In this document: in pieces, positions 1 through 64,000 of the stretch | Position numbering within the stretch: the stretch's first letter is position 1 | How the letters are laid out: each line of letters starts with the position of its first letter | Assembly: GCA_024635925.1 (NCBI GenBank) | Contig: JAGXHY010000014.1 | Coordinates: 1-64,000, forward strand | Direction of reading: 5' to 3' | Source: Bacillota bacterium | Lineage (GTDB): Bacteria > Bacillota > TC1 | DNA length: 64,000 nucleotides | Translations under genes and position numbers: made by a program | Notes under the pieces: model-generated | What the model saw: the letters and a program-made list of their open reading frames with translations, nothing else | Database searches by the model: none | Told to the model about the DNA's origin: nothing

Positions 1-56
1 AGAGCACCTGACTTTTAATCAGGGTGTCCCGCGTTCGAGTCGCGGATGGATCACCA
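1..56 (+). tRNA. tRNA-Lys(UUU), 5' truncated by window edge
   Basis: The anticodon arm CCTGA-CTTTTAA-TCAGG gives anticodon TTT. It is followed by a T arm (CCGCG TTCGAGT CGCGG), the 3' acceptor strand ATGGATC, discriminator A and an encoded CCA at 54-56. The acceptor 5' strand and part of the D arm lie before the window. First of three tandem tRNAs. Confidence 0.93.
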
Positions 57-59
57 GAT

Positions 60-144
60 GCGGATGTGGCGGAATTGGCAGACGCGCTAGATTTAGGCTC
101 TAGTGAGTAAGATCGTGGGGGTTCAAGTCCCTTCATCCGCACCA
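60..144 (+). tRNA. tRNA-Leu(UAG)
   Basis: Acceptor GCGGATG (60-66) pairs with CATCCGC, followed by A and an encoded CCA ending at 144. The anticodon arm CTAGA-TTTAGGC-TCTAG gives anticodon TAG. The long variable arm (class II tRNA) explains the 85-nt length. Three bases separate it from the preceding tRNA-Lys, so the cluster is probably one transcript. Confidence 0.96.
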
Positions 145-148
145 TGTC

Positions 149-223
149 GCGGAAGTGGCTCAGTGGTAGAGTATCTCCTTGCCAAGGAGAGGGTCGCGGG
201 TTCGAATCCCGTCTTCCGCTCCA
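149..223 (+). tRNA. tRNA-Gly(GCC)
   Basis: Acceptor GCGGAAG (149-155) pairs with CTTCCGC, followed by T and an encoded CCA at 221-223. The anticodon arm TCTCC-TTGCCAA-GGAGA gives anticodon GCC. Last tRNA of the cluster, directly followed by a strong hairpin terminator. Confidence 0.96.
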
Positions 224-227
224 TAGA

Positions 228-260
228 AAAATACCTCGAATTCCAATTCGAGGTATTTTA
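228..260 (+). terminator. Rho-independent terminator of the tRNA cluster
   Basis: A near-perfect stem of about 15 bp: AATACCTCGAATT, a 2-base loop, then AATTCGAGGTATT running into TTTTA. It ends the tRNA transcript and isolates it from tig, which has its own promoter ten bases further on. Confidence 0.85.
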
Positions 261-269
261 TATTTAAAG

Positions 270-298
270 TTGTCCAGTTAAACAAAATATTGTATAAT
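270..298 (+). promoter_or_regulatory. Sigma-A-type promoter of tig-clpP-clpX
   Basis: -35 TTGTCC (270-275), a 17-bp spacer and a perfect -10 TATAAT (293-298). It lies 31 bases before the tig start codon, whose ribosome binding site is the GAAGGGAG-like stretch near 313-320. No CIRCE or CtsR-like operator was recognised. Confidence 0.75.
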
Positions 299-328
299 TA
301 TTAATTAGAAAATGAAGGGAGTCAAATA

Positions 329-1630
329 ATGACAAGTAAAATTATTAATCAAGAAAAAAATATAGTAACAGTAGAGATTACTGTTGAAGGTCAAGAGGTA
401 GAAAAAGCTTATAAACAGGCATCACAAAATGTCGGTCAAAAAGTTTCTGTACCTGGATTTAGAAAAGGTAAAGTACCAGCAGATATCCTAGAAAAACATG
501 TAGGAGAAGGCAGTATCATAGAAGAGGCGATGGACATAATGTTACCACCGGCTTATAGTCAAGCTTTGCTTGATTTAGATTTAGACCCTATTGATAGACC
601 TAAGGTAGATATTGTTTCTTTTGATAAAAAAGGACCTGCAGTGTTTACTGTTGAAATACAAATTGTTCCTGAAGGAAAACTTGGAGATTATAGTGGTCTG
701 AAGCTAGAAAAAAAACTTGTAGATTTAGACGAAAATTATATTGACAATGAATTAGATGCTATGAGAACTAAAACAGCAAAAATTGAAACAGTTGAGGATC
801 CTGCTGAAAAGGGAGATACTGTTGTAATTGATTTTGAAGGATATGTAGATGATGAGAAATTTGAAGGTGGAACAGGCTCTAAGTTTTCACTAGAGTTAGG
901 TTCAAATTCATTTATTCCAGGTTTTGAAGAACAATTAGTAGGAGTAAAAGCTGGTGAAAATAGAGATGTAAATGTTAAATTTCCAGATGAGTATCATAGT
1001 GAAGATTTAAAGGGCAAAGATAGTTTATTTAAAGTATTAGTGCATGAAGTTAAAAGAAAAAAATTATCAGAATTAAATGATGAGTTTGCTAAAGAAGTAA
1101 GTGATTTTGATACATTGGAAGAACTAAGAAGCGACGTTAAATCAAGTCTTTTAAATCAAAAACAACAACAAGCTGATAATGCCCTTAGAGCACAAGCATT
1201 AGATTTAGCCATAGAAAAACTTGAAGTAGAAATTCCAGAAATAATGATAGAAGAAAGAACAAATCAATTCTTAAAAGATATTGAAGGAGATTTGCAACAA
1301 CAAGGTATGGATTTACAAAAATACTTCGAACTAACTGGCATGACAGAAGAAAAAGTTAGAGAAGAGTATAGAGCTAATGCTGAAAAGCATATAAAAAGAG
1401 ATATTTTACTAGATGCTGTAGCAGTAAATGAAAAAATCGAAGTAACCTCAGATGACTTAGAAAAAGAAATAAATGCAATTTCACAAATTTATGGACAAGA
1501 TAAAGCTATGCTGGATACTTATTTTCAAGCACCAGAAAATGCAAAAATGTTGTCAAAGGGTATCAAAAGAGAAAAAGCCCTTCAAATTATATTAGATAAA
1601 GCAAAAATCACAGATGCTAAAGGTGAATAA
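329..1630 (+). CDS. tig: Trigger factor (ribosome-associated chaperone / prolyl isomerase)
   Basis: 433 residues, the usual trigger factor length. The N-terminal ribosome-binding domain carries the signature GFRKGKVP at residues 43-50. An FKBP-type peptidyl-prolyl isomerase domain (about 155-245) contains VVIDFEGYVDD and FIPGFEEQLVG. A long helical C-terminal chaperone domain follows. It docks at the ribosomal exit tunnel and shields nascent chains. It is the first gene of the tig-clpP-clpX group, a common Gram-positive and proteobacterial order that couples folding to proteolysis. The assignment is secure. Confidence 0.97.
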   Translation: MTSKIINQEKNIVTVEITVEGQEVEKAYKQASQNVGQKVSVPGFRKGKVPADILEKHVGEGSIIEEAMDIMLPPAYSQALLDLDLDPIDRPKVDIVSFDKKGPAVFTVEIQIVPEGKLGDYSGLKLEKKLVDLDENYIDNELDAMRTKTAKIETVEDPAEKGDTVVIDFEGYVDDEKFEGGTGSKFSLELGSNSFIPGFEEQLVGVKAGENRDVNVKFPDEYHSEDLKGKDSLFKVLVHEVKRKKLSELNDEFAKEVSDFDTLEELRSDVKSSLLNQKQQQADNALRAQALDLAIEKLEVEIPEIMIEERTNQFLKDIEGDLQQQGMDLQKYFELTGMTEEKVREEYRANAEKHIKRDILLDAVAVNEKIEVTSDDLEKEINAISQIYGQDKAMLDTYFQAPENAKMLSKGIKREKALQIILDKAKITDAKGE

Positions 1631-1651
1631 TAAAAATAGGGAGGAACAAAT

Positions 1652-2233
1652 ATGTTAATACCTATGGTTGTAGAACAAACAGGTGCTGGAGAAAGGTCAT
1701 TTGATATATACTCCAGGTTATTAAAAGATAGAGTTATATTTATTGGATCAGATATTGATGATAATTTAGCAAATCTAGTCATAGCACAGTTATTATTTTT
1801 AGAGGGTGAAGACTCAGACAAAGATATTAGTCTATATATTAATAGCCCCGGCGGTTCAATAACTGCCGGTATGGCTATGTATGATACAATGCAATACATT
1901 AAGCCTGATGTTTCTACTATTTGTGTAGGAATGGCTGCTAGTATGGGAGCATTTTTGCTCAGTGCAGGTACTAAAGGGAAAAGGTTTGCATTACCAAATT
2001 CAGAAATAATGATACATCAACCTTCTGGTGGGGCATCTGGACAAGCTGTAGATATTGATATTCAAGCTAAAAGAATAATGGCAATTAAAAAGAAACTAAA
2101 CGAAATATTAGCTTCAAATACAGGACAAAAATTAAAAAAAATTGAGAAGGACACTGACAGAGATTATTTTATGACCTCTGTTGAAGCTAAAGAATATGGA
2201 ATTATCGATGAAGTTTTCGGACAAAGAAAATAG
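1652..2233 (+). CDS. clpP: ATP-dependent Clp protease proteolytic subunit
   Basis: 193 residues, a serine peptidase forming the barrel of the ClpXP/ClpCP proteases. The catalytic triad is visible: Ser97 in GMAASMGA, His122 in MIHQPSGG and Asp171 in DRDYFM. The IGSDIDD and INSPGGS segments are family hallmarks. GGGAGG lies a few bases upstream of the ATG. It sits 21 bases after tig and 8 bases before clpX, so the three are almost certainly one operon. The N-terminal residues [10 protein letters not shown] match the short processed propeptide region of ClpP. Confidence 0.98.
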
Positions 2234-2241
2234 GAGACAAT

Positions 2242-3486
2242 ATGGAAAAAAATCAAGATGATGGATTATACTGTTCATTTTGTGGAAAGCATAGAACAGA
2301 AGTAGATCAACTAGTATCTGGACCAGGCGTATTTATTTGTAATGAATGTGTAGAACTGTGTATGGAAATAGTTTCTACTAATGAAGTTGAAGAAGAAAAA
2401 GAAATAGAATTTGATTTTAAAAAGCTTCCAAAACCACAAGATATTAAAGCTTATTTGGATCAATATGTAATTAATCAAGATAGAGCAAAAAAAGTATTAT
2501 CTGTAGCAGTCTATAATCATTATAAAAGGTTGTTTTCTAATCAGGATATAAATAATAATGAAATTGAATTACAAAAATCTAATATACTTTTAATTGGACC
2601 AACTGGTAGTGGTAAAACACTATTAGCACAATCATTAGCTAAATATCTGAATGTACCCTTTGCAATTGCGGATGCTACAACATTAACTGAAGCAGGTTAT
2701 GTTGGAGATGACGTGGAAAATATTTTGCTGAGATTAATTCAGTCTGCTGACTATAATCTTAAGCTTGCAGAAAAAGGCATAATTTATATAGATGAAATTG
2801 ATAAAATAGCCAGAAAATCTGAAAATGTTTCAATTACAAGAGATGTTTCGGGTGAAGGTGTTCAACAAGCTCTTTTGAAAATTATTGAAGGAACAGTTGC
2901 TACAGTACCTCCGCATGGTGGTAGAAAACATCCTCAACAAGATAATCTAGAAATAGATACAAAAAATATCTTATTTATAGTAGGTGGAGCTTTTAATGGA
3001 TTAGAAAAAATAATTGAAAATAGAGCAGGTAAAGGCTTGTTAGGTTTTGGTAATAGTGAACAAAGTTTAAAAAAGAAAATTAAATATGCTTTAAATGATG
3101 TTCAACCTGATGATATTTTAAAATATGGATTAATACCAGAATTTATAGGAAGAGTTCCAGTTATTACAACTTTAGAACCATTAGATAAAAAAGCTTTGGT
3201 TAGAATTTTAAAAGAACCTAAAAATGCACTTTTAAAACAATTTGAATTATTATTAAAATATGATAATGTTAACTTAAAAGTTGATGAAAAAGCCATAAAA
3301 GCAATTGCAGAAGAAGCTTATAAAAGGAATACAGGGGCAAGGGGCTTACGGAGCATAATGGAACATATAATGACTGAGGTTATGTATGATATACCATCAA
3401 AGAAAAATATAAATCAATGTGAGATTACTGAAGAAGTAGTAAAACATGGTGCTAAACCAAAATTAAGTAAAAAGAAAATATCTTAA
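2242..3486 (+). CDS. clpX: ClpX, AAA+ unfoldase of ClpXP
   Basis: 414 residues. The N-terminal C4 zinc finger (Cys11, Cys14, Cys33, Cys36) recognises adaptors and substrates. The AAA+ module has Walker A GPTGSGKT (119-126), Walker B IDEID (Asp184/Glu185), the sensor region [10 protein letters not shown] and the conserved [10 protein letters not shown]. It unfolds tagged proteins and threads them into ClpP, encoded just upstream. A small hairpin between clpX and lon may reduce read-through. Confidence 0.98.
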
Positions 3487-3492
3487 GAAATC

Positions 3493-3519
3493 AGCAGCAG
3501 ACTACTGTTGCTTTTCTTG
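3493..3519 (+). terminator. Weak hairpin / attenuator between clpX and lon
   Basis: AGCAGCAG (3493-3500) pairs with CTGTTGCT (3505-3512) across a 4-base loop (8 bp with one G-U pair), followed by TTTCTT. The short stem and interrupted T run suggest partial termination. The lon ribosome binding site (AAGGAGAAGG) follows within 15 bases. Confidence 0.5.
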
Positions 3520-3534
3520 TAAGGAGAAGGATAT

Positions 3535-5886
3535 ATGAGTGATAAATTTGTAGAATTTTATGAAGATAATTCATTAAATTTTTTAAGTATGGATCCAATT
3601 GCAATCTTACCATTACGTGGTATGGTTATTTTTCCTAGAACAACTATACATTTAGATGTAGGAAGAGCTAAGTCAATTGAATCATTAAATATAGGCATGA
3701 ATAATCAGAAAAAAATATTTTTGGTTGCCCAAAATGATACTTTAGTTGAAGATCCTTCCATTGAAAATCTATATAAAATAGGAGTCTTTGCAGAAATTAA
3801 ACAAATTATGAAACTACCAACAGGAATTGTCAGAGTACTTATTGAGACTTCTGAAAGAGGAGAATTAAAAAAAATATATAAAAATAGCACTCATTTTGAA
3901 GGGAAAGTTAGTTTATTAAAAGAACCAGAAAATGACCAAGGTTTAGAAATTAAAGCCTTAAATAGACTGATTTTACACGATTTTAGTGACTTTGCTGATA
4001 TGAATATTAATTTTTCAAATGATAGTATTTTAAAAATAAAAAATGTTAATAATCCTAATAGTGTAGCTGATTTAATAGTTTCTAATTTAATGGTAGACTA
4101 TTCAGAAAAACAAAAAGTTTTAGAAATGAATGATTTGAAAGAAAAATTAGAGATTGTATTAGGTATGATTTCTGTAGAAAAAAATTTAATTGAGTTGGAA
4201 AAAGAAATCGGAGAAAAAGTAAAAGAGAATATTGATAAAGCACAAAAAGAGTATTATCTTCGTGAGCAAATAAAAGTTATTAAAAAAGAACTTAATGAAA
4301 AAGTTGACTATGAAGATGAAATTGACAAACTTAGAGAACGACTTAAAATAGGGGACTATCCTCAAGAAGTATATGAAAAGATAAAAAAGGAAATTGATCG
4401 CTTAGAGATTATGCATCCAAATATGACAGAAGGCTCAGTTATAAGAAATTATATTGAGTGGCTTTTAGATTTGCCTTGGAATAAAAGAACACAAGAATAT
4501 ATCGATATAGAAAAAGTTAAAAAGGTTCTCGATGAAGGTCATTTTGGGTTACAAGAGGTTAAAGATAGAATTATTGAATATTTAGCTGTTCAAAAATTAA
4601 TAAAAGATAAAGGAAAAGCCCCAATATTGTGTTTTGTTGGACCCCCAGGAACTGGTAAAACTTCTTTAGCTAGTAGTATAGGCGAGGCCATAAATAGAAA
4701 ATTCATTAGAATGTCTCTTGGTGGAGTAAGAGACGAGGCTGAAATTAGAGGACATAGAAGAACCTATGTTGGTGCTTTACCTGGAAGAATAATACAAAGT
4801 ATAAAACAAGCAGGAACAAAAAATCCTATAATATTATTAGATGAAATTGATAAAATTGGTGCAGATTATAAAGGTGACCCATCTGCGGCTTTGTTAGAAG
4901 CACTAGATCCAGAGCAAAACAATTCATTTACTGATCATTTTATAGAAATGCCTTTTGATTTAAGCGAAGTTTTATTTATTACAACAGCCAATACTTTAAA
5001 TACAATACCTGCTCCTTTAAGAGATAGAATGGAAATAATTAGAGTATCAAGTTATACTGAACGTGAAAAAAAGGAAATAGCAAAAAGACATTTATTTGAA
5101 AAACAAATAAAAGCTAACGGTCTTGAAGATTATAAGATTAAAATTCAAGACAATGCTTTAATGAAAATAATTAGTAATTATACCAGAGAAAGTGGTGTGA
5201 GAAATTTAGAAAGAGAAATAGGATCATTACTAAGAAAAATCTCTGTTGATATTTTAAGTAATAAGTTCAAAACTATAAATATTAATACTAAAGATGTAGT
5301 TGCTTATTTAGGTATACCTAAAATCAACGATTATGTAGCGAAAAGAAAAACCGACATTGGAATAGTAAATGGGTTAGCTGTAACATCAATAGGTGGTGAG
5401 GTATTGATTATTGAAGCAACAATATATAAAGGCAAAGGCAAATTAATGCTTACAGGTCAACTAGGTGATGTAATGAAAGAATCTGTCCAAGCAGCTATAA
5501 GTTATTTGAAATCAAAAAATATTATAAAATCAAGTTTAGAAGAATTAGAACTTGATTTACATATTCATGTTCCTGAAGGAGCTATTCCTAAAGATGGACC
5601 ATCAGCAGGGATAGCTATGGGAACAGTAATAGCATCAGTTTTTCTTAAGAAAAAAATAAAAAAAGAAATAGCGATGACTGGCGAAATTACTATTAGAGGT
5701 AATGTTCTTCCTATTGGTGGTGTGAAAGAAAAAGTTCTTGCTGCATTTAAAGAAGGTATTAAAACCATTATATTACCTAAAGCAAACGAAAAGAATATTG
5801 AAGATATCCCAGAAGAAGTAAGAAAAAAAATAGTTATTATACTAGTTGAGAACCTCGATGAAGTTCTAGAAAAGGCATTGGTATAA
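3535..5886 (+). CDS. lon: Lon ATP-dependent protease (LonA type)
   Basis: 783 residues, full-length LonA. The N-terminal substrate-binding (LAN) domain begins at the IAILPLRGMVIFP segment and is followed by a helical region. The AAA+ domain has Walker A GPPGTGKT (369-376) and Walker B LLDEIDKI. The C-terminal Ser-Lys protease has Ser690 in KDGPSAG and, by spacing to E. coli Lon, Lys733 in GGVKEK. It degrades misfolded and short-lived regulatory proteins in the cytoplasm. It is followed one base later by engB, the same lon-engB pairing seen in Bacillus and clostridia. Confidence 0.98.
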   Translation: MSDKFVEFYEDNSLNFLSMDPIAILPLRGMVIFPRTTIHLDVGRAKSIESLNIGMNNQKKIFLVAQNDTLVEDPSIENLYKIGVFAEIKQIMKLPTGIVRVLIETSERGELKKIYKNSTHFEGKVSLLKEPENDQGLEIKALNRLILHDFSDFADMNINFSNDSILKIKNVNNPNSVADLIVSNLMVDYSEKQKVLEMNDLKEKLEIVLGMISVEKNLIELEKEIGEKVKENIDKAQKEYYLREQIKVIKKELNEKVDYEDEIDKLRERLKIGDYPQEVYEKIKKEIDRLEIMHPNMTEGSVIRNYIEWLLDLPWNKRTQEYIDIEKVKKVLDEGHFGLQEVKDRIIEYLAVQKLIKDKGKAPILCFVGPPGTGKTSLASSIGEAINRKFIRMSLGGVRDEAEIRGHRRTYVGALPGRIIQSIKQAGTKNPIILLDEIDKIGADYKGDPSAALLEALDPEQNNSFTDHFIEMPFDLSEVLFITTANTLNTIPAPLRDRMEIIRVSSYTEREKKEIAKRHLFEKQIKANGLEDYKIKIQDNALMKIISNYTRESGVRNLEREIGSLLRKISVDILSNKFKTININTKDVVAYLGIPKINDYVAKRKTDIGIVNGLAVTSIGGEVLIIEATIYKGKGKLMLTGQLGDVMKESVQAAISYLKSKNIIKSSLEELELDLHIHVPEGAIPKDGPSAGIAMGTVIASVFLKKKIKKEIAMTGEITIRGNVLPIGGVKEKVLAAFKEGIKTIILPKANEKNIEDIPEEVRKKIVIILVENLDEVLEKALV

Positions 5887-5887
5887 A

Positions 5888-6490
5888 ATGTTAATTAAAC
5901 AAGCTGAATTTTTTACAACAGTAGTAGCAAAAGATCAATATCCAACAGAAGGAATTAAAGAAATTGCCTTCGTTGGAAGGTCAAATGTGGGTAAATCATC
6001 ACTAATTAATCTTTTAACAAATAATAAAAAACTTGCTAAAACAAGTGGAAATCCAGGGAAAACAAGAACAATTAACTACTTTTTAATTAATAATAGTTTT
6101 TATTTTGTAGATTTGCCAGGATATGGATATGCTAAGGTTCCTAAAGATTTACAAGCAAGTTGGGGTAGAATGATGGAACAATATTTGATTGATAGAGATG
6201 AACTAAAATTAATTATTGTTCTAGTTGATATACGTCATAAGCCTTCTAAAGGTGATGAAAATATGATTGAATTTATTAAGCACTATGATATTCCTTTTTT
6301 AGTTGCTGTTACCAAAGCAGATAAAATAAGCAGAGGACAACGAGCAAAGTATTTAAAAGTAATAAAAGGATCATTAGGTATTGATAATAATGCAATGGTT
6401 ACTTGTTCAACTTTAGATAGAACAGGTATTGAAGATTTACTTGATAAGATGGATGAGTACTTAGAAGAGGTTGATGTCGATAATGGATAA
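5888..6490 (+). CDS. engB: Ribosome biogenesis GTPase EngB/YsxC
   Basis: 200-residue TRAFAC-class GTPase. The P-loop GRSNVGKSS spans residues 30-38, G2 is in GNPGKTRTINYF, G3 is DLPGYG and G4 is TKAD. The family is needed for late 50S subunit assembly. It is one base after lon and overlaps the start of speA by 8 bases, so expression is linked to both. Confidence 0.96.
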   Translation: MLIKQAEFFTTVVAKDQYPTEGIKEIAFVGRSNVGKSSLINLLTNNKKLAKTSGNPGKTRTINYFLINNSFYFVDLPGYGYAKVPKDLQASWGRMMEQYLIDRDELKLIIVLVDIRHKPSKGDENMIEFIKHYDIPFLVAVTKADKISRGQRAKYLKVIKGSLGIDNNAMVTCSTLDRTGIEDLLDKMDEYLEEVDVDNG

Positions 6491-7922
6491 AATGCCAATT
6501 TATGATGCTTTAATAAAGTATGTAAAATCTAATAATGTACATTTTGATGTTCCTGGACATAAAAGAAACCCTAAAACTGAACTTATGAGTAAATTTTTTA
6601 ATCATAAGTTAATTGATTTAGATGTAAGTTCTGCCAAACCATTAGACATGATAGGCACTCCAACAACTGTAATTAAAGAAGCATCACAATTGATGGCTAA
6701 AGCTTTTTTATCAGAAGATGCCTTTTTAATGGTAAATGGGACAACAGCTGGTGTTCAAAATATGATTATGTCCGTCCTAAAACCAGGAGATAAAATTATT
6801 TTGCCTCGAAATGTTCATAAATCTGCTATAAATGCTTTAATTTTATCTGGAGCTATGCCAATCTATATTGAACCTATAATTGACGACCAACTTGGTATAG
6901 CTCACGGTGTTACATTTAATAGTGTCAAAGAGGCAATATATAATAATTTAGATGCAAAAGCTGTTCTTATAATTAATCCTACATATTATGGAGCTACAAG
7001 TGATTTAAAAGAAATAATATCATTGACTAAACAACATAATATGATTTTTTTATGTGATGAAGCACATGGATCACACTTTTATTTTAATGATAAGTTGCCA
7101 ATTGGAGCTATGTCTATTGGTGCAGATATGTCTGCAGTTAGTTTGCACAAAACAGGAGGGTCTTTAACTCAAAGTTCGGTATTACTTGCTCATAGAAAGC
7201 ACATTAATACACATATAATTCAAAGAACAATTGAATTAACCCAAACTACTAGCCCATCATATCTATTATTAGCTAGTTTAGATGTTGCAAGAGAAGTTCT
7301 AGTTTTAAGTGGTAAAGAATTATTAGATGAAGCAATAGAATTAAGTGAATATGCTAGAGAAAAAATAAATGCTATTGGAGATTATTATGTATTAGGAAAA
7401 GAACTAGTCGGACTTCCAGGGATATATGATTTAGATTTAACAAAATTATCAATTAAAGTCTCTGATATTGGTTTAACTGGAATTGAAGTTTATGATATAT
7501 TAAGAGATAATTATAAAATTCAAGTTGAATTAGGAGACATACATACAATAATGGCAATAGTTAGTATCGGTGACACGAAAAATAACATGGATAAACTAAT
7601 TGAAGCTTTGTTGGATATAAAGAAAAGATATAAAAAAAATAAAATAATAAAAACTGATTTTTTATGGAGTAGACCTCAAATGATTGTAACTCCTAGAGAA
7701 GCATATTATGCTAATAAGAAGCCTGTTAAATTATCAGAATCAATTGGGGAGATTGCAGGTGAATCAGTTATGGCTTATCCTCCAGGTATTCCTATAGTTG
7801 CTCCTGGAGAAAAAATAACAATAGATGTAGTTCAATATATTAATTTTTTACAAAAACAAGATTGCGTACTAACTGGAACAGATGATCCAAAATTGGAAAC
7901 TATATTGATATTAGGGAGTTAA
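6483..7922 (+). CDS. speA: Orn/Lys/Arg decarboxylase, probable arginine decarboxylase
   Basis: About 480 residues, a fold-type I PLP decarboxylase of the Bacillus SpeA kind. The PLP lysine is K223 in SLHKTGGS, with DEAHGSH just upstream and FDVPGHKRN near the N terminus. Because speB (agmatinase) follows immediately, arginine decarboxylation to agmatine is the best reading; lysine decarboxylase activity cannot be excluded by sequence alone. I place the start at ATG 6483, 12 bases after AGAGG; ATG 6474 and TTG 6471 are too close to that site. The start overlaps engB by 8 bases. Confidence 0.9.
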   Translation: MDKMPIYDALIKYVKSNNVHFDVPGHKRNPKTELMSKFFNHKLIDLDVSSAKPLDMIGTPTTVIKEASQLMAKAFLSEDAFLMVNGTTAGVQNMIMSVLKPGDKIILPRNVHKSAINALILSGAMPIYIEPIIDDQLGIAHGVTFNSVKEAIYNNLDAKAVLIINPTYYGATSDLKEIISLTKQHNMIFLCDEAHGSHFYFNDKLPIGAMSIGADMSAVSLHKTGGSLTQSSVLLAHRKHINTHIIQRTIELTQTTSPSYLLLASLDVAREVLVLSGKELLDEAIELSEYAREKINAIGDYYVLGKELVGLPGIYDLDLTKLSIKVSDIGLTGIEVYDILRDNYKIQVELGDIHTIMAIVSIGDTKNNMDKLIEALLDIKKRYKKNKIIKTDFLWSRPQMIVTPREAYYANKKPVKLSESIGEIAGESVMAYPPGIPIVAPGEKITIDVVQYINFLQKQDCVLTGTDDPKLETILILGS

Positions 7923-7928
7923 AATTTA

Positions 7929-8804
7929 ATGCAAACTATTGATAGTACATTCATGTCTTTTAATAAAAGTTACCATAAATCTAAAATTGTTTATTTTGGT
8001 TGTCCTTTTGATGGCACTGCTTCATTTAAAAAAGGTGCAGTCTTTGGACCTGAGGAAATAAGACAAGCTTCATATGGATTAGAAACCTACAGTCCTTATT
8101 TGAAAATGGATTTAGAAGATGATACAAAGATAATAGATGTTGGTGATTTAAGCCTACAGGTTAAATCAATAGATGAAGTCTTAACAGAAATAAAAATATT
8201 TACACAAAAAATATTAAAAGACGACAAAGTTCCTTTTATGGTTGGAGGAGAACACCTAGTAACATTGCCAATAGTTAAGGCTACCTTTTTAAAATATCCT
8301 GATTTATACATAATTCATTTAGACGCCCATATGGACCTGAGAAATGATTATGAAGATGCTAAATTTTCACATGCTACAGTTATGAGAAGAATATATGATT
8401 TTCTAGGACCTAAACGTATATATCAGTTTGGTATAAGATCAGGAACTAAAGAAGAATTTGATTTTGCTGATAAACATTGTGTTACGAGTCTTTTTAACCT
8501 AGATAAAATGTCTGATTTAAATTCTTCAATAGGAGATAAACCAGTTTATGTCACAATAGATTTAGATGTTCTTGACCCTAGCATATTTTCTGGCACAGGA
8601 ACCCAAGAACCTGGAGGTATAACTTTCAATGAAATAATTGAAGGTTTAAAATGCTTAAGTGGCTTAAACATAGTTGGGGCAGATGTAGTAGAATTATCAC
8701 CATTTCTTGATACAAGTGGTGTTTCAACAGCATGCGCATGTAAAGTGATTAGAGAACTTGCTCTGATTATATCTGATAATTTAAGGGGGAAATTAAATGG
8801 CTAA
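7929..8804 (+). CDS. speB: Agmatinase (ureohydrolase)
   Basis: 291 residues, arginase/agmatinase fold. Metal ligands are visible: His109 in GGEHL, then D132, H134 and D136 in HLDAHMD, and the later [10 protein letters not shown] pair of aspartates that complete a binuclear Mn centre. It hydrolyses agmatine to putrescine and urea. The GGGAG at the end of speA is its ribosome binding site, and it overlaps speD by 8 bases. Gene order agrees with the pathway order arginine, agmatine, putrescine, spermidine. Confidence 0.94.
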
Positions 8805-9588
8805 AAAAATGAAGTTATATGGTTTTAATAATTTAACAAAAACTTTGAGCTTCAATATTTTTGATATTTGCTATACTCGAGACAATGAAGAGCAATGTGC
8901 TTATAAAGCTTATATTGATGAGCAATTCAATGCAGAACGTATAACTAAAATATTAAAAAATGTTACTGAGATAATAGGGGCATATGTGCTTAATATTGCT
9001 AGACAAGATTATGATCCTGAAGGAGCTAGTGTTACTATTATGATTTCAGAAGAAAAAGTTCCAAAAAAATTATTAGATCTTTCATGTAACAATGGTATAA
9101 TTCCAAGTACTGACATAGTAGCTCATCTTAACAAGAGTCATGTAACTGCTCATACCTATCCTGAAAGTCATCCTAGAAAAGGGGTTTCCTCTTTTAGAGC
9201 AGATATTGATGTGTCAACCTGTGGGACTATTTCACCTCTAAAAGGTCTTAAATACTTAATTGAAAGTTTCGATTCTGATATTATTAGCATAGATTATAGA
9301 GTAAGAGGTTTTACTAGGGATTTAAATGGTAAAAAATTCTATATTGATCATAAGATTGCTTCAATACAAGACTTTATACCTAAAGAAATTAAAGATGATT
9401 ATGAAATGATTGATGTTAATGTTTATCAAGAAAATATATTTCATACTAAAATGGTTTTAAAAAATTTTGTTTTAGATGAATATCTATTTGATATAACTGA
9501 AAATGATTTAGAGTTAAAAGAAAAAAATAAAATTATTAAAGAAATTAAGAAAGAAATGTCTGAAATATTTTATAGTAAAAACTACTAG
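8797..9588 (+). CDS. speD: S-adenosylmethionine decarboxylase proenzyme, E. coli-type
   Basis: 263 residues, clearly the long E. coli-type SpeD rather than the ~126-residue Bacillus type. Self-cleavage to form the pyruvoyl cofactor is expected before Ser114 in [13 protein letters not shown]. Downstream blocks include [21 protein letters not shown] and [14 protein letters not shown]. It supplies decarboxylated SAM, the aminopropyl donor for SpeE encoded 9 bases downstream. AAGGGGGAAA precedes the ATG, inside the end of speB. Confidence 0.96.
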
Positions 9589-9597
9589 GAGGCTATT

Positions 9598-10443
9598 ATG
9601 GATTTATGGTACACAGAAAATCATACTGATGATGCAAAATTTTCAATAAAGATAAAAGAACAAATTTATCATGATAAAAGTCCTTTCCAAGATATTGATT
9701 TCTTTACTTCAGATGAGTTTGGAATATTTTTTACTCTTGATGGTCTTATGATGGTAACAGAAAAAGATGAATTTATTTATCATGATATGATAAGTCACGT
9801 TCCTATGGCAGTAAATCCTAATATTAAAAATGTATTAGTGATTGGTGGAGGGGATGGTGGCACAGTTAGAGAACTTTCAAGATACAAAAATATTGAAAAT
9901 ATAGATATGGTTGAGATTGATGAAATGGTTGTTCGAGCTTGTATTAAGTATTTACCATTAACATCATCAAAACTTGATGATCCAAGAGTAAATTTATTTT
10001 ATGAAGATGGAGTAGCTTTTATAGAAAAGAAGAAAAATGAATATGATTTGATAATAATAGACTCTACCGACCCTATTGGACCAGGAGAAGGTCTATTTAC
10101 TAAGAGTTTTTATGAAAATTGTTATTTAGCCTTAAAAGATGAAGGTATACTTATAAATCAACATGAAAGTCCTTATTATGATCGAGATAAAAAAAATATG
10201 AATCGAGCTCATAAAAGAATAAAAGAAACATTCGAGATAGCCGAAGTTTATCAATTTCATATGCCAACTTATCCATCTGGTCACTGGTTGTTTGGTTTTG
10301 CATCAAAAAAATTTCATCCAGTAAATGATTTAAATGAAACAGCTTGGAACTTAAATGAGCTTGAAACAAAATACTATAACTTAGAACTACATAAAGGTGC
10401 TTTTTACCTACCAACTTATGTAAAGCAAGCTCTAGATGAATAA
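9598..10443 (+). CDS. speE: Spermidine synthase (putrescine aminopropyltransferase)
   Basis: 281 residues. The dcSAM-binding motif GGGDGGTVREL lies around residues 83-93, the acidic loop VEIDEMV follows, and the catalytic IIDSTDPIGPG segment holds the conserved aspartates. It makes spermidine from putrescine and decarboxylated SAM. It is the last gene of the speA-speB-speD-speE run, with AGGAGG 6 bases before the ATG. ppdK follows after 78 bases with its own promoter. Confidence 0.96.
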   Translation: MDLWYTENHTDDAKFSIKIKEQIYHDKSPFQDIDFFTSDEFGIFFTLDGLMMVTEKDEFIYHDMISHVPMAVNPNIKNVLVIGGGDGGTVRELSRYKNIENIDMVEIDEMVVRACIKYLPLTSSKLDDPRVNLFYEDGVAFIEKKKNEYDLIIIDSTDPIGPGEGLFTKSFYENCYLALKDEGILINQHESPYYDRDKKNMNRAHKRIKETFEIAEVYQFHMPTYPSGHWLFGFASKKFHPVNDLNETAWNLNELETKYYNLELHKGAFYLPTYVKQALDE

Positions 10444-10462
10444 TTGAGTATTAATACTTGTC

Positions 10463-10491
10463 TTCATTTTATAGTAGTTTAATGATATAAT
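10463..10491 (+). promoter_or_regulatory. Extended -10 promoter of ppdK
   Basis: TGATATAAT (10483-10491) is a perfect extended -10 element. A weak -35 TTCATT (10463-10468) sits at 17-bp spacing. The ppdK ribosome binding site AAAGGAGG follows at about 10508. Confidence 0.6.
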
Positions 10492-10521
10492 TAATAATAG
10501 TTTTTTAAAGGAGGAAATATA

Positions 10522-13149
10522 ATGTCAAAAAAATTCGTATATATGTTTAGCGAAGGAAATGCGTCTATGAAAAATCTTTTAGGAGGTAAAGGTGCAAACT
10601 TAGCTGAGATGACATTGTTGGGAATGCCAATTCCACAAGGGTTTATAGTTTCAACTGAAGCTTGTAATGATTATTATGCAAAAGCAAGAGTAATAGATGC
10701 TGAGATAATAAAACAGATTGATAAAGGAATTGTAGATTTAGAAAAAATAACTGGTAAAAAATTTGGTGATGAACAAAACCCATTATTGGTTTCTGTGCGT
10801 TCTGGTGCTAGGGCATCCATGCCAGGTATGATGGATACTGTTCTTAATTTAGGTATGAATGATTTATCTGTGGAAGCTTTGGCTATAAAATCTAATAATC
10901 CTAAGTTTGCTTATGATTCCTACAGAAGATTTATTCAAATGTTCTCTGATGTAGTTAAGGGTATTGAAAAATCTCACTTTGAAAGAATATTAGACAAAAT
11001 CAAAGAATCAAAAGGAGTTACAGCTGATATGGATTTAACAGTTGATGACTTTAAAGAAGTTTTAGCTACTTTTAAAAATATTTATAAGGACGAAATAGGT
11101 GAAGAATTTCCTCAAGATCCAAGAACACAACTTTTAGAGTCTATAACAGCTGTTTTTAGTTCTTGGAATAATCATAGAGCAAATGTTTATAGAAGAATGC
11201 ACGATATTCCAAGTTCTTGGGGTACTGCTGTAAACGTACAAATGATGGTTTTTGGTAATTTAGGAGATACTTCTGGTACTGGTGTAGCTTTCACAAGAAA
11301 TCCAGCAACTGGTGAAAGTAAAATATATGGTGAATATCTTATAAATGCACAAGGAGAAGATGTTGTAGCAGGTATAAGAACACCGAAAACAATTTCAACA
11401 CTACAAGATGATATGCCAGTGGTTTATGAAGAATTCATTTCTATTGCCAATAAGTTAGAAAAACATTACAAAGATATGCAAGATATGGAATTTACCATTG
11501 AAGATAAAAAATTATACATACTCCAAACAAGAAATGGCAAAAGAACAGCTCCTGCTGCTTTAAGAATAGCCGTTGAACTTGTTGAAGAAAAAATGATAAC
11601 AGAAGAAGAGGCTATAATGAAAGTTGATCCTAAACAGTTAGATCAACTACTACATCCTGCCTTTGACGAAAAATCATTAGCTGATGCAAAAATAGTTGCC
11701 AAAGGCCTGCCTGCTTCACCTGGTGCTGCTACTGGGAAAATTTATTTCTCTGCAGAAGATGCTAAAATTGCAAAAGAGCAAAGAAATGAAATTGTTATTT
11801 TAGTTAGACTGGAAACATCTCCAGAAGATATTGAAGGAATGGTAGCTTCTAATGGTATTTTGACAGTTAGAGGTGGTATGACATCTCACGCTGCAGTTGT
11901 AGCTAGAGGCATGGGTAAATGCTGTGTTGCTGGGTGCGGAGATATTAAAATAGACGAAGTGAAAAAAACTTTAACAGCAGATGGCAAAGTTTATAAAGAA
12001 GGCGAATATATTTCATTAAATGGAACTACAGGAAATGTGTATGGTGAAAAAATTAAAACCGTAGAGCCTGAAATTTCAGGACATTTTGCAATTTTAATGA
12101 GTTGGGCTGATAAGGTTAGAACTTTAAATATAAGAACAAATGCAGATACCCCTAAAGATGCAAGCAGAGCTGTTGAGTTCGGTGCTGAAGGTATAGGTCT
12201 TACTAGAACAGAGCATATGTTTTTCAACGAAGATAGAATTTTTCAAATGAGAAAAATGATTTTATCTAGTTCTGAAGCTGAGAGAAGAGATGCTCTAGAA
12301 AAATTACTTCCTATGCAAAGAGAAGATTTTATTGGAATATATGAAGCTATGGAAGAAAGACCAGTCACTATTAGACTTCTAGATCCTCCTCTTCATGAGT
12401 TTTTACCTAATGAAAGTGACTCTAAAGTTGCCTTATCTAAAGATATGGGAATTTCACTGGATACATTAGAAGAAAAAATTGAATCTTTACATGAATTCAA
12501 TCCAATGATGGGGCATAGAGGTTGTAGGCTAGCAGTTACTTTCCCTGAAATTGCTGAAATGCAAACAAAGGCAATAATTGAAGCTGCACTATATGTAACA
12601 AAAGAAAAAGGTTTTAAAATTAAACCTGAAATTATGATTCCTTTAGCTGGTGATGAAAAAGAATTCAAATATGTTAAAGATATAGTTGTTAGAATTGCTG
12701 ATAAAATTATTAATGATTCTGAAACAAAAATTGAATATTTAGTCGGAACAATGATTGAGATTCCAAGAGCTGCTTTAACAGCAGATAAAATTGCCCAAGA
12801 AGCTGAATTCTTCTCATTTGGAACAAATGACTTAACACAGATGACATTTGGATTTTCTAGAGATGATGCAGGTAATTTCTTGGATGACTATTATGATAAA
12901 AAAATATATGAATCTGATCCTTTTGCCAGATTAGATCAAGAAGGTGTTGGCCAATTAATAAAAATGGCTGTTGAAAAAGGTAAAACAACTAGACCTGATA
13001 TTAAATTAGGTATATGTGGAGAACATGGAGGAGATCCATCTTCTATTGATTTCTGCTACAGAGTTGGTCTTCATTATGTAAGTTGCTCACCTTTTAGAGT
13101 GCCAATTGCTAGATTAGCAGCGGCTCAATCTGTATTAATAAATAAATAA
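10522..13149 (+). CDS. ppdK: Pyruvate, phosphate dikinase
   Basis: 875 residues, standard PPDK length. The N-terminal ATP-grasp domain starts with GGKGANLAEM. The swivelling phosphohistidine domain has His456 in GGMTSHAAVVARGMG. The C-terminal PEP/pyruvate barrel has the catalytic Cys832 in GICGEHGGDPSS. It interconverts PEP + AMP + PPi and pyruvate + ATP + Pi. In anaerobes it serves PPi-linked glycolysis or gluconeogenesis from amino acids. It is a single-gene unit between an extended -10 promoter and a strong terminator. Confidence 0.98.
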   Translation: MSKKFVYMFSEGNASMKNLLGGKGANLAEMTLLGMPIPQGFIVSTEACNDYYAKARVIDAEIIKQIDKGIVDLEKITGKKFGDEQNPLLVSVRSGARASMPGMMDTVLNLGMNDLSVEALAIKSNNPKFAYDSYRRFIQMFSDVVKGIEKSHFERILDKIKESKGVTADMDLTVDDFKEVLATFKNIYKDEIGEEFPQDPRTQLLESITAVFSSWNNHRANVYRRMHDIPSSWGTAVNVQMMVFGNLGDTSGTGVAFTRNPATGESKIYGEYLINAQGEDVVAGIRTPKTISTLQDDMPVVYEEFISIANKLEKHYKDMQDMEFTIEDKKLYILQTRNGKRTAPAALRIAVELVEEKMITEEEAIMKVDPKQLDQLLHPAFDEKSLADAKIVAKGLPASPGAATGKIYFSAEDAKIAKEQRNEIVILVRLETSPEDIEGMVASNGILTVRGGMTSHAAVVARGMGKCCVAGCGDIKIDEVKKTLTADGKVYKEGEYISLNGTTGNVYGEKIKTVEPEISGHFAILMSWADKVRTLNIRTNADTPKDASRAVEFGAEGIGLTRTEHMFFNEDRIFQMRKMILSSSEAERRDALEKLLPMQREDFIGIYEAMEERPVTIRLLDPPLHEFLPNESDSKVALSKDMGISLDTLEEKIESLHEFNPMMGHRGCRLAVTFPEIAEMQTKAIIEAALYVTKEKGFKIKPEIMIPLAGDEKEFKYVKDIVVRIADKIINDSETKIEYLVGTMIEIPRAALTADKIAQEAEFFSFGTNDLTQMTFGFSRDDAGNFLDDYYDKKIYESDPFARLDQEGVGQLIKMAVEKGKTTRPDIKLGICGEHGGDPSSIDFCYRVGLHYVSCSPFRVPIARLAAAQSVLINK

Positions 13150-13170
13150 CACTGATAAGTAGTAAATTAT

Positions 13171-13216
13171 AAATTCTTGTTGTTTCTATAACGAAACAAC
13201 AAGAATTTAATTTTTT
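13171..13216 (+). terminator. Strong Rho-independent terminator of ppdK
   Basis: A perfect 16-bp stem, AAATTCTTGTTGTTTC (13171-13186) with GAAACAACAAGAATTT (13193-13208), a 6-base loop, and a tail of AATTTTTT. Confidence 0.92.
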
Positions 13217-13262
13217 ACAATTCAAATAAATTAAATATATTTATAAAAACCTATAACTATTA

Positions 13263-13291
13263 TTGACTACCAAATACTAAAAGCATATAAT
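13263..13291 (+). promoter_or_regulatory. Strong promoter of gdhA
   Basis: -35 TTGACT (13263-13268), exactly 17 bp, then -10 TATAAT (13286-13291). This is the best match to sigma-A consensus on the + strand of the window, which fits a highly expressed catabolic enzyme. The 13217-13262 interval shows nothing else recognisable. Confidence 0.8.
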
Positions 13292-13325
13292 TATAATTGT
13301 TTTAATAAAATACAGGAGGAACACA

Positions 13326-14582
13326 ATGAGTAAAAAGTATAACGCCTATGATCAAATGCTTGCAACTTTAGATAAAGCGGCAGCTATAGTAAATATTCCT
13401 GATAGCGAATACAACTTTTTAAAATATCCAGAAAGAGAATTGAAAGTTGCTTTACCAGTAAGAATGGATGATGGCTCAGTAAAGGTTTTTGAAGGCTATA
13501 GAATTCAGCATTCTAGTTTGCGTGGACCTTGTAAAGGTGGTATTAGATATCACCAAGATGTAGACCAAAACGAAGTTAAAGCATTGGCAGCATGGATGTC
13601 ATTAAAATGTGCAGTGGTAAATATTCCTTATGGTGGAGCAAAGGGTGGCATAACAGTCGATCCTACCCAACTTTCTATAAGAGAATTAAAGAACTTAACA
13701 AGAAGATTTACTGCAGCTATTTTGCCATTGATTGGACCAAATAGTGATATTCCGGCTCCAGATGTTAACACTAATGCACAAACAATGGCCTGGATTATGG
13801 ATACCTATAGTATGTTTCAAGGCCATGCAGTTCCTGGAGTAGTAACAGGTAAACCTCTTGATATTGGCGGTTCACTTGGTCGTCCTGAAGCAACTGGTAG
13901 GGGTGTTATGTTTTCTACTAGAGAAATATTAAAAAAATTAGGTAAAACTTTAAAAGATACAACAATTGCTGTTCAAGGTTATGGTAATGTTGGTAGAGTT
14001 GGAACTACACTTTTGTATGAAGAAGGTTGTAAAATTCTTGCAGTTGGTGATGTTTCTTGTTCAATTAGAAACATGAATGGTCTTAATATTCCAGAATTAA
14101 ATGATTATGTTGCTATCCATGGTCTAATTAAAGGGTATGAGTCACCAGGAGTAGAATATATTTCTCATGAAGAACTATTACTTACAGACTGTGAAATATT
14201 GATACCTGCAGCTTTAGAAAATCAAATAACAGATAAAGTTGCTGCCAAGATTAAAGCTAAAATTATTGTTGAAGGTGCCAATGGGCCAACAACATCAGAA
14301 GCTGATAAGGTCTTAATTGAAAGAGGAATTATTGTTATTCCTGATATCTTAGCTAATGCTGGTGGGGTTGTAGTTTCATATTTTGAGTGGGCTCAAAATA
14401 TACAATCACTAATGTGGAATGAAGATGATATTAATAATAAACTTGAAACTATAATGGTTAGAAGTTTTCAAGAAGTTTGGGATACTAAATATCAATATAA
14501 AACTGATATGAGAACTGCAGCTTTTATTGTTGCAATGAGACGCCTCGTAGAAGCAAGAAAAATTCGTGGAATATTCCCATAA
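13326..14582 (+). CDS. gdhA: NAD(P)-dependent glutamate dehydrogenase
   Basis: 418 residues, the catabolic Glu/Leu/Phe/Val dehydrogenase family. The substrate domain has KGGIRYH, and the active-site lysine K106 lies in NIPYGGAKGG. The Rossmann domain has the dinucleotide motif GYGNVGRVG. The length and IPAPDVNT block fit the NAD-linked hexameric GDH of clostridia and RocG/GudB of Bacillus. It oxidatively deaminates glutamate to 2-oxoglutarate. Monocistronic, between its own strong promoter and terminator. Cofactor choice is not certain from sequence. Confidence 0.95.
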   Translation: MSKKYNAYDQMLATLDKAAAIVNIPDSEYNFLKYPERELKVALPVRMDDGSVKVFEGYRIQHSSLRGPCKGGIRYHQDVDQNEVKALAAWMSLKCAVVNIPYGGAKGGITVDPTQLSIRELKNLTRRFTAAILPLIGPNSDIPAPDVNTNAQTMAWIMDTYSMFQGHAVPGVVTGKPLDIGGSLGRPEATGRGVMFSTREILKKLGKTLKDTTIAVQGYGNVGRVGTTLLYEEGCKILAVGDVSCSIRNMNGLNIPELNDYVAIHGLIKGYESPGVEYISHEELLLTDCEILIPAALENQITDKVAAKIKAKIIVEGANGPTTSEADKVLIERGIIVIPDILANAGGVVVSYFEWAQNIQSLMWNEDDINNKLETIMVRSFQEVWDTKYQYKTDMRTAAFIVAMRRLVEARKIRGIFP

Positions 14583-14596
14583 ACCGTAAAAGTGCT

Positions 14597-14627
14597 AATA
14601 GCCCATAGTAATCTATGGGCTATTTTT
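14597..14627 (+). terminator. Rho-independent terminator of gdhA
   Basis: A 12-bp perfect stem, AATAGCCCATAG (14597-14608) with CTATGGGCTATT (14613-14624), loop TAAT, then TTTATA. It lies directly before the queA ribosome binding site AAGGAG. Confidence 0.88.
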
Positions 14628-14640
14628 ATAAAGGAGAATA

Positions 14641-16789
<2,149 letters not shown>

Positions 16790-16838
16790 AAATTTTCTAT
16801 AAAGTGTTAACATTATATAGATAGGAAAGAGGTGTATT

Positions 16839-17186
16839 ATGAGTAGTAGTTTGACTGAAATGCTATATTTTTTGGTTCCATTAGGATTAATATTTTATTT
16901 TTTAATTTTAAAACCACAAAAGAAGCAAAAAACAGAAAAAATCTTAACAATGAAAAATTTAAAAGTTGGAGATAAAGTAATTATATACAGTGGTTTGCAT
17001 GGAACTGTAGCAAAAGTACCAGAAGATGAAGATTCATTTTCAATGGAAATTTCTGACAAAGTATTTGTTATTGTTGAAAAAGAAGCAATCTTTAAAAACT
17101 TAAGCCAAATGGAAAGAGTTTCTAAAGAAAAAAACAAGTTAGAATCAGAGAAAAAAGCAGCTAAAGACGCAAAAAAGAATAAATAA
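16839..17186 (+). CDS. yajC: Preprotein translocase accessory subunit YajC
   Basis: 115 residues with one N-terminal membrane helix (about 7-25), then KPQKKQ and the YajC core KVGDKVIIYSGLHGTVAKV, and a charged Lys/Glu-rich tail. It associates with SecDF-YidC in protein export. Position after queA-tgt is conserved in many bacteria; secD and secF, which often follow, are absent here because a terminator and relA come next. Confidence 0.9.
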   Translation: MSSSLTEMLYFLVPLGLIFYFLILKPQKKQKTEKILTMKNLKVGDKVIIYSGLHGTVAKVPEDEDSFSMEISDKVFVIVEKEAIFKNLSQMERVSKEKNKLESEKKAAKDAKKNK

Positions 17187-17215
17187 AAAAGCCCCCTTTT
17201 TATAGGGGTTTTTTT
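17185..17215 (+). terminator. Rho-independent terminator of queA-tgt-yajC
   Basis: AAAAAAGCCCC (17185-17195) pairs with GGGGTTTTTTT (17205-17215) across a 9-base loop. The right arm doubles as the T tract. Confidence 0.88.
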
Positions 17216-17228
17216 ATGTAGCTATTTC

Positions 17229-17263
17229 CTTTTATTATAGGGCTCTTTTTAGTATAATAAAAG
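17229..17263 (+). promoter_or_regulatory. relA promoter region with perfect inverted repeat over the -10
   Basis: CTTTTATTATA (17229-17239) and TATAATAAAAG (17253-17263) are an exact 11-bp inverted repeat with a 13-base spacer. The right arm begins with a consensus -10 TATAAT (17253-17258). No good -35 is seen at 17 bp (TTTTAT at best). It could be an operator or simply a hairpin at the transcript start. Confidence 0.5.
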
Positions 17264-17293
17264 AGTACGTTAATACATTTAAGGGGAAATATA

Positions 17294-19501
17294 ATGAGTA
17301 TTTCAATAGAAGAAATAATTAATCAGATGAAAGAATATATTCCTAATCTGAAAGAAGATAAAATCAGGGAAGCTTACAAGCTTGCTGCAGAGTCTCATCA
17401 TGGTCAATTTAGAAAATCAGGAGAAGAATATATTATTCATCCTCTTCATGTTGCGGCAATTCTCACACCAATGCAAATGGATGAAGCAACCATAATTTGT
17501 GCTTTATTACATGATGTGGTCGAGGATGTTGAAACAATTTCAATTGAGATGATTGAAGAAAAGTTTGGTAATGAAGTAGCTTATATTGTAGATGGTTTAA
17601 CTAAACTTAAAAAAATCAGTTCAATTAAAAGTAATAATTTACAAGTAGAAAATCTTATGAAGATGTTTTTAACGACTTCAAAAGATATTAGAGTATTATT
17701 AATTAAAATAGCTGACAGACTTCATAATATGAGAACATTAAAATATATGAAAAGAGATAGACAATTATCAATTGCAAAAGAAACCTTGGAAATCTATGCA
17801 CCTGTAGCTCATAGATTAGGTGCCTTTCAAATTAAATGGGAATTAGAAGATTTATCATTTAAATACATGGAACCTGAGAAATATAACAAACTAGTAGAAC
17901 AAATATCTAAGAAAAGAAAAGAAAGAGAAGCAGATGTTGAATCTATTATTAAAAAAATAGATAATAAACTTGAAGAACTAAAAATAACGGCTGATGTTAC
18001 TGGAAGAACAAAACATTTTTATAGTATTTATAATAAAATGATCAAAAAGAACCAAGAAATCGATGAAATTTTTGACTTAACAGCAGTAAGGATAATAGTT
18101 GAAACTATTCAAGATTGTTATAGTGCTTTAGGTGTTATTCATATGATATTCACACCTATTCCAAATCGATTTAAAGATTATATTGCTATGCCAAAACCTA
18201 ATATGTATCAATCTATTCATACAACAGTTCTTGGTCCTAATACAGATCCCTTTGAAGTACAAATTAGAACTATAGAAATGCATAAAACAGCTGAGTATGG
18301 AATAGCAGCACATTGGAAGTACAAAGAAGGGGGCAAATTCTCTTATAAAGAATTTCAAAAAGAAAGCTCCTTCATAGAACAGATTAGGGAAATACAATCT
18401 GATTCCCAGGGTAGTGCTACAGATTTTATTGATTCCTTAAAAGCTGATTTATTTACTGATAGAATATATGTCTTTACACCAAAGGGTGATGTAATAGAGT
18501 TGAAAAATGGTTCAACGCCTTTAGATTTTGCTTTTAGAGTACATTCTGATGTAGGTTTACGTTTTGCTGGGGCAAGGGTAAACAATCATATTGTACCTAT
18601 TCAATATAAGTTGCAAACTGGTGATATTCTAGAAATAATGACAAATAAAAATGCAAAACCAAGTTTAGATTGGTTAAAAATTGTAGCAACAAAACATGCA
18701 CAGAATAAAATCAGAAATTGGTTTAAAAATCAGAATAGAGATAGTAAAATTGAAAAAGGAAAAGAAAGCTTTGATAAAGAGAGTAAAAAAGAGTCAATTG
18801 ATAGCGGTCATTTAGATCAAATTTATTTAGAAAAACTATATAAATCTTATGGTATGCATAGTATGGAAGACCTTTATGCGGCTATTGGTGATGGTGCTTT
18901 TCAAGTAAGAAATATATTGCGGAAATTAAGAGAGTTAGTTGGACACCAACTTAGTAATGACAATACTGACAAAATGATGGTCAAACCTTGGGAAGGTTAT
19001 GGAAAAGGAACTCATGGGATACGTGTTCAAGGATTTGATAACGTAGATATTCATATTTCAAAATGTTGTAATCCTTTACCTGATGATGAAGTCTCAGGAT
19101 ATATAAATAGGGGAAAAGGCATTTCTGTACATAGAACTGATTGTCCAAATTTTTTATATTTAAAACGAAAAGAGCCTTATAGAATAGTAAATGTTATTTG
19201 GGAAAAAAAAGAGGTTAAAAACTTAACAGCAAATCTTGAAATAACAACATCTGATAAAAAAGGTATTACACCTTTTATGATTAATAAATTTCATGAACTA
19301 AATGCAGATGTTTTGGAGATTAACTCAAAAGTAGCAAAAGGGTTAGTTACAATGAAGGTTAAAATAGGAATCAACAGTTCAAATCATTTAGAAGATATTT
19401 TTTATTCATTAAATAAAGAAGCAGACGTAATAGAAATTAATAGAATTATTTTAAAAGGGAAAATAAAAAATGAAAGTATTAATTCAGAGATCAAAAAATA
19501 G
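17294..19501 (+). CDS. relA: Bifunctional (p)ppGpp synthetase/hydrolase
   Basis: 735 residues, long RSH protein. The HD hydrolase domain has HPLHVAAIL and ALLHDVVEDV. The synthetase domain has HFYSIYNKM, DLTAVRIIV and SIHTTVLGP. These are followed by a TGS domain (DRIYVFTPKGDVIEL), a helical/zinc-finger-like segment with ISKCCNPLPDD, and a C-terminal ACT domain. Intact HD and synthetase motifs argue for a Rel-type enzyme that both makes and degrades the alarmone in response to uncharged tRNA at the ribosome. dtd starts inside its 3' end (32-base overlap). Confidence 0.97.
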   Translation: MSISIEEIINQMKEYIPNLKEDKIREAYKLAAESHHGQFRKSGEEYIIHPLHVAAILTPMQMDEATIICALLHDVVEDVETISIEMIEEKFGNEVAYIVDGLTKLKKISSIKSNNLQVENLMKMFLTTSKDIRVLLIKIADRLHNMRTLKYMKRDRQLSIAKETLEIYAPVAHRLGAFQIKWELEDLSFKYMEPEKYNKLVEQISKKRKEREADVESIIKKIDNKLEELKITADVTGRTKHFYSIYNKMIKKNQEIDEIFDLTAVRIIVETIQDCYSALGVIHMIFTPIPNRFKDYIAMPKPNMYQSIHTTVLGPNTDPFEVQIRTIEMHKTAEYGIAAHWKYKEGGKFSYKEFQKESSFIEQIREIQSDSQGSATDFIDSLKADLFTDRIYVFTPKGDVIELKNGSTPLDFAFRVHSDVGLRFAGARVNNHIVPIQYKLQTGDILEIMTNKNAKPSLDWLKIVATKHAQNKIRNWFKNQNRDSKIEKGKESFDKESKKESIDSGHLDQIYLEKLYKSYGMHSMEDLYAAIGDGAFQVRNILRKLRELVGHQLSNDNTDKMMVKPWEGYGKGTHGIRVQGFDNVDIHISKCCNPLPDDEVSGYINRGKGISVHRTDCPNFLYLKRKEPYRIVNVIWEKKEVKNLTANLEITTSDKKGITPFMINKFHELNADVLEINSKVAKGLVTMKVKIGINSSNHLEDIFYSLNKEADVIEINRIILKGKIKNESINSEIKK

Positions 19502-19919
19502 CAATGTTAAAATTAGTAATGAAATAGTTGGAGAAATTACTAAAGGAATTGTGGTATTTTTAGGTGTAGGTAAAAATGATACAACTAAAGATATTGATTA
19601 TTTAGTAAATAAAATTATAAATCTGAGAATTTTTGAAGATAACGAAGGCAAAATGAATAATAGTTTAAATGATATTGGAGGAGAAGTTCTATTAGTATCT
19701 CAATTTACTTTATATGCTGATACAAAAAAAGGAAGAAGACCTAGTTTTATTCACGCTAGCGCACCAGAAAAGGCAAAAGAATTCTATGAATTATTTAAAA
19801 AAAAGATGATTCAGCAAGGAGTTGTTGTTCAAACTGGAGTATTTCAAGCAGATATGGAAGTAAACATAGTTAATGATGGTCCTGTAACCATTATTATTGA
19901 TACTGAAAATTATAAGTAG
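19470..19919 (+). CDS. dtd: D-aminoacyl-tRNA deacylase
   Basis: 149 residues, full DTD. The two signature regions are SQFTLYADTKKGRRPSF and the C-terminal NDGPVTI, which carries the cross-subunit Gly-Pro motif that rejects L-amino acids. It hydrolyses D-aminoacyl-tRNAs and mischarged Gly-tRNA(Ala). AAAGGGAAAA lies just before the ATG, within relA. The relA-dtd pairing is a conserved Firmicute arrangement. Confidence 0.95.
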   Translation: MKVLIQRSKNSNVKISNEIVGEITKGIVVFLGVGKNDTTKDIDYLVNKIINLRIFEDNEGKMNNSLNDIGGEVLLVSQFTLYADTKKGRRPSFIHASAPEKAKEFYELFKKKMIQQGVVVQTGVFQADMEVNIVNDGPVTIIIDTENYK

Positions 19920-19927
19920 GAGGATAA

Positions 19928-20572
19928 ATGAAATATATTAAATTAATAAATGGTCCGATAGAAGAAAATTCATTTATTGTATGGAATGAAAATTTCCATG
20001 AAGGAGCAATTATTGATCCTGGATTTATTGAACTAGAAGATTTAGAAAAATATTTAAAAGAGTTTAATATAAATATTAAGTACATTATTAATACTCATGG
20101 TCATTGGGATCATATAAAAAATAATAAATTATTAAAAAATGCTTATGGAGCAAAACTTTTAATTCATGAAAATGATGAAGAATATTTATATAATCCACAA
20201 TTAAATTTAAGTTATTATTATGAGAAGGAGATTGAGCCAACGAAAGCTGATCAGTTATTGAAAGAAGATGATGAAATTATGTTAGGCGATGAAATTTTAA
20301 AAGTTATGCATACACCAGGACATACTATGGGTTCGATTATTTTATATAATGATAAATTAGCTTTTACTGGTGACACATTATTTTTTGGATCAATAGGTAG
20401 ATGTGATTTGCCAAATAGTGATAAAGAAATTATGATAAAAAGTATTGAGAAAATTAAAAATATTCTTCCTAAAGAGGCTTTAATATTACCTGGTCATGGT
20501 AATATGGAATCAAAATTTTCAGAGCAATTAAAAAGTAATCCATTTTTAACAGGTAAGATGAAACCAAAATAG
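19928..20572 (+). CDS. MBL-fold hydrolase (glyoxalase II-like)
   Basis: 214 residues, metallo-beta-lactamase fold. The metal-binding motif THGHWDH contributes His57, His59, Asp61 and His62; further ligands are in HTPGHTMGS and the late LPGHGN. The architecture matches the small hydroxyacylglutathione hydrolase-like proteins that commonly sit beside relA-dtd in Firmicutes. The true thioester or other substrate is unknown. Nine bases after dtd with GTAGGAGG, so cotranscribed. Confidence 0.85.
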   Translation: MKYIKLINGPIEENSFIVWNENFHEGAIIDPGFIELEDLEKYLKEFNINIKYIINTHGHWDHIKNNKLLKNAYGAKLLIHENDEEYLYNPQLNLSYYYEKEIEPTKADQLLKEDDEIMLGDEILKVMHTPGHTMGSIILYNDKLAFTGDTLFFGSIGRCDLPNSDKEIMIKSIEKIKNILPKEALILPGHGNMESKFSEQLKSNPFLTGKMKPK

Positions 20573-20585
20573 AAAGAGGTTTGTT

Positions 20586-21845
20586 ATGGCAATAAAAGGG
20601 CCAAAAGGCACACATGATATTATATTTAATGAAATCAATAAATGGCACATAGTTGAATCAAAATTAACTGAATTAATGCAGTTGTATGATTATAATGAAA
20701 TAAGGACGCCAATTTTTGAGTCTACAGAATTATTCCTTAGAGGAGTAGGGGATACAACAGATATTGTTGACAAAGAAATGTACACATTTTTAGACAAGGG
20801 TAATAGAAGTATCACATTAAGGCCAGAAGGTACAGCTTCTGTTGCTAGAGCATTTATTGAACATAGCGGTTTTAATGAAGTTCTACCTAGTAAATTTTAC
20901 TACATAGGTCCAATGTTTAGGTATTCAAGACCTCAAACTGGAAGATATAGACAATTTCACCAATTTGGAATAGAAGTTATAGGCTCTATCAATCCTTACT
21001 TAGATGGTGAAATATTGGAACTAATGATGAATATTTTTATATCTTTAGGAATAAAAAATTTAAAATTAGAAATTAATAGTGTAGGTTGCCCTAGTTGTAG
21101 ACCACTTCATAAAGAAAAATTAAAAAATTATCTAAAGAAAAACTACAGTGATTTATGTCCAACTTGCCAAGGAAGATATGAAAAGAATCCACTTAGAATT
21201 TTTGATTGCAAAAACCTTCAATGTCAAGAAATAATTAATAACGGACCTCTTATAACCGATAATCTATGTGAAGAATGTGATGATCATTTTAAGAAAGTTA
21301 AATACTATCTTGAAATGACAAATGTAGAGTATTTAATAAATAAGAAGATGGTTAGAGGTTTAGATTATTATACTAAAACAGCATTTGAAATTACTGCAGG
21401 AAAAGAAGGAGCACAAAGTTCTTTAGGTGGTGGTGGTCGCTATGATGGTTTAATAGAAGAACTTGGTGGACCTAATCTACCAGGAATTGGCTTTGCGATA
21501 GGACTAGAACGAGTTGTTTTAACTATGGAAGAGCAAGGTTTATTCGATAAATTAGATAACAAACATGACAAAGTTTATGTGGCTAATGTTAGTGAAAATA
21601 ATATTAATACAACTATTAAATTAGTACAAGAGTTAAGAAAAAACGGAGTTGTAGCTATCAACGATATTATGTCCAGGAAATTAAAAAATCAATTTAAATA
21701 TGCAAATAAAATAAATGCAGATTATGTGATTATCATAGGTGATGATGAAATTGTAAATCATATTTATCCTTTAAAAAATATGAATACTGGTGAGCAAATT
21801 TATTGTAGTCTTGATGAATTAATTAAGATTTTGAGAGGAGTTTAG
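20586..21845 (+). CDS. hisS: Histidyl-tRNA synthetase
   Basis: 419 residues, class II synthetase. Motif 2 is in FYYIGPMFRYSRPQ, the histidine-A signature is MVRGLDYYTKTAFE, motif 3 is GIGFAIGLERV, and an anticodon-binding domain is C-terminal. The insertion includes a Cys-rich segment (CPTCQGRYEKNPLRIFDCK) typical of Firmicute HisRS. No T-box leader precedes it; it is 13 bases after the MBL gene and is followed by aspS after 2 bases. Confidence 0.97.
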   Translation: MAIKGPKGTHDIIFNEINKWHIVESKLTELMQLYDYNEIRTPIFESTELFLRGVGDTTDIVDKEMYTFLDKGNRSITLRPEGTASVARAFIEHSGFNEVLPSKFYYIGPMFRYSRPQTGRYRQFHQFGIEVIGSINPYLDGEILELMMNIFISLGIKNLKLEINSVGCPSCRPLHKEKLKNYLKKNYSDLCPTCQGRYEKNPLRIFDCKNLQCQEIINNGPLITDNLCEECDDHFKKVKYYLEMTNVEYLINKKMVRGLDYYTKTAFEITAGKEGAQSSLGGGGRYDGLIEELGGPNLPGIGFAIGLERVVLTMEEQGLFDKLDNKHDKVYVANVSENNINTTIKLVQELRKNGVVAINDIMSRKLKNQFKYANKINADYVIIIGDDEIVNHIYPLKNMNTGEQIYCSLDELIKILRGV

Positions 21846-21847
21846 AG

Positions 21848-23626
21848 ATGAGTTTTGAAAATAGAAAACCTTGTGGACTTTTAAATGAAAATAATTTAAC
21901 TGAAAAAATTCATGTTTCAGGTTGGGTAAACAGAAGAAGGGATCATGGAGGACTAATATTTATTGACTTAAGAGATAGAAGTGGATTATTACAAATAGTT
22001 TTTGATGAGAATTTTACTGACTTTGAAACGGTTGAAAAATTAAGAAATGAGTTTGTGATTGAAGTAGAAGGAACTATAAGAAAAAGATCACAAGAGGCAA
22101 TAAATCCAAAATTACCAACGGGAATGATTGAATTAGTTGGAGAAAAAATCACAATATTAAATTCTTCTAAAACACCAGTTTTTGATATTAATGATACTTC
22201 AAATGTTGATGAAAACGTTAGATTAAAATATAGGTATTTAGATTTAAGAAGTAAAGAAATGCAAGATAACCTAAAACTTCGTCATAAGGTAACTATTTCA
22301 ATGAGAAAATTTTTAGATGATAGAGATTTTTGGGAAATTGAAACGCCAATGTTAGGGAAAAGCACACCTGAAGGAGCCAGAGATTATTTAGTGCCAAGTA
22401 GAGTTAATCCAGGTATGTTTTTTGCTTTACCTCAATCACCACAAATATATAAACAATTGCTTATGGTCGCAGGAACAGAAAAGTATTTTCAGATTGCTAG
22501 ATGTTTTAGAGATGAAGACTTAAGAGCAGATAGACAACCTGAATTCACACAGTTAGATATGGAAATGTCTTTTGTGGAAAGAAATGAAGTCATTGGTTTA
22601 ATTGACAGAATGGTTGGTTATATTTTTAAAGAATCTTTAGATATAACATTACCAAGCATTTTCCCTCATATTACTTATCAAGAAGCTATGGATAAATATG
22701 GTTCAGATAGGCCAGACTTGAGGTTTGAATTACCACTTATTAATATTGGTTCTATAGTAAAAGATACTGAATTTAAAGTGTTTAAATCGATTTTGAATAA
22801 AGGTGGGATGATTAAAGGTATTAATGGTAAAAATTGTGCAAATGTTTTGTCTAGAAGAGAAATTGATGGCTTAACAAATTTTGTTTCACAATTTGGTGCT
22901 AAAGGATTAGCTTGGATTGCAATTAAAGAAGATGGTATTAGTTCAACAATTGCAAAGTTCCTTTCAGAAGAGGAACTGAGTAATATTGTAAGTGCAATGG
23001 ATGGACAAGTTGGTGATTTATTAATGTTTGTAGCTGATAGTAAAGAAGTGACAAACAGCTCTCTAGGAGCCTTAAGAATTGAATTAGCAAAAAGACTTAA
23101 CCTGATAGATGAAAATGAATTAAACTTTGTTTGGGTAGTAGATTTCCCTTTATTTGAATATGATAAAGATGAAAAGAGGTATGTAGCCATACACCATATG
23201 TTTACTGCACCTAGGACAGATGATTTGGACAAACTTGAATCTAATCCTTTAGAAGTCAGAGCTCAAGCCTATGATTTAGTTTTAAATGGGACAGAACTTG
23301 GTGGTGGAAGTATAAGAATTCATAATCCACAAATGCAAAAGAAAATATTTGATTTAATTGGATTTAGTGATAAAGAAGCGGAAGAACAATTTGGCTTCCT
23401 CCTTGATGCATTTTCATATGGTGCTCCTCCACATGGAGGTATTGCTTTTGGATTAGATCGTATTGTGATGTTAATGCAAAAATGCAGTAGTATTAGAGAT
23501 GTTATTGCCTTCCCTAAAACACAAAGTGCTGCAGACTTAATGATGGGTGCTCCATCACTTGTTGCTGAAAAACAAATGAAAGAATTATATATTAAAACAA
23601 CAAATATAAAGGATAATAAAAAATAA
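21848..23626 (+). CDS. aspS: Aspartyl-tRNA synthetase (bacterial type)
   Basis: 592 residues, the bacterial form. It has an N-terminal OB-fold anticodon domain (VSGWVNRRRDHGGLIFIDLRD), class II motif 2 (ARCFRDEDLRADRQPEFTQLD), an inserted GAD domain in the middle and motif 3 (GIAFGLDRIVML). Whether it is discriminating or also makes Asp-tRNA(Asn) cannot be settled from the window. Two-base spacing from hisS. Confidence 0.97.
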   Translation: MSFENRKPCGLLNENNLTEKIHVSGWVNRRRDHGGLIFIDLRDRSGLLQIVFDENFTDFETVEKLRNEFVIEVEGTIRKRSQEAINPKLPTGMIELVGEKITILNSSKTPVFDINDTSNVDENVRLKYRYLDLRSKEMQDNLKLRHKVTISMRKFLDDRDFWEIETPMLGKSTPEGARDYLVPSRVNPGMFFALPQSPQIYKQLLMVAGTEKYFQIARCFRDEDLRADRQPEFTQLDMEMSFVERNEVIGLIDRMVGYIFKESLDITLPSIFPHITYQEAMDKYGSDRPDLRFELPLINIGSIVKDTEFKVFKSILNKGGMIKGINGKNCANVLSRREIDGLTNFVSQFGAKGLAWIAIKEDGISSTIAKFLSEEELSNIVSAMDGQVGDLLMFVADSKEVTNSSLGALRIELAKRLNLIDENELNFVWVVDFPLFEYDKDEKRYVAIHHMFTAPRTDDLDKLESNPLEVRAQAYDLVLNGTELGGGSIRIHNPQMQKKIFDLIGFSDKEAEEQFGFLLDAFSYGAPPHGGIAFGLDRIVMLMQKCSSIRDVIAFPKTQSAADLMMGAPSLVAEKQMKELYIKTTNIKDNKK

Positions 23627-23627
23627 A

Positions 23628-24887
23628 ATGGATTTATTCGATCAAAATTTTAATGAGATGGAAAAAAGAAATGCGCCTTTAGCTGAGAGAATGAGGCCAA
23701 TAAAAATAGAAGATATTATTGGACAAGAACACCTGTTAAAGAAGAGTAAACCCTTATATGAGGCAATTACAAAAGATATGATTCCTTCTATGATTTTATA
23801 TGGCCCTCCAGGATCAGGAAAAACAACTATAGCTAGGGTAATTGCTAATGTATCTATTTCTAATTTTATTTCAATTAATGCTGTTATTGATGGTATACCT
23901 AAAATAAAAGAAGTGATTGAAGAGGCTAAAAATAATTTAAAGTTATATTCAAAGAGAACTATTTTATTTATTGATGAAATTCATAGATTTAACAAGAATC
24001 AACAAGATGCTTTATTGCCATTTTTAGAAAGTGGATTAATTATTTTAATAGGAGCTACCACTGAAAACCCATTTGTAGAGATAAATAAGGCTTTGATGTC
24101 AAGATTATTATTATTTAAGTTAAATCATATTAATAATGAGGATATAGAAAGTATAGTTAATAGAGCCTTAAATGATAAAATTAATGGATATGGAAATTAT
24201 TCTATAACTTTTGATGATAAAAACAAACTTCTAAAGTTTTTGATACATATTAGCAATGGTGATTTAAGAAAAACTTTAAATGCCTTAGAACAGTTAGTTA
24301 GTATAACTAAAATATCAGAAAATGGTAATATTAACCTTACATTTGAAAATGCACAAATGCTAATTAAAGAAAAAAGTTTACCGTATGATAAGGGTGGTTC
24401 AGAACATTATAATGTTGTATCAGCATTTATTAAAAGTATAAGAGGTTCTGATGTTAATGCTACTCTTCACTATCTAGCTAGAATGATAGAAGGTGGAGAA
24501 GACCCAATGTTTATTGCAAGACGTTTAATTATTCTTGCTAGTGAGGATATTGGACTTGCTGACTCTAATGCTTTAGTGATTGCTAATAGTTGTGCTCAAT
24601 CAATAATGCTTATTGGTATGCCAGAAGGAAGAATAATATTAGGACATGTAGCAATTTATCTTGCTAAAGCGCCCAAAAGCAATAGTGCTTATCTAGGAAT
24701 AAACTCCGCTATTTCAGACATTAATAATATCGAAATAGGTGTAGTACCTACACATTTATGTAATCCGAATGACGGATATATATATCCTCATGATTTCGAG
24801 GAAAAAGACTATATTGTGGATCAACAATATTTACCTAAATCAATAAAAGATAAAAAATATTATTATCAAAAAAAGTTTGATAAATAA
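23628..24887 (+). CDS. rarA: Replication-associated recombination protein A (MgsA/RarA AAA+ ATPase)
   Basis: 419 residues. Walker A GPPGSGKTT spans 59-67, Walker B is FIDEIHRFN, and the sensor region is IGATTENP, followed by the C-terminal tetramerisation region with GGEDPMFIARRLII and NSAYLGI. It acts at stalled replication forks with SSB. The N-terminal PLAERMRP segment is typical. It begins one base after aspS, the usual Firmicute hisS-aspS-rarA neighbourhood. Confidence 0.95.
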   Translation: MDLFDQNFNEMEKRNAPLAERMRPIKIEDIIGQEHLLKKSKPLYEAITKDMIPSMILYGPPGSGKTTIARVIANVSISNFISINAVIDGIPKIKEVIEEAKNNLKLYSKRTILFIDEIHRFNKNQQDALLPFLESGLIILIGATTENPFVEINKALMSRLLLFKLNHINNEDIESIVNRALNDKINGYGNYSITFDDKNKLLKFLIHISNGDLRKTLNALEQLVSITKISENGNINLTFENAQMLIKEKSLPYDKGGSEHYNVVSAFIKSIRGSDVNATLHYLARMIEGGEDPMFIARRLIILASEDIGLADSNALVIANSCAQSIMLIGMPEGRIILGHVAIYLAKAPKSNSAYLGINSAISDINNIEIGVVPTHLCNPNDGYIYPHDFEEKDYIVDQQYLPKSIKDKKYYYQKKFDK

Positions 24888-24907
24888 AAATTATATGGAG
24901 AAATATT

Positions 24908-25663
24908 ATGTTATTAACTAGTTGGAACGTAAATGGGCTTAGAGCAGCTTTAAAAAAAGGTTTTATGGATTTTCTTAATAGCAATAATCCAGATATTATT
25001 GCTCTACAAGAAATAAAAATGGAAAAAGGTCAAGCTGAAATAGATTTAGCACATTATGAAGAAATTTGGAATAGCGCCGAGAAAAAAGGATATTCAGGAA
25101 CTGCTGTTTTTTCAAAAAATACTCCAATAAATAAAAGCTTGGGCTTAGGAATTATAGAGCATGATAAAGAAGGAAGAGTTATAACTCTAGAATATGACAA
25201 ATTCTTTTTTGTTAATGTTTACACACCAAATTCAAAAGACAAACTTGCTAGAATTGATTATAGAGTTGAATGGGAAAATTCATTTAAAGATTATGTTCTA
25301 CAATTAGATAGTAAGAAACCTGTAATTATTTGCGGCGATTTAAACGTAGCTCATACTGAAATAGATTTAAAAAATCCTAAATCCAATAGAAAAAATGCAG
25401 GATTTTCTGACCAAGAAAGAAATAAATTTACAGAATTATTAGAATCAGGTTTCGTTGATAGTTTTAGGTATATTTATCCTGACGCCATAGAAAAGTATAC
25501 ATGGTGGTCATATAGATTTAATGCTAGAGCTAACAACGCAGGTTGGAGGATAGATTATTTTTTAGTTTCAGATAGAATAAAAAATTCAATAAAAGATTTT
25601 ATTATTCATGACCAAGTTTTTGGTAGTGATCATTGTCCTGTGTCTCTAATTATAGATATCTAA
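24908..25663 (+). CDS. exoA: Exodeoxyribonuclease III / AP endonuclease
   Basis: 251 residues, EEP (endonuclease/exonuclease/phosphatase) fold. Active-site blocks are SWNVNGLRA, LQEIKME (metal-binding Glu), YTPNS, GDLNVAH, WRIDYFLVS and SDHCPVS. It incises abasic sites in base excision repair. Length and motifs match Bacillus ExoA and E. coli Xth. A short GGAGAAATATT leader gives the ribosome binding site. Confidence 0.96.
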   Translation: MLLTSWNVNGLRAALKKGFMDFLNSNNPDIIALQEIKMEKGQAEIDLAHYEEIWNSAEKKGYSGTAVFSKNTPINKSLGLGIIEHDKEGRVITLEYDKFFFVNVYTPNSKDKLARIDYRVEWENSFKDYVLQLDSKKPVIICGDLNVAHTEIDLKNPKSNRKNAGFSDQERNKFTELLESGFVDSFRYIYPDAIEKYTWWSYRFNARANNAGWRIDYFLVSDRIKNSIKDFIIHDQVFGSDHCPVSLIIDI

Positions 25664-25684
25664 ATAAGTAAGAATTGGTGAAAT

Positions 25685-26593
25685 ATGGAAACTAACAGAA
25701 ATCGTCTAAAAGGATTTGCTTTAGTTATTTTAGCTACTTTGATTTATTCTGGTCAAAGTATAATTGCTCGTTCTGTTTTAATAGCTGGCTTCAGTCCATT
25801 AGTTTTATCTGCTATGAAATTAATTTCTGGCTTTGTGACATTAAGCATAATGATAATTATTTTCAAGAAAAAGTTGTTTTTTGATAAGAAAGATTTGTCA
25901 AAATGGTTAATATTTGCTATTTGTGGTGGTACATTTTTTGCATTAACTTTATCGTATTCTTTCAATTTATTAGGTGCCAGTCAAGGGGTTATCTATTTGT
26001 ATACTGCACCGGCTTTTACTGTGATTATTGCATATTTTTATTTAAAAGAAAAAATTACTAGAAGAAAACTTATTGCAGTTCTACTAGTATTAGCGGGAAC
26101 AGTAGCAGTAGCAGTAGGAGCACAAGGAAGTAGTTTTGAATTTAATTTCATCGGATTTTTATTTGGAATTGGTTCAGGAATAACTTATGGTATATTTAGT
26201 GTTATGGGCAAAAAACTAAGTGTAACTTATGATAGCTGGAATTTGAACTTCTTTTACATATTATTTGCTTCTTTGGCAATATCTCCTGTCATGTTTACAT
26301 TTGACTGGGGGACATTATTAACTACTGATTTAAATTTATTATTATGGGTTATTTTATATGGTTTCATGATTTATGGTTTAGGGAACTTCTTCTTTCTAAA
26401 AAGCATGAATTATTTAGAAGCAGGAGAAGTGATGATATTTTCTAATATGGAACCTTTGTTAGCAGTTATTTTAGCATCATTAATACTTGAAGAACGTCTA
26501 AGTTCATTACAAGTAGCCGGTTTTGTATCAATATTAGTAGCAATTTTTCTAATAGCAAAATCAGATTCAAACTATATCAAGTTAGAAGTATAA
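25685..26593 (+). CDS. EamA/DMT-superfamily transporter
   Basis: 302 residues with about ten hydrophobic helices arranged as two EamA repeats (about 9-140 and 155-295). Typical features are an early GFALVILATLIYSGQS helix and EPLLAVILASLILEE near the end. The family exports amino acids, nucleotide precursors or drugs; the substrate is not predictable here. It is the last + strand gene before the dif-like site and strand switch. Confidence 0.85.
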   Translation: METNRNRLKGFALVILATLIYSGQSIIARSVLIAGFSPLVLSAMKLISGFVTLSIMIIIFKKKLFFDKKDLSKWLIFAICGGTFFALTLSYSFNLLGASQGVIYLYTAPAFTVIIAYFYLKEKITRRKLIAVLLVLAGTVAVAVGAQGSSFEFNFIGFLFGIGSGITYGIFSVMGKKLSVTYDSWNLNFFYILFASLAISPVMFTFDWGTLLTTDLNLLLWVILYGFMIYGLGNFFFLKSMNYLEAGEVMIFSNMEPLLAVILASLILEERLSSLQVAGFVSILVAIFLIAKSDSNYIKLEV

Positions 26594-26630
26594 GTAAAAA
26601 ATTAAAACTTAGTAGATTAATTAATGTTTT

Positions 26631-26658
26631 GGTTTACATAATATATATTATCGGTTAT
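26631..26658. other. dif: Candidate chromosomal dif site (XerC/XerD recombination site, replication terminus)
   Basis: Two 11-bp arms flank a 6-bp centre: GGTTTACATAA (26631-26641), TATATA (26642-26647), TTATCGGTTAT (26648-26658). Read on the - strand, the XerD-side arm TTATGTAAAC is identical to the B. subtilis dif arm as I recall it, and the full 28 bp matches at 22 positions. It lies in the 106-bp gap between the last + strand gene and the first - strand gene, where dif is expected. A xerD gene is at 62101-63009. Known: dif resolves chromosome dimers. Inferred: function here. Confidence 0.75.
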
Positions 26659-26699
26659 TAATTAATTAAAGTATTTATAATTAAGCTGTTATTTATTAA

Positions 26700-27500
26700 T
26701 TAATCTTCTATTCTTATTTGTATTGAAGTAATGTAATTTTCAATATCACTCTCAACAAATTGATCAATAATATTAAAATTAAAAGTCTCTTTAGTTAAAT
26801 TTAATATTTTATGTTTATCATACATTTTATTTATTGTATTTGTAATACTGTCATATGGTCCTTTATGATATCCACATAGATATGACCCACCTGGAATAAT
26901 TGAACATATTTCAGACGATGATTCAATTTCATTTTTCACTACTACTTCTTCACAATTAGTATCTATTATGTATGCTCCAAAAGATTTAATATCATCACAA
27001 TATATTGCAATTGTTGGATAAAAATAAAATATATCAGATTTGTATAATTGTTCCTCTGATCCTATTGGCAGATATTTTCTATCATCAAAATTTCTTATTT
27101 CAAAATTTTCAAATTTAACTTTTGGTAATTCATCTTGAATAAAAGATATTTTTCGTTGTATGATGTTATCAATACGCATCAGATCATCCCATTTTTCATG
27201 TAGTATTTTTGATTGTTCTTTAAATTTATCAAGAACTAATTCTACTTTCCTAGCTTTCATATAGGAATCAATATTTTTAATAGAATAGTCTAATCTTCTG
27301 AGATATCGAATACTGGCTAGTTCATATAGTTGATTAAATAGATAATATCTATAACCAGTCTCTTCATCTCTTTTATTTGGAGAAAAGAGACCTATTGAAT
27401 CATAGTATCGTAATGTTTGTGTGTTAATATTAAATAAATCACTTAATTCACCTATAGAAAAATAATCTTTAAACATATGTAAATATTCCATCTCTTTCAT
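26700..27500 (-). CDS. MerR-family activator with GyrI-like ligand-binding domain
   Basis: 266 residues, BmrR-like layout. It has an N-terminal winged HTH (FSIGELSDLFNINTQTLRYYDSIGLFSPN, split here as the sensor helix and wing), a coiled-coil dimer helix (about 75-125) and a C-terminal effector domain with GGSYLCGYHKGPYDS, a GyrI/SoxS-type small-molecule pocket. It is the third gene of the amidohydrolase-BMP-merR unit, whose promoter has a MerR-type 19-bp spacer; autoregulation is inferred. The start is uncertain: ATG 27476 (MFKDYF) fits the family better, although no start has a strong ribosome binding site. Confidence 0.88.
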   Translation of the reverse strand: MKEMEYLHMFKDYFSIGELSDLFNINTQTLRYYDSIGLFSPNKRDEETGYRYYLFNQLYELASIRYLRRLDYSIKNIDSYMKARKVELVLDKFKEQSKILHEKWDDLMRIDNIIQRKISFIQDELPKVKFENFEIRNFDDRKYLPIGSEEQLYKSDIFYFYPTIAIYCDDIKSFGAYIIDTNCEEVVVKNEIESSSEICSIIPGGSYLCGYHKGPYDSITNTINKMYDKHKILNLTKETFNFNIIDQFVESDIENYITSIQIRIED

Positions 27501-27510
27501 AAAGTATTTA

Positions 27511-27549
27511 ATATAATGGGTGTGAGTTTTATACCCGCACCCATTATAT
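27511..27549 (-). repeat. Long inverted repeat between BMP gene and merR
   Basis: Arms ATATAATGGGTGTGAG (27511-27526) and CCCGCACCCATTATAT (27534-27549) give 12 continuous base pairs plus three more after one mismatch, with a 7-base loop. On the - strand it sits downstream of the BMP gene and 11 bases before merR. There is no T run on that side, so partial terminator, mRNA stabiliser or operator are all possible. Confidence 0.6.
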
Positions 27550-27590
27550 CATAATTTTTTAATAAGCTAATAAATAAGGAATTTATTATA

Positions 27591-28571
27591 TTATTTTATA
27601 AAGTTTAAAACATCAATTTCGCCAGAAACTATTTTGCCTTTAATCTCAGCCATCTTATCTTTAACATCATCTGGTACTTGAGATTCTAATATTGGACTAT
27701 ATGTAAAATCGATAATATCTTGCTTAACACCCATTAATTCAAATTCAGCTTCATAATTTCCATTTTGAATAGTTTCAACTGTTTGGAAGATTGCTTTAGA
27801 CATATCAGCTGGTGCACAAGCAATTAAAGTTTCATCAAATTTTTCATATTCAGCAAAGATTGAAGCAATTGAATATTTACCTTTTTCTTCAGCACCTAAA
27901 TATACACCTTGACTTGCTGCATTAGCATTGCCCATGAGAATATCTGCTCCTTGACCAATAAAAGTCAATGTTTGTTCTTTTGCTTGATTGACATCATCAG
28001 CACCAAGTATTGCTGTTAATACTTTCACATTAGGATTAATATATTTAGCTCCTGCTTCAAAACCTTTCATATCATTTGCAATAGGTGGAATGTTTAATCC
28101 CCCAACTCCACCAACAATATTTGTTTTAGTCATTAGAGCTGCGAATGCTCCTTTTAAGAAACCTGCTTGCTCATAGAAATTGCTTATAGACCCTACATTT
28201 TCATTATTTGTTACATCTGAACTTGTAACTATGAATATTGTATCAGGATATTCTGCTCCAACTGCTAATGCAGCATCAGAGAATTCAAATCCGTGACCAA
28301 TAACAATATCATTCCCATCTTTAGCATAGTCTCTTAGGACTCTTTCATAATCTGCAGGTGTAGTGTTTTCATTGACTGAAATTTTGGCACCTAATTCATC
28401 TTGGATCATAACTAAACCTGTGTAGGCTACTTGACTCCAACCACCATCCGTTTTAGCACCTGGTAAAGCCATGCCTACTTTCAGGTTGGATTTTTCTTTG
28501 ACTGCACTATCACAGCCAACTATGGCTATTGCCATAAATAAAGTTAATACTAATAATAATACTTTTTTCAT
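27591..28571 (-). CDS. BMP-family substrate-binding lipoprotein (purine nucleoside/nucleobase type)
   Basis: 326 residues from the ATG at 28571, chosen because AGGAGG lies 9 bases before it while an earlier ATG abuts that site. A lipoprotein signal peptide ends in the lipobox AIVGC (Cys20). The mature part has the BMP motifs KVGMALPG, GGWSQVAYTG, GHGFEFSDAA and GGLNIPPIANDMKGFEAG. Members bind nucleosides or related ligands for ABC uptake. No ABC permease or ATPase gene is nearby, so it must borrow one encoded elsewhere or act as a sensor. It lies between the amidohydrolase and MerR genes. Confidence 0.9.
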   Translation of the reverse strand: MKKVLLLVLTLFMAIAIVGCDSAVKEKSNLKVGMALPGAKTDGGWSQVAYTGLVMIQDELGAKISVNENTTPADYERVLRDYAKDGNDIVIGHGFEFSDAALAVGAEYPDTIFIVTSSDVTNNENVGSISNFYEQAGFLKGAFAALMTKTNIVGGVGGLNIPPIANDMKGFEAGAKYINPNVKVLTAILGADDVNQAKEQTLTFIGQGADILMGNANAASQGVYLGAEEKGKYSIASIFAEYEKFDETLIACAPADMSKAIFQTVETIQNGNYEAEFELMGVKQDIIDFTYSPILESQVPDDVKDKMAEIKGKIVSGEIDVLNFIK

Positions 28572-28606
28572 TTTAATCATCCTCCTATTTATATTTATGA
28601 ATAAAT

Positions 28607-29998
28607 TTAGCTTCTTTTAGGAAATGCATTACTTTTGTTTCGTAATACTTCATCACAAACTTTTTCACCATTAATTGATAACTCTCTTTCATTAATTCCT
28701 GTTAGCAAACCTCCTTTATAAACAATATTGCCATTTATCATAGTCAGCCAAACTGGACCTGTAACTCCTGTTCTAGCTAATAGATTTTTAGGGTCATGTA
28801 AAGTACCAGTTAATTCTAATGCTTCAGTATCTATCATAAATAAATCTGCAGCTTTATCTTTTTCAAGTGAACCTAACTTATCTCTTCCGAGAGTTTTAGC
28901 GCCATTTATAGTAGCAATTTTTAATAATTCATATGGTGATAATGAACCACCTCTCTCTTTACTATTATAAGCTTGCATAAGAAATGCCATTCTTAATGAA
29001 TCTAGTAGATTAGAACTATCGTTTGTAGCTGATCCATCACAACCAAGACTAATCAATACATTTTCTTTTTGCATGCTTTGCATGTCTAGAATTGGATGCC
29101 CTCCAAGTATTGCTGGTGCTGGGCAATGTGAAACACCTGTTTCATATTTACCCATAGTCTTATATTCACTGGGTGTTAATTCCCAACCATGGGCATACCA
29201 AACATCTTTTCCTATAAAACCAACATCTTCGCACCAAGCTAAGGTTCTTTTTTTCCATCTATCAACCATAATTTCATTTTCACCTTCACCTAAATGTGTA
29301 TGAAGGCGAACATTTTTTGATCTTGCCAAGTTTACTGACTCTACAAATGTTTCCTTATAACTATTAATAGGTTGACAAGGAGCAATAACTATTTGTTGCA
29401 TCGATAATGGGTTTGGGTCATGAAATTTATTAATTAATCTATCACAATCAAATAAAAATTCATCAGTAGTTTCTAACATTTCTGCTGGAATTGTACTTCC
29501 TTTAGATTCTGGTAAAGTGTTTGTACCACGCCCAGCATGATATCTAATACCTAGTTTTTTTGCGGCTTCTATTTGTCTATCAACTAAAAACTTTCCTGAA
29601 TTTTTAGTATAGCAATATTGATGGTCAAATGTAGTCGTGCATCCATGTTTTATCAAATCTGCCATTGCAGTTAAAGATGAATAATAAATGACCTCTTCAT
29701 CAACTAATTTGAAGATTTTATATACTTCTTTTAGCCAATCAACTACTGATAGATTAACGTAATCTACTTTAATTAAATTTCTAACAAAAGTTTGGAAGAA
29801 ATGATGATGTGTATTAATTAAACCAGGATAAACAAACTTTCCTGAAGCATTTATAATTTCAGCATCTTCATCAATTATGGATTTATCCATTTCTATAATT
29901 TCCCCATTATTTATGAGTATATCAGAATCCCAAAGCACATCATCTTTCTGGTTACACGTGACTATTGCTTTAGCATTTTTGATTAAAACCTTTTTCAT
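28607..29998 (-). CDS. Amidohydrolase, probable 8-oxoguanine deaminase / guanine deaminase-like
   Basis: 463 residues, COG0402 amidohydrolase. Metal ligands are His64-His66 in INTHHHFFQT, a later His in RLHTHLGEGENE, one in YAHGWEL and the catalytic Asp in SLGCDGSATNDSSN. The NTHHHFFQTFVRN block and overall order resemble the 8-oxoguanine deaminase / AtzB-like branch; s-triazine-type or other deaminase activity is an alternative. Start ATG 29998 is 8 bases after GGAGG; upstream in-frame ATGs lie in or before that site. First gene of the unit with the BMP lipoprotein and MerR regulator. Confidence 0.82.
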   Translation of the reverse strand: MKKVLIKNAKAIVTCNQKDDVLWDSDILINNGEIIEMDKSIIDEDAEIINASGKFVYPGLINTHHHFFQTFVRNLIKVDYVNLSVVDWLKEVYKIFKLVDEEVIYYSSLTAMADLIKHGCTTTFDHQYCYTKNSGKFLVDRQIEAAKKLGIRYHAGRGTNTLPESKGSTIPAEMLETTDEFLFDCDRLINKFHDPNPLSMQQIVIAPCQPINSYKETFVESVNLARSKNVRLHTHLGEGENEIMVDRWKKRTLAWCEDVGFIGKDVWYAHGWELTPSEYKTMGKYETGVSHCPAPAILGGHPILDMQSMQKENVLISLGCDGSATNDSSNLLDSLRMAFLMQAYNSKERGGSLSPYELLKIATINGAKTLGRDKLGSLEKDKAADLFMIDTEALELTGTLHDPKNLLARTGVTGPVWLTMINGNIVYKGGLLTGINERELSINGEKVCDEVLRNKSNAFPKRS

Positions 29999-30029
29999 TA
30001 ACATTACCTCCATCATTTATTATAAGTTA

Positions 30030-30060
30030 ATCTTAATACTTATAGTAACTATAAGGTCAA
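30030..30060 (-). promoter_or_regulatory. MerR-type promoter/operator of the amidohydrolase-BMP-merR operon
   Basis: On the - strand: -35 TTGACC (30060-30055), a 19-bp spacer, then -10 TAAGAT (30035-30030). The spacer contains an exact palindrome, CTTATAGT-T-ACTATAAG (30055-30039), starting at the edge of the -35. A 19-bp spacer filled by a dyad is the hallmark of MerR-activated promoters (as for CueR, ZntR and BmrR), and a MerR gene is the third gene of the unit. Confidence 0.8.
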
Positions 30061-30081
30061 GTCTTTTATTACAGCATTTAG

Positions 30082-30116
30082 AAAAGAAAGAACATTTTAT
30101 CAATGTTCTTTCTTTT
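30082..30116 (-). terminator. Bidirectional hairpin terminator embedded in the end of the 268-aa gene
   Basis: A 15-bp perfect stem, AAAAGAAAGAACATT (30082-30096) with AATGTTCTTTCTTTT (30102-30116), loop 5. The TGA of the gene at 30100 lies in the loop and its last codons (KKKEH) form one arm. T-rich flanks on both strands allow termination in either direction. Confidence 0.75.
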
Positions 30117-30906
30117 TAATGGCAATATCAATAATTATTAAAGTGATTATAAAGATACTGCTAGCAATAATAAATATCTTAAAGTTAGATTTTAATAAGA
30201 TTTTTGATTGTGCTTTTGTTTCTATTTTATATTTTAAAGTTACATATCCACTTTTCTCAGTTATTTTGCCTTTATATATTAGTTCAACATTGTAACCTTC
30301 AACAATTTTCTCCGATGAAATATCCTTAACAACTCTATAATAGGGCAATTCACAATTATATTTATTATTTTTGCTAGTAAATTTAATTTTGTCAGTTAAC
30401 ATATACCATTCAAAATCATTATGAAGAATAATTTTTGGTATATCTATTAAATCTGCTTCTTCTATTTCATTATATATTTTTGTTGTATATACTAGCCTTT
30501 CATTCCAAGTTTTTAAATCTTTATAGACTGTTATAGCTTTATAACTACTATAATATAGTATAGTAGAATTATCCTTCACTATCTTTTTAGGAAATTTAGT
30601 ATAATCAATCTTTGTAATTTTTTTTAATTTTATAGTTTTATATATAATTCTACTATCAGTTTTAATTTTAAAATAATCAATATCAACTAGATTATATTTA
30701 TCAGTTTTGTTAGTAGATTTATCATATATATTTAGAGTATTAGTTACTTTAGAACCCGAAAATTTATTCCAGGGTATCTTTTTTTCAATATATTGCTTAT
30801 TATCTACTATTTCTTTATTGTTAACTATGTAATAAGTGGTTATTCCTGATCCTAGAATAATGAAGATTAAAAATGAAACTATTATTATATAAATTTTATT
30901 TTTCAT
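30100..30906 (-). CDS. Unrecognised two-TM membrane protein coupled to the surface protein gene
   Basis: 268 residues; I do not recognise the family. One membrane helix is N-terminal (about 4-28) and one C-terminal (about 238-262, followed by the positive tail KKKEH). The roughly 210 residues between are Lys/Tyr/Ile-rich, probably beta-rich and likely extracellular. No sortase TLxTC motif, protease motif or lipobox is seen. The ATG directly abuts the stop codon of the upstream LPXTG gene, and its GGAGG lies within that gene's last codons, so the two are translationally coupled. It may assemble, anchor or present the surface protein, but this is inference. Confidence 0.75.
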   Translation of the reverse strand: MKNKIYIIIVSFLIFIILGSGITTYYIVNNKEIVDNKQYIEKKIPWNKFSGSKVTNTLNIYDKSTNKTDKYNLVDIDYFKIKTDSRIIYKTIKLKKITKIDYTKFPKKIVKDNSTILYYSSYKAITVYKDLKTWNERLVYTTKIYNEIEEADLIDIPKIILHNDFEWYMLTDKIKFTSKNNKYNCELPYYRVVKDISSEKIVEGYNVELIYKGKITEKSGYVTLKYKIETKAQSKILLKSNFKIFIIASSIFIITLIIIDIAIKKKEH

Positions 30907-33189
30907 TTAGAACCTCCACTTGAAAATAAATAAATTACCAAATGATAATAATATTAATCCATTTATTAAAATATTTCTAGTTCCTGTCTTAGGTAAATAA
31001 CCTTTATTAAGGTTTAACTCTTTACTAAATGATCCTGTATCCCATTCGTCACCATTTTTTATTATAATTCCCTTATACTCTCCTTCTACTATTACATTAC
31101 AAGAATAGTAAAGTTTTTTTCTATCATCAAAAAAGTACTTTTTACATAAACTTTTAAAATCATTGCTTGTGCCATAAATATAAAGAGGATTCTTTTGTTT
31201 AAAACCTGGACTTACTTCATCATTGAATAAAATATTTATATTACTTATTATTTCATTTTTATTCAATATATTATTTTTATATAAATCTGTAATATTAATA
31301 ACATTACTCTCATCAGATCTAAAACTATTAGGTACAGATATATTACTCCTTTTATTAGTCTCTAATATTACAGAATATAGAGACTGAGACAGTTTTATAG
31401 AAGTAAATTCTCCACTAGTAAAATTATCAATATTGACTAGTTTATTAAAAACAATTCTATAACTTCTCAAATCATCACATTTGAATTTATTTTCTTTATC
31501 CCCATTATAATTATTACCTAATAAATATTCCTTTTTGTTATCTTTAACGAAAATACTATAGGTACCTTTTCCAAATACAGGTGTGGTAAATTCATTTCCA
31601 TTAGCTGTTGGTATTAATTTTATAATTACCTCTTTTATATCTTTTCTAGGAATTGAAATATTATCATTTATATCATTAGTAAAAATTCCTAGTATATTTT
31701 TTGTTTTTTGCTCTTTATTTGATGATAATAAATAATCTGGTACATCATTATACTCCTTTTTTACTTCTATAATATTATCTTCATCATCTTTATAAAAAAT
31801 ACGGTAGCCTGAAGCATCTATAAATTCTCCGATTTCAATTTTTTTATTAATATTAGCATATTCCATTGGGATAGCTATTTTTATTGAAAAGTTTTTTAGT
31901 TTTACATTTGAACAATTTATAGCTCCAAATACTTCATATTTAAGAGGTTGATTACTTGCCACTTGTTTATACCCTTTAAGTTGAATAAATGTCTCTGTAA
32001 GTGGTTTTTGAGCATTATAAACTGTTTTATTATATACGTTTCCATATTCAAGCACTTCTAAAGATTGAATTGCTATATTTTTAATAGAATATCCTGTTGG
32101 TGGAAAAACTTCACAATAATAATATGTACCAAGTTTACTAATATTATCTATCTGAATTAAACCTTGTTCGTTAGATTTATAAGTGCCGAGTAAATTTTTA
32201 TCATCATTAATATTATCTGGTTTCATAGTCCAAATTTTAAACTTAGCATCTATTAAAATTTCATTAGTTTCAATATCTTTTTTAATTAATTTAATAATTG
32301 ATATATTTTCATTAAGTTTAAAATCAAATATAGAATTAATATTTTTATCCATTAAAATTAAACCAACATAACTTTGACGTTCATCATTAATTGCTTTAAT
32401 AAAAACAATATCCTTCTTCCCTTCAGCAGAAACTTGAAATTTAAAATTTATTGGTTCATATGTTTTTGATAAAGGAACTGATATATAAAAGATTTCTCCT
32501 GGCAAAATAACTTTAGGATATTCTAAACTTGGAATACTACTACTAGTACAATTTAAAGTTATTGGTCCAGTAATATTTGAACATTCTAATTTAAAAGCTT
32601 TTCCCACTCTTGAAGTATTTCCAGGTATTTCAATGTTGTTTTCTGATAAAGACTTTATAACCATACTAGAGTATTCACTCTTACATGGTAAGTTTTTTGC
32701 TTTAATTATCATTTTTTTGCATTCAAGCTTTGCTGAAGGCAAACCTTTTTGATCATTAATATATTCTTCTGCTGACCTTCCATTAGTTAAATTTTTAAAT
32801 TCCATACTTAAACAACGTAAGGCCATTGCTGTAATACATTGATTTTCTTTAGCATTAAAATTATTTAAAATGACATTTGGATAACCATTTAAAGCTGCTG
32901 ATTTTAAAATAGCTTCTTGCTGGCTAGTAAATATACTCAAGTTATTTATAATAAGACCTTCATGTATTGAGCTCTCTGAACCAATTTTATTAGGTTCAAT
33001 ACAATAAATATAATCATCATGTTCCGTTTTTTGATTATATAAATTATGTTCATAAAATAAATTAGGTAACTTGTTATTACCCATAATTTTTACTGTGTCA
33101 CCAAAATTTAATGCTAATACAATTTGACTTGTACAAAATGTCATTAAAAAAATAGCTGATAATAAAATTAAATTTCTAAATTTGTTCAT
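30907..33189 (-). CDS. LPXTG-anchored surface protein with predicted thioester and Cna-B-type domains
   Basis: 760 residues from ATG 33189 (GGAGG 5 bases upstream). A signal peptide is seen (hydrophobic 6-24, cleavage near VLA-LN at 26). The next ~130 residues resemble a thioester domain: YCIEPNK with Cys63, NGYPN, and NQCITA with Gln117 as the likely bond partner. A Cna-B/SpaA-like domain follows with KKDIETNE and YYCEVFPPTGYS (its Glu could close an isopeptide bond). After further beta-rich sequence comes a sorting signal LPKTG, a hydrophobic helix and the tail KWRF. Such proteins bind host or cell surfaces covalently. No sortase gene is in the window. Confidence 0.8.
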   Translation of the reverse strand: MNKFRNLILLSAIFLMTFCTSQIVLALNFGDTVKIMGNNKLPNLFYEHNLYNQKTEHDDYIYCIEPNKIGSESSIHEGLIINNLSIFTSQQEAILKSAALNGYPNVILNNFNAKENQCITAMALRCLSMEFKNLTNGRSAEEYINDQKGLPSAKLECKKMIIKAKNLPCKSEYSSMVIKSLSENNIEIPGNTSRVGKAFKLECSNITGPITLNCTSSSIPSLEYPKVILPGEIFYISVPLSKTYEPINFKFQVSAEGKKDIVFIKAINDERQSYVGLILMDKNINSIFDFKLNENISIIKLIKKDIETNEILIDAKFKIWTMKPDNINDDKNLLGTYKSNEQGLIQIDNISKLGTYYYCEVFPPTGYSIKNIAIQSLEVLEYGNVYNKTVYNAQKPLTETFIQLKGYKQVASNQPLKYEVFGAINCSNVKLKNFSIKIAIPMEYANINKKIEIGEFIDASGYRIFYKDDEDNIIEVKKEYNDVPDYLLSSNKEQKTKNILGIFTNDINDNISIPRKDIKEVIIKLIPTANGNEFTTPVFGKGTYSIFVKDNKKEYLLGNNYNGDKENKFKCDDLRSYRIVFNKLVNIDNFTSGEFTSIKLSQSLYSVILETNKRSNISVPNSFRSDESNVINITDLYKNNILNKNEIISNINILFNDEVSPGFKQKNPLYIYGTSNDFKSLCKKYFFDDRKKLYYSCNVIVEGEYKGIIIKNGDEWDTGSFSKELNLNKGYLPKTGTRNILINGLILLSFGNLFIFKWRF

Positions 33190-33233
33190 TAATACCTCCA
33201 AAAATTGTGATATTAATGTATACGATTTAAATT

Positions 33234-33261
33234 ATATTTCATTAATTAATTTATGAAATAT
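33234..33261. promoter_or_regulatory. Inverted repeat upstream of the surface protein gene
   Basis: ATATTTCAT (33234-33242) and ATGAAATAT (33253-33261) are an exact 9-bp inverted repeat, 10-base spacer. It overlaps a - strand -10 TATAAT (33236-33231) for the surface protein gene. A repressor or activator site is plausible in this 98-bp divergent promoter region; in such AT-rich sequence chance is also possible. Confidence 0.45.
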
Positions 33262-33286
33262 TTACACCTTTTATAAATACTTGTAT

Positions 33287-33315
33287 TTGCTAAATATTCT
33301 TGTTAGACTTATAAA
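33287..33315 (+). promoter_or_regulatory. Putative promoter of lrgAB
   Basis: -35 TTGCTA (33287-33292), 17-bp spacer, -10 TATAAA (33310-33315). The lrgA ribosome binding site GAAAGAG follows at 33325-33331. Divergent from the surface protein gene. Confidence 0.55.
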
Positions 33316-33339
33316 TAGTTTTTAGAAAGAGTGATAATG

Positions 33340-33729
33340 ATGGTTTATATTAAAAAATTAATGCTTAATATAATGTTACCTTTAGGTATTATTTTTACCT
33401 TTCAATTATTAGGTAACCTTATAAATAAATATTTAATAAACTTTCTACCAGGGCCAATTATTGGTATGTTATTACTATTGACAGCATTAATTTTTAATAT
33501 AGTTCCTTACAAGATAATTGAAGTTTTTACTGCTTTCCTCGTAAAACATATAAGTTTTTTTCTGATTCCAACAAATATATCGTTGATAATTATAGTACCC
33601 AAAATTCAAAATTACTTTATTAGAATAATATTAATGCTAGTAATTTCTTTAATTAGCGTAATAATTGTTACTGGTACTTTTGCTAATTGGTATAACAAAA
33701 AAACAATTAAAGGTGATGCTGATGAATAA
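33340..33729 (+). CDS. lrgA: CidA/LrgA-family holin-like membrane protein
   Basis: About 130 residues with four hydrophobic helices and the family motif LPGPIIGMLLLL, followed by the IPTNISLIII region. LrgA/CidA proteins were first described as holin-like modulators of murein hydrolase export; more recent work links them to pyruvate or overflow metabolite transport. The start is ATG 33340 or ATG 33337, both after GAAAGAG; the GTG at 33331 lies inside that site. It overlaps lrgB by 8 bases. One of two + strand genes in the leftward half. Confidence 0.85.
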   Translation: MVYIKKLMLNIMLPLGIIFTFQLLGNLINKYLINFLPGPIIGMLLLLTALIFNIVPYKIIEVFTAFLVKHISFFLIPTNISLIIIVPKIQNYFIRIILMLVISLISVIIVTGTFANWYNKKTIKGDADE

Positions 33730-34420
33730 TTTATATCCATTACTGAGTATTATAATTACAATCCTTATATATTTTATTTTTTTAAAGATTTACAATTTAA
33801 AAAAACATATATTATTACACCCAAATATTGCAGCAACAATAATTTTAATAAGTTTATTATATGTCACTGAAATACCATTTGAGGTATACAATTCAGGAGG
33901 GAAATATATAACTTCATTCTTAGGAGTATGTATTGTAGTACTTGCTATACCCATGTATCAAAAAATTAAATTATTAAAAGAACATTTTAAACTAATTATA
34001 CTAACTAGTCTTATAAGTATTTATACTTCTTTCTTTTCTATGTTAATATTAGCTAAAATTCTTAAAGTCCCAAAAGTATTTGTATATAGTCTTATTCCTA
34101 AGTCCATAACTTCTGCAATGGCTATAGAGGCTAGTATTTTTACAAATGGTAATCAATCAATAGCTATCTTAGGTGTTATGGTTTCTGGTATCTTAGGTGC
34201 AATAATTGGTAGATTTGTATTAGAAAAAATAAGAGTTAATAATCCAATAGCTAGAGGTTGTGCTTTTGGTATGAGTGCTCATGTACTTGGAACTACACAA
34301 GCATTAGAAGAAGGCGGAATTACAGGATCATTTAGTGCAATAAGTATACCAGTTACAGGCGTTTTAACGATTATTAATTTACCTCTTTTTACCAAATTAG
34401 TTGATAATATATTAAAATAA
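33722..34420 (+). CDS. lrgB: LrgB-family membrane protein
   Basis: 232 residues from ATG 33722, which overlaps the lrgA stop in ATGAATAA; the longer frame upstream lies inside lrgA. Several membrane helices, with the LrgB signatures SVIPKS-like LIPKSITSAMAIEAS and GCAFGMSAHVLGTTQALEEG. It works with LrgA in the membrane; the function is as uncertain as for that partner. It ends at a terminator shared with the convergent ynbB. Confidence 0.9.
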   Translation: MNNLYPLLSIIITILIYFIFLKIYNLKKHILLHPNIAATIILISLLYVTEIPFEVYNSGGKYITSFLGVCIVVLAIPMYQKIKLLKEHFKLIILTSLISIYTSFFSMLILAKILKVPKVFVYSLIPKSITSAMAIEASIFTNGNQSIAILGVMVSGILGAIIGRFVLEKIRVNNPIARGCAFGMSAHVLGTTQALEEGGITGSFSAISIPVTGVLTIINLPLFTKLVDNILK

Positions 34421-34465
34421 AAGCAGCCAAATACTTGACCTGAGTCAAGCATCTGACTGCTTTTT
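34419..34465. terminator. Bidirectional terminator between lrgB and ynbB
   Basis: An outer stem AAAAGCAG (34419-34426) with CTGCTTTT (34457-34464) encloses an inner stem CTTGAC (34434-34439) with GTCAAG (34444-34449). It is followed by T on the + strand and preceded by A/T-rich sequence suited to the - strand. Two convergent genes end here. Confidence 0.75.
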
Positions 34466-34484
34466 GTCTCTTTATATATTAAAT

Positions 34485-35708
34485 TTAATTATTAATTAAA
34501 GAAATTGCTTCAAAAGAATTATCAATAGCTATTTTTGAATAATAAAAACTTGTAGATCCTTGTAAATAGGCAATATAAGGTTCTCTAATTGGTGCATCTG
34601 CTGATAATTCTAATGAACTGCCAGAGATGAAAGAACCAGAAGCCATAATAACCTGACAGTTATATCCTGGCATATCCCATGGATATGGAACAGCCGAACT
34701 ATCAATAGGTGAAAATTTTTGTATTGTTTGAATAAATTTAATTAATTTATTTTTATTCTTAAAAGTGATACTTTGTATTATGTCTGTTCTCTTCTCGTCT
34801 ATTGTTGGTGAAATTTCAAATCCTAACTTTTCAAAAAGTAATCCTGCATAATGAACGCTAAGTAAGCATTCTTCGACAATTTTAGGAGCCATAAAAATAC
34901 CTTGAAACATCAAACGTAAGTCATTTGAGTTTTCACAACCAATTTCTTTTCCAATACCAGGAACTGTAAATTCGCAGCTAATCTTTTTAATTAATTTTTC
35001 TCTACCAACAATATAACCACCAGATAGAGCAATAGTTCCACCCGGATTTTTTATTAATGATCCTGCAATAATATCAGCTCCTACCTCTAAAGGTTCTTGC
35101 ATTTCAACGAATTCCCCGTAACAATTATCAACAAATATAATTATATCAGGATATTTAGCTTTAATAACTTTAGCTACTTCTTCTATCTCGGAAATTGTTA
35201 TAGATCTTCTTGTTGAATACCCTCTTGATCTTTGAATAATTACCATTTTATAGTTTTTAAATTTTTCGTCTTTTAGGATATCCATATTTATTTTACCTAA
35301 ACCTGTTAAGTCAATTTTATCATAATCTAACTTCAGTTTATTTATTAATCCATTTTCATCATTTAAAGATTTTTCCAAAGTATCATATAATTCTCCAGTT
35401 AAAGATATAATTTTATCACCATAGTCTAGTAAAGCTCTAAAAGCTGTATAAATAGTATGTGTACCTGAAGCAAAATTACTAGAAACTAAAGCATCTTCAC
35501 CTTTAAATATATTAGCATAAAGTAAATTAAGCTTCCTTCTTCCATAGTCATCATAGCCATAGCCAGTAGACCCTGTAAATGCTTCAGTAGTAATATTGCA
35601 TTCTAAAAAGGCATTTAAAACCTTTTCATGGTTAAATATTGAAATTACTGAATATTCTTTTCTAAAAATATTTAATTGTGCTGTAGCTTCCCTAACCAGA
35701 TTATTCAT
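34485..35708 (-). CDS. ynbB: Methionine gamma-lyase-family PLP protein (YnbB / 'aluminium resistance' family)
   Basis: 407 residues, fold-type I PLP enzyme of COG4100. Motifs are TGSTGYGYDDYGR, ASGTHTIYTAFRALL, the VDNCYGEF aspartate and the PLP lysine in GSLIKNPGGTIALSGGYIVG. The biochemical role of the family is poorly defined; cystathionine/methionine gamma-lyase-like chemistry is assumed from homology. It shares one base with leuA (TAATG), so it is translationally coupled to leuA and lies downstream of the leucine T-box. Confidence 0.9.
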   Translation of the reverse strand: MNNLVREATAQLNIFRKEYSVISIFNHEKVLNAFLECNITTEAFTGSTGYGYDDYGRRKLNLLYANIFKGEDALVSSNFASGTHTIYTAFRALLDYGDKIISLTGELYDTLEKSLNDENGLINKLKLDYDKIDLTGLGKINMDILKDEKFKNYKMVIIQRSRGYSTRRSITISEIEEVAKVIKAKYPDIIIFVDNCYGEFVEMQEPLEVGADIIAGSLIKNPGGTIALSGGYIVGREKLIKKISCEFTVPGIGKEIGCENSNDLRLMFQGIFMAPKIVEECLLSVHYAGLLFEKLGFEISPTIDEKRTDIIQSITFKNKNKLIKFIQTIQKFSPIDSSAVPYPWDMPGYNCQVIMASGSFISGSSLELSADAPIREPYIAYLQGSTSFYYSKIAIDNSFEAISLINN

Positions 35709-37396
35709 TAGGCCTTTTTACTCCGATTAATAGCACTAATTATAGCTTTTATTGGTGCAGAAGTAATGTTTGGGGATATGCCGACCCCAAAATATCTTTC
35801 TTTTGTATTTAAATTTTCAAGTTGCACATAAGTTATTGCCTGTGATTTATCCCCTTCTTCTCTTGCATGTTCATCATAAGAAGTAACTGTGTATTTACCT
35901 AAATTAAATTGTTCAATTGCATTTAAAAAAGCAGAAACAGGACCATTACCTATACCTGAGATATTCTTTTCTTCTCCATATATTTTTATTACGCCTTCTA
36001 AAGTAACAACAGAATCAGCATCTTCATTAGTTGAATCTTCATTAACTTTATATTTTATTAATTCTAAAAAGCCAGAAATATTAATATAATTATCTTCAAA
36101 TAATTTTAAAATATCCTCTTTTTTTAATTCAATTCCTTTGTCATCTGTATCTTTTTGGATAATTTTTGCTACTTCAGGATGCATATTTTTTGGTAATTTA
36201 AAACCGTATTCTTTTTCTAAAATAAAAGCTACACCACCTTTACCTGATTGACTATTTATTCGTATAACTGCTTCATATTTACATCCAACATCACTAGGGT
36301 CAATCGGAAGATAGGGAACTTCCCAAAAATCAACATTATTATCCGTTCTATATTTAAAACCTTTATTTATTGCATCTTGATGAGAACCACTAAAAGCTGT
36401 ATGAACCAAATCTCCAACATAAGGGTGTCTTGGATGAATAGGTAGACGTGTCACCTGTTGGAAAATATCTTTTATCTCCTCAACATCATAAAAGTCAAGT
36501 TCAGGATCAATTCCTTGTGAATAAAGATTTAAAGCAACTGTTAAAAGGTCTGTATTTCCTGTCCTTTCACCATTTCCAAATAAAGTACCTTCAACCCTAT
36601 CAGCTCCAGCAAGTAGTCCTAGTTCTGTTGCCGCAATACCTGTGCCTCTATCATTATGAGCGTGTAAACTTATTTGTATAACATCTCTATATTTTATATG
36701 ATTACAAAACCATTCAATTTGGTCAGCATAAATATTTGGAGTACTCATTTCTACAGTAGAAGGTAGGTTTATTATGGCTAAGTTCTCTTTTGAAGGTTGC
36801 CATACATCTAAAACTGCATTAGAAACCTCAACTGCATACTCAACCTCAGTTCCAGTAAAACTCTCAGGTGAATACTCAAGAACAACATTCATCCCTTCTT
36901 TTCTAGCTCCTTCAGCAAATTTCTTAACTAGAAGAGTTCCTTCAGTTGCTATTTTTTTTATTTCTTCTTTATTTTTATTGAATACAACTCTTCTTTGTAG
37001 CTCAGATGTTGAGTTATATACATGAACAATAGCATTTTTAACACCTTTTAGTGCTTCAAAGGTTTTAGCTATAAGATGTTCTCTAGCTTGAGTTAAAACT
37101 TGGATGCTAACATCATCTGGAATTAATTTTTCATCAACTAATTTTCTTAAAAAATTAAACTCTGTTTCTGAGGCTGAAGGAAAGCCAACTTCAATATTTT
37201 TAAATCCAATTTTAATTAACATTTTAAATAATAAAAGTTTTTCATCTATCCCCATAGGTATTGGTAAAGCTTGATTACCATCTCGTAAATCTACACTACA
37301 CCAAATAGGTGCTTTTGTAGTTATTTTTTCAGGCCAAGTTCTTTCTTTAAAATCAATTTTAATATAAGGTTTATATTTTTTGTAATTCATAGCCAT
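35708..37396 (-). CDS. leuA: 2-isopropylmalate synthase (long type)
   Basis: About 562 residues of the long, LeuA2-type synthase. The catalytic TIM barrel has CSVDLRDGNQAL (metal Asp, Arg) and SLHAHNDRGTG (metal His-x-His). The C-terminal LeuA regulatory domain senses leucine. It condenses 2-oxoisovalerate and acetyl-CoA. The open frame extends to 37438, but those codons form the T-box terminator; I place the start at ATG 37396 (MAMNYKKYKP), 11 bases after AAAGGAG, with 37390 and 37405 as alternatives. leuBCD are not in the window. Confidence 0.95.
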   Translation of the reverse strand: MAMNYKKYKPYIKIDFKERTWPEKITTKAPIWCSVDLRDGNQALPIPMGIDEKLLLFKMLIKIGFKNIEVGFPSASETEFNFLRKLVDEKLIPDDVSIQVLTQAREHLIAKTFEALKGVKNAIVHVYNSTSELQRRVVFNKNKEEIKKIATEGTLLVKKFAEGARKEGMNVVLEYSPESFTGTEVEYAVEVSNAVLDVWQPSKENLAIINLPSTVEMSTPNIYADQIEWFCNHIKYRDVIQISLHAHNDRGTGIAATELGLLAGADRVEGTLFGNGERTGNTDLLTVALNLYSQGIDPELDFYDVEEIKDIFQQVTRLPIHPRHPYVGDLVHTAFSGSHQDAINKGFKYRTDNNVDFWEVPYLPIDPSDVGCKYEAVIRINSQSGKGGVAFILEKEYGFKLPKNMHPEVAKIIQKDTDDKGIELKKEDILKLFEDNYINISGFLELIKYKVNEDSTNEDADSVVTLEGVIKIYGEEKNISGIGNGPVSAFLNAIEQFNLGKYTVTSYDEHAREEGDKSQAITYVQLENLNTKERYFGVGISPNITSAPIKAIISAINRSKKA

Positions 37397-37413
37397 GTTA
37401 AACATATCTCCTT

Positions 37414-37645
37414 TCATAAAAAAATCTTCCATCTCCACAATAGAGACGAAAGAATCGCGGTACCACTCTAATTCATATAATATGCCCTCAAATTCTATAA
37501 CGGGAACTCCCGGAAAACCTTAAATATACTTCAGGCCAACTATTCTGAGGTGAGTTCCTTAAATGTTTCTTGTTATTTTCCACCAAACAATAACTCTCTA
37601 TAAATCAACTATAAAAGTAGTAGTCCTCTTCATCATATTTCACCT
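37414..37645 (-). promoter_or_regulatory. Leucine T-box riboswitch of leuA-ynbB
   Basis: Reading the - strand, a ~230-nt leader contains Stem I elements (GAAGAGGAC, AGAGAG, GGTGGAAA), a candidate specifier CTC (Leu) at 37554-37552 within GAACTCACC, and the T-box AGAGTGGTACCGCG (37469-37456). Then comes a terminator: CGTCTCTA (37448-37441) with TGGAGATG (37437-37430), and T7 at 37424-37418. Uncharged tRNA-Leu should stabilise the antiterminator and switch on leuA. The specifier is by inspection, not folding. Confidence 0.9.
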
Positions 37646-37648
37646 AAA

Positions 37649-37677
37649 ATTTTAACATTTATTCAAACTAAATTCAA
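37649..37677 (-). promoter_or_regulatory. Promoter of the leuA T-box transcript
   Basis: - strand -35 TTGAAT (37677-37672), exactly 17 bp, then -10 TAAAAT (37654-37649). The -35 overlaps the stop codon of the preceding methyltransferase gene. A start near 37642 fits the beginning of Stem I of the T-box. Confidence 0.65.
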
Positions 37678-38321
37678 GTATTAATATTTATTTTCTTACT
37701 GATAATTCTATATACATCCCGACTTTTACCTAAAAATAATTTTTTAGCCCATAATGTACCAAAGTTTTTGATTTCATGTGGTTCTAGATTAGTACAACTT
37801 AAAATACTTAAATTTGCTTTTTTATATATTTCTTTCAATTCAGAAAGTAAATAATTTGAACTTAATTCTGGCAGTTGTCGTTTTTCTATTTCTACAGGTT
37901 CATGAATATTATTATAAGCAAATATAAAAATAAATTCTGCATCTACTTTTCCTAAGCGAGAAATTTTATTTAGTAGGACAGGCATATCTTTTACTGTTGC
38001 TTCTAATAGACTTCCCCAAGGGAAATTGATATATACTTTATCTGCTAACCCATTAAGTTCGTCACCCATATTTTCTATAGAAGTTATTATAAATATCAAA
38101 TTTTCTATTTTATTTTTACTTACTTTTTTACTGTAGTCATATAAGTTACTAGCTGTGGGTTCCACACCGATATATAATTTATCTGGATTGTTTTTAGCTA
38201 GATCATAAATAAATTTACCATTGCCAGTACCTAAATCAACATAAATATGCTTAAATTTATTTACTATATTATTTAATTCATTATATTCAATAATTTTTTT
38301 GTTAACTAAAATTTTTATCAA
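37674..38321 (-). CDS. 16S rRNA (adenine(1408)-N1)-methyltransferase homologue (NpmA/KamB family)
   Basis: 215 residues, class I SAM methyltransferase. It has the SAM motif YVDLGTGNGKFIYDL (Asp29), acidic IGVEPTASNL, and the family-specific INFPWGSLLEATV with Trp102 and TLWAKKLFLGK with Trp191. In NpmA the two equivalent tryptophans (W107, W197) hold the flipped A1408. Also shared are EIEKRQLPELSSNYLLS-like residues. Known members confer kanamycin/apramycin/neomycin resistance. It starts with TTG 38321, 9 bases after AAGGAG, overlapping the ykgJ-like gene by 20 bases. A TrmB-type tRNA methylase was considered but the FPWG motif argues against it. Confidence 0.85.
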   Translation of the reverse strand: MIKILVNKKIIEYNELNNIVNKFKHIYVDLGTGNGKFIYDLAKNNPDKLYIGVEPTASNLYDYSKKVSKNKIENLIFIITSIENMGDELNGLADKVYINFPWGSLLEATVKDMPVLLNKISRLGKVDAEFIFIFAYNNIHEPVEIEKRQLPELSSNYLLSELKEIYKKANLSILSCTNLEPHEIKNFGTLWAKKLFLGKSRDVYRIISKKININT

Positions 38322-38997
38322 GAAACTTATCTCCTTCTAAAAAAAGTTTTTCTATTATTACTTCTTTATCATAAACTTTGCTAGAGTCATATATTTCAAT
38401 TAAGTTTTCAACTAAATAAAATGATAATTTTGCTTTATCCTTACAATTTAAATAATTTAATTCACCATTATAAAAATAGTCAAAATCATAAAGTAGTACA
38501 TTTAATAAATTATTATAATATTTATCATTGAGTAATCCAGTATTTAGATTTTTTAATTTCTCATATTTTTCATGAAACAAATCAGCCATTGATAAATAGT
38601 CAATTCCGCTATCTTCTTTTATATAATCTAATAATCTATTAGCAATATTTTCTTTTAGACCTTTACAAAAATCAACATCTTGTAATATATATTCTTTATT
38701 AATTCTAGCTAAGGGAAACAGTCTACAACTTAATGGTCTACTATTGTGAATACTACATAACTTATCTATATTAAAAATACATAATCCTCTTCTGGCACTT
38801 TTTATTATTGGTCTATATAAACCATTTTCGGTATTCTCAAGAAAAATAATATATTTATCTATTATTTGTGTTGTTGTATTATCTAGTTTTTTAGATATTT
38901 TTAAGATATCAAATGGATTTAAAAAAATTTCCATATTCTCACAACAATGTGCTGTTTTTTGACAATCGAATTTAAATTCATTTATAATTTTATTCAA
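38302..38997 (-). CDS. YkgJ-family cysteine-cluster protein
   Basis: 231 residues. N-terminal cysteines at 12, 18 and 19 (DCQKTAHCC), then GLCIFNIDKLCSIHNSRPLSCRLFP and a further Cys in DVDFC, match the zinc/iron-chelating CxxxCxxCC family (PF03692). The biochemical role of the family is not established; metal binding or a link to rRNA/flagellin methylation has been suggested. It overlaps the start of the NpmA-like gene by 20 bases, so the two are cotranslated and may act together. AAGGAG precedes the ATG by 11 bases. Confidence 0.8.
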   Translation of the reverse strand: MNKIINEFKFDCQKTAHCCENMEIFLNPFDILKISKKLDNTTTQIIDKYIIFLENTENGLYRPIIKSARRGLCIFNIDKLCSIHNSRPLSCRLFPLARINKEYILQDVDFCKGLKENIANRLLDYIKEDSGIDYLSMADLFHEKYEKLKNLNTGLLNDKYYNNLLNVLLYDFDYFYNGELNYLNCKDKAKLSFYLVENLIEIYDSSKVYDKEVIIEKLFLEGDKFLDKNFS

Positions 38998-39014
38998 AGA
39001 AAAACTCCTTATAT

Positions 39015-39698
39015 TTAAATTTTAATTGGAATTTGATTTTTAAGTTTTAAAACTCCAATTTCTTCAGAAGCCATATAAGCTAATATTTCAACCCCTTTAG
39101 AATGGGCTTCTTTTAGTTTATTGGCAAATTTTGGGTCATTTTCTATATTTGCTTTGAATATTTTTCCTGAAGGATGTTGAGCGACAAATATAATAATGGC
39201 ACGTTTCCCCTCATTTTTGAGCTTAATTAAATGTTCTAGATGTTTTAGACCACGAATTGTAGGTGCATCAGGAAATTGTAAATATTCATCTTTAATTAAA
39301 GTGACAGATTTAACTTCTATATATACTTCAGTATGTTTACTAATACAAAATATATCCATTCTTGTTCCAGTCATACTATATTCTCTAATTATATTTTTTG
39401 GATTAATTATTGTTTCAATATCACCACTTACTAAACTATTATAAACTGCTTCATTAGCAGATACAGAAATCAAATTCACCCATACACTATTATTTTTTAC
39501 ATAATGTAAAGTGTATTTTGTCTTTCTACTAGGATTATCACTTTTCTTTAATAAAACTTTTACACCAGGTATTAGTAGTTCTTGACAACGGCCAGTATTT
39601 GCTACATGAACATTTTCTAGTAAACTATCAATCATTACTTCTGCAATAAACCGGTTGCTTCTATTAAAAAAAATTCCTTCATACATATTAGTTTTCAT
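39015..39698 (-). CDS. sfsA: SfsA-family nuclease
   Basis: About 227 residues. Features are ANTGRCQELLIPG (OB-like N-terminal part), EVKSVTLIKD and FPDAPTIRGLKHLEHL, with the restriction-endonuclease-like Asp/Glu/Lys core, then AIIIFVAQHPSG. E. coli SfsA is named for sugar fermentation stimulation but has DNA/RNA nuclease features. I favour ATG 39698 (MKTNMYEG) because the family core begins at EGIFFNR; the frame is open to ATG 39722. No start has a strong ribosome binding site. It overlaps the ddl stop by 11 bases. Confidence 0.88.
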   Translation of the reverse strand: MKTNMYEGIFFNRSNRFIAEVMIDSLLENVHVANTGRCQELLIPGVKVLLKKSDNPSRKTKYTLHYVKNNSVWVNLISVSANEAVYNSLVSGDIETIINPKNIIREYSMTGTRMDIFCISKHTEVYIEVKSVTLIKDEYLQFPDAPTIRGLKHLEHLIKLKNEGKRAIIIFVAQHPSGKIFKANIENDPKFANKLKEAHSKGVEILAYMASEEIGVLKLKNQIPIKI

Positions 39699-40680
39699 GT
39701 ATATATTTTTCATATTTTTCAAAAGGAAATTCTTTTCCCAACGACATTTGAATAATATAGTGTGTTAGCTCATCAAAAGTAATACCAATATAAGCTGCTG
39801 CATCAGGTAATAGGCTCATCTCTGTGAAACCTGGAATTGTATTGATATCTATTAAATAAAGTTCATTACCTTTTACCATAAAATCAGCTCTAGCAAAACC
39901 TTTACAACCTAATACTTCATATATTTTTACTGCTAAGTTTTTAGCTCTATTTCTTACAGTATTTGGTAATCTAGCTGGAATTATATGTTCACACATACCT
40001 TTTGTATATTTTGCATCATAATCATAATAACCACTTACTGTAGTTATTTCCAATGTAGGTAATGGAAAAGCACGATCATTACCCAAGAGGCCAATGGTTA
40101 TCTCATCGCTTGGTGTAATCATTTTTTCTATCATTAATTCATCTTCTAAATTAAATCCGCCTCTAAAAGCATCCTCTAATTGTTTTTCATAAGGAATTTC
40201 CTTATTGTTTATATAATATATACCTAACGTTGAACCTTGAGATGGGGCTTTCACTAAAACTGGAAAACCAAAAGAATCTTCAATATTTTTAACTATTAGT
40301 TTTATTTCACTTTTTTTATAATCTTTTTTCTTTATTGTAAAAAAATCTGGGACTGGAATATTATGAGTTTTCATAATAGTTTGAGTATAAATTTTATTCA
40401 TACACAAAGAACTGCTCAAAACTTTACTTCCAGTATATGGAATATTTAATTGTTCAAGAAATCCTTGAATAGATCCATCTTCACCACCAAGTCCGTGTAA
40501 TGCAATAAAAACTGTATCAGGTCTAAAACTTTTTAATTCTAAATATAAATCATCATATTTAGGATCAATTTTTTTTACTTCATAGTCATTCCTTAATAAA
40601 CTATTATATATTGCAGTACCACTTTTGAGTGAAATTTCTCTTTCAGTTGAATTCCCTCCTAAGATAACTGATACTTTCAT
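39688..40680 (-). CDS. ddl: D-alanine--D-alanine ligase
   Basis: 330 residues, ATP-grasp ligase. Motifs are LGGNSTEREISL (N-terminal substrate residues), ALHGLGGEDGSIQG, KAPSQGSTLGIY (ATP grasp), RADFMV and DINTIPGFTEMSLLP (metal and second D-Ala site). It makes the D-Ala-D-Ala end of peptidoglycan precursors, so the organism has a cell wall. AGGAGAATATT precedes the ATG. The D-Ala-D-Lac versus D-Ala-D-Ala specificity residue was not resolved by alignment. Confidence 0.95.
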   Translation of the reverse strand: MKVSVILGGNSTEREISLKSGTAIYNSLLRNDYEVKKIDPKYDDLYLELKSFRPDTVFIALHGLGGEDGSIQGFLEQLNIPYTGSKVLSSSLCMNKIYTQTIMKTHNIPVPDFFTIKKKDYKKSEIKLIVKNIEDSFGFPVLVKAPSQGSTLGIYYINNKEIPYEKQLEDAFRGGFNLEDELMIEKMITPSDEITIGLLGNDRAFPLPTLEITTVSGYYDYDAKYTKGMCEHIIPARLPNTVRNRAKNLAVKIYEVLGCKGFARADFMVKGNELYLIDINTIPGFTEMSLLPDAAAYIGITFDELTHYIIQMSLGKEFPFEKYEKYIHEN

Positions 40681-40696
40681 AATATTCTCCTATCTT

Positions 40697-41221
40697 TTAA
40701 TGACATTCATAGATGTCATTGCCATTTAAATCATTAACTACTATAACTGGAAAATCTTCAACTTCTAATTTAAATATAGCTTCAGGCCCTAATTCAGGAA
40801 AAGCTACAACTGTAATTTTTTTTATTTTTGACCCCATAAGAGCACCTGCTCCACCAAGTGCTGCACAATAAATTGCACTATGTTCTATAAGAGACTCTTT
40901 TACTAATAATCCTCTTAATCCTTTTCCAATTAGAATGGCTACTCCTTGCTTTAAAATATCTGGTGTATATTTATCCATTCTATAACTTGTAGTGGGTCCA
41001 ATAGAGCCAACTACATTACCAGGTTTTGTTGGTGATGGTCCTGCATAATAAATTACAGCTCCATTTAAGTCAAAGGGTAATGGTAAATTATTATTAATCT
41101 TTTCTATTAATAATTTATGCGCTGAATCTCTAGCAGTATATATTACACCTGAAATAAATAGCTCATCACCTGATTTTAATTTTTTTAATTTTTCTTTATC
41201 AATTGGTGTATTTAATTTCAT
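40697..41221 (-). CDS. fumB: Class I fumarase / tartrate dehydratase, beta subunit
   Basis: 174 residues, Fe-S hydro-lyase C-terminal (beta) domain as a separate subunit. Typical blocks are KLKSGDELFISGVIYTARD, YYAGPSPTKPGNVVGSIGPTTSYRMD and the late GGAGAL and AFPELGPEA. It pairs with the alpha subunit encoded 8 bases upstream to interconvert fumarate and malate. L-tartrate dehydratase is the alternative, but the context and split form favour fumarase. The numbering FumA/FumB for subunits follows clostridial usage, not E. coli isozymes. Confidence 0.9.
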   Translation of the reverse strand: MKLNTPIDKEKLKKLKSGDELFISGVIYTARDSAHKLLIEKINNNLPLPFDLNGAVIYYAGPSPTKPGNVVGSIGPTTSYRMDKYTPDILKQGVAILIGKGLRGLLVKESLIEHSAIYCAALGGAGALMGSKIKKITVVAFPELGPEAIFKLEVEDFPVIVVNDLNGNDIYECH

Positions 41222-41229
41222 TTTTTCTC

Positions 41230-42072
41230 CTAAAATATAATTTTCTTATGTCGTATAACATGACAATTAATATTTATGGCAACGGGTAAGGAAGCAATAT
41301 GACATGGTTCCATAAGAATTGCTACATCAAACACACTTGTTTTACCACCAAAACCTTGTGGACCAATATTTAATGAATTTAATTTATTTTTTATATCAGT
41401 TTCAATAGCAGTTATACTGTTATCTACAGGAATATCAAGAATATCTTTAATCAAGGCACGCTTTGCTAATAGTGCAACGCCTTCAAAATTGCTCCCTATT
41501 CCAACACCAACGGTTATTGGTGGGCATGGGTTAGCTCCAGCATTCTTAACAGTTTGTACGACGAAATTTTTAATCCCTTCAAGGCCATCGCTGGGTGACA
41601 TCATTTTAAGTGCTGACATATTTTCACTACCTGCACCTTTTGCTAAAATAATGATATTAAAAATATCCCCTTTAAGAATATTTGTATGGATGATTGGTGG
41701 TAAATTATCACCTGTATTTATTCTTGAGATTGGATTACCAACAATTGATTTTCTTAAATAGCCTTCTTGATAGCCTAATCTTACTCCTTCAAATATTGCT
41801 TCATTTATATAACCACCCTCAATAACAACTTCTGTACCAATATTTAAAAAAACTACTGCTGTACCAGTGTCCTGGCAAATTGGAATCATGTTTTCCTGGG
41901 CAATAATTGCATTCTCTTTTAAATTTCTTAAAACCTTTTTACTAAGTTCATTATCTTCATTCTCTATAGCACTAACATATTTATTTAATAATTCTGAACT
42001 TGGAACACAATTTATTTCAATTATAGAATCTCTAATACTATTAATTATTTTATTATAACTTATTTTTTTCAT
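41230..42072 (-). CDS. fumA: Class I fumarase / tartrate dehydratase, alpha subunit
   Basis: 280 residues, Fe-S hydro-lyase N-terminal (alpha) part. Cluster cysteines are Cys66 in MIPICQDTGTA, one in NPCPPITVGVGIG and one in EPCHIASLPVAI; GSENMSALKMM is a family block. The oxygen-sensitive [4Fe-4S] fumarase is typical of anaerobes. AAAGGAATAAT lies before the ATG. With the beta subunit it forms a two-gene unit ending before ddl. Confidence 0.92.
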   Translation of the reverse strand: MKKISYNKIINSIRDSIIEINCVPSSELLNKYVSAIENEDNELSKKVLRNLKENAIIAQENMIPICQDTGTAVVFLNIGTEVVIEGGYINEAIFEGVRLGYQEGYLRKSIVGNPISRINTGDNLPPIIHTNILKGDIFNIIILAKGAGSENMSALKMMSPSDGLEGIKNFVVQTVKNAGANPCPPITVGVGIGSNFEGVALLAKRALIKDILDIPVDNSITAIETDIKNKLNSLNIGPQGFGGKTSVFDVAILMEPCHIASLPVAININCHVIRHKKIIF

Positions 42073-42092
42073 ATTATTCCTTTCAATAAATA

Positions 42093-42120
42093 TGGAGGTT
42101 TAGATTTCTCTAAACCTCCA
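42093..42120 (-). terminator. Hairpin after ispH-rpsA
   Basis: A perfect 12-bp stem, TGGAGGTTTAGA (42093-42104) with TCTAAACCTCCA (42109-42120), loop of 4. On the - strand it follows the ispH-rpsA stop by about a dozen bases. The tail ATATTTATTG is a poor T tract, so termination may be partial before fumA. Confidence 0.65.
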
Positions 42121-42132
42121 CAAGTCTAAAAC

Positions 42133-44142
42133 TTATTCTTCATTTTTATTGTTTTGGTTTAATATTTCACCTAGAGTTACATTTTCTGTATCATCGTATA
42201 CCATTTTATCTTCTACTGTTGGTTCACTCTTTTTTACAGGTTCTTCTAAGGATTTTTTAGATAAGGAAACTTTCTTATTATTTACATCTATATCTAAAAT
42301 TTCAACTTCTATTTCATCTCCTGCTTTTAAAACATCACTTACTTTTTCAATTTTTTCATGAGATATTTCAGAGATATGTAATAAACCTTCGACAAATTTA
42401 CCTATATTTATAAAAGCACCATAATCAACTACACTAGTTACTGTTCCTTTTAATATATGTCCGATTTTGTGAGTTTTTATAAAAGTCTGCCATGGATCTT
42501 CTTCTAGAGCTTTAAGACTTAAACTAATTTTATTCTTTTCTTTATCAATTCCAATAATTTTAACATTAATTTTATCTCCGACCTCAAGCATATTCTTTAG
42601 ATTTTCTCTTTTATTCCAAGATAATTCAGATACATGTAATAATCCGTCTAAGTAGCCTAAATTTATAAAGGCTCCAAAGTCTGCAAGCATTTTAACTTCA
42701 CCTGTTACAACTTTGCCAACTTCAATAGTTTCCCAGAAGTCTTTTGAGTTAGCTTCTCTCTCTTCTGCTAGTATTACTTTTTGTGAAAGAACAATCTTTG
42801 GCAACCGTTTTTTTAAATCTAAATCAATTATTCTAATACGTAATTTTTTGCCTAAGTATTTATCAAGATTTTTAGCATAACCATTTAGTAGAATCTGCGA
42901 AGCAGGTAAAAACCCTTCAACATCTTCAATTTTAACAATTAGTCCTGATTTAACAACGTTAGTAACAATACCTTCAAATTCTTCTTTATTTTCAAATTTA
43001 GTCGGAAGAGTTTTAAGAGCCTCTCTTTGAACTTCTCTATTTTTCCTGTCAATTAATTTCCTTTTTGATAATACAGGAAAACCGACAGAATTAGATTTTT
43101 GAAGTAAAACCGCAGTAATTTTATCTCCGACTTTTGGTAAATCTTCATTGTTGTACTCTTCAATAGATAACATGCCTTCAGCTTTCATACCAATATCTAC
43201 TACAACATTTTCTTTATCGACTTGAATTACAATACCTTCTACAATGTCTCCTGCTTGAATATCATTGTCCATTTCTAGTAATAGTTCTTCCATAGTCTGT
43301 TCTTTTTCCATTTTGTCTTCACTCATCATTTTGTTAATGACCTCCTCTATTATCCAACTAGGCGTAGAAGCACCAGCTGTGATACCTACTTTATTTTTAT
43401 TTAAAAACCATTCAGCATTTAAATCTTTATATGTTTCTATAAAAAATGAACTTTCATTATAAGTTTTTGCTATTTTAAAAAGTTTATTAGAATTTGAACT
43501 GTTTTTACCACCTATTATTATCATAATATCTACTATTTTAGCTAAATCTTCTATTTCACTTTGTCTTTTTCTAGTTGCTGAACAAATTGTATTTTCAACT
43601 ATCAAGTTTGTTGTTTTACTTTCAATCATTTCTTTTATAACAGTAAATTCATCAACAGATTGAGTAGTTTGGGATAATAGAAAAACTGGTTTTGAAAAAT
43701 CAATCTGTTCAATATCTTCTTTTTTAGATACAGCAATACTATTAGATCCACCCCAGTCTAATATTCCAAGTACTTCAGGATGATTTTTATTTCCATATAC
43801 AACAACTTGGTACCCTAATTCTGCGTATTTTTCTGCTAAATTATGGGCTCTTTTAACACTAGGACATGTAGCATCAACTAAATTTTTTCTCAAACCAAAA
43901 TCTCGATAAAATGATTTGCCAACCCCATGTGACCTAATTACTAAAAAGTCATCTACTTTAATATCCTTAATACTTTTAATAGGAATAATATTTTTAAGAA
44001 TTAATCTATTAATTTCTTGTTGATTATGTATTAGTTCTCCTAAAGTATATATTGTTTTGTCTGTCTTAATTTCTTCTGCTCTTTTCAAAGCATTTTTTAC
44101 GCCATAACAAAAACCGGCGTTAGGTGCAAGTATTATTTCCAT
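42133..44142 (-). CDS. ispH: IspH-ribosomal protein S1 fusion
   Basis: 669 residues with two parts. Residues 1-280 are HMBPP reductase (IspH) with the three [4Fe-4S] cysteines Cys12, Cys93 and Cys187 and SHGVG, the last step of the MEP isoprenoid pathway. From about 295 to 640 come four S1 RNA-binding domains (starting near GDIVEGIVIQV, EFEGIVTNVV, VTGEVKMLADFGAF and LKGTVTSVVDYGAF), as in RpsA-like proteins. The fusion is known in clostridia. The linker is acidic (MEKEQTMEELLLEMDND). It is 35 bases after cmk, the usual cmk-ispH-rpsA order. Confidence 0.95.
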   Translation of the reverse strand: MEIILAPNAGFCYGVKNALKRAEEIKTDKTIYTLGELIHNQQEINRLILKNIIPIKSIKDIKVDDFLVIRSHGVGKSFYRDFGLRKNLVDATCPSVKRAHNLAEKYAELGYQVVVYGNKNHPEVLGILDWGGSNSIAVSKKEDIEQIDFSKPVFLLSQTTQSVDEFTVIKEMIESKTTNLIVENTICSATRKRQSEIEDLAKIVDIMIIIGGKNSSNSNKLFKIAKTYNESSFFIETYKDLNAEWFLNKNKVGITAGASTPSWIIEEVINKMMSEDKMEKEQTMEELLLEMDNDIQAGDIVEGIVIQVDKENVVVDIGMKAEGMLSIEEYNNEDLPKVGDKITAVLLQKSNSVGFPVLSKRKLIDRKNREVQREALKTLPTKFENKEEFEGIVTNVVKSGLIVKIEDVEGFLPASQILLNGYAKNLDKYLGKKLRIRIIDLDLKKRLPKIVLSQKVILAEEREANSKDFWETIEVGKVVTGEVKMLADFGAFINLGYLDGLLHVSELSWNKRENLKNMLEVGDKINVKIIGIDKEKNKISLSLKALEEDPWQTFIKTHKIGHILKGTVTSVVDYGAFINIGKFVEGLLHISEISHEKIEKVSDVLKAGDEIEVEILDIDVNNKKVSLSKKSLEEPVKKSEPTVEDKMVYDDTENVTLGEILNQNNKNEE

Positions 44143-44177
44143 GTTAGCTCCTAATATTATATCAAGAATTTCATGAT

Positions 44178-44828
44178 TTATAAATCATTATTTAATAAAT
44201 CATAAATTTTATCTACTACTTGTCTTATATTTAAGTCATCTGTGACAATTATTATAGCATCATCTGCTTTTTTTAATGGATCTACTTCTCTGTTTGTATC
44301 AATAAAGTCTCTTTCAATTATTTCTTCTTCTAATTTTTCTAAAATAACTGATTCATTCTTATCAATTAACTCTAAATATCGTCTGTAAGCTCTAATTTTT
44401 GGAGATGCATCAAGATAAATTTTAAGATCGGCATTAGGAAGAACTACAGTTCCTATGTCTCGTCCATCTATTATTATATTTTTTAAATGATTAGATATAT
44501 TCCTAATTACATTATTTAAAAGTTTTCTAATAAAAGGTTGAGCAGCAACTTCAGATACTCTTTGAGAAATTATATTTTTACGTATTTCCACATCTATAGA
44601 TTTATTGTTTAAGTATAGTTTGTTATCTATAAATTCAAACTTAGAGGACTTAATTATATCAGTAATTAATTTTTCATCTTGAATATTAATATGTTTTTTA
44701 TAAATAATATAGGTTATTGCTCTATAAAGAGCTCCTGTATCAATGTATTCAAAATTCAGTTTTTTACTAAGCAACTTGGCTATAGAACTTTTTCCTGAAC
44801 TAGCAGGTCCATCAATTGCTATTTTCAT
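44178..44828 (-). CDS. cmk: Cytidylate kinase
   Basis: 216 residues. The P-loop is IDGPASSGKSS at residues 3-13, the CMP-binding region is YIDTGALYRAITY, and DGRDIGTVVLPNADLKIYLDAS is followed by the lid REVDPLKKADDAIIIVTDDL. It phosphorylates CMP and dCMP. Upstream of ispH-rpsA as in most Firmicutes. TAGGAG lies 5 bases before the ATG. Confidence 0.96.
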   Translation of the reverse strand: MKIAIDGPASSGKSSIAKLLSKKLNFEYIDTGALYRAITYIIYKKHINIQDEKLITDIIKSSKFEFIDNKLYLNNKSIDVEIRKNIISQRVSEVAAQPFIRKLLNNVIRNISNHLKNIIIDGRDIGTVVLPNADLKIYLDASPKIRAYRRYLELIDKNESVILEKLEEEIIERDFIDTNREVDPLKKADDAIIIVTDDLNIRQVVDKIYDLLNNDL

Positions 44829-44842
44829 ATAAACTCCTATGA

Positions 44843-44872
44843 TTAAGGAGAAAGACAGCGCTTTCTCCTTAA
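44843..44872 (-). terminator. Hairpin between ilvC and cmk
   Basis: TTAAGGAGAAAG (44843-44854) pairs with CTTTCTCCTTAA (44861-44872) across 6 bases, a perfect 12-bp stem. Located 15 bases after the ilvC stop on the - strand. The T tract is weak, so it may be a partial terminator or 3' end stabiliser. Confidence 0.65.
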
Positions 44873-44886
44873 TTTAAATATTAAAT

Positions 44887-45888
44887 CTATTTTGCTTTTT
44901 TACCAATCCAAGGCATCATGGCTCTTAGCTTTTCACCTGTTGTTTCAATAAGGTGATTTTTGTCTTTTTCGTATAAAGCATTGAAATTAGGACTTCCATC
45001 TTTATATTCAGCAACCCATTCTCTGGCAAATTGACCAGATTGAATTTCTTCTAGAATTTTTTTCATTTCTTTTTTTGTCTCTGAATTAATAATTCTAGGA
45101 CCTCTTGTAAGATCTCCATATTCTGCAGTATCACTAACAGAATATCTCATATTACTAATTCCACCTTCATACATAAGGTCTACAATTAATTTTAATTCAT
45201 GCAGACACTCAAAATATGCCATTTCTGGAGCATATCCTGCTTCAGTCAAGGTCTCAAAACCTGCTTTAACTAATGCAGTAGCGCCTCCACATAATACAGC
45301 TTGTTCTCCAAATAAATCTGTCTCAGTTTCTTCCCTAAATGTTGTTTCTAATACTCCAGCTCTAGTACAACCTATGCCTTTTGCATAAGAAAGTGCCAAT
45401 TCTTGGGCTTTTCCTGTAGCATTTTGATGAATTGCTACTAAACCTGGAACACCACCACCTTGAGTAAATGTCCTTCTTACTAGATGACCAGGACTTTTAG
45501 GGGCAACTAGAAAAACATCAACATCACTTGGTGGAACTATCAAATCATAATGGATATTAAAACCATGTGCAAAAACTAAAGCTTTCCCAGTAGTTACGTG
45601 TTTTGCAATTTCATTATCATAAATTTCTTTTTGTTTTTCATCAGGTAATAACAACATAATAACATCTGCATAAGCACATGCTTCATCAACTGTCGCAGTT
45701 TTTAAACCGTCATTAATAGCTTCTTGCCATCTTTTACTTTCTTTTCTTAAGCCAACAGTAACGTTAGCACCATTTTCTTTTAAGTTAAGTGCATGAGCAT
45801 GTCCTTGGCTTCCATAACCTAAAATAGCCACTTTTCTACCCTGAATTAAACTCAAATCAGCATCTTTATCATAATACATTTTTACCAT
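44887..45888 (-). CDS. ilvC: Ketol-acid reductoisomerase
   Basis: 333 residues, class I KARI. The Rossmann motif is [17 protein letters not shown] and cofactor loop residues RKESKRW suggest NADPH. The Mg-binding knotted domain includes [16 protein letters not shown] and [16 protein letters not shown]. It makes dihydroxy acids for valine, isoleucine and, via 2-oxoisovalerate, leucine. GGAGG is 7 bases before ATG 45888. Only 68 bases separate it from rluB; no T-box is visible, so regulation must differ from leuA. Other ilv genes are not in the window. Confidence 0.97.
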
Positions 45889-45956
45889 AATATAACCTCC
45901 AATTTTCTTATCTATTTAATTTTATCATAAAATAATGATATTTGTCCTATTTGATT

Positions 45957-46661
45957 CTAATTTTTAAGCTTTTCAATTTCTTTTCTAGTTAATATTCTAT
46001 ATTTACCACGTTTTAATTTATCTATAGTTAAAAATCCAATTTTAATTCTTTTCAAAGTAAGGACAGGATTTTTCAACTCATCAAACATTTTTCTGACTTG
46101 TCTATTTTTACCTTCTTTTATCCCTATTTCTATTACAAAGTAATCTTTAAAATTATGTGCATAATATACATTCGCTTTATCAGTCATGTATTCATTTTCT
46201 ATTAAAATTCCATCTTGTAATCGATTTAAATTTTCATTGGTGATTTTCCCTGCACATTTAGCTCGATATACTTTTTCTACTAAATGACTTGGGTGAGTAA
46301 GTGTATTTGTAAATTCACCATCATTAGTCAATATAATTAAGCCTTCTGTATCATAATCTAGCCTGCCAACAGGATAAATTCTTTCTTTTATGTCAGTAAC
46401 TAAATCTAATACAGTCTTTCTACCTTCAGGATCCTTCATTGTACTAACATAACCTTTTGGTTTGTATAATAGAATATAAATCTTTTTATCATTATTACTA
46501 ATTAATTTATCATCAACAAAAACTTTATCTTTATTTATATCTATAATATCACCAATGGAAGCTGGTTTACTATTAATTTTAATTCTATTTTCAAGTATTA
46601 ACTCCTCTGCTTTTCTTCGTGAGCAAAACCCAGCAGCAGATAAATATTTTTGAATTCTCAT
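45957..46661 (-). CDS. rluB: rRNA pseudouridine synthase, RluB/RsuA family
   Basis: 234 residues. An N-terminal S4 domain (MRIQKYLSAAGFCSRRKAEELI) is followed by the pseudouridine synthase core with catalytic Asp in PVGRLDYDTEGLIILTNDG and EGKNRQVRKMF. It modifies 23S rRNA (U2605 region by analogy with E. coli RluB); the exact target is uncertain. It shares one base with rnhB. In many clostridia this gene follows scpAB; here it heads towards ilvC instead. Confidence 0.9.
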   Translation of the reverse strand: MRIQKYLSAAGFCSRRKAEELILENRIKINSKPASIGDIIDINKDKVFVDDKLISNNDKKIYILLYKPKGYVSTMKDPEGRKTVLDLVTDIKERIYPVGRLDYDTEGLIILTNDGEFTNTLTHPSHLVEKVYRAKCAGKITNENLNRLQDGILIENEYMTDKANVYYAHNFKDYFVIEIGIKEGKNRQVRKMFDELKNPVLTLKRIKIGFLTIDKLKRGKYRILTRKEIEKLKN

Positions 46662-47305
46662 TATATATAATCCTTAATAAATGTCCTTCTATGTAATAAG
46701 CTTGGACCATTTTGTTTTAGTTCTTTATAATGTTCTTTAGTACCATATCCCTTGTGTTTTGAATAATTAAATTTATTATCAATTCCTTGAATTAAAGTCA
46801 TTAAGCTATCTCTTTTAGTTTTTGCTAAAATTGATGCAGCTGCAATTGATGGGAATTTTTGATCTCCCTTTATTATAGAAATACTATTATATTCCCAATC
46901 GGGAATTTTATTACCATCAACCAAAACTAAATCAGGCTTGATTGGACATTTTTCTACAGCTCTTTTCATAGCTAACATAGATGCATTCAAAATATTATAT
47001 TTATCAATTTCTTCTACTGAAGCAAAACCATAAGAATAAAAATAAGAAGATTTTTTAATTTTATCTTCAAGAAAAATTCTTTTATCTATATTTAATTTTT
47101 TAGAATCATTCAAACTTATTAAATCAAAATCATATTTCAAACAAACACATGCTGCATAGACTGGTCCAGCTAATGGGCCTCTTCCGACTTCATCAACACC
47201 AACAACAATATTATATTCCTTTTTATATTCTGCTTCAATTGAAAAGAAATTTAAAAGTCTTAATATTTCTTTTTCATTTTGAATAATACATTTATTTTGT
47301 TTCAT
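46661..47305 (-). CDS. rnhB: Ribonuclease HII
   Basis: 214 residues, type 2 RNase H. The active-site DEDD is represented by VVGVDEVGRGPLAG (Asp, Glu), LVDGN and the later conserved IAAASILAKTKRD. It removes RNA primers and misincorporated ribonucleotides. The order rnhB-rbgA-lepB-rplS-trmD is conserved in Firmicutes. It overlaps rbgA by 14 bases. Confidence 0.95.
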   Translation of the reverse strand: MKQNKCIIQNEKEILRLLNFFSIEAEYKKEYNIVVGVDEVGRGPLAGPVYAACVCLKYDFDLISLNDSKKLNIDKRIFLEDKIKKSSYFYSYGFASVEEIDKYNILNASMLAMKRAVEKCPIKPDLVLVDGNKIPDWEYNSISIIKGDQKFPSIAAASILAKTKRDSLMTLIQGIDNKFNYSKHKGYGTKEHYKELKQNGPSLLHRRTFIKDYI

Positions 47306-48125
47306 TATCTTCTGGCCATTCTAAAGTAATTCTACCCAACTTACCACTTCTGTAATCTTTTAAAAATAGAATTGCAGATTTTTCTAAATCAACTTGACCA
47401 CCTTTTAATAAGATTCCTCTTTTTTCTCCAAACAATTTTAACTCTTCATAAGGTTCTTTATCACTTGTAATATATTTCTTGTCTTTTAATTCTTGTATTA
47501 AATAACCAACTGCTTCAATTAATTCATAGACATTATCTGAAATAGCACCAGTCAATGCCAAATTTACACCAACTAATCCATCAAATTTTGGCCATAATAA
47601 TCCTGGAGTATCCAATAGTACCAACTTTTTACTAATCGTAACCCATTGATTACCCTTAGTTACACCTGGTTTATTACCTGTAACTGCAACTTTTTTTAAA
47701 GCTAAAGAATTAATTAATGATGATTTACCTACGTTAGAAACACCAACTACCATACATCTAACAGGTCGATCTAACAATCCTTTTTTTCTTCTTTTTTCAA
47801 AAACCTTATCAGCAATTATTTCAAGTTGTTTAATTATTTTTTTTACATCTTGAGTGTCAGTCCCTTTAACAGTAATCATATTTAAATTTTTCTCTTTAAA
47901 AACTTCTACCCATTTATCAGTAATCAATTTATCAGCTAAATCTGGTTTAGTTAATATAATAAGATGACCTTTATCCAAAGCCATCTTACCAATATCAGGA
48001 TTGCCAGAACTAAGGGGTATTCTAGCATCTCTTAATTCTATAATAATGTCGATAGTTTTTATAATATCTTGAATTTTCCTTTTTGCTCTGGTCATATGAC
48101 CAGGATACCATTGTACTTTAAACAT
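47292..48125 (-). CDS. rbgA: Ribosome biogenesis GTPase RbgA (YlqF)
   Basis: 277 residues, circularly permuted GTPase with motif order G4 (TKPDLAD) - G1 (GVSNVGKSS) - G3 (DTPGLLWP). The N-terminal WYPGHMTRAKRKI is the RbgA signature. It is essential for late 50S assembly in B. subtilis and acts near L16, L27 and the A site. It overlaps rnhB by 14 bases and shares one base with lepB. Confidence 0.96.
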   Translation of the reverse strand: MFKVQWYPGHMTRAKRKIQDIIKTIDIIIELRDARIPLSSGNPDIGKMALDKGHLIILTKPDLADKLITDKWVEVFKEKNLNMITVKGTDTQDVKKIIKQLEIIADKVFEKRRKKGLLDRPVRCMVVGVSNVGKSSLINSLALKKVAVTGNKPGVTKGNQWVTISKKLVLLDTPGLLWPKFDGLVGVNLALTGAISDNVYELIEAVGYLIQELKDKKYITSDKEPYEELKLFGEKRGILLKGGQVDLEKSAILFLKDYRSGKLGRITLEWPEDNETK

Positions 48126-48778
48126 TAAAGTTTACCTGCATTAGAAAATGGATAGTAAATAAAATTAGATTCACCGATTATATTTTCTTCAGGTACAGTT
48201 CCCCATTCTCTTGAATCAGAACTATTTTCTCTATTGTCACCCATTACAAAATATTGTCCACTAGGAATAGTAAATGGGAAGGACAAAACAGAACCACTTG
48301 TATTTGTAAACACATTATCATCTAAATATGGTTCATCAATTGCTTCATCATTAATATATACTGTATTATTTTCTATATTTATAATGTCCCCAGGCAAACC
48401 TATAACTCTTTTTATATATTCAACTTCATCATCGACTGGCATTTTACCTTTTGATAAATATTTGAATGAATATTGCAAATAGTCAATAGGATTTCTTCTA
48501 AGAACTTGTTTAGATGCAGATATATCAGTTTTCGGATAAACAAAAACTATTATTTCTCCTCTTTTAGGTTTAGTAAAAAATTTAGTAACAACTTCAGTAA
48601 TTACTTTATCGTTGACCATTAATGTGGTCTCCATAGATGAAGAATCTACAGTATAAGTGCGGACTAAAAATGCTTTGATAATGATATTTATCATTAGCGC
48701 AATAATTATAATCTTAAATATAGAAATCACACTTCTAAAGAAATATTCACTTTTACTTGTACTATCGTTGCTACTCAT
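48125..48778 (-). CDS. lepB: Signal peptidase I
   Basis: 217 residues with one N-terminal membrane helix (about 14-35), type I signal peptidase of Gram-positive kind. Catalytic Ser48 lies in VDSSSMETTL and Lys123 in YIKRVIGLPGD; box E is FVMGDNRENSSDSREWG. It cleaves secreted preproteins on the outer face of the membrane. Box B has Glu after the Ser-Met pair where an aromatic or basic residue is more common. Located between rbgA and rplS as in clostridia. Confidence 0.95.
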   Translation of the reverse strand: MSSNDSTSKSEYFFRSVISIFKIIIIALMINIIIKAFLVRTYTVDSSSMETTLMVNDKVITEVVTKFFTKPKRGEIIVFVYPKTDISASKQVLRRNPIDYLQYSFKYLSKGKMPVDDEVEYIKRVIGLPGDIINIENNTVYINDEAIDEPYLDDNVFTNTSGSVLSFPFTIPSGQYFVMGDNRENSSDSREWGTVPEENIIGESNFIYYPFSNAGKL

Positions 48779-48787
48779 TTTAAACTC

Positions 48788-49129
48788 CTACTTCTTATCT
48801 TTAATTCTTGCTGCTTTACCAATTCTATCTTTTAAGTAATATAGTTTAGCTCTTCTAACTCTACCAAATCTGATTACTTCAATTTTAGCAATCCTAGGAG
48901 AGTGAACTGGGAATGTTCTTTCAACAACTACACCATAGGCAACACGTCTAACAGAAAATGTTTCTGTAGCACCACTGCCTTGTCTTTTAAGAACAACACC
49001 TTCATATACCTGAATTCTTTCTTTTTCTCCCTCGACAACTTTAACGTGAACTTTAACAGTATCGCCTGGTCTAAATTCAGGAATGTCACTTTTCAAATAC
49101 TCATCAGTAATTGATTTTATGATATTCAT
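48788..49129 (-). CDS. rplS: 50S ribosomal protein L19
   Basis: 113 residues. Core blocks are [48 protein letters not shown] and [11 protein letters not shown]. It binds at the 30S-50S interface. It abuts trmD with no gap, part of the rpsP-khpA-rimM-trmD-rplS ribosomal operon. Confidence 0.98.
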
Positions 49130-49831
49130 CTATTTTTCCTCCTTCTTTTTTTTTAAATATTTTCGCCATAAATCTGGCCTATTAATTCTTGTTCTTATGT
49201 AACTTTGTTCTTTTCGCCATTCTTTAATATTTTTATGATGGCCATTTAATAGTATCTCAGGAACTTCTTTGTCACGAAAATTCCTAGGGTTAGTATATTG
49301 AGGGTGTTTTAACAAACCATTACTTAAAGAATCTTCCATTACAGATTCTTTAGAGCCTACTACACCTTCTAAATATCTACTCACACCATCGATTAAAACT
49401 AATGCAGGTATTTCACCACCTGTTAAGATATAGTCCCCAATTGAAATTTCTTCATCAACAACTAAATCTATTGCACGTTGATCAATTCCTTCATAGTGCC
49501 CGCATAATAATATTAAATGGTCAAACTTACTAAGTTCTTCGAGTTTTTCTTGATTTAGCACCTTGCCACCAGGAGATAAGAAAATTGTTTTTGAGTTGAG
49601 TTTTTTTTCTATTGATTCATAAGCAAGTACTACAGGTTCAGGTTTTATAACTAAGCCTTTTCCTCCACCATAGGGATAATCATCTACTTTATGATGTTTG
49701 TTAGTAGAAAAATCTCTTATATTAGTAAAACTAATTTCGAGAATATAATTATCGATAGCTTTCTTTAACAAGCTAGCACTTAAAGGAGAGTCAAACATTT
49801 CTGGGAAAAGGGTTAATACATCAATTTTCAT
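49130..49831 (-). CDS. trmD: tRNA (guanine(37)-N1)-methyltransferase
   Basis: 233 residues, SPOUT knot methyltransferase. Hallmarks are MKIDVLTLFPEMF at the start, PYGGGKGLVI, LLCGHYEGIDQR (knot), EISIGDYILTGGE and LLKHPQYTNPRNF. It makes m1G37 that prevents +1 frameshifting. It shares one base with rimM. Confidence 0.98.
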   Translation of the reverse strand: MKIDVLTLFPEMFDSPLSASLLKKAIDNYILEISFTNIRDFSTNKHHKVDDYPYGGGKGLVIKPEPVVLAYESIEKKLNSKTIFLSPGGKVLNQEKLEELSKFDHLILLCGHYEGIDQRAIDLVVDEEISIGDYILTGGEIPALVLIDGVSRYLEGVVGSKESVMEDSLSNGLLKHPQYTNPRNFRDKEVPEILLNGHHKNIKEWRKEQSYIRTRINRPDLWRKYLKKKKEEK

Positions 49832-50331
49832 TAATCTAATAATCCTGGTAGTATTTTAACTACCATCATCCCTTCATCAAAATCCCTAGTTATTATAGTT
49901 TCAACAAGCACTGGAATCATTATTTCTTTCCCATTTTGATCCTGAATTACATATATATTATGAGCTCCATTATCAAAAACGTCTATAATTGACCCTAAGT
50001 ACTCTTTGTTTTCTAAATAGACTTTCATTCCAAGTAATCTATAAACATACTCTTCATTTTCATCTAACTCTGGTAATTCATTTTCCTCAATAAATATCTC
50101 TTTACCTATTAATTCTTGCGCTTGTTCGATAGATACAATATCTTCTAATAATGTAATAACAGTATTTTTTTTAATCCTGGCTTTAATAATATTTATTTTT
50201 TTAAAACCATCACCTTCATTTACTAATAAAGATTTAAAATCAAGAAACATTTCTTTATAATTAGTAAGAGGATATATCTTTACTTCGCCCTTGATACCAA
50301 AAGTACCAACAATTTTGCCTAAAATAATCAT
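49831..50331 (-). CDS. rimM: 16S rRNA processing protein RimM
   Basis: 166 residues. The N-terminal RimM domain starts with GKIVGTFGIKGEVKIYPLT. The C-terminal PRC-barrel has YVYRLLGMKVY, AHNIYVIQ and IMIPVLVETI, ending with the usual GLLD-type tail. It aids 30S head assembly with S19. Shares one base with both khpA and trmD. Confidence 0.96.
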   Translation of the reverse strand: MIILGKIVGTFGIKGEVKIYPLTNYKEMFLDFKSLLVNEGDGFKKINIIKARIKKNTVITLLEDIVSIEQAQELIGKEIFIEENELPELDENEEYVYRLLGMKVYLENKEYLGSIIDVFDNGAHNIYVIQDQNGKEIMIPVLVETIITRDFDEGMMVVKILPGLLD

Positions 50332-50570
50332 TAGCTTTCTTTAGCTATTATATTAACATATATTTTTTTTGTATCTTTATTCTTATTAGCGTTAGCTATA
50401 AGTCTAATGGCTTTTGCAATTCTACCATTTTTACCAATAATTTTACCCATGTAAGCTTCTGGTACAAGTACGGTAATCTCTTCATTGCCATTTTCTTTAT
50501 TGCTTTCTATTTCAATAGGAACAGATTCATCAACAATATTGTTAACAATCAATTTTATCAGTTCTGTCAT
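50331..50570 (-). CDS. khpA: KH-domain RNA-binding protein KhpA
   Basis: 79 residues forming one KH domain, with the GxxG loop in GKIIGKNGRIAKAIR. The family (YlqC/KhpA) partners with KhpB/EloR to bind RNAs and influence cell elongation in Gram-positives. Located between rpsP and rimM as in most Firmicutes. Confidence 0.95.
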   Translation of the reverse strand: MTELIKLIVNNIVDESVPIEIESNKENGNEEITVLVPEAYMGKIIGKNGRIAKAIRLIANANKNKDTKKIYVNIIAKES

Positions 50571-50581
50571 AACTAATCTCC

Positions 50582-50845
50582 TTAGTTGTTAAGTTTTTCT
50601 AAAACTCCAGCTTTTTTTAATAATGCTTTAACTGTTTCAGATGGCTGAGCACCTGTATTTAACCAATACAAAGCTCTTTCTTCATTGATTTTTAATGTAA
50701 CTGCACTTTTTTGAGCAATAGGATTGTAGTACCCAATTTCTTCAATATTCTTACCATCTCTAGGAGAACGTGTATCTGCTACTACAACTCTATAGAAAGG
50801 TGCTTTTTTAGCTCCCATTCTACGTAATCTAATTTTTGTTGCCAT
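50582..50845 (-). CDS. rpsP: 30S ribosomal protein S16
   Basis: 87 residues. The N-terminal [19 protein letters not shown] and the [22 protein letters not shown] block are definitive. First gene of the rpsP-khpA-rimM-trmD-rplS run, 36 bases after ffh, with AAGGAGGTG before the ATG. Confidence 0.98.
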
Positions 50846-50881
50846 ATCTTCACCTCCTTAAATTTAATATTATAAAAGAGT

Positions 50882-52210
50882 TTAAAAAAACTTAGGATTA
50901 AACCCCTTTTTTTTCTTACTCATGTTACCAAATTGTTTCATCATTGTTTTTGTTTGTTCAAATTGTTTTAATAATCTATTAATATCTTGTACTTGAGTCC
51001 CACTACCAGCAGACACTCTCTTTTTTCTACTAGCATTTAAGATATTAGGCTTAACTCTTTCTTCTTTTGTCATTGAAAGTATTATAGCCTCCGTTTTAGA
51101 TAAGTCTTTTTCATTTAATTGTACGTTTTTTAATTTATTTCCACCTGGAATCATTGACAATAAATCTTCAATCGAGCCTAAACTTCTCATCTGTTTTATT
51201 TGATTCAAAAAATCATCTAATGTAAAAGTAGATTCCATAATCTTCTTTTGTAGTTCTAATGCTGATTTTTCATCAATTTTATCTTGAGCTTTTTCGATCA
51301 GAGATAAAATATCTCCCATTCCTAATATTCGGCTAGCAATACGATCAGGATGAAAAAGTTCTAATTGGTCAATCTTTTCTCCCATACCAATCAATTTAAT
51401 CTGTTTACCAGTAATATGTCTTAGTGAGATTACTGCACCACCTCTAGCATCTCCATCCATTTTTGTAACAGCTATACTATCAATGCCAACTTTTTCATTA
51501 AATTCTTTTCCTACATTTACAGCATCTTGCCCAGTCATTCCATCAACTACAAGAATTATCTCATCAGGATTTACTATATCTTTAAGATTGATTAACTCAT
51601 TCATCATAGAGTCATCTAAATGTTGACGACCTGCTGTATCCACTATTATAATATCACTATTATTTTGTTTAGCTTTTATGATTCCATCGTTAACGATATT
51701 TGCAACATTTTTTGATTTCTCATCATAGTATATATTAACATCAATTTTTTTAGCTAAAACATCGAGTTGTTCCATTGCTGCGGGTCTATATATATCAGCT
51801 CCAATTAAAAAAGGTTTCTTGTTTTGAGATTTTAACATATAGGCTAATTTTCCAGAAGTAGTAGTTTTACCAGAGCCTTGCAAACCTACCATAAAAATAA
51901 TGAAAGGTTGTTTTCCTGAAAAAGATAATTTGTCAATTTTGCCACCTAATAAATCTATTAATTCATCATTAACTATTTTTATAACCTGTTGTCCAGGTGT
52001 CAAACTTTCTAAAACATCATCTCCAACAGCTTTTTCTTTTATTCGTTTAATAAAATCCTTTACGACTTTATAATTAACATCTGCTTCTAATAAAGCAATT
52101 TGTACTTCTTTTAAAGCTGAAACAACATCTTCTTCACTTAATCTGCCTTTACCAGTCAATTTAGAAAAAACTTTTTGTAGTTTTTCTGATAGGCTATTAA
52201 AAGCTCCCAT
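50882..52210 (-). CDS. ffh: Signal recognition particle protein Ffh (SRP54)
   Basis: 442 residues. An N-terminal four-helix N domain, then the G domain with P-loop GLQGSGKTTTSG (109-120), DTAGRQ and TKMDGDARGG, then the Met-rich M domain (about 300-435) that binds signal peptides and SRP RNA. It directs membrane proteins to FtsY/SecY. The SRP RNA gene is not in the window. Two bases after ylxM, the conserved ylxM-ffh pair. Confidence 0.98.
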   Translation of the reverse strand: MGAFNSLSEKLQKVFSKLTGKGRLSEEDVVSALKEVQIALLEADVNYKVVKDFIKRIKEKAVGDDVLESLTPGQQVIKIVNDELIDLLGGKIDKLSFSGKQPFIIFMVGLQGSGKTTTSGKLAYMLKSQNKKPFLIGADIYRPAAMEQLDVLAKKIDVNIYYDEKSKNVANIVNDGIIKAKQNNSDIIIVDTAGRQHLDDSMMNELINLKDIVNPDEIILVVDGMTGQDAVNVGKEFNEKVGIDSIAVTKMDGDARGGAVISLRHITGKQIKLIGMGEKIDQLELFHPDRIASRILGMGDILSLIEKAQDKIDEKSALELQKKIMESTFTLDDFLNQIKQMRSLGSIEDLLSMIPGGNKLKNVQLNEKDLSKTEAIILSMTKEERVKPNILNASRKKRVSAGSGTQVQDINRLLKQFEQTKTMMKQFGNMSKKKKGFNPKFF

Positions 52211-52212
52211 AA

Positions 52213-52533
52213 TTACTCCTTTTGAAAATATATCAATTTTTGCAAGTTAAGTTTTATATAATTTATATCATTACTTTCAATAATCTTGCTTAACATATTA
52301 TCTTGATCAAATTTTCCAGATAATATCTCTAAACAGTCTTCATAATCTAGAAGTTCCTTCTCTCCTTTTAACAAAAAATCTCTAACACCTTGCTTGGTAA
52401 TATTAAATATTTCTGCTATTTCACTGAGTGAATAGTCTTCATTATAATACAAATTTAAAACTTCTTTTCTTCTACCTTTCAATAAATTTCCATAAATATC
52501 GATAAGCAGACTAATTTTAGTAAATTTTTCCAT
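52213..52533 (-). CDS. ylxM: YlxM-family HTH protein (putative SRP accessory factor)
   Basis: 106 residues, helix-turn-helix of the sigma-70 region 4 type: EVLNLYYNEDYSLSEIAE followed by FNITKQGVRDFLLKG. YlxM proteins are encoded next to ffh and are reported to influence SRP activity in streptococci. It is the first gene of the long ylxM-ffh-rpsP transcript and has a clear promoter upstream. Confidence 0.92.
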   Translation of the reverse strand: MEKFTKISLLIDIYGNLLKGRRKEVLNLYYNEDYSLSEIAEIFNITKQGVRDFLLKGEKELLDYEDCLEILSGKFDQDNMLSKIIESNDINYIKLNLQKLIYFQKE

Positions 52534-52569
52534 TTTTTCTCCGTAAAGTAAATTTGCTTTACCTATGTT

Positions 52570-52598
52570 ATTGTATATTAAACGTATACTTCTGTCAA
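52570..52598 (-). promoter_or_regulatory. Promoter of ylxM-ffh-rpsP operon
   Basis: - strand -35 TTGACA (52598-52593, perfect), 17-bp spacer, -10 TACAAT (52575-52570). The 5' leader contains GTAAAG/CTTTAC (52543-52548 and 52557-52562), a small inverted repeat before the ribosome binding site. Confidence 0.82.
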
Positions 52599-52633
52599 GA
52601 TTAATATTTTATAAATAAAAATTTAAAAGATTA

Positions 52634-54133
52634 CTAGTGTTTAAAATGTCTAATACCTGTTAAGACCATTGCTATATCGTTTTCATTACAATAATCTATT
52701 GAAGCTTGATCATTTTTAGAACCACCAGGTTGTATAATGGAGGTAATACCAATATTATTTACCATCTCGACGCTATCTTTAAATGGGAAAAATGCATCTG
52801 AGGCCAAAATAGCACCATGAAAATCCTTGCCATGATAGTTTAATATTGCATCTTGAATAGCAAATATTCTAGAAGTTTGCCCACCACATATTGCTAATAC
52901 TGTTTTATTTTTTATGATGACAATACCATTAGACTTAATATTCTTTACTATTTTCATTCCATAAAACATATCCTCAATTTCTCTAGTATCAGGGGACTTG
53001 TTCGTTACTATATTCATATCGTTAATCAAACACAAGTCTCTGCTTTGTTTTATAAAATAATTATCTAAATCTTTATAGGTATCATTTTCTGTATAATTTA
53101 AATTACTATATTTTAAAACTCTGAGATTCTTTTTAGTTTTTAATAATTCTATTGCATCTTCATCATATTCAGGTGCGACTATAATTTCTAAAAATATTTT
53201 TATTAATTCCTCAGCCGTTTCTTTTGTTACTTTGCAATTAAATGCCACTATACCTCCGAAAATCGATATTGGATCATTTTTATAGCTTTTTAAATATGTA
53301 TCAACTGATGATTTTCCTGCAGCAGCACAACAAATTGTCCCATGTTTTATAGCTGCTGTAAAATACGCTTCATCTTTAAAATCATGTAATATTTCCATAG
53401 CTGCAAAAACATCATTGTAATTATTATAAGACATTTCTTTCCCGTTAAGTTGTTGAAAATCCATTAAACCACTATGTTTGCTTTTTTTAAATAAAGACGC
53501 TATTTGATGAGGGTTTTCGCCATAACTTAAATCTTTTATATATTCTAATTCTAGAACTTTATTTTTTGGATTAAAATAATTGGAAATAGCTTGATCATAT
53601 TTTGCAATTATATAAAAAGCTTTACTAGCTAAATACTTTTTAAATGTTATATTAATTTGATTTTCCCTTAATTTATAAAGAACTTCTTCATAGTCCTCTT
53701 TATCTGTAACTATTAAGACATCTTTATAGTTTTTAGCAGCAGCTCTAATCATTGTAGGCCCACCAATATCAATTTCTTCAATAATTACATCTTCATCATA
53801 ACCATTGTTAACTGCATTTTCAAATTCATATAAATTTACACAAACTAAGTCAATAGAATTAATTTCTAAATCTTTAATAGTTTCTTTATGAGAGTGTTCA
53901 TTTCTTTTATATAGTATGCCACTGTGAATAATAGAATTTAAAGTTTTGACTCTACCATCAAGTATTTCTTTCGAACCAGTAATACTTTCTACTGTTAATA
54001 CACTAATATTATGTTCTATTAGATGTTTGTATGTTCCACCAGTAGAAACAAGCACAAACCCATTCTCTAAAAGTCCTTTTGCAAACTCTACAATATTAGT
54101 CTTATCTGTCACGCTTAGTAATGCTAACTTCAT
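52634..54133 (-). CDS. purH: Bifunctional AICAR transformylase / IMP cyclohydrolase
   Basis: About 499 residues. The N-terminal MGS-like IMP cyclohydrolase domain has SVTDKTNIVEFAKGL, STGGTYKHL and DLVCVNLYEFE. The AICAR transformylase domain has the folate/AICAR-site residues in AAIKHGTICCAAAG and the C-terminal PGGSKNDQASIDYCNEN. It performs the last two steps of IMP synthesis. The start is ATG 54133, 5 bases after GGAAGGGG; the open frame upstream to 54172 lacks support. It is separated here from other pur genes. Confidence 0.95.
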   Translation of the reverse strand: MKLALLSVTDKTNIVEFAKGLLENGFVLVSTGGTYKHLIEHNISVLTVESITGSKEILDGRVKTLNSIIHSGILYKRNEHSHKETIKDLEINSIDLVCVNLYEFENAVNNGYDEDVIIEEIDIGGPTMIRAAAKNYKDVLIVTDKEDYEEVLYKLRENQINITFKKYLASKAFYIIAKYDQAISNYFNPKNKVLELEYIKDLSYGENPHQIASLFKKSKHSGLMDFQQLNGKEMSYNNYNDVFAAMEILHDFKDEAYFTAAIKHGTICCAAAGKSSVDTYLKSYKNDPISIFGGIVAFNCKVTKETAEELIKIFLEIIVAPEYDEDAIELLKTKKNLRVLKYSNLNYTENDTYKDLDNYFIKQSRDLCLINDMNIVTNKSPDTREIEDMFYGMKIVKNIKSNGIVIIKNKTVLAICGGQTSRIFAIQDAILNYHGKDFHGAILASDAFFPFKDSVEMVNNIGITSIIQPGGSKNDQASIDYCNENDIAMVLTGIRHFKH

Positions 54134-54155
54134 TATATCCCCTTCCTTAAACAAG

Positions 54156-54191
54156 AAAAGAAGTAATAACAATAATGTAATTACCTCTTTT
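54156..54191 (-). terminator. Weak terminator between galU and purH
   Basis: On the - strand AAAAGAGGTAAT pairs with ATTACTTCTTTT (54191-54180 and 54167-54156), one G-U pair and a 12-base loop, followed by CTTG. It separates the lysC-galU unit from purH. Confidence 0.5.
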
Positions 54192-54196
54192 TTAAA

Positions 54197-55060
54197 CTAT
54201 ATTATTTCTTTTAGATAATCCTTAAATAAACCACTAATATCTTCTCTTCTTAATCCATATTCTACTATTGTTTTTAAATAACCGAGTAAATTCCCAGTAT
54301 CATATCTTTTACCATCGAATATATATCCATACATTCCTTGAAAAGCTAATAACTTATTCATTGCATCAGTTATTTGTATTTCTCCACCTTTACCAGGTGC
54401 TGTTTCTTCAATCATTTCAAAAATCTTTGATGTGAAAATATATCTACCCATTACAGCCAAATTAGTTGGAGCTTCCATAGGTGAAGGTTTCTCAATCAAA
54501 CTTTTTATACTATATAAATTTTCTTCTACTTTTTTACCACTAATAATTCCATATTTATTTACATCTTCAATTGGAACCTTCATAAGTGCAAAAACACTTT
54601 TTTTCTCTTGTTCATATATATCAATTAATGATTTTAAACAATTTTTCTGTTCATGATAAAAGAGATCATCTCCTAATAATACTGCAAAGGGTTCATTATT
54701 TATAAATTCTTTTGCAATCCCAATTGCATGACCAAGTCCTTTTGGCGCTTGCTGTCTAATAAAATATATTTTAGCTAAACTATTTATTGGTTTAATAATA
54801 TCTAAGAGTTCTTGTTTATTTTTTTCTTCAAGATGTCTTTCAAGTTCATATGAAATATCAAAATGATTTTCAATAGCTTCTTTACCTCTACTAGTTATTA
54901 TTAGTATTTCTTCAATTCCAGCTTCAACAGCTTCTTCAACAATATATTGTATTGCAGGTTTATCTAAAATTGGCAACATTTCTTTTGGTACTGCCTTTGT
55001 TGCAGGTAATAGTCTAGTTCCTAGACCAGCTGCTGGGATTATAGCTTTTTTAACTTTCAT
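54197..55060 (-). CDS. galU: UTP--glucose-1-phosphate uridylyltransferase
   Basis: About 287 residues, nucleotidyltransferase. The N-terminal KKAIIPAAGLGTRLLPATKAVPKEMLPI binding loop is split as PAAGLGTRLLP and KAVPKEMLP; further blocks are QAPKGLGHAI, LLGDDL and GKGGEIQITDAM. It makes UDP-glucose for cell-envelope glycans. The start is ATG 55060, after GAGGAATAAT inside the lysC stop region. Confidence 0.95.
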   Translation of the reverse strand: MKVKKAIIPAAGLGTRLLPATKAVPKEMLPILDKPAIQYIVEEAVEAGIEEILIITSRGKEAIENHFDISYELERHLEEKNKQELLDIIKPINSLAKIYFIRQQAPKGLGHAIGIAKEFINNEPFAVLLGDDLFYHEQKNCLKSLIDIYEQEKKSVFALMKVPIEDVNKYGIISGKKVEENLYSIKSLIEKPSPMEAPTNLAVMGRYIFTSKIFEMIEETAPGKGGEIQITDAMNKLLAFQGMYGYIFDGKRYDTGNLLGYLKTIVEYGLRREDISGLFKDYLKEII

Positions 55061-55061
55061 A

Positions 55062-56285
55062 TTATTCCTCAATCTCACTTAATTTAAATTTATCGTGAAT
55101 TACTTGTACGGCCTCTTTTGCTTTATCAAGTCCTAATATACAAGAAATTTTTATTTCAGAAGTACTAATTAACTCAATGTTTATACTTGCTTTGGCTAAT
55201 GCTTCAAACATAGAAGCAGCAACACCAGGATTTGATTGCATACCAGCTCCAACTATACTTATTTTTGCTAGGTTCCCACGCACATTAACTCCTTCAGCAC
55301 CGATTTTTTCTTTTAATTTATCAATTATTTCCATTGCATTGTCTTTGTCTTCATTATGAACAGTAAAGGAAATATCGTTAATACTACCTCTAGGATTACT
55401 TTGAACTATCATATCTATATTAATAGAATTATCAGCTAAGGCACGAAAAATATTTCCTGCAATACCTGGATTATCTGGGACTCCATATATTGTAATTTTT
55501 GCAACATCTAAATCATGTGCTACCCCACTTACTAATCTGATTTTCTCCATAATAGATCCCTCCTCAACTATTGTACCTTCATTATTATTAAAACTTGATC
55601 TAACACAGATTTTAACATTATGTTGTTTTGCATACTCTACTGCTCTTGTTTGAAGTACTAATGCACCTAAACTTGCAAGCTCTAACATTTCATCATATGA
55701 AACAAAAGGCAATTTCTTGGCCTCTTTTATCATCCTTGGATCAGAAGTATAAACTCCATCAACATCTGTATAAATTTCGCATATATCAGCTTTTATAGCG
55801 GCAGCGACTGCAACTGCAGTAGTATCAGAACCACCTCGACCTAAAGTAGTTATTTCACCACTCTCTGTTTTACCTTGAAATCCAGCTACAATAATTATTT
55901 TTCCTGCATTAATTTCTTTTTTTAATCTTCTATTATCAATTCTAGTTATTTTTGCTTTTTTATGGATACTGTCTGTATAAATACCAGCTTGAGCGCCTGT
56001 CAAGGATACAACTTCATATCCTTTTTCTTTTATAGCCATAGATAAAAGTGCTATTGAAATCTGTTCCCCGGTAGCTAGAAGCATATCCATTTCTCTATGA
56101 GATGGATTTTTAGTTATGGCATTAGCTAATGCTAATAAATCATCTGTGGATTTACCCATTGCTGACACAACTGTAATTACACTATTACCTTGTTCTTTTG
56201 TAGCAATAATTCTGTTAGCTACATTTATTATTCTTTCTGGGGTACCTACAGAAGTTCCACCATATTTTTGTACAATTATACCCAT
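55062..56285 (-). CDS. lysC: Aspartate kinase
   Basis: 407 residues. The kinase domain begins VQKYGGTSVGTPERI and has FQGKTESGEITTLGRGGSDTTAVAVA. Two C-terminal ACT domains (IYGVPDNPGIAGNIFRAL and IVGAGMQSNPGVAASMFEAL) give feedback control by lysine and/or threonine. First step of the Asp-family amino acids. It follows hom by 15 bases, so homoserine branch genes are clustered. Confidence 0.96.
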   Translation of the reverse strand: MGIIVQKYGGTSVGTPERIINVANRIIATKEQGNSVITVVSAMGKSTDDLLALANAITKNPSHREMDMLLATGEQISIALLSMAIKEKGYEVVSLTGAQAGIYTDSIHKKAKITRIDNRRLKKEINAGKIIIVAGFQGKTESGEITTLGRGGSDTTAVAVAAAIKADICEIYTDVDGVYTSDPRMIKEAKKLPFVSYDEMLELASLGALVLQTRAVEYAKQHNVKICVRSSFNNNEGTIVEEGSIMEKIRLVSGVAHDLDVAKITIYGVPDNPGIAGNIFRALADNSINIDMIVQSNPRGSINDISFTVHNEDKDNAMEIIDKLKEKIGAEGVNVRGNLAKISIVGAGMQSNPGVAASMFEALAKASINIELISTSEIKISCILGLDKAKEAVQVIHDKFKLSEIEE

Positions 56286-56300
56286 ACTTATTACCCCTTT

Positions 56301-57590
56301 TTAATATTCTTTTTCCGAATTAAGCACTGATTTGATTTCTAAAACTACATCAAGATTTTCAATCTGTTTTCTTGCGCAACGCATATCTTTATTTAATACT
56401 CTATCCGTTAAGATTACTAATTCAGCTTTTCCATCAGGTAATTTTTTTTGAATTACAGAGTCGATGCTTACATCATTATCTGCAAAAATATCAGCAATTC
56501 TACTTAATACTCTAGTTTTATCTACAACTACCATTCTGAAATAAAAATGGCTACATGTGTCTTCAATTTTTTTTATTTCTAAATCTAAGTAACAAGAACA
56601 GTTATTAACTTCAATTATGCCTTTATTAATTTTTTCAGCAATATTTAGCAAATCTGCTACTACTGCACTAGCGGTTGGCAAACCACCAGCACCTTTACCA
56701 ATTAAGGTTAAGTCACCAAATGCATTTCCTTCAAGGTAAACTGCATTATATTCATTATCAACCTTTGCTAAAGGATGAGAGAGAGGTAATAATGTAGGAT
56801 ATACTCTTACTTCAATAGCATTATCTTTCAATATAGCAATACCTAGTAGTTTTATTGTGCTTTTAAATTGTTTTGCATAATTAATATCATCAACACTTAT
56901 TTTAGTTATTCCTTCAACATAAACATCAGATAGTGTAACTCTCCTATTAAATGCAATTGATGCCAATATAGCTATTTTCCTTGCAGCATCAAGTCCTTCA
57001 ACATCGGAGGTAGGGTCTGATTCTGCATAACCTAAATCTTGAGCTTCTTTTAAAACGTTTTCTAAGCTTTTGCCTTCAGTAAACATTTTTGTTAGAATAA
57101 AATTTGTTGTTCCATTTATAATGCCCATAACTTTTGTTATCTGATTACTGACAAGATTTTCTTTTATTGTACTAATAATTGGGATAGCCCCGGCAACACT
57201 AGCTTCATATTTGACTAATTTTGCATATTTATTTCCAAGTTCTAAAATATTTTGTCCTTTAGTTGCCATCAAATCTTTATTTGCAGTAATAATATGTTTC
57301 CCATTTTTTATTGCTTCTGTGATATATTTTTCTGCGTTGGTTGTTCCACCAATCACTTCTATTACAACATCTATTTCTTTGTTATTTATTATTTCATAAG
57401 GATCTAAAGTTAATAAACTTAAAGGTATATCTTTTCTTTCCTTTTTTATATCATTAACTAAAATTTTTATGATTTCTAATTCAGTACCTTCTAGTAAAGA
57501 TACATATTTAGTCTTATTTAGATTTATTAATTTATAAACTCCCTGACCAACTGTTCCGCAGCCAAGTAAACCAATTTTTATTTTTTTCAT
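56301..57590 (-). CDS. hom: Homoserine dehydrogenase
   Basis: About 429 residues. The NAD(P) site is GLLGCGTVGQGVYKL; catalytic-domain blocks are ITANKDLMATKG, YEASVAGAIPII and GYAESDPTSDVEGLDAARK. A C-terminal ACT domain (about 350-425) supports threonine feedback. It reduces aspartate semialdehyde to homoserine. The start is ATG 57590; the GTG 57602 frame extension overlaps gpsA and has a poor site. Confidence 0.95.
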   Translation of the reverse strand: MKKIKIGLLGCGTVGQGVYKLINLNKTKYVSLLEGTELEIIKILVNDIKKERKDIPLSLLTLDPYEIINNKEIDVVIEVIGGTTNAEKYITEAIKNGKHIITANKDLMATKGQNILELGNKYAKLVKYEASVAGAIPIISTIKENLVSNQITKVMGIINGTTNFILTKMFTEGKSLENVLKEAQDLGYAESDPTSDVEGLDAARKIAILASIAFNRRVTLSDVYVEGITKISVDDINYAKQFKSTIKLLGIAILKDNAIEVRVYPTLLPLSHPLAKVDNEYNAVYLEGNAFGDLTLIGKGAGGLPTASAVVADLLNIAEKINKGIIEVNNCSCYLDLEIKKIEDTCSHFYFRMVVVDKTRVLSRIADIFADNDVSIDSVIQKKLPDGKAELVILTDRVLNKDMRCARKQIENLDVVLEIKSVLNSEKEY

Positions 57591-57594
57591 TAAT

Positions 57595-58584
57595 CTACTC
57601 ACTTTCCATTTTCATTTCCCTATTCATTAAATCTTTAAAACATTCTAAAGGATTCTTATCTTCATATATACATTTGTATACTTCTTCTGTTATCGGGAGG
57701 TCTACGTTGAATTTTTTACTCAACAAATAATATGCTTTAGCCGCATAAGTTCCTTCTACAACCATATCATTTGTTTTTAATATTTCAGCAGGATTTAATC
57801 CTTTCCCAATTTTTTCTCCAAAACCTCTATTTCGGCTATGTTTACTCATACATGTGACCATAAGATCTCCAATTCCAGATAAACCATTAAAAGTTTCACC
57901 ATTTGCTTGAAGGGTTTTTCCTATTTGCTTCATTTCGTGTAAACCTCTAGTTATCAAGGCGGCTTTAGCATTATCTCCAAAACCTAATCCATCAACAATT
58001 CCACTAGCTATGGCTACTATGTTTTTAAAAGACCCTCCGATTTCTACGCCTAAAGTGTCTTCATTTGTATATACTCTTAAAGATTCATTATTAAAAATTT
58101 CTTGAATTTTTTTGGCTAACTCTATATTTTCACTAGCTGCTACAATTGCAGCTGGTAGTCCTTTTGCAACTTCTTCAGCATGTGTTGGTCCAGATAAAAC
58201 ACAATAATCATATTCACCTTTAGTGACTTCAAAAACAACTTCTGACAATCTCAAGCCTGTTTCTATTTCCAAACCTTTAGCTACATTAATTATCGTTTTT
58301 TTACCAAATCCAGCTCTATACATTTTTTTAACAACTTCTCTAACATAAGGTGATGGAACAGCAATCACTAAATATTCATTATTGCATGCTTCTTTTAAGT
58401 CACCTGTAATTTTCAAATCTTCTGGTATGACTATCCCAGGTAAAAAAGGATGTATTTTATCATTGTTTATTTGGACAATATCATCTTCAAGTCTTCCATA
58501 TAATGTAACCTGATGGCCATTTTTCAATAAATGAATTGCTAAAGCTGTACCCCAACTGCCAATTCCTATAACTGAGATTTTCAA
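57595..58584 (-). CDS. gpsA: Glycerol-3-phosphate dehydrogenase [NAD(P)+]
   Basis: 329 residues. The dinucleotide site is IGIGSWGTALAIHL; NVAKGLEIETG and KNIVAIASGIVDGLGFGDNAKAALITRGL hold the catalytic lysine region. It makes sn-glycerol-3-phosphate for phospholipids. TTG start at 58584 with AAGGAGAG 7 bases upstream. The der-gpsA adjacency is conserved in Firmicutes; spacing here is one base. Confidence 0.96.
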   Translation of the reverse strand: MKISVIGIGSWGTALAIHLLKNGHQVTLYGRLEDDIVQINNDKIHPFLPGIVIPEDLKITGDLKEACNNEYLVIAVPSPYVREVVKKMYRAGFGKKTIINVAKGLEIETGLRLSEVVFEVTKGEYDYCVLSGPTHAEEVAKGLPAAIVAASENIELAKKIQEIFNNESLRVYTNEDTLGVEIGGSFKNIVAIASGIVDGLGFGDNAKAALITRGLHEMKQIGKTLQANGETFNGLSGIGDLMVTCMSKHSRNRGFGEKIGKGLNPAEILKTNDMVVEGTYAAKAYYLLSKKFNVDLPITEEVYKCIYEDKNPLECFKDLMNREMKMESE

Positions 58585-58585
58585 T

Positions 58586-59899
58586 TTACTTCTCTCCTTT
58601 TTTGTTTCTTAAATATATTCTTATTGGTGTGCCTTCAAAATCGAAGGCTTCTCTAAACTTATTTTCTATATGTCTTTTATATGAAAAGTGCATTAGTTTC
58701 TCATCATTGATAAATAAAGCAAATGATGGAGGAGCTACTCTAATTTGTGTTCCATAATATATTTTTAAATTTCTACCTTTTTCTCTTGAAGGGGGATTAT
58801 AGGTTACTATTTCTCTTAACAATTGATTTAAAACTGAAGTTTCTATTTTTCTATTGCAGTTTATGTTAATCCTATCTGCCAATTTTAATAAATCAAAAAT
58901 TCTTTTACCAGTTAATGCAGAAATGAAAATTATCGGGGCATAGCTTAAAAAAGTAAGTTCATCACGAATGTCACTTTCATACTTTTTCATCGTTTTCCCA
59001 TCTTTTTCTATTAAATCCCATTTATTTACAACTATTATTATGCCTTTACCATTTTCAAATGCATATCCAGCAATTTTCTTATCTTGTTCTGTTACTCCAT
59101 CTTCTGCATCAATCAAAATACATGTAACATTTGATCTTTCTATGGCTCTTAATGATCTAATGATAGTAAATTTCTCTAAAGCATCACCTACTCTTGATTT
59201 TCGTCTAATACCTGCAGTATCAATCAGAATATATTCTTTATCATCATATATAACTTTTTGATCAACAGAATCTCTTGTAGTTCCTGCTATAGGGCTTACT
59301 ATAACTCGATCAGCATTTGATAATTTATTTACAAGTGAAGATTTACCTACATTTGGTCTTCCGATTATGGCTAGCTTTAAGGTGTTATCATAAATTTCGT
59401 TAACTATCTCATCAGGGAAACTATCTGTTATAGCATCTAATAAATCCCCCATATTCCCACCATGTATAGCTGAAATAGGGATAGGTTCTCCTAACCCTAA
59501 ACTATAAAAATCATAATAATTACTTTTTTGGAAATTATCTGTTTTATTTACAGCAATCACAACTGGCTTATCTGTTTTTTTTAATATATTAGAAATTTTT
59601 TGATCATCTAATGTAACTCCAACATTGCTATCAACAACCATTAATATGACATCTGCTTCTTCTATAGCAATTTGAGTTTGTTTAGTTATTGATTTACTAA
59701 TATCTTCTTTTTCCCACTGAATTCCTCCAGTATCAATTATTATAAAGTTGTATTTTTGCCAATTTGCTTCATCATACAATCTATCTCTAGTTACTCCTGG
59801 GGAATCATCCACTATGGACTTTCTCTCACCGACAATTCTATTAAATATTGTAGATTTGCCTACGTTAGGTCTGCCTACAATTGCTAATATTGGTTTCAA
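58586..59899 (-). CDS. der: Ribosome-associated GTPase Der (EngA)
   Basis: 437 residues with two tandem Era-like G domains: P-loops GRPNVGKSTIFNR (about 8-20) and GRPNVGKSSLVNK (about 185-197), each with DTAGI/DTGGI and NKxD motifs, then a C-terminal KH-like domain. Essential for 50S assembly. It begins with TTG 59899 after GGGGGAAG. Confidence 0.97.
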   Translation of the reverse strand: MKPILAIVGRPNVGKSTIFNRIVGERKSIVDDSPGVTRDRLYDEANWQKYNFIIIDTGGIQWEKEDISKSITKQTQIAIEEADVILMVVDSNVGVTLDDQKISNILKKTDKPVVIAVNKTDNFQKSNYYDFYSLGLGEPIPISAIHGGNMGDLLDAITDSFPDEIVNEIYDNTLKLAIIGRPNVGKSSLVNKLSNADRVIVSPIAGTTRDSVDQKVIYDDKEYILIDTAGIRRKSRVGDALEKFTIIRSLRAIERSNVTCILIDAEDGVTEQDKKIAGYAFENGKGIIIVVNKWDLIEKDGKTMKKYESDIRDELTFLSYAPIIFISALTGKRIFDLLKLADRININCNRKIETSVLNQLLREIVTYNPPSREKGRNLKIYYGTQIRVAPPSFALFINDEKLMHFSYKRHIENKFREAFDFEGTPIRIYLRNKKGEK

Positions 59900-59932
59900 A
59901 CTACTTCCCCCTTTCTATTCACATGTTTAATA

Positions 59933-59941
59933 ATTATATCA
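59933..59941 (-). promoter_or_regulatory. Extended -10 element before der-gpsA
   Basis: - strand TGATATAAT is a perfect extended -10, 34 bases before the der start. No good -35 accompanies it. The same element serves ppdK. Confidence 0.5.
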
Positions 59942-59966
59942 TATATAGCTTGTATTTCCTAGAAGA

Positions 59967-61274
59967 TCACCTTATAACGTTGTATATCAATTTTGTTTCT
60001 TCTTCAGGCTTTTGTACAAATTTAAAAGCTGACTTGAACTTTTTAATAATTAAGTTGATTTCAATATTTTCTGTTGAATAATAAATTTTTCCAATGATAT
60101 CATTTTTTTCAACTTTATCACCAATTTTCCTAGGAAGGTAAATTCCAGCTGCATAATCGATTTCATCGTCTTTTTTCATTCTACCGGCACCAATATTTAA
60201 AGAAATCATACCAATTTTCTCTGCATCAATAAAAGAAATAAAGCCTTCATTATCAGCTTTAACAATTGTTTCATATTTTGCTTGTGGTAATAAGTTATAA
60301 TTATTAATAAAACTAGGATCTCCACCTTGATAACTAATTAACTCTTTGAATTTATCTAATCCGGTAAGGTTCTTAATTTTTTCTTTTACTATGAGTTTAG
60401 AATCAGTTAAACTAGACGTTTTTCCACCTATTATTAATAATTGTCCAGCCAATTCATAAACTAGTTCTTCTATATCTTTTGGCATATTACCTTTTAGACA
60501 TTCTACAACTTCAATTATTTCAAGAGAATTTCCAACGTAATGGCCTAATGGACTATTCATATTTGTTACTACAGCAACACTTGAACCTCCAAATTTTTTA
60601 ACTAACTCTACTAATGTATTTGCTAAATTAAGGCCACTGTTTATGTCTTTCATAAAAGCTCCTGCTCCAACTTTCACATCAAAAACAATGTTTTTGCTTC
60701 CTGATGCTATTTTTTTTGAGACAATAGATGAAGCAATTAGAGGTATACTTTCTACTGTAGCTGTAACATCCCGTATTGTATATAGTTGTTTGTCTGCTTT
60801 GGCAAGATTTTCACTTTGACCTATAATACCAATACCTATCTCATCTATTTGTTTTATAAAATCATTTTTGTTTATATTAACTTTAAAACCTTTTATGCTT
60901 TCTAGTTTATCAATTGTGCCACCAGAAAAGCTTAATCCTTTTCCAGACATTTTAGGGAATTTCAAACCACAGGCTGCAACAATCGGAGCAATAATCAAAG
61001 TTAGTTTATCCCCAACACCTCCAGTACTGTGTTTGTCAACATACTTATCCATATTAGCATTTGGTATTACAATCTCTCCTGTTTCAATCATTTCTTTTGT
61101 AAATTGATATAGTTCATTATCATTTAATCCATTAAAATAGACTGCCATAACAAAAGCTGATACTTGATAATCAGGTATTTCACCATTAGTAAAACCTTTT
61201 ACAAAATATTGTATTTCTTTAACTGTTAATATTTTACCATCTCTTTTATTTCTGATAATTTCAACTGGATTCAT
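59967..61274 (-). CDS. pdp: Pyrimidine-nucleoside phosphorylase
   Basis: About 435 residues, thymidine/uridine phosphorylase family. Motifs are EIIRNKRDGKILT, DKHSTGGVGDKLTLI (phosphate loop), KMSGKGLSFSGGTIDKLES and GAGAFMKDINSG. It cleaves uridine, thymidine and deoxyuridine to bases and (deoxy)ribose-1-phosphate. The start is ATG 61274, 7 bases after AAGGAG at the end of punA. Paired with punA for nucleoside salvage. Confidence 0.95.
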   Translation of the reverse strand: MNPVEIIRNKRDGKILTVKEIQYFVKGFTNGEIPDYQVSAFVMAVYFNGLNDNELYQFTKEMIETGEIVIPNANMDKYVDKHSTGGVGDKLTLIIAPIVAACGLKFPKMSGKGLSFSGGTIDKLESIKGFKVNINKNDFIKQIDEIGIGIIGQSENLAKADKQLYTIRDVTATVESIPLIASSIVSKKIASGSKNIVFDVKVGAGAFMKDINSGLNLANTLVELVKKFGGSSVAVVTNMNSPLGHYVGNSLEIIEVVECLKGNMPKDIEELVYELAGQLLIIGGKTSSLTDSKLIVKEKIKNLTGLDKFKELISYQGGDPSFINNYNLLPQAKYETIVKADNEGFISFIDAEKIGMISLNIGAGRMKKDDEIDYAAGIYLPRKIGDKVEKNDIIGKIYYSTENIEINLIIKKFKSAFKFVQKPEEETKLIYNVIR

Positions 61275-61275
61275 T

Positions 61276-62091
61276 CTAAAACTCCTTAATAACACCTTCT
61301 AATAATTTTATAAATTCATTAGAAACTTTAGAGGTAGTCTCTACAACTTCTAAGTGATTTAAAGGTTTTTCACTAATACCTGCAGCTAAATTAGTAATAC
61401 AGGATATACCCAAAATCTCCATGCCAGAATGTTTAGCCACTATGGCTTCTGGAACAGTGGACATGCCAACCGCATTTACTCCTAAAGTTTTTAATACTTT
61501 TATATCGAATGGTGTTTCATATGATGGCCCTGTTAGGTAGCAATAAGTACCTTTAGTTATTTTTACACCTAAACCCATACCAATCTTTAAAGCTAATTTA
61601 ATTGCTTTTTTACTATATACTTCAGACATATCTGGAAATCTTTCACCAAATTCTTCTAGATTTTCTCCTATTAAAGGGTTTTGGCAAAATAAATCAAGAT
61701 GATCTTCTATAATCATTAATTGACCTACATCACCTGTTAAACCACCAGCAGCATTTGTAAGAATTAGTTTTTTTATTTTCAACATATTTAAAACTCTTAT
61801 AGGTAAAGTAACATCTAGCATCGAGTTGCCTTCATAAAAATGTATTCTACCTTGCAAGATTAAAACTTTTCTCCCTTGAATATAACCTATTATTAACTTA
61901 TTATTATGACCTTTAACTTTACCAGTTTTAAAATTAGGAATATCATTAAAGTTAATTTCTATAGGTTTTTCTAGTCTTTCAGCAATAGAACCAAGACCTG
62001 ATCCTAAAACTAATGCCATATCAATCCCTGACATATCATAATTGTTTTCCAACCAATTTTTCGCAACTGTAATTTTATCCAGATATTTCAT
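61276..62091 (-). CDS. punA: Purine-nucleoside phosphorylase
   Basis: 271 residues, trimeric PNP family. Blocks are LVLGSGLGSIAERL, LQGRIHFYEG, LILTNAAGGLTGDVG and TYCYLTGPSYETPFDIKVLKTLG (given in part), with AVGMSTVPEAIVAKHSG. It cleaves inosine and guanosine, feeding guanine and hypoxanthine salvage. It sits between xerD and pdp, the usual clostridial order lacking deoB here. Confidence 0.95.
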   Translation of the reverse strand: MKYLDKITVAKNWLENNYDMSGIDMALVLGSGLGSIAERLEKPIEINFNDIPNFKTGKVKGHNNKLIIGYIQGRKVLILQGRIHFYEGNSMLDVTLPIRVLNMLKIKKLILTNAAGGLTGDVGQLMIIEDHLDLFCQNPLIGENLEEFGERFPDMSEVYSKKAIKLALKIGMGLGVKITKGTYCYLTGPSYETPFDIKVLKTLGVNAVGMSTVPEAIVAKHSGMEILGISCITNLAAGISEKPLNHLEVVETTSKVSNEFIKLLEGVIKEF

Positions 62092-62100
62092 ATTGCCTCC

Positions 62101-63009
62101 TTATGCTCTTGGATGAGTTTTATCATATACTTTCTTTATTTGTTTCATACTTAAATGAGTATATATTTCAGTTGTTGCTATATCAGCGTGTCCCAACATT
62201 TCTTGCACACTTCTTAAATCAGCTCCATTTTCTAATAAATGGGTTGCAAAGGAGTGTCTAAGTGTATGTGGTGATAAATGCTTTTTAATACCTGCTTTTT
62301 TTCCATATTTCACTAATATTTTAAAAAAACCTTGTCTAGACATAGGCTTACCTCTTGAGTTTAGAAATAAAACTTTACTTTTAATATTTTTTAAAATTAC
62401 TGGACGAATATTTTCTAAGTAGCTTTTTAAAAAATCTAGTGCTATTTCACCAATAGGAATTATTCGTTCCTTATTTCCTTTACCGTAACATCTTATAAAT
62501 CCTAATTCAATGTTTATGTCTTCTGTATTTAGAGCTAACAGTTCACTAACTCTTAAGCCTGCTCCATATATTATCTCTAACATAGTTCTATCTCTATAAC
62601 CTAAAAGACTTTTGATATTAACTATGTCTAGCAATTTGTCTATTTCAGATACTGTTAAATAGTCTGGTAATTTCCTATCCTTTTTAGGAGAGTCTATTAT
62701 ATCAGTTGGATTTTTCTTAATAATACCTTCTCTAATTAAAAACTTAAAATAACTTTTTAAAGAAGCTATATATCTCGCTTGACTTCTTTTACTTATTCCA
62801 TCAGTATTAATTTTTTTAAAATATTTCAATAAATATTCTTTGTTTATATCTTGAATATTATCAACTTCTATTTTAAGATCATTAATTAAAAATATGAAAA
62901 ACTTATTAATATCGCCAAGATAACTATCTACGGTATTATTAGATAATCCTTTTTCTATAGAAAGAAAATGCAAATAATTTTCCAATAAAAATAAATTATT
63001 TATTTTCAT
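62101..63009 (-). CDS. xerD: Site-specific tyrosine recombinase XerD
   Basis: 302 residues. An N-terminal SAM-like core-binding domain (1-90) is followed by the catalytic domain with Arg153 (GAGLRVSE), Lys177, His248-x-x-Arg251 (PHTLRHSF), His274 and nucleophile Tyr283 (IYTHLS). Context (next to punA and scpB, no phage genes) and the closing HPRA identify the chromosomal Xer recombinase. It would act with a XerC at the dif-like site at 26631-26658. It overlaps scpB by 14 bases. Confidence 0.93.
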   Translation of the reverse strand: MKINNLFLLENYLHFLSIEKGLSNNTVDSYLGDINKFFIFLINDLKIEVDNIQDINKEYLLKYFKKINTDGISKRSQARYIASLKSYFKFLIREGIIKKNPTDIIDSPKKDRKLPDYLTVSEIDKLLDIVNIKSLLGYRDRTMLEIIYGAGLRVSELLALNTEDINIELGFIRCYGKGNKERIIPIGEIALDFLKSYLENIRPVILKNIKSKVLFLNSRGKPMSRQGFFKILVKYGKKAGIKKHLSPHTLRHSFATHLLENGADLRSVQEMLGHADIATTEIYTHLSMKQIKKVYDKTHPRA

Positions 63010-63592
63010 TTGTATTCACTATATCCATGACAAGACTATCATTGTTAAAATCAAGTTCTTCTTGGCTTAATTCATAAATTGGGCTTTGTACAAGTTCTGG
63101 TAATTCTTCAAGTGTATTTAATCCTAATTGAATTAAAAATCTGTCAGTTGTTCCATATAAATTTGGACGTCCTGGTACTTCTTTTCTTCCAACCTCAATA
63201 ATAAGTTCTTTTTCAAGTAATTTATAAATCATAGAATCAATGCTAACACCTCTAATATCTTCGATTTCACTTCTAGTTACAGGTTGCTTATAAGCTATAA
63301 TTGCTAAAGTTTCTAAGGCAGCTCTTGATAGTTGTCCACCTTGTGGTTTAATTACTTTTTCTATAATTTCATGATATGAATCTTTGGTAATTAATTTATA
63401 CCCACCAGCTACTATTGCTAATTTAATACCACGTCCTGGCATATTAAGAATTTCTTGGTAATCATTTAATAAATCTTGTAACTCTTCTTTTTCTATTCCT
63501 AATACTTCTAATAATTTATCAAAAGATAATGGTTCATGTGATACAAATAATACTGCTTCTAACATAGCTAAACTATCTTCTCTAAATAGCAT
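62996..63592 (-). CDS. scpB: Segregation and condensation protein B
   Basis: 198 residues, two winged-helix domains. Blocks are LEAVLFVSHEPLS, YKLITKDSYHEIIEKV, LSRAALETLAIIAYKQPVTRSEIEDIRGV and GRKEVPGRPNLYGTT (each part of a longer conserved stretch). It binds ScpA in the SMC condensin complex. It overlaps scpA by 11 bases and xerD by 14, so the three are one unit for chromosome segregation. Confidence 0.96.
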   Translation of the reverse strand: MLFREDSLAMLEAVLFVSHEPLSFDKLLEVLGIEKEELQDLLNDYQEILNMPGRGIKLAIVAGGYKLITKDSYHEIIEKVIKPQGGQLSRAALETLAIIAYKQPVTRSEIEDIRGVSIDSMIYKLLEKELIIEVGRKEVPGRPNLYGTTDRFLIQLGLNTLEELPELVQSPIYELSQEELDFNNDSLVMDIVNTNENK

Positions 63593-64000
63593 CTATTTCA
63601 CCTTCTTTATATGTAATTTTTATTGATGTAAAACTATCCATTTGGCTTAATTCTACTTTATTTTGTTTATATAAATCTAAGATAGCCATAAAACTAATAA
63701 CGATGTCACTAGTGTTGTCTATATCTATAATATTATCAAAATATGTTAATTTTAGTTGTTCAAGTTTTTTAACTAGTTCCGATATTTTTTGTGATATGCT
63801 GACTTTCTTATTTTTTACTTCGTATGGAGGAAGTAGTTGCTCCTTTTTTCTTTCAAGTACGAATTGCATATATTTTAATAATTCTGTTGAACTTGTATTT
63901 TCTAATGAATTAGCCTCCTTTGATACCTTATTATATAATTTTTCATCTTGAGGTCTATAGTAGGATTTTCCTTGTTTAGATAAAAGATATAAGAAAGTTT
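63582..64000 (-). CDS. scpA: Segregation and condensation protein A, C-terminal part (runs off window)
   Basis: The frame is open from the TAG at 63582 to the window edge, at least 139 codons, with no start inside. The ATG at 63869 is internal: upstream in-frame codons read FLYLLSKQGKSYYRPQ and continue. The C-terminal kleisin part (VISFMAILDLYKQNKVELSQ, KITYKEGEIDAI) is typical ScpA. It bridges SMC heads with ScpB. The N-terminal half and any promoter lie beyond 64000. Confidence 0.93.
   Translation of the reverse strand, partial: TFLYLLSKQGKSYYRPQDEKLYNKVSKEANSLENTSSTELLKYMQFVLERKKEQLLPPYEVKNKKVSISQKISELVKKLEQLKLTYFDNIIDIDNTSDIVISFMAILDLYKQNKVELSQMDSFTSIKITYKEGEIDAI

Follow-up and report, generated by a model that had tools for sequence, protein, structure and literature searches.

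The window, by which we mean the whole 64,000-nucleotide stretch of DNA analysed here, includes a 28-bp sequence at nucleotides 26631 to 26658 that has the architecture of a dif site, in which a 6-bp centre separates two 11-bp arms that form an imperfect palindrome. On the + strand the sequence reads GGTTTACATAA-TATATA-TTATCGGTTAT. The XerD-side arm, GGTTTACATAA, occupies nucleotides 26631-26641; the central region TATATA (26642-26647) is the same in B. subtilis, and the XerC-side arm, TTATCGGTTAT, occupies 26648-26658. The - strand reading, ATAACCGATAATATATATTATGTAAACC, is the orientation in which B. subtilis dif is usually written. Direct reading of the sequence located the 28-mer at the coordinates given in an earlier note on this DNA, and the 11+6+11 layout described there holds. 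The 6-bp centre of dif is the place of strand exchange (PMC5357621).

The site is found in a 106-bp gap with the 3' ends of two convergent genes on either side. The last gene of the left arm, coding for an EamA-family transporter (25685-26593, + strand), ends 37 bp before the site, and the first gene of the right arm, coding for a MerR-type regulator with a GyrI-like domain (26700-27500, - strand), has its 3' end toward it. The left side is a run of exactly 22 consecutive + strand ORFs (329 to 26593), the number counted earlier, and the right side is the nearly continuous - strand run that had been described, its sole break within the window being the lrgA/lrgB pair (33331-34420). On the contig that includes the window, 95.5% of the coding bases examined are co-directional with the predicted replication forks.

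Two other features of the right arm were observed. Just right of the site, nucleotides 30100-33201 (- strand) include two AT-rich genes (22-25% GC), one coding for a 764-amino acid surface protein with a SpaA/prealbumin-like domain and the other for a 268-amino acid product without a family match; this pair diverges much faster among congeners (mostly 35-63% identity) than the surrounding genes. A T-box leader (RF00230, 127 bits) is located at 37439-37642 (- strand) and immediately precedes a gene (35708-37438) that is 2-isopropylmalate synthase-like.

Resemblance to B. subtilis dif and position on the chromosome

Comparison with the B. subtilis dif sequence printed by Kono et al. in 2011, ACTTCCTAGAATATATATTATGTAAACT (PMC3025954), confirmed the agreement at 22 of 28 positions given in the earlier note. 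The accompanying claim that the XerD arm equals that of B. subtilis is correct for 10 of its 11 bases and fails at the outermost one; the other five of the six differences are located in the XerC arm, and all six central bases are equal. When B. subtilis dif was used as query, nucleotides 26631-26658 were the best match in the window, the runner-up having 9 mismatches. Matches with 6 or fewer mismatches were nevertheless obtained in 4 of 200 random 64-kb sequences with the length and dinucleotide make-up of the window. Taken alone the 22/28 match is therefore weak evidence, mildly significant, and in an AT-rich genome it is insufficient; the identification of the site as dif rests on its position and conservation. 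The 28-mer is present in single copy, with up to 3 mismatches allowed, both in the window, where 0 chance matches are expected, and in the whole draft genome (1,430,721 bp in 34 contigs, 94.85% complete), and no better candidate was found. The expectation that the sequence would be unique was thus borne out.

The + strand GC skew is about +0.2 over the 26 kb to the left of the site and about -0.2 to its right, and the cumulative GC skew peaks 101 bp (+101) from the site, which agrees with the sign switch that the earlier note had predicted near 26.6 kb. As the draft is in 34 contigs, the skew of this genome was sampled by stretches and not over the whole. The intergenic bases, which are few, also change sign, from +0.309 on the left to -0.192 on the right. 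On the other hand, three right-arm genes that are oriented head-on have positive skew on the + strand. The skew of the window is therefore partly tied to the coding strand, and the nearness of its peak to the site partly reflects the convergent gene ends.

Whole-chromosome views were obtained from the organism itself and from relatives, which comprise four congeners (G001-G004), a member of another genus of the same family (G005) and three members of another family of the same order (G006-G008). The G005 contig of 1,586,453 bp, approximately the stated genome size, has dnaA at 1.3 kb; dif, at 803.9 kb, is 50.7% of the way round, with positive skew in 13 of 13 samples before dif and negative skew in 11 of 11 after it. 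The single contig of G006 (2,563,013 bp) has dnaA at 1.881 Mb and dif at 0.694 Mb, 46% of the circle apart, so that the position opposite the origin is clear in G005 and rough in G006. In the stretches sampled over the four contigs of G002 the skew changes sign twice, turning negative at dif on contig C1 and positive near dnaA on C2. The dnaA of the genome under study is on contig C10, where the skew minimum of the stretch read is about 1 kb away from it, and 18 other contigs that were sampled have a skew sign that is mostly uniform per stretch, some being mixed. Nucleotides 1-20000 of contig C3, which also carries a phage-type integrase, have an unusually strong GC skew (up to 0.5) and are perhaps a prophage. 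Contig C21 (5195 bp) has a short integrase fragment, Bacteroidota-like by eye, beside unrelated genes, and is possibly a contaminant of the draft genome.

Conservation of the site and of the flanking genes

Comparison with related genomes, another of the proposed checks, showed that congeners and relatives in the family and the order have this site in the corresponding position. The full 28-mer is found with 1-2 changes, one copy each, in G001, G002 and G004, and a version with 4 changes is found in G003. At the skew peak of all four congeners, the family relative and the three order relatives there is a site whose XerD arm and centre are identical to those described here or almost so. The skew maximum is at -46, +43, -36 and -23 bp from the site in G001 to G004 respectively, at +47 bp in G005, and at +463, +495 and +114 bp in G006, G007 and G008. 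A 24-bp block, GTTTACATAATATATATTATCGGT, is invariant across the five aligned genomes of the genus and its flanks vary; within it, 10 of the 11 bases of the XerD arm (26632-26641) are invariant. In the XerC arm the inner TTATCGG is kept to the level of the order and the outer bases are variable.

Among named public records, 26 bases of the site are shared by three uncultured genomes; two of these carry the label Bacillota and the third Fusobacteria. More distant members of the phylum with matches at 18-19 of 20 bases gave a mixed outcome: in G010, G012, G018, G019 (contig C50) and G039 the candidate is within 600 bp of the skew peak, in G011 and G014 the switch is less close to the candidate or a contig end interrupts it, and in G021, G026, G030 and for a second candidate in G019 the skew lends no support to the dif-like match. 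A scan of IMG/VR gave one match, in IMGVR_UViG_3300043331_002118 (24,492 bp), where nucleotides 2151-2178 are a complete dif-like site, AGTTTACATAATATATATTATCGGAAGT, downstream of the end of a gene that by eye resembles an amidase with an S-layer-type tail. This contig may represent a prophage located next to a host dif or integrated at it, or else host DNA that was binned as viral.

The gene order flanking the site is largely kept within the genus. The left side still has relA, the genes next after it, aspS and rarA in G005 and the order relatives, and the right side has lrgB, a Met_gamma_lyase-family gene and the region around ispH/rpsA and ylqF; the genes immediately adjoining the site are others in G003 and G005-G008, and the XerD arm is toward the relA side in every case. 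The earlier note had considered it unusual that relA, the ffh operon and tig-clpPX-lon would be among the last genes replicated. Since their places are kept across relatives, the late position of relA and of the ffh region (for ffh itself the data extend to the family level) is a feature of the clade, and the remark is only partly right. The tig-clpPX-lon genes are near dif in only part of the family: the distance is 23-24 kb in the genome under study and in G002 and increases to 91 kb in G005, and in G006 these genes are on the opposite arm, about 209 kb away.

These results bear on several other explanations of the 28-mer. The random sequences described above could suggest that an AT-rich sequence at a strand switch resembles dif by chance, but the site and its position are conserved in nine genomes of one order, and this conservation at the skew peak refutes the explanation, which is extremely improbable. 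Neither do we consider that a local inversion or an assembly join has produced a false strand switch, with the real terminus located elsewhere; a draft in 34 contigs could harbor such an artifact, but the same junction and flanking genes are found in the independently assembled G001 and G002, and partly in G004, where the contig is short, and the junction is also present in G003 and G005 with different adjacent genes. This synteny refutes the artifact, whose probability is next to nil.

A function in transcription has to be considered as well, as the sequence is partly palindromic, is located in a convergent gap and adjoins a MerR-type gene, and could be a bidirectional terminator or the binding site of the neighbouring regulator. 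Its predicted RNA fold is, however, no more stable than those of shuffled sequences (z +0.70), both neighbouring genes present their 3' ends to it, and G003 and G005-G008 keep the site with no homologue of either neighbour found beside it, so that this explanation is very improbable. The 28-mer is almost certainly the chromosomal dif of this bacterium, at the replication terminus, and the skew, the single copy and the presence of the same site in relatives support the original proposal that the window spans that terminus.

Recombinases and termination of replication

The window includes a gene coding for a XerD tyrosine recombinase (62101-63009, - strand; TIGR02225, 365.6 bits, cut-off 329.6) located 35 kb from dif, whose neighbours, named by eye from the sequence, resemble scpB and a purine nucleoside phosphorylase gene. 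XerC is encoded on contig C4 (TIGR02224, 341.8 bits, cut-off 335.15). One FtsK/SpoIIIE-family protein was found in the genome, a 763-amino acid product with 4TM, alpha, motor and gamma domains, and its gene is located about 44 kb from dif on the contig of the window. In G001, G002, G003 and G005, too, ftsK and one of the Xer genes are found within about 60 kb of dif. Over the genomes that they studied, Kono et al. report that xerC is for the most part close to dif and that xerD is close to the origin (PMC3025954); the order found here, with xerD near dif, differs from that trend, and we attach no functional weight to it.

The system is similar to that of B. subtilis, in which CodV and RipX correspond to XerC and XerD, in the 28-bp length, the 11+6+11 layout, the TATATA centre, the position at the terminus and the two recombinases, and differs from it in the bases mentioned above; in addition, B. 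subtilis has two pumps, SpoIIIE and SftA (PMC5357621), and one protein of this family was found here. E. coli likewise has two recombinases and an FtsK that includes a gamma domain, but the site found here is of the Firmicutes type, and the KOPS of E. coli, GGGNAGGG, is rare in this sequence. The difSL/XerS system of streptococci and lactococci has the same role. However, the two recombinases found here are each over the XerD or XerC cut-off and, with 134.0 and 142.3 bits, under the XerS cut-off of 267, and no recombinase gene directly adjoins the site; this does not agree with the single-recombinase system.

The present data comprise the site, its uniqueness and conservation, its position where skew and gene strand change, and the finding that XerC, XerD and an FtsK with a gamma domain are all encoded. 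By analogy with the known systems, a dimer formed by recombination between sister chromosomes would be resolved when FtsK, acting as a septal DNA pump, brings two copies of dif together and activates XerD; XerD and XerC would each bind one 11-bp arm, and strand exchange across the 6-bp TATATA would render two monomers again. The replication forks would likewise be expected to meet at or very near dif.

How near is a separate question. On the basis of many genomes, Kono et al. argued for termination in the vicinity of dif and not strictly at dif (PMC3025954). This argument, together with the positive skew of the three head-on genes, favours a true dif with termination spread over a wider zone, the sharp switch being set mainly by gene orientation. 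Against this, the intergenic skew also switches, as far as its few bases tell, and the skews of the two half-chromosomes of G005 meet at the same point; spreading of this kind is possible but unlikely. That replication in this clade ends at dif itself is somewhat more doubtful still. If true, it would bear on the debate about the point of termination, for which dif and a wider zone are the alternatives. The 28-mer can be considered an ordinary dif site, as textbooks would predict, and the most interesting observation that remains is the tight coincidence of the switch with dif, since in all six family members both skew and gene strand change no more than about 100 bp from dif, despite changes of the adjacent genes in some, the skew being partly coding-driven.

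In an uncultured Bacillota lineage, represented here by draft genomes only, the identification of dif fixes the terminus, and hence the replication arms, and provides a 28-bp landmark for orienting the contigs of the lineage. It also defines a terminus whose flanking genes stay put across an order, with relA, aspS and rarA on one side and lrgB, the Met_gamma_lyase-family gene and the region of ispH/rpsA and ylqF on the other.

A motif orienting FtsK was also sought in the sequence. Many G/A-rich words are polar and none is clearly above what composition predicts; the SRS, GAGAAGGG, and KOPS are too rare here to judge their polarity. In XerC (L007:1447-2391) a small insertion seems to split the match to the N-terminal SAM-like domain, and the same is seen in all five genomes of the genus.

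Follow-up and report, generated by a model that had tools for sequence, protein, structure and literature searches.

The minus-strand ORF 37674-38321 of the window (the whole 64,000-nucleotide stretch of DNA analysed here, from a draft genome of 1.43 Mb and 94.85% completeness) appears, from the comparison of sequences and a predicted structure, to be a native chromosomal m1A1408 methyltransferase gene of the Kam (NpmA/KamB) family, a reading to which we assign a probability of roughly 0.8. The gene, called kam here, begins with a TTG start codon, comprises 215 codons (215 aa), and is located in the following arrangement:

35708-37438, minus strand: leuA, 3′ of its T-box leader
37439..37642, minus strand: T-box leader of leuA (RF00230, 127.1 bits), 31 nt past kam, marking the next transcription unit
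37674..38321, minus strand: predicted NpmA/KamB-family 16S rRNA (adenine-1408-N1) methyltransferase gene (kam), assigned by profile matches, tree, residues and structure comparison
38322..38340, minus strand: Shine-Dalgarno-like AGAAGGAGATAAG directly 5′ of the kam TTG, within the ykgJ coding sequence
38302..38997, minus strand: YkgJ-like gene (PF03692, CxxCxxCC), overlapping the kam start by 20 nt
39015..39722, minus strand: sfsA, probable-operon member 5′ of ykgJ and kam
39688..40680, minus strand: ddl, D-alanine--D-alanine ligase
40697..41221, minus strand: fumarase beta subunit (fumB)
41230..42072, minus strand: fumarase alpha subunit (fumA), probable operon start

The AAGGAGA-type ribosome-binding site of kam, AAGGAGATAA followed by TTG, recurs in the genomes G001, G002 and G004. 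Going 5′ from ykgJ, the intergenic gaps are 17 nt (to sfsA), −35 nt (ddl), 16 nt (fumB) and 8 nt (fumA), and a terminator-like hairpin is located just 5′ of fumA, at 42122-42091. Since these same-strand genes are tightly spaced and the T-box leuA unit follows 31 nt downstream, kam is most likely the terminal gene of a fumA-fumB-ddl-sfsA-ykgJ-kam operon. The first-pass annotation had described both the overlap with a ykgJ-like gene and the neighbouring sfsA, ddl and fumarase genes; all were recovered, the 20-nt overlap being with a PF03692 gene and the fumarase being encoded as alpha and beta subunits. The adjacent segment 42133-44142 carries an ispH-rpsA gene fusion (NF000907).

The kam protein matched the Pfam NpmA profile (PF24675) with 181.9 bits (cut-off 60, E 1.3e-53) over nearly its full length, residues 4-207 aligning to positions 2-211 of the 214 in the profile. 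With the NCBIfam models the scores were 143.6 bits for NpmA (6.6e-42), 110.2 for WarA, 86.6 for NpmB and 85.3 for KamB, all four lying under the strict cut-offs of these models (470 bits for NF000030, the NpmA sensu stricto model). The best solved relative by sequence was the NpmA crystal sequence (3mte, 2.6e-42), and the identity to characterised enzymes ranged between 25 and 39%. The close similarity to NpmA that had been noticed earlier was borne out by these Pfam, NCBIfam and crystal-sequence matches. The tRNA m7G46 methyltransferase TrmB, which shares the Rossmann SAM domain and a similar N-terminal half, was considered as the identity of the protein and rejected: TIGR00091 gave 50.6 bits (cut-off 112.65), the tree and the fold also spoke against it, and the window's genome contains a separate, true TrmB scoring above its cut-off.

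The SAM motif D29-G31-x-G33-x-G35 is intact in the kam protein. The motifs FPWG and LWAKKL contribute W102 and W191, which align with NpmA W107 and W197, and the two A1408-stacking tryptophans are thereby located where the first-pass annotation had placed them. In NpmA, A1408 is sandwiched by W107/W197, and the importance of the tryptophans and the roles of other residues are described in PMC4705659. R201 corresponds to NpmA R207, the base-flipping arginine of the beta6/7 linker. Among the 87 aligned family members (NpmA numbering), D30, G32, G34, P106, W107 and L110 are invariant (87/87), W197 occurs wherever a row reaches that position (85 of 85) and R207 in 81 of 87. W107, W197, R207, E146, R153 and E88 are conserved throughout the six proteins of the window's family. 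Compared with NpmA (acquired; PDB 3mte, 4ox9), to which it is 38.8% identical with the same fold (Z 30.2), the kam protein matches both tryptophans, R207, E146, R153 and E88, but it has Thr at S195, Lys at R200 and R205, and Glu at the ribose-binding D55. In addition, its beta2/3 linker is 4 residues shorter at the NpmA K70/K71 stretch (9 vs 13 residues), with three of the nine residues basic. The short segment is common to 25 of the 87 aligned rows and the Glu to 4 of 87, and the solved UncKam (PDB 7jlz, uncultured bacterium; 39.0% identity) has both. KamB, CacKam, Kmr and NpmB1 belong to the same family (fold Z 25-28) and have the paired tryptophans where the available sequence covers both, but they are 25-31% identical to the window kam and all four have a long beta2/3 linker.

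The AlphaFold model (36 window and locus sequences) had a pLDDT of 93.5 and a pTM of 0.91, the beta6/7 linker being among its weakest parts (pLDDT 74-77). Its 15 best structural matches were all A1408 methyltransferases (Z 22.1-30.2, rmsd 1.3-2.8, 184-213 residues), the next structural family was TrmB (Z 16.3), and a Foldseek search concurred with this ranking. The fold could have been kept while another RNA, for example a tRNA or another rRNA site, is modified. In favour of this are the position of the tRNA methylase TrmB as nearest outgroup, the shortened beta2/3 linker of the 30S-docking surface and the replacement of D55 by Glu. We consider it unlikely, because both A1408-stacking tryptophans and R207 are present in 6/6 family proteins, the window kam is flanked in the tree by characterised A1408 enzymes on more than one side, and UncKam, whose PDB title calls it an A1408 methyltransferase, shares the short linker and the Glu.

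The tree comprised 91 rows: eight genome-set proteins including that of the window, six reference fragments, four TrmB proteins and 73 of 80 loci from relatives (the collection is described below). Six of the seven loci left outside were duplicates of genomes already included and one was frameshifted, and four loci with internal stop codons were entered only as their longest open stretch. A phylogeny had been proposed earlier as a check of the assignment, and in it kam was not placed with TrmB, which split from the Kam family at 100/100; tree, key residues and fold agree on the membership in the m1A1408 family that the first-pass annotation had suggested. One group (100/97) unites the five proteins of the window's genus, and G005, the sixth family member, joins it weakly (84/62). 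UncKam differs from the window kam in being placed with WWE3/Patescibacteria genes, where it pairs with a WWE3 gene (100/100).

NpmA falls into an eight-row group (100/100) with rumen and gut Clostridia, a clade other than that of the window kam (AU p 0.0001). Forcing NpmA together with the window's family was 76.9 log-likelihood units worse (p-AU 0.000113), and the window's family was rejected as the direct ancestor of NpmA, the nearest relatives of which are rumen Clostridia genes. The earlier proposal of an ancestor-type reservoir, in the sense of an NpmA source, thus had to be dropped. Clinical NpmA has its closest kam genes, at 55-56% identity, in rumen Ruminococcus MAGs (L069:5735-7318 and L094:2291-4062); C. 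difficile is mentioned as a possible NpmA reservoir in PMC12340973. NpmB1 lies among Acidobacteriota (100/100), and since it is 84.8% identical to the chromosomal gene of L124, the Acidobacteriota lineage of L124 is the likely NpmB1 donor lineage. PMC9311965 regards NpmB as probably acquired from a soil bacterium. The Acidobacteriota loci L124, L122 and L098 share a conserved neighbourhood, aat / MATE / kam / mnmA.

As far as can be read from the sequences, kam is native to its lineage and under purifying selection, in line with the earlier view that it was not acquired. It was found in 6/6 examined genomes of the window's family, between ykgJ and leuA and in the same gene order. The series ispH-rpsA, fumA, fumB, ddl, sfsA, ykgJ, kam, leuA, metC-like is kept in the five relatives, except that the G004 contig starts inside ispH-rpsA, and that G004 leuA, G005 sfsA and G005 ykgJ each consist of two ORFs (in G005, loci L057 and L153, sfsA, ykgJ and rsmI are split across frames, possibly by sequencing error). 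The dN/dS of kam (Nei-Gojobori) was 0.14-0.23 in the five closer pairs, similar to sfsA (0.11-0.19) and lower than ykgJ (0.18-0.39). In pairs that include the distant G003 or G005 it was 0.26-0.52 at dS above 1, the values of 0.45-0.52, at saturated dS, speaking against the main reading.

Kam is rare in the sample of the phylum (8 of 398 genomes, six of them from the window's family) and was found in 0/4 order-mate genomes, where the ykgJ search, run without a positive control, was also blank. Together with the GC content of kam (0.244), which is below the window mean of 0.290, this could be taken for a recent acquisition of a resistance gene or for contamination of the MAG. Such an origin is very improbable, because the same locus occurs in six separately assembled genomes with protein identity falling to 38%, the neighbouring ykgJ has a still lower GC content (0.210), and the plasmid and phage searches gave no kam relative (the plasmid set gives NpmA itself no match either). 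In the order-mates G006, G007 and G008, the metC-like gene comes 45-59 nt after ddl (measured between aligned ends), and sfsA, ykgJ, kam and leuA are not located between them; in the order-mate G009 the contig stops after sfsA.

In the collection, which comprised 84,980 species genomes, 177 relatives were found, the best 80 of which were analysed as loci; a contig scan with the window protein as the sole query gave 0 relatives. In the neighbourhood ORF set the kam ORF was missing in five loci (L095, L104, L129, L130, L131), and that of L099 was entered manually. The best 80 of the 177 relatives come from Clostridia, Acidobacteriota, WWE3 and other Patescibacteria, Melainabacteria, Dojkabacteria and others, and most Kam genes are chromosomal genes of uncultured lineages. 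Enzymes of pan-aminoglycoside resistance have in them a broad chromosomal reservoir that is not flagged by strict resistance-gene models, the window protein having missed four curated cut-offs. One of these loci, L107, belongs to a segmented filamentous bacterium (Candidatus Arthromitus, turkey), where kam adjoins an AbgT transporter gene, and in a Dependentiae MAG fragments of a second kam copy (L075:8387-8637) were found about 2 kb downstream of the first.

The neighbourhoods of kam are lineage-specific, with truB or uppS in WWE3 and aat and mnmA in Acidobacteriota. In 3 of the 80 loci (L069, L094, L133) kam is adjoined on the same strand by rsmI (above cut-off), the gene of the 16S C1402 methyltransferase, which follows kam after 24 and 26 nt in L069 and L094. 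A count of seven relatives with rsmI beside kam was discarded as an artefact of chained clusters, since the direct search gave 3/80 and the others had been joined via DUF371. The neighbour in L099, which was not counted as RsmI, has an RsmI-like N half by BLAST alone (E 1.6e-10) and gave no Pfam or NCBIfam methylase match, and no RsmI was present within the 10.6-kb stretch of G415, which lies in or near the NpmA clade. Chance estimates for the RsmI adjacency were made post hoc, on the assumption that 30 or 40 lineages are independent and that a genome has 2,500 genes, and carry no conclusion. DUF371 (PF04027) genes were found directly beside kam or one small ORF off in 5 of the 80 loci:

L133:6528-7946, DUF371 gene near kam, DUF371 and RsmI being fused
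L099:4815-5999, DUF371 gene near kam
L087:7101-7526, DUF371 gene near kam
L101:1102-1527, DUF371 gene near kam
L072:6801-7070, DUF371 gene near kam

Each of these five genomes has one DUF371, and among 14 control genomes DUF371 occurred in archaea only; its protein is a possible partner in the modification of the decoding centre. The genomes of the window's family contain no DUF371, and the rsmI of the window's genome lies on another contig. The adjacency of RsmI and DUF371 in relatives, and not the window locus, hints that the wider family natively acts on the decoding centre, while for an rRNA-modifying role of the window gene itself this adjacency argues weakly. The normal rRNA-maturation role that had been suggested for the window kam is plausible, and the relatives that adjoin rsmI lend it indirect support.

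A search for 16S rRNA genes was successful in 3 of 12 genomes, one with kam (G005) and two lacking it (G006 and G008), and found none in the window's own genome. The canonical CGCCCGTCACACC is present in all three, with A at position 1408 (E. coli numbering). Concerning the 30S substrate, the A1408 target and an intrinsic resistance to kanamycin, neomycin and apramycin, we infer from the biochemistry of NpmA, KamB and CacKam, and the protein would most likely be active on its own 30S, giving intrinsic aminoglycoside resistance. In the proposed mechanism, kam would be translated from the TTG within ykgJ, and SAM would be bound through D29-G31-x-G33-x-G35. By analogy with the known enzymes, the protein would then dock on the assembled 30S subunit, where A1408 may be flipped out and held by W102 and W191 on its two sides, R201 contacting the phosphate and E141 being in a supporting position, and its N1 would be methylated. 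As kam is probably the last gene of the fumA-fumB-ddl-sfsA-ykgJ-kam unit, the ribosomes of the host are probably modified routinely.

The gene may be kept purely as self-protection against aminoglycosides of neighbours or of the host's own making and not for normal rRNA modification, a possibility that we place somewhat short of even odds. Every tested member of the Kam family named in the literature consulted (PMC4705659) is described as a resistance determinant, and a MATE efflux gene is found near the acidobacterial relatives. However, the locus contains no mobile element or resistance gene, its synteny is fixed in 6/6 genomes and some relatives adjoin rsmI. Moreover, each of the six family genomes has at most one gene of the DHQ-synthase family, thus no spare candidate for a 2-deoxy-scyllo-inosose synthase, and the host is therefore not an obvious producer of 2-DOS aminoglycosides.

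The fixed chromosomal kam points to a role of such enzymes, in some lineages, as ordinary modifiers of the ribosome. More tentatively, m1A1408 could be a routine, lineage-fixed modification of the decoding centre in several uncultured lineages, made by native Kam enzymes, some of them encoded beside RsmI/DUF371 genes, and NpmA (on the rumen Clostridia side) and NpmB (on the Acidobacteria side) could be escaped housekeeping members; we regard this wider proposal as possible rather than probable. The literature consulted treats A1408 methylation as a means of resistance in drug producers and pathogens, and a search, with most subscription papers outside it, found no publication in which native chromosomal Kam genes are described as serving routine modification. 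With a native kam fixed in a lineage and cultured organisms in a nearby clade, m1A1408 as a normal rRNA modification becomes testable; the cultured carriers of that clade include Acetivibrio alkalicellulosi DSM 17461, Anaerobacterium chartisolvens DSM 27016 and Herbivorax sp. ANBcel31.

Two further features of the window were observed. The segment 30907-33201 encodes a surface-type protein of 764 aa with a PKTG-like anchor at its end, which is found at the same place in four relatives. The GC skew changes sign within 24000-28000, the cumulative skew reaching its maximum near 26 kb, a pattern like that around a replication terminus.
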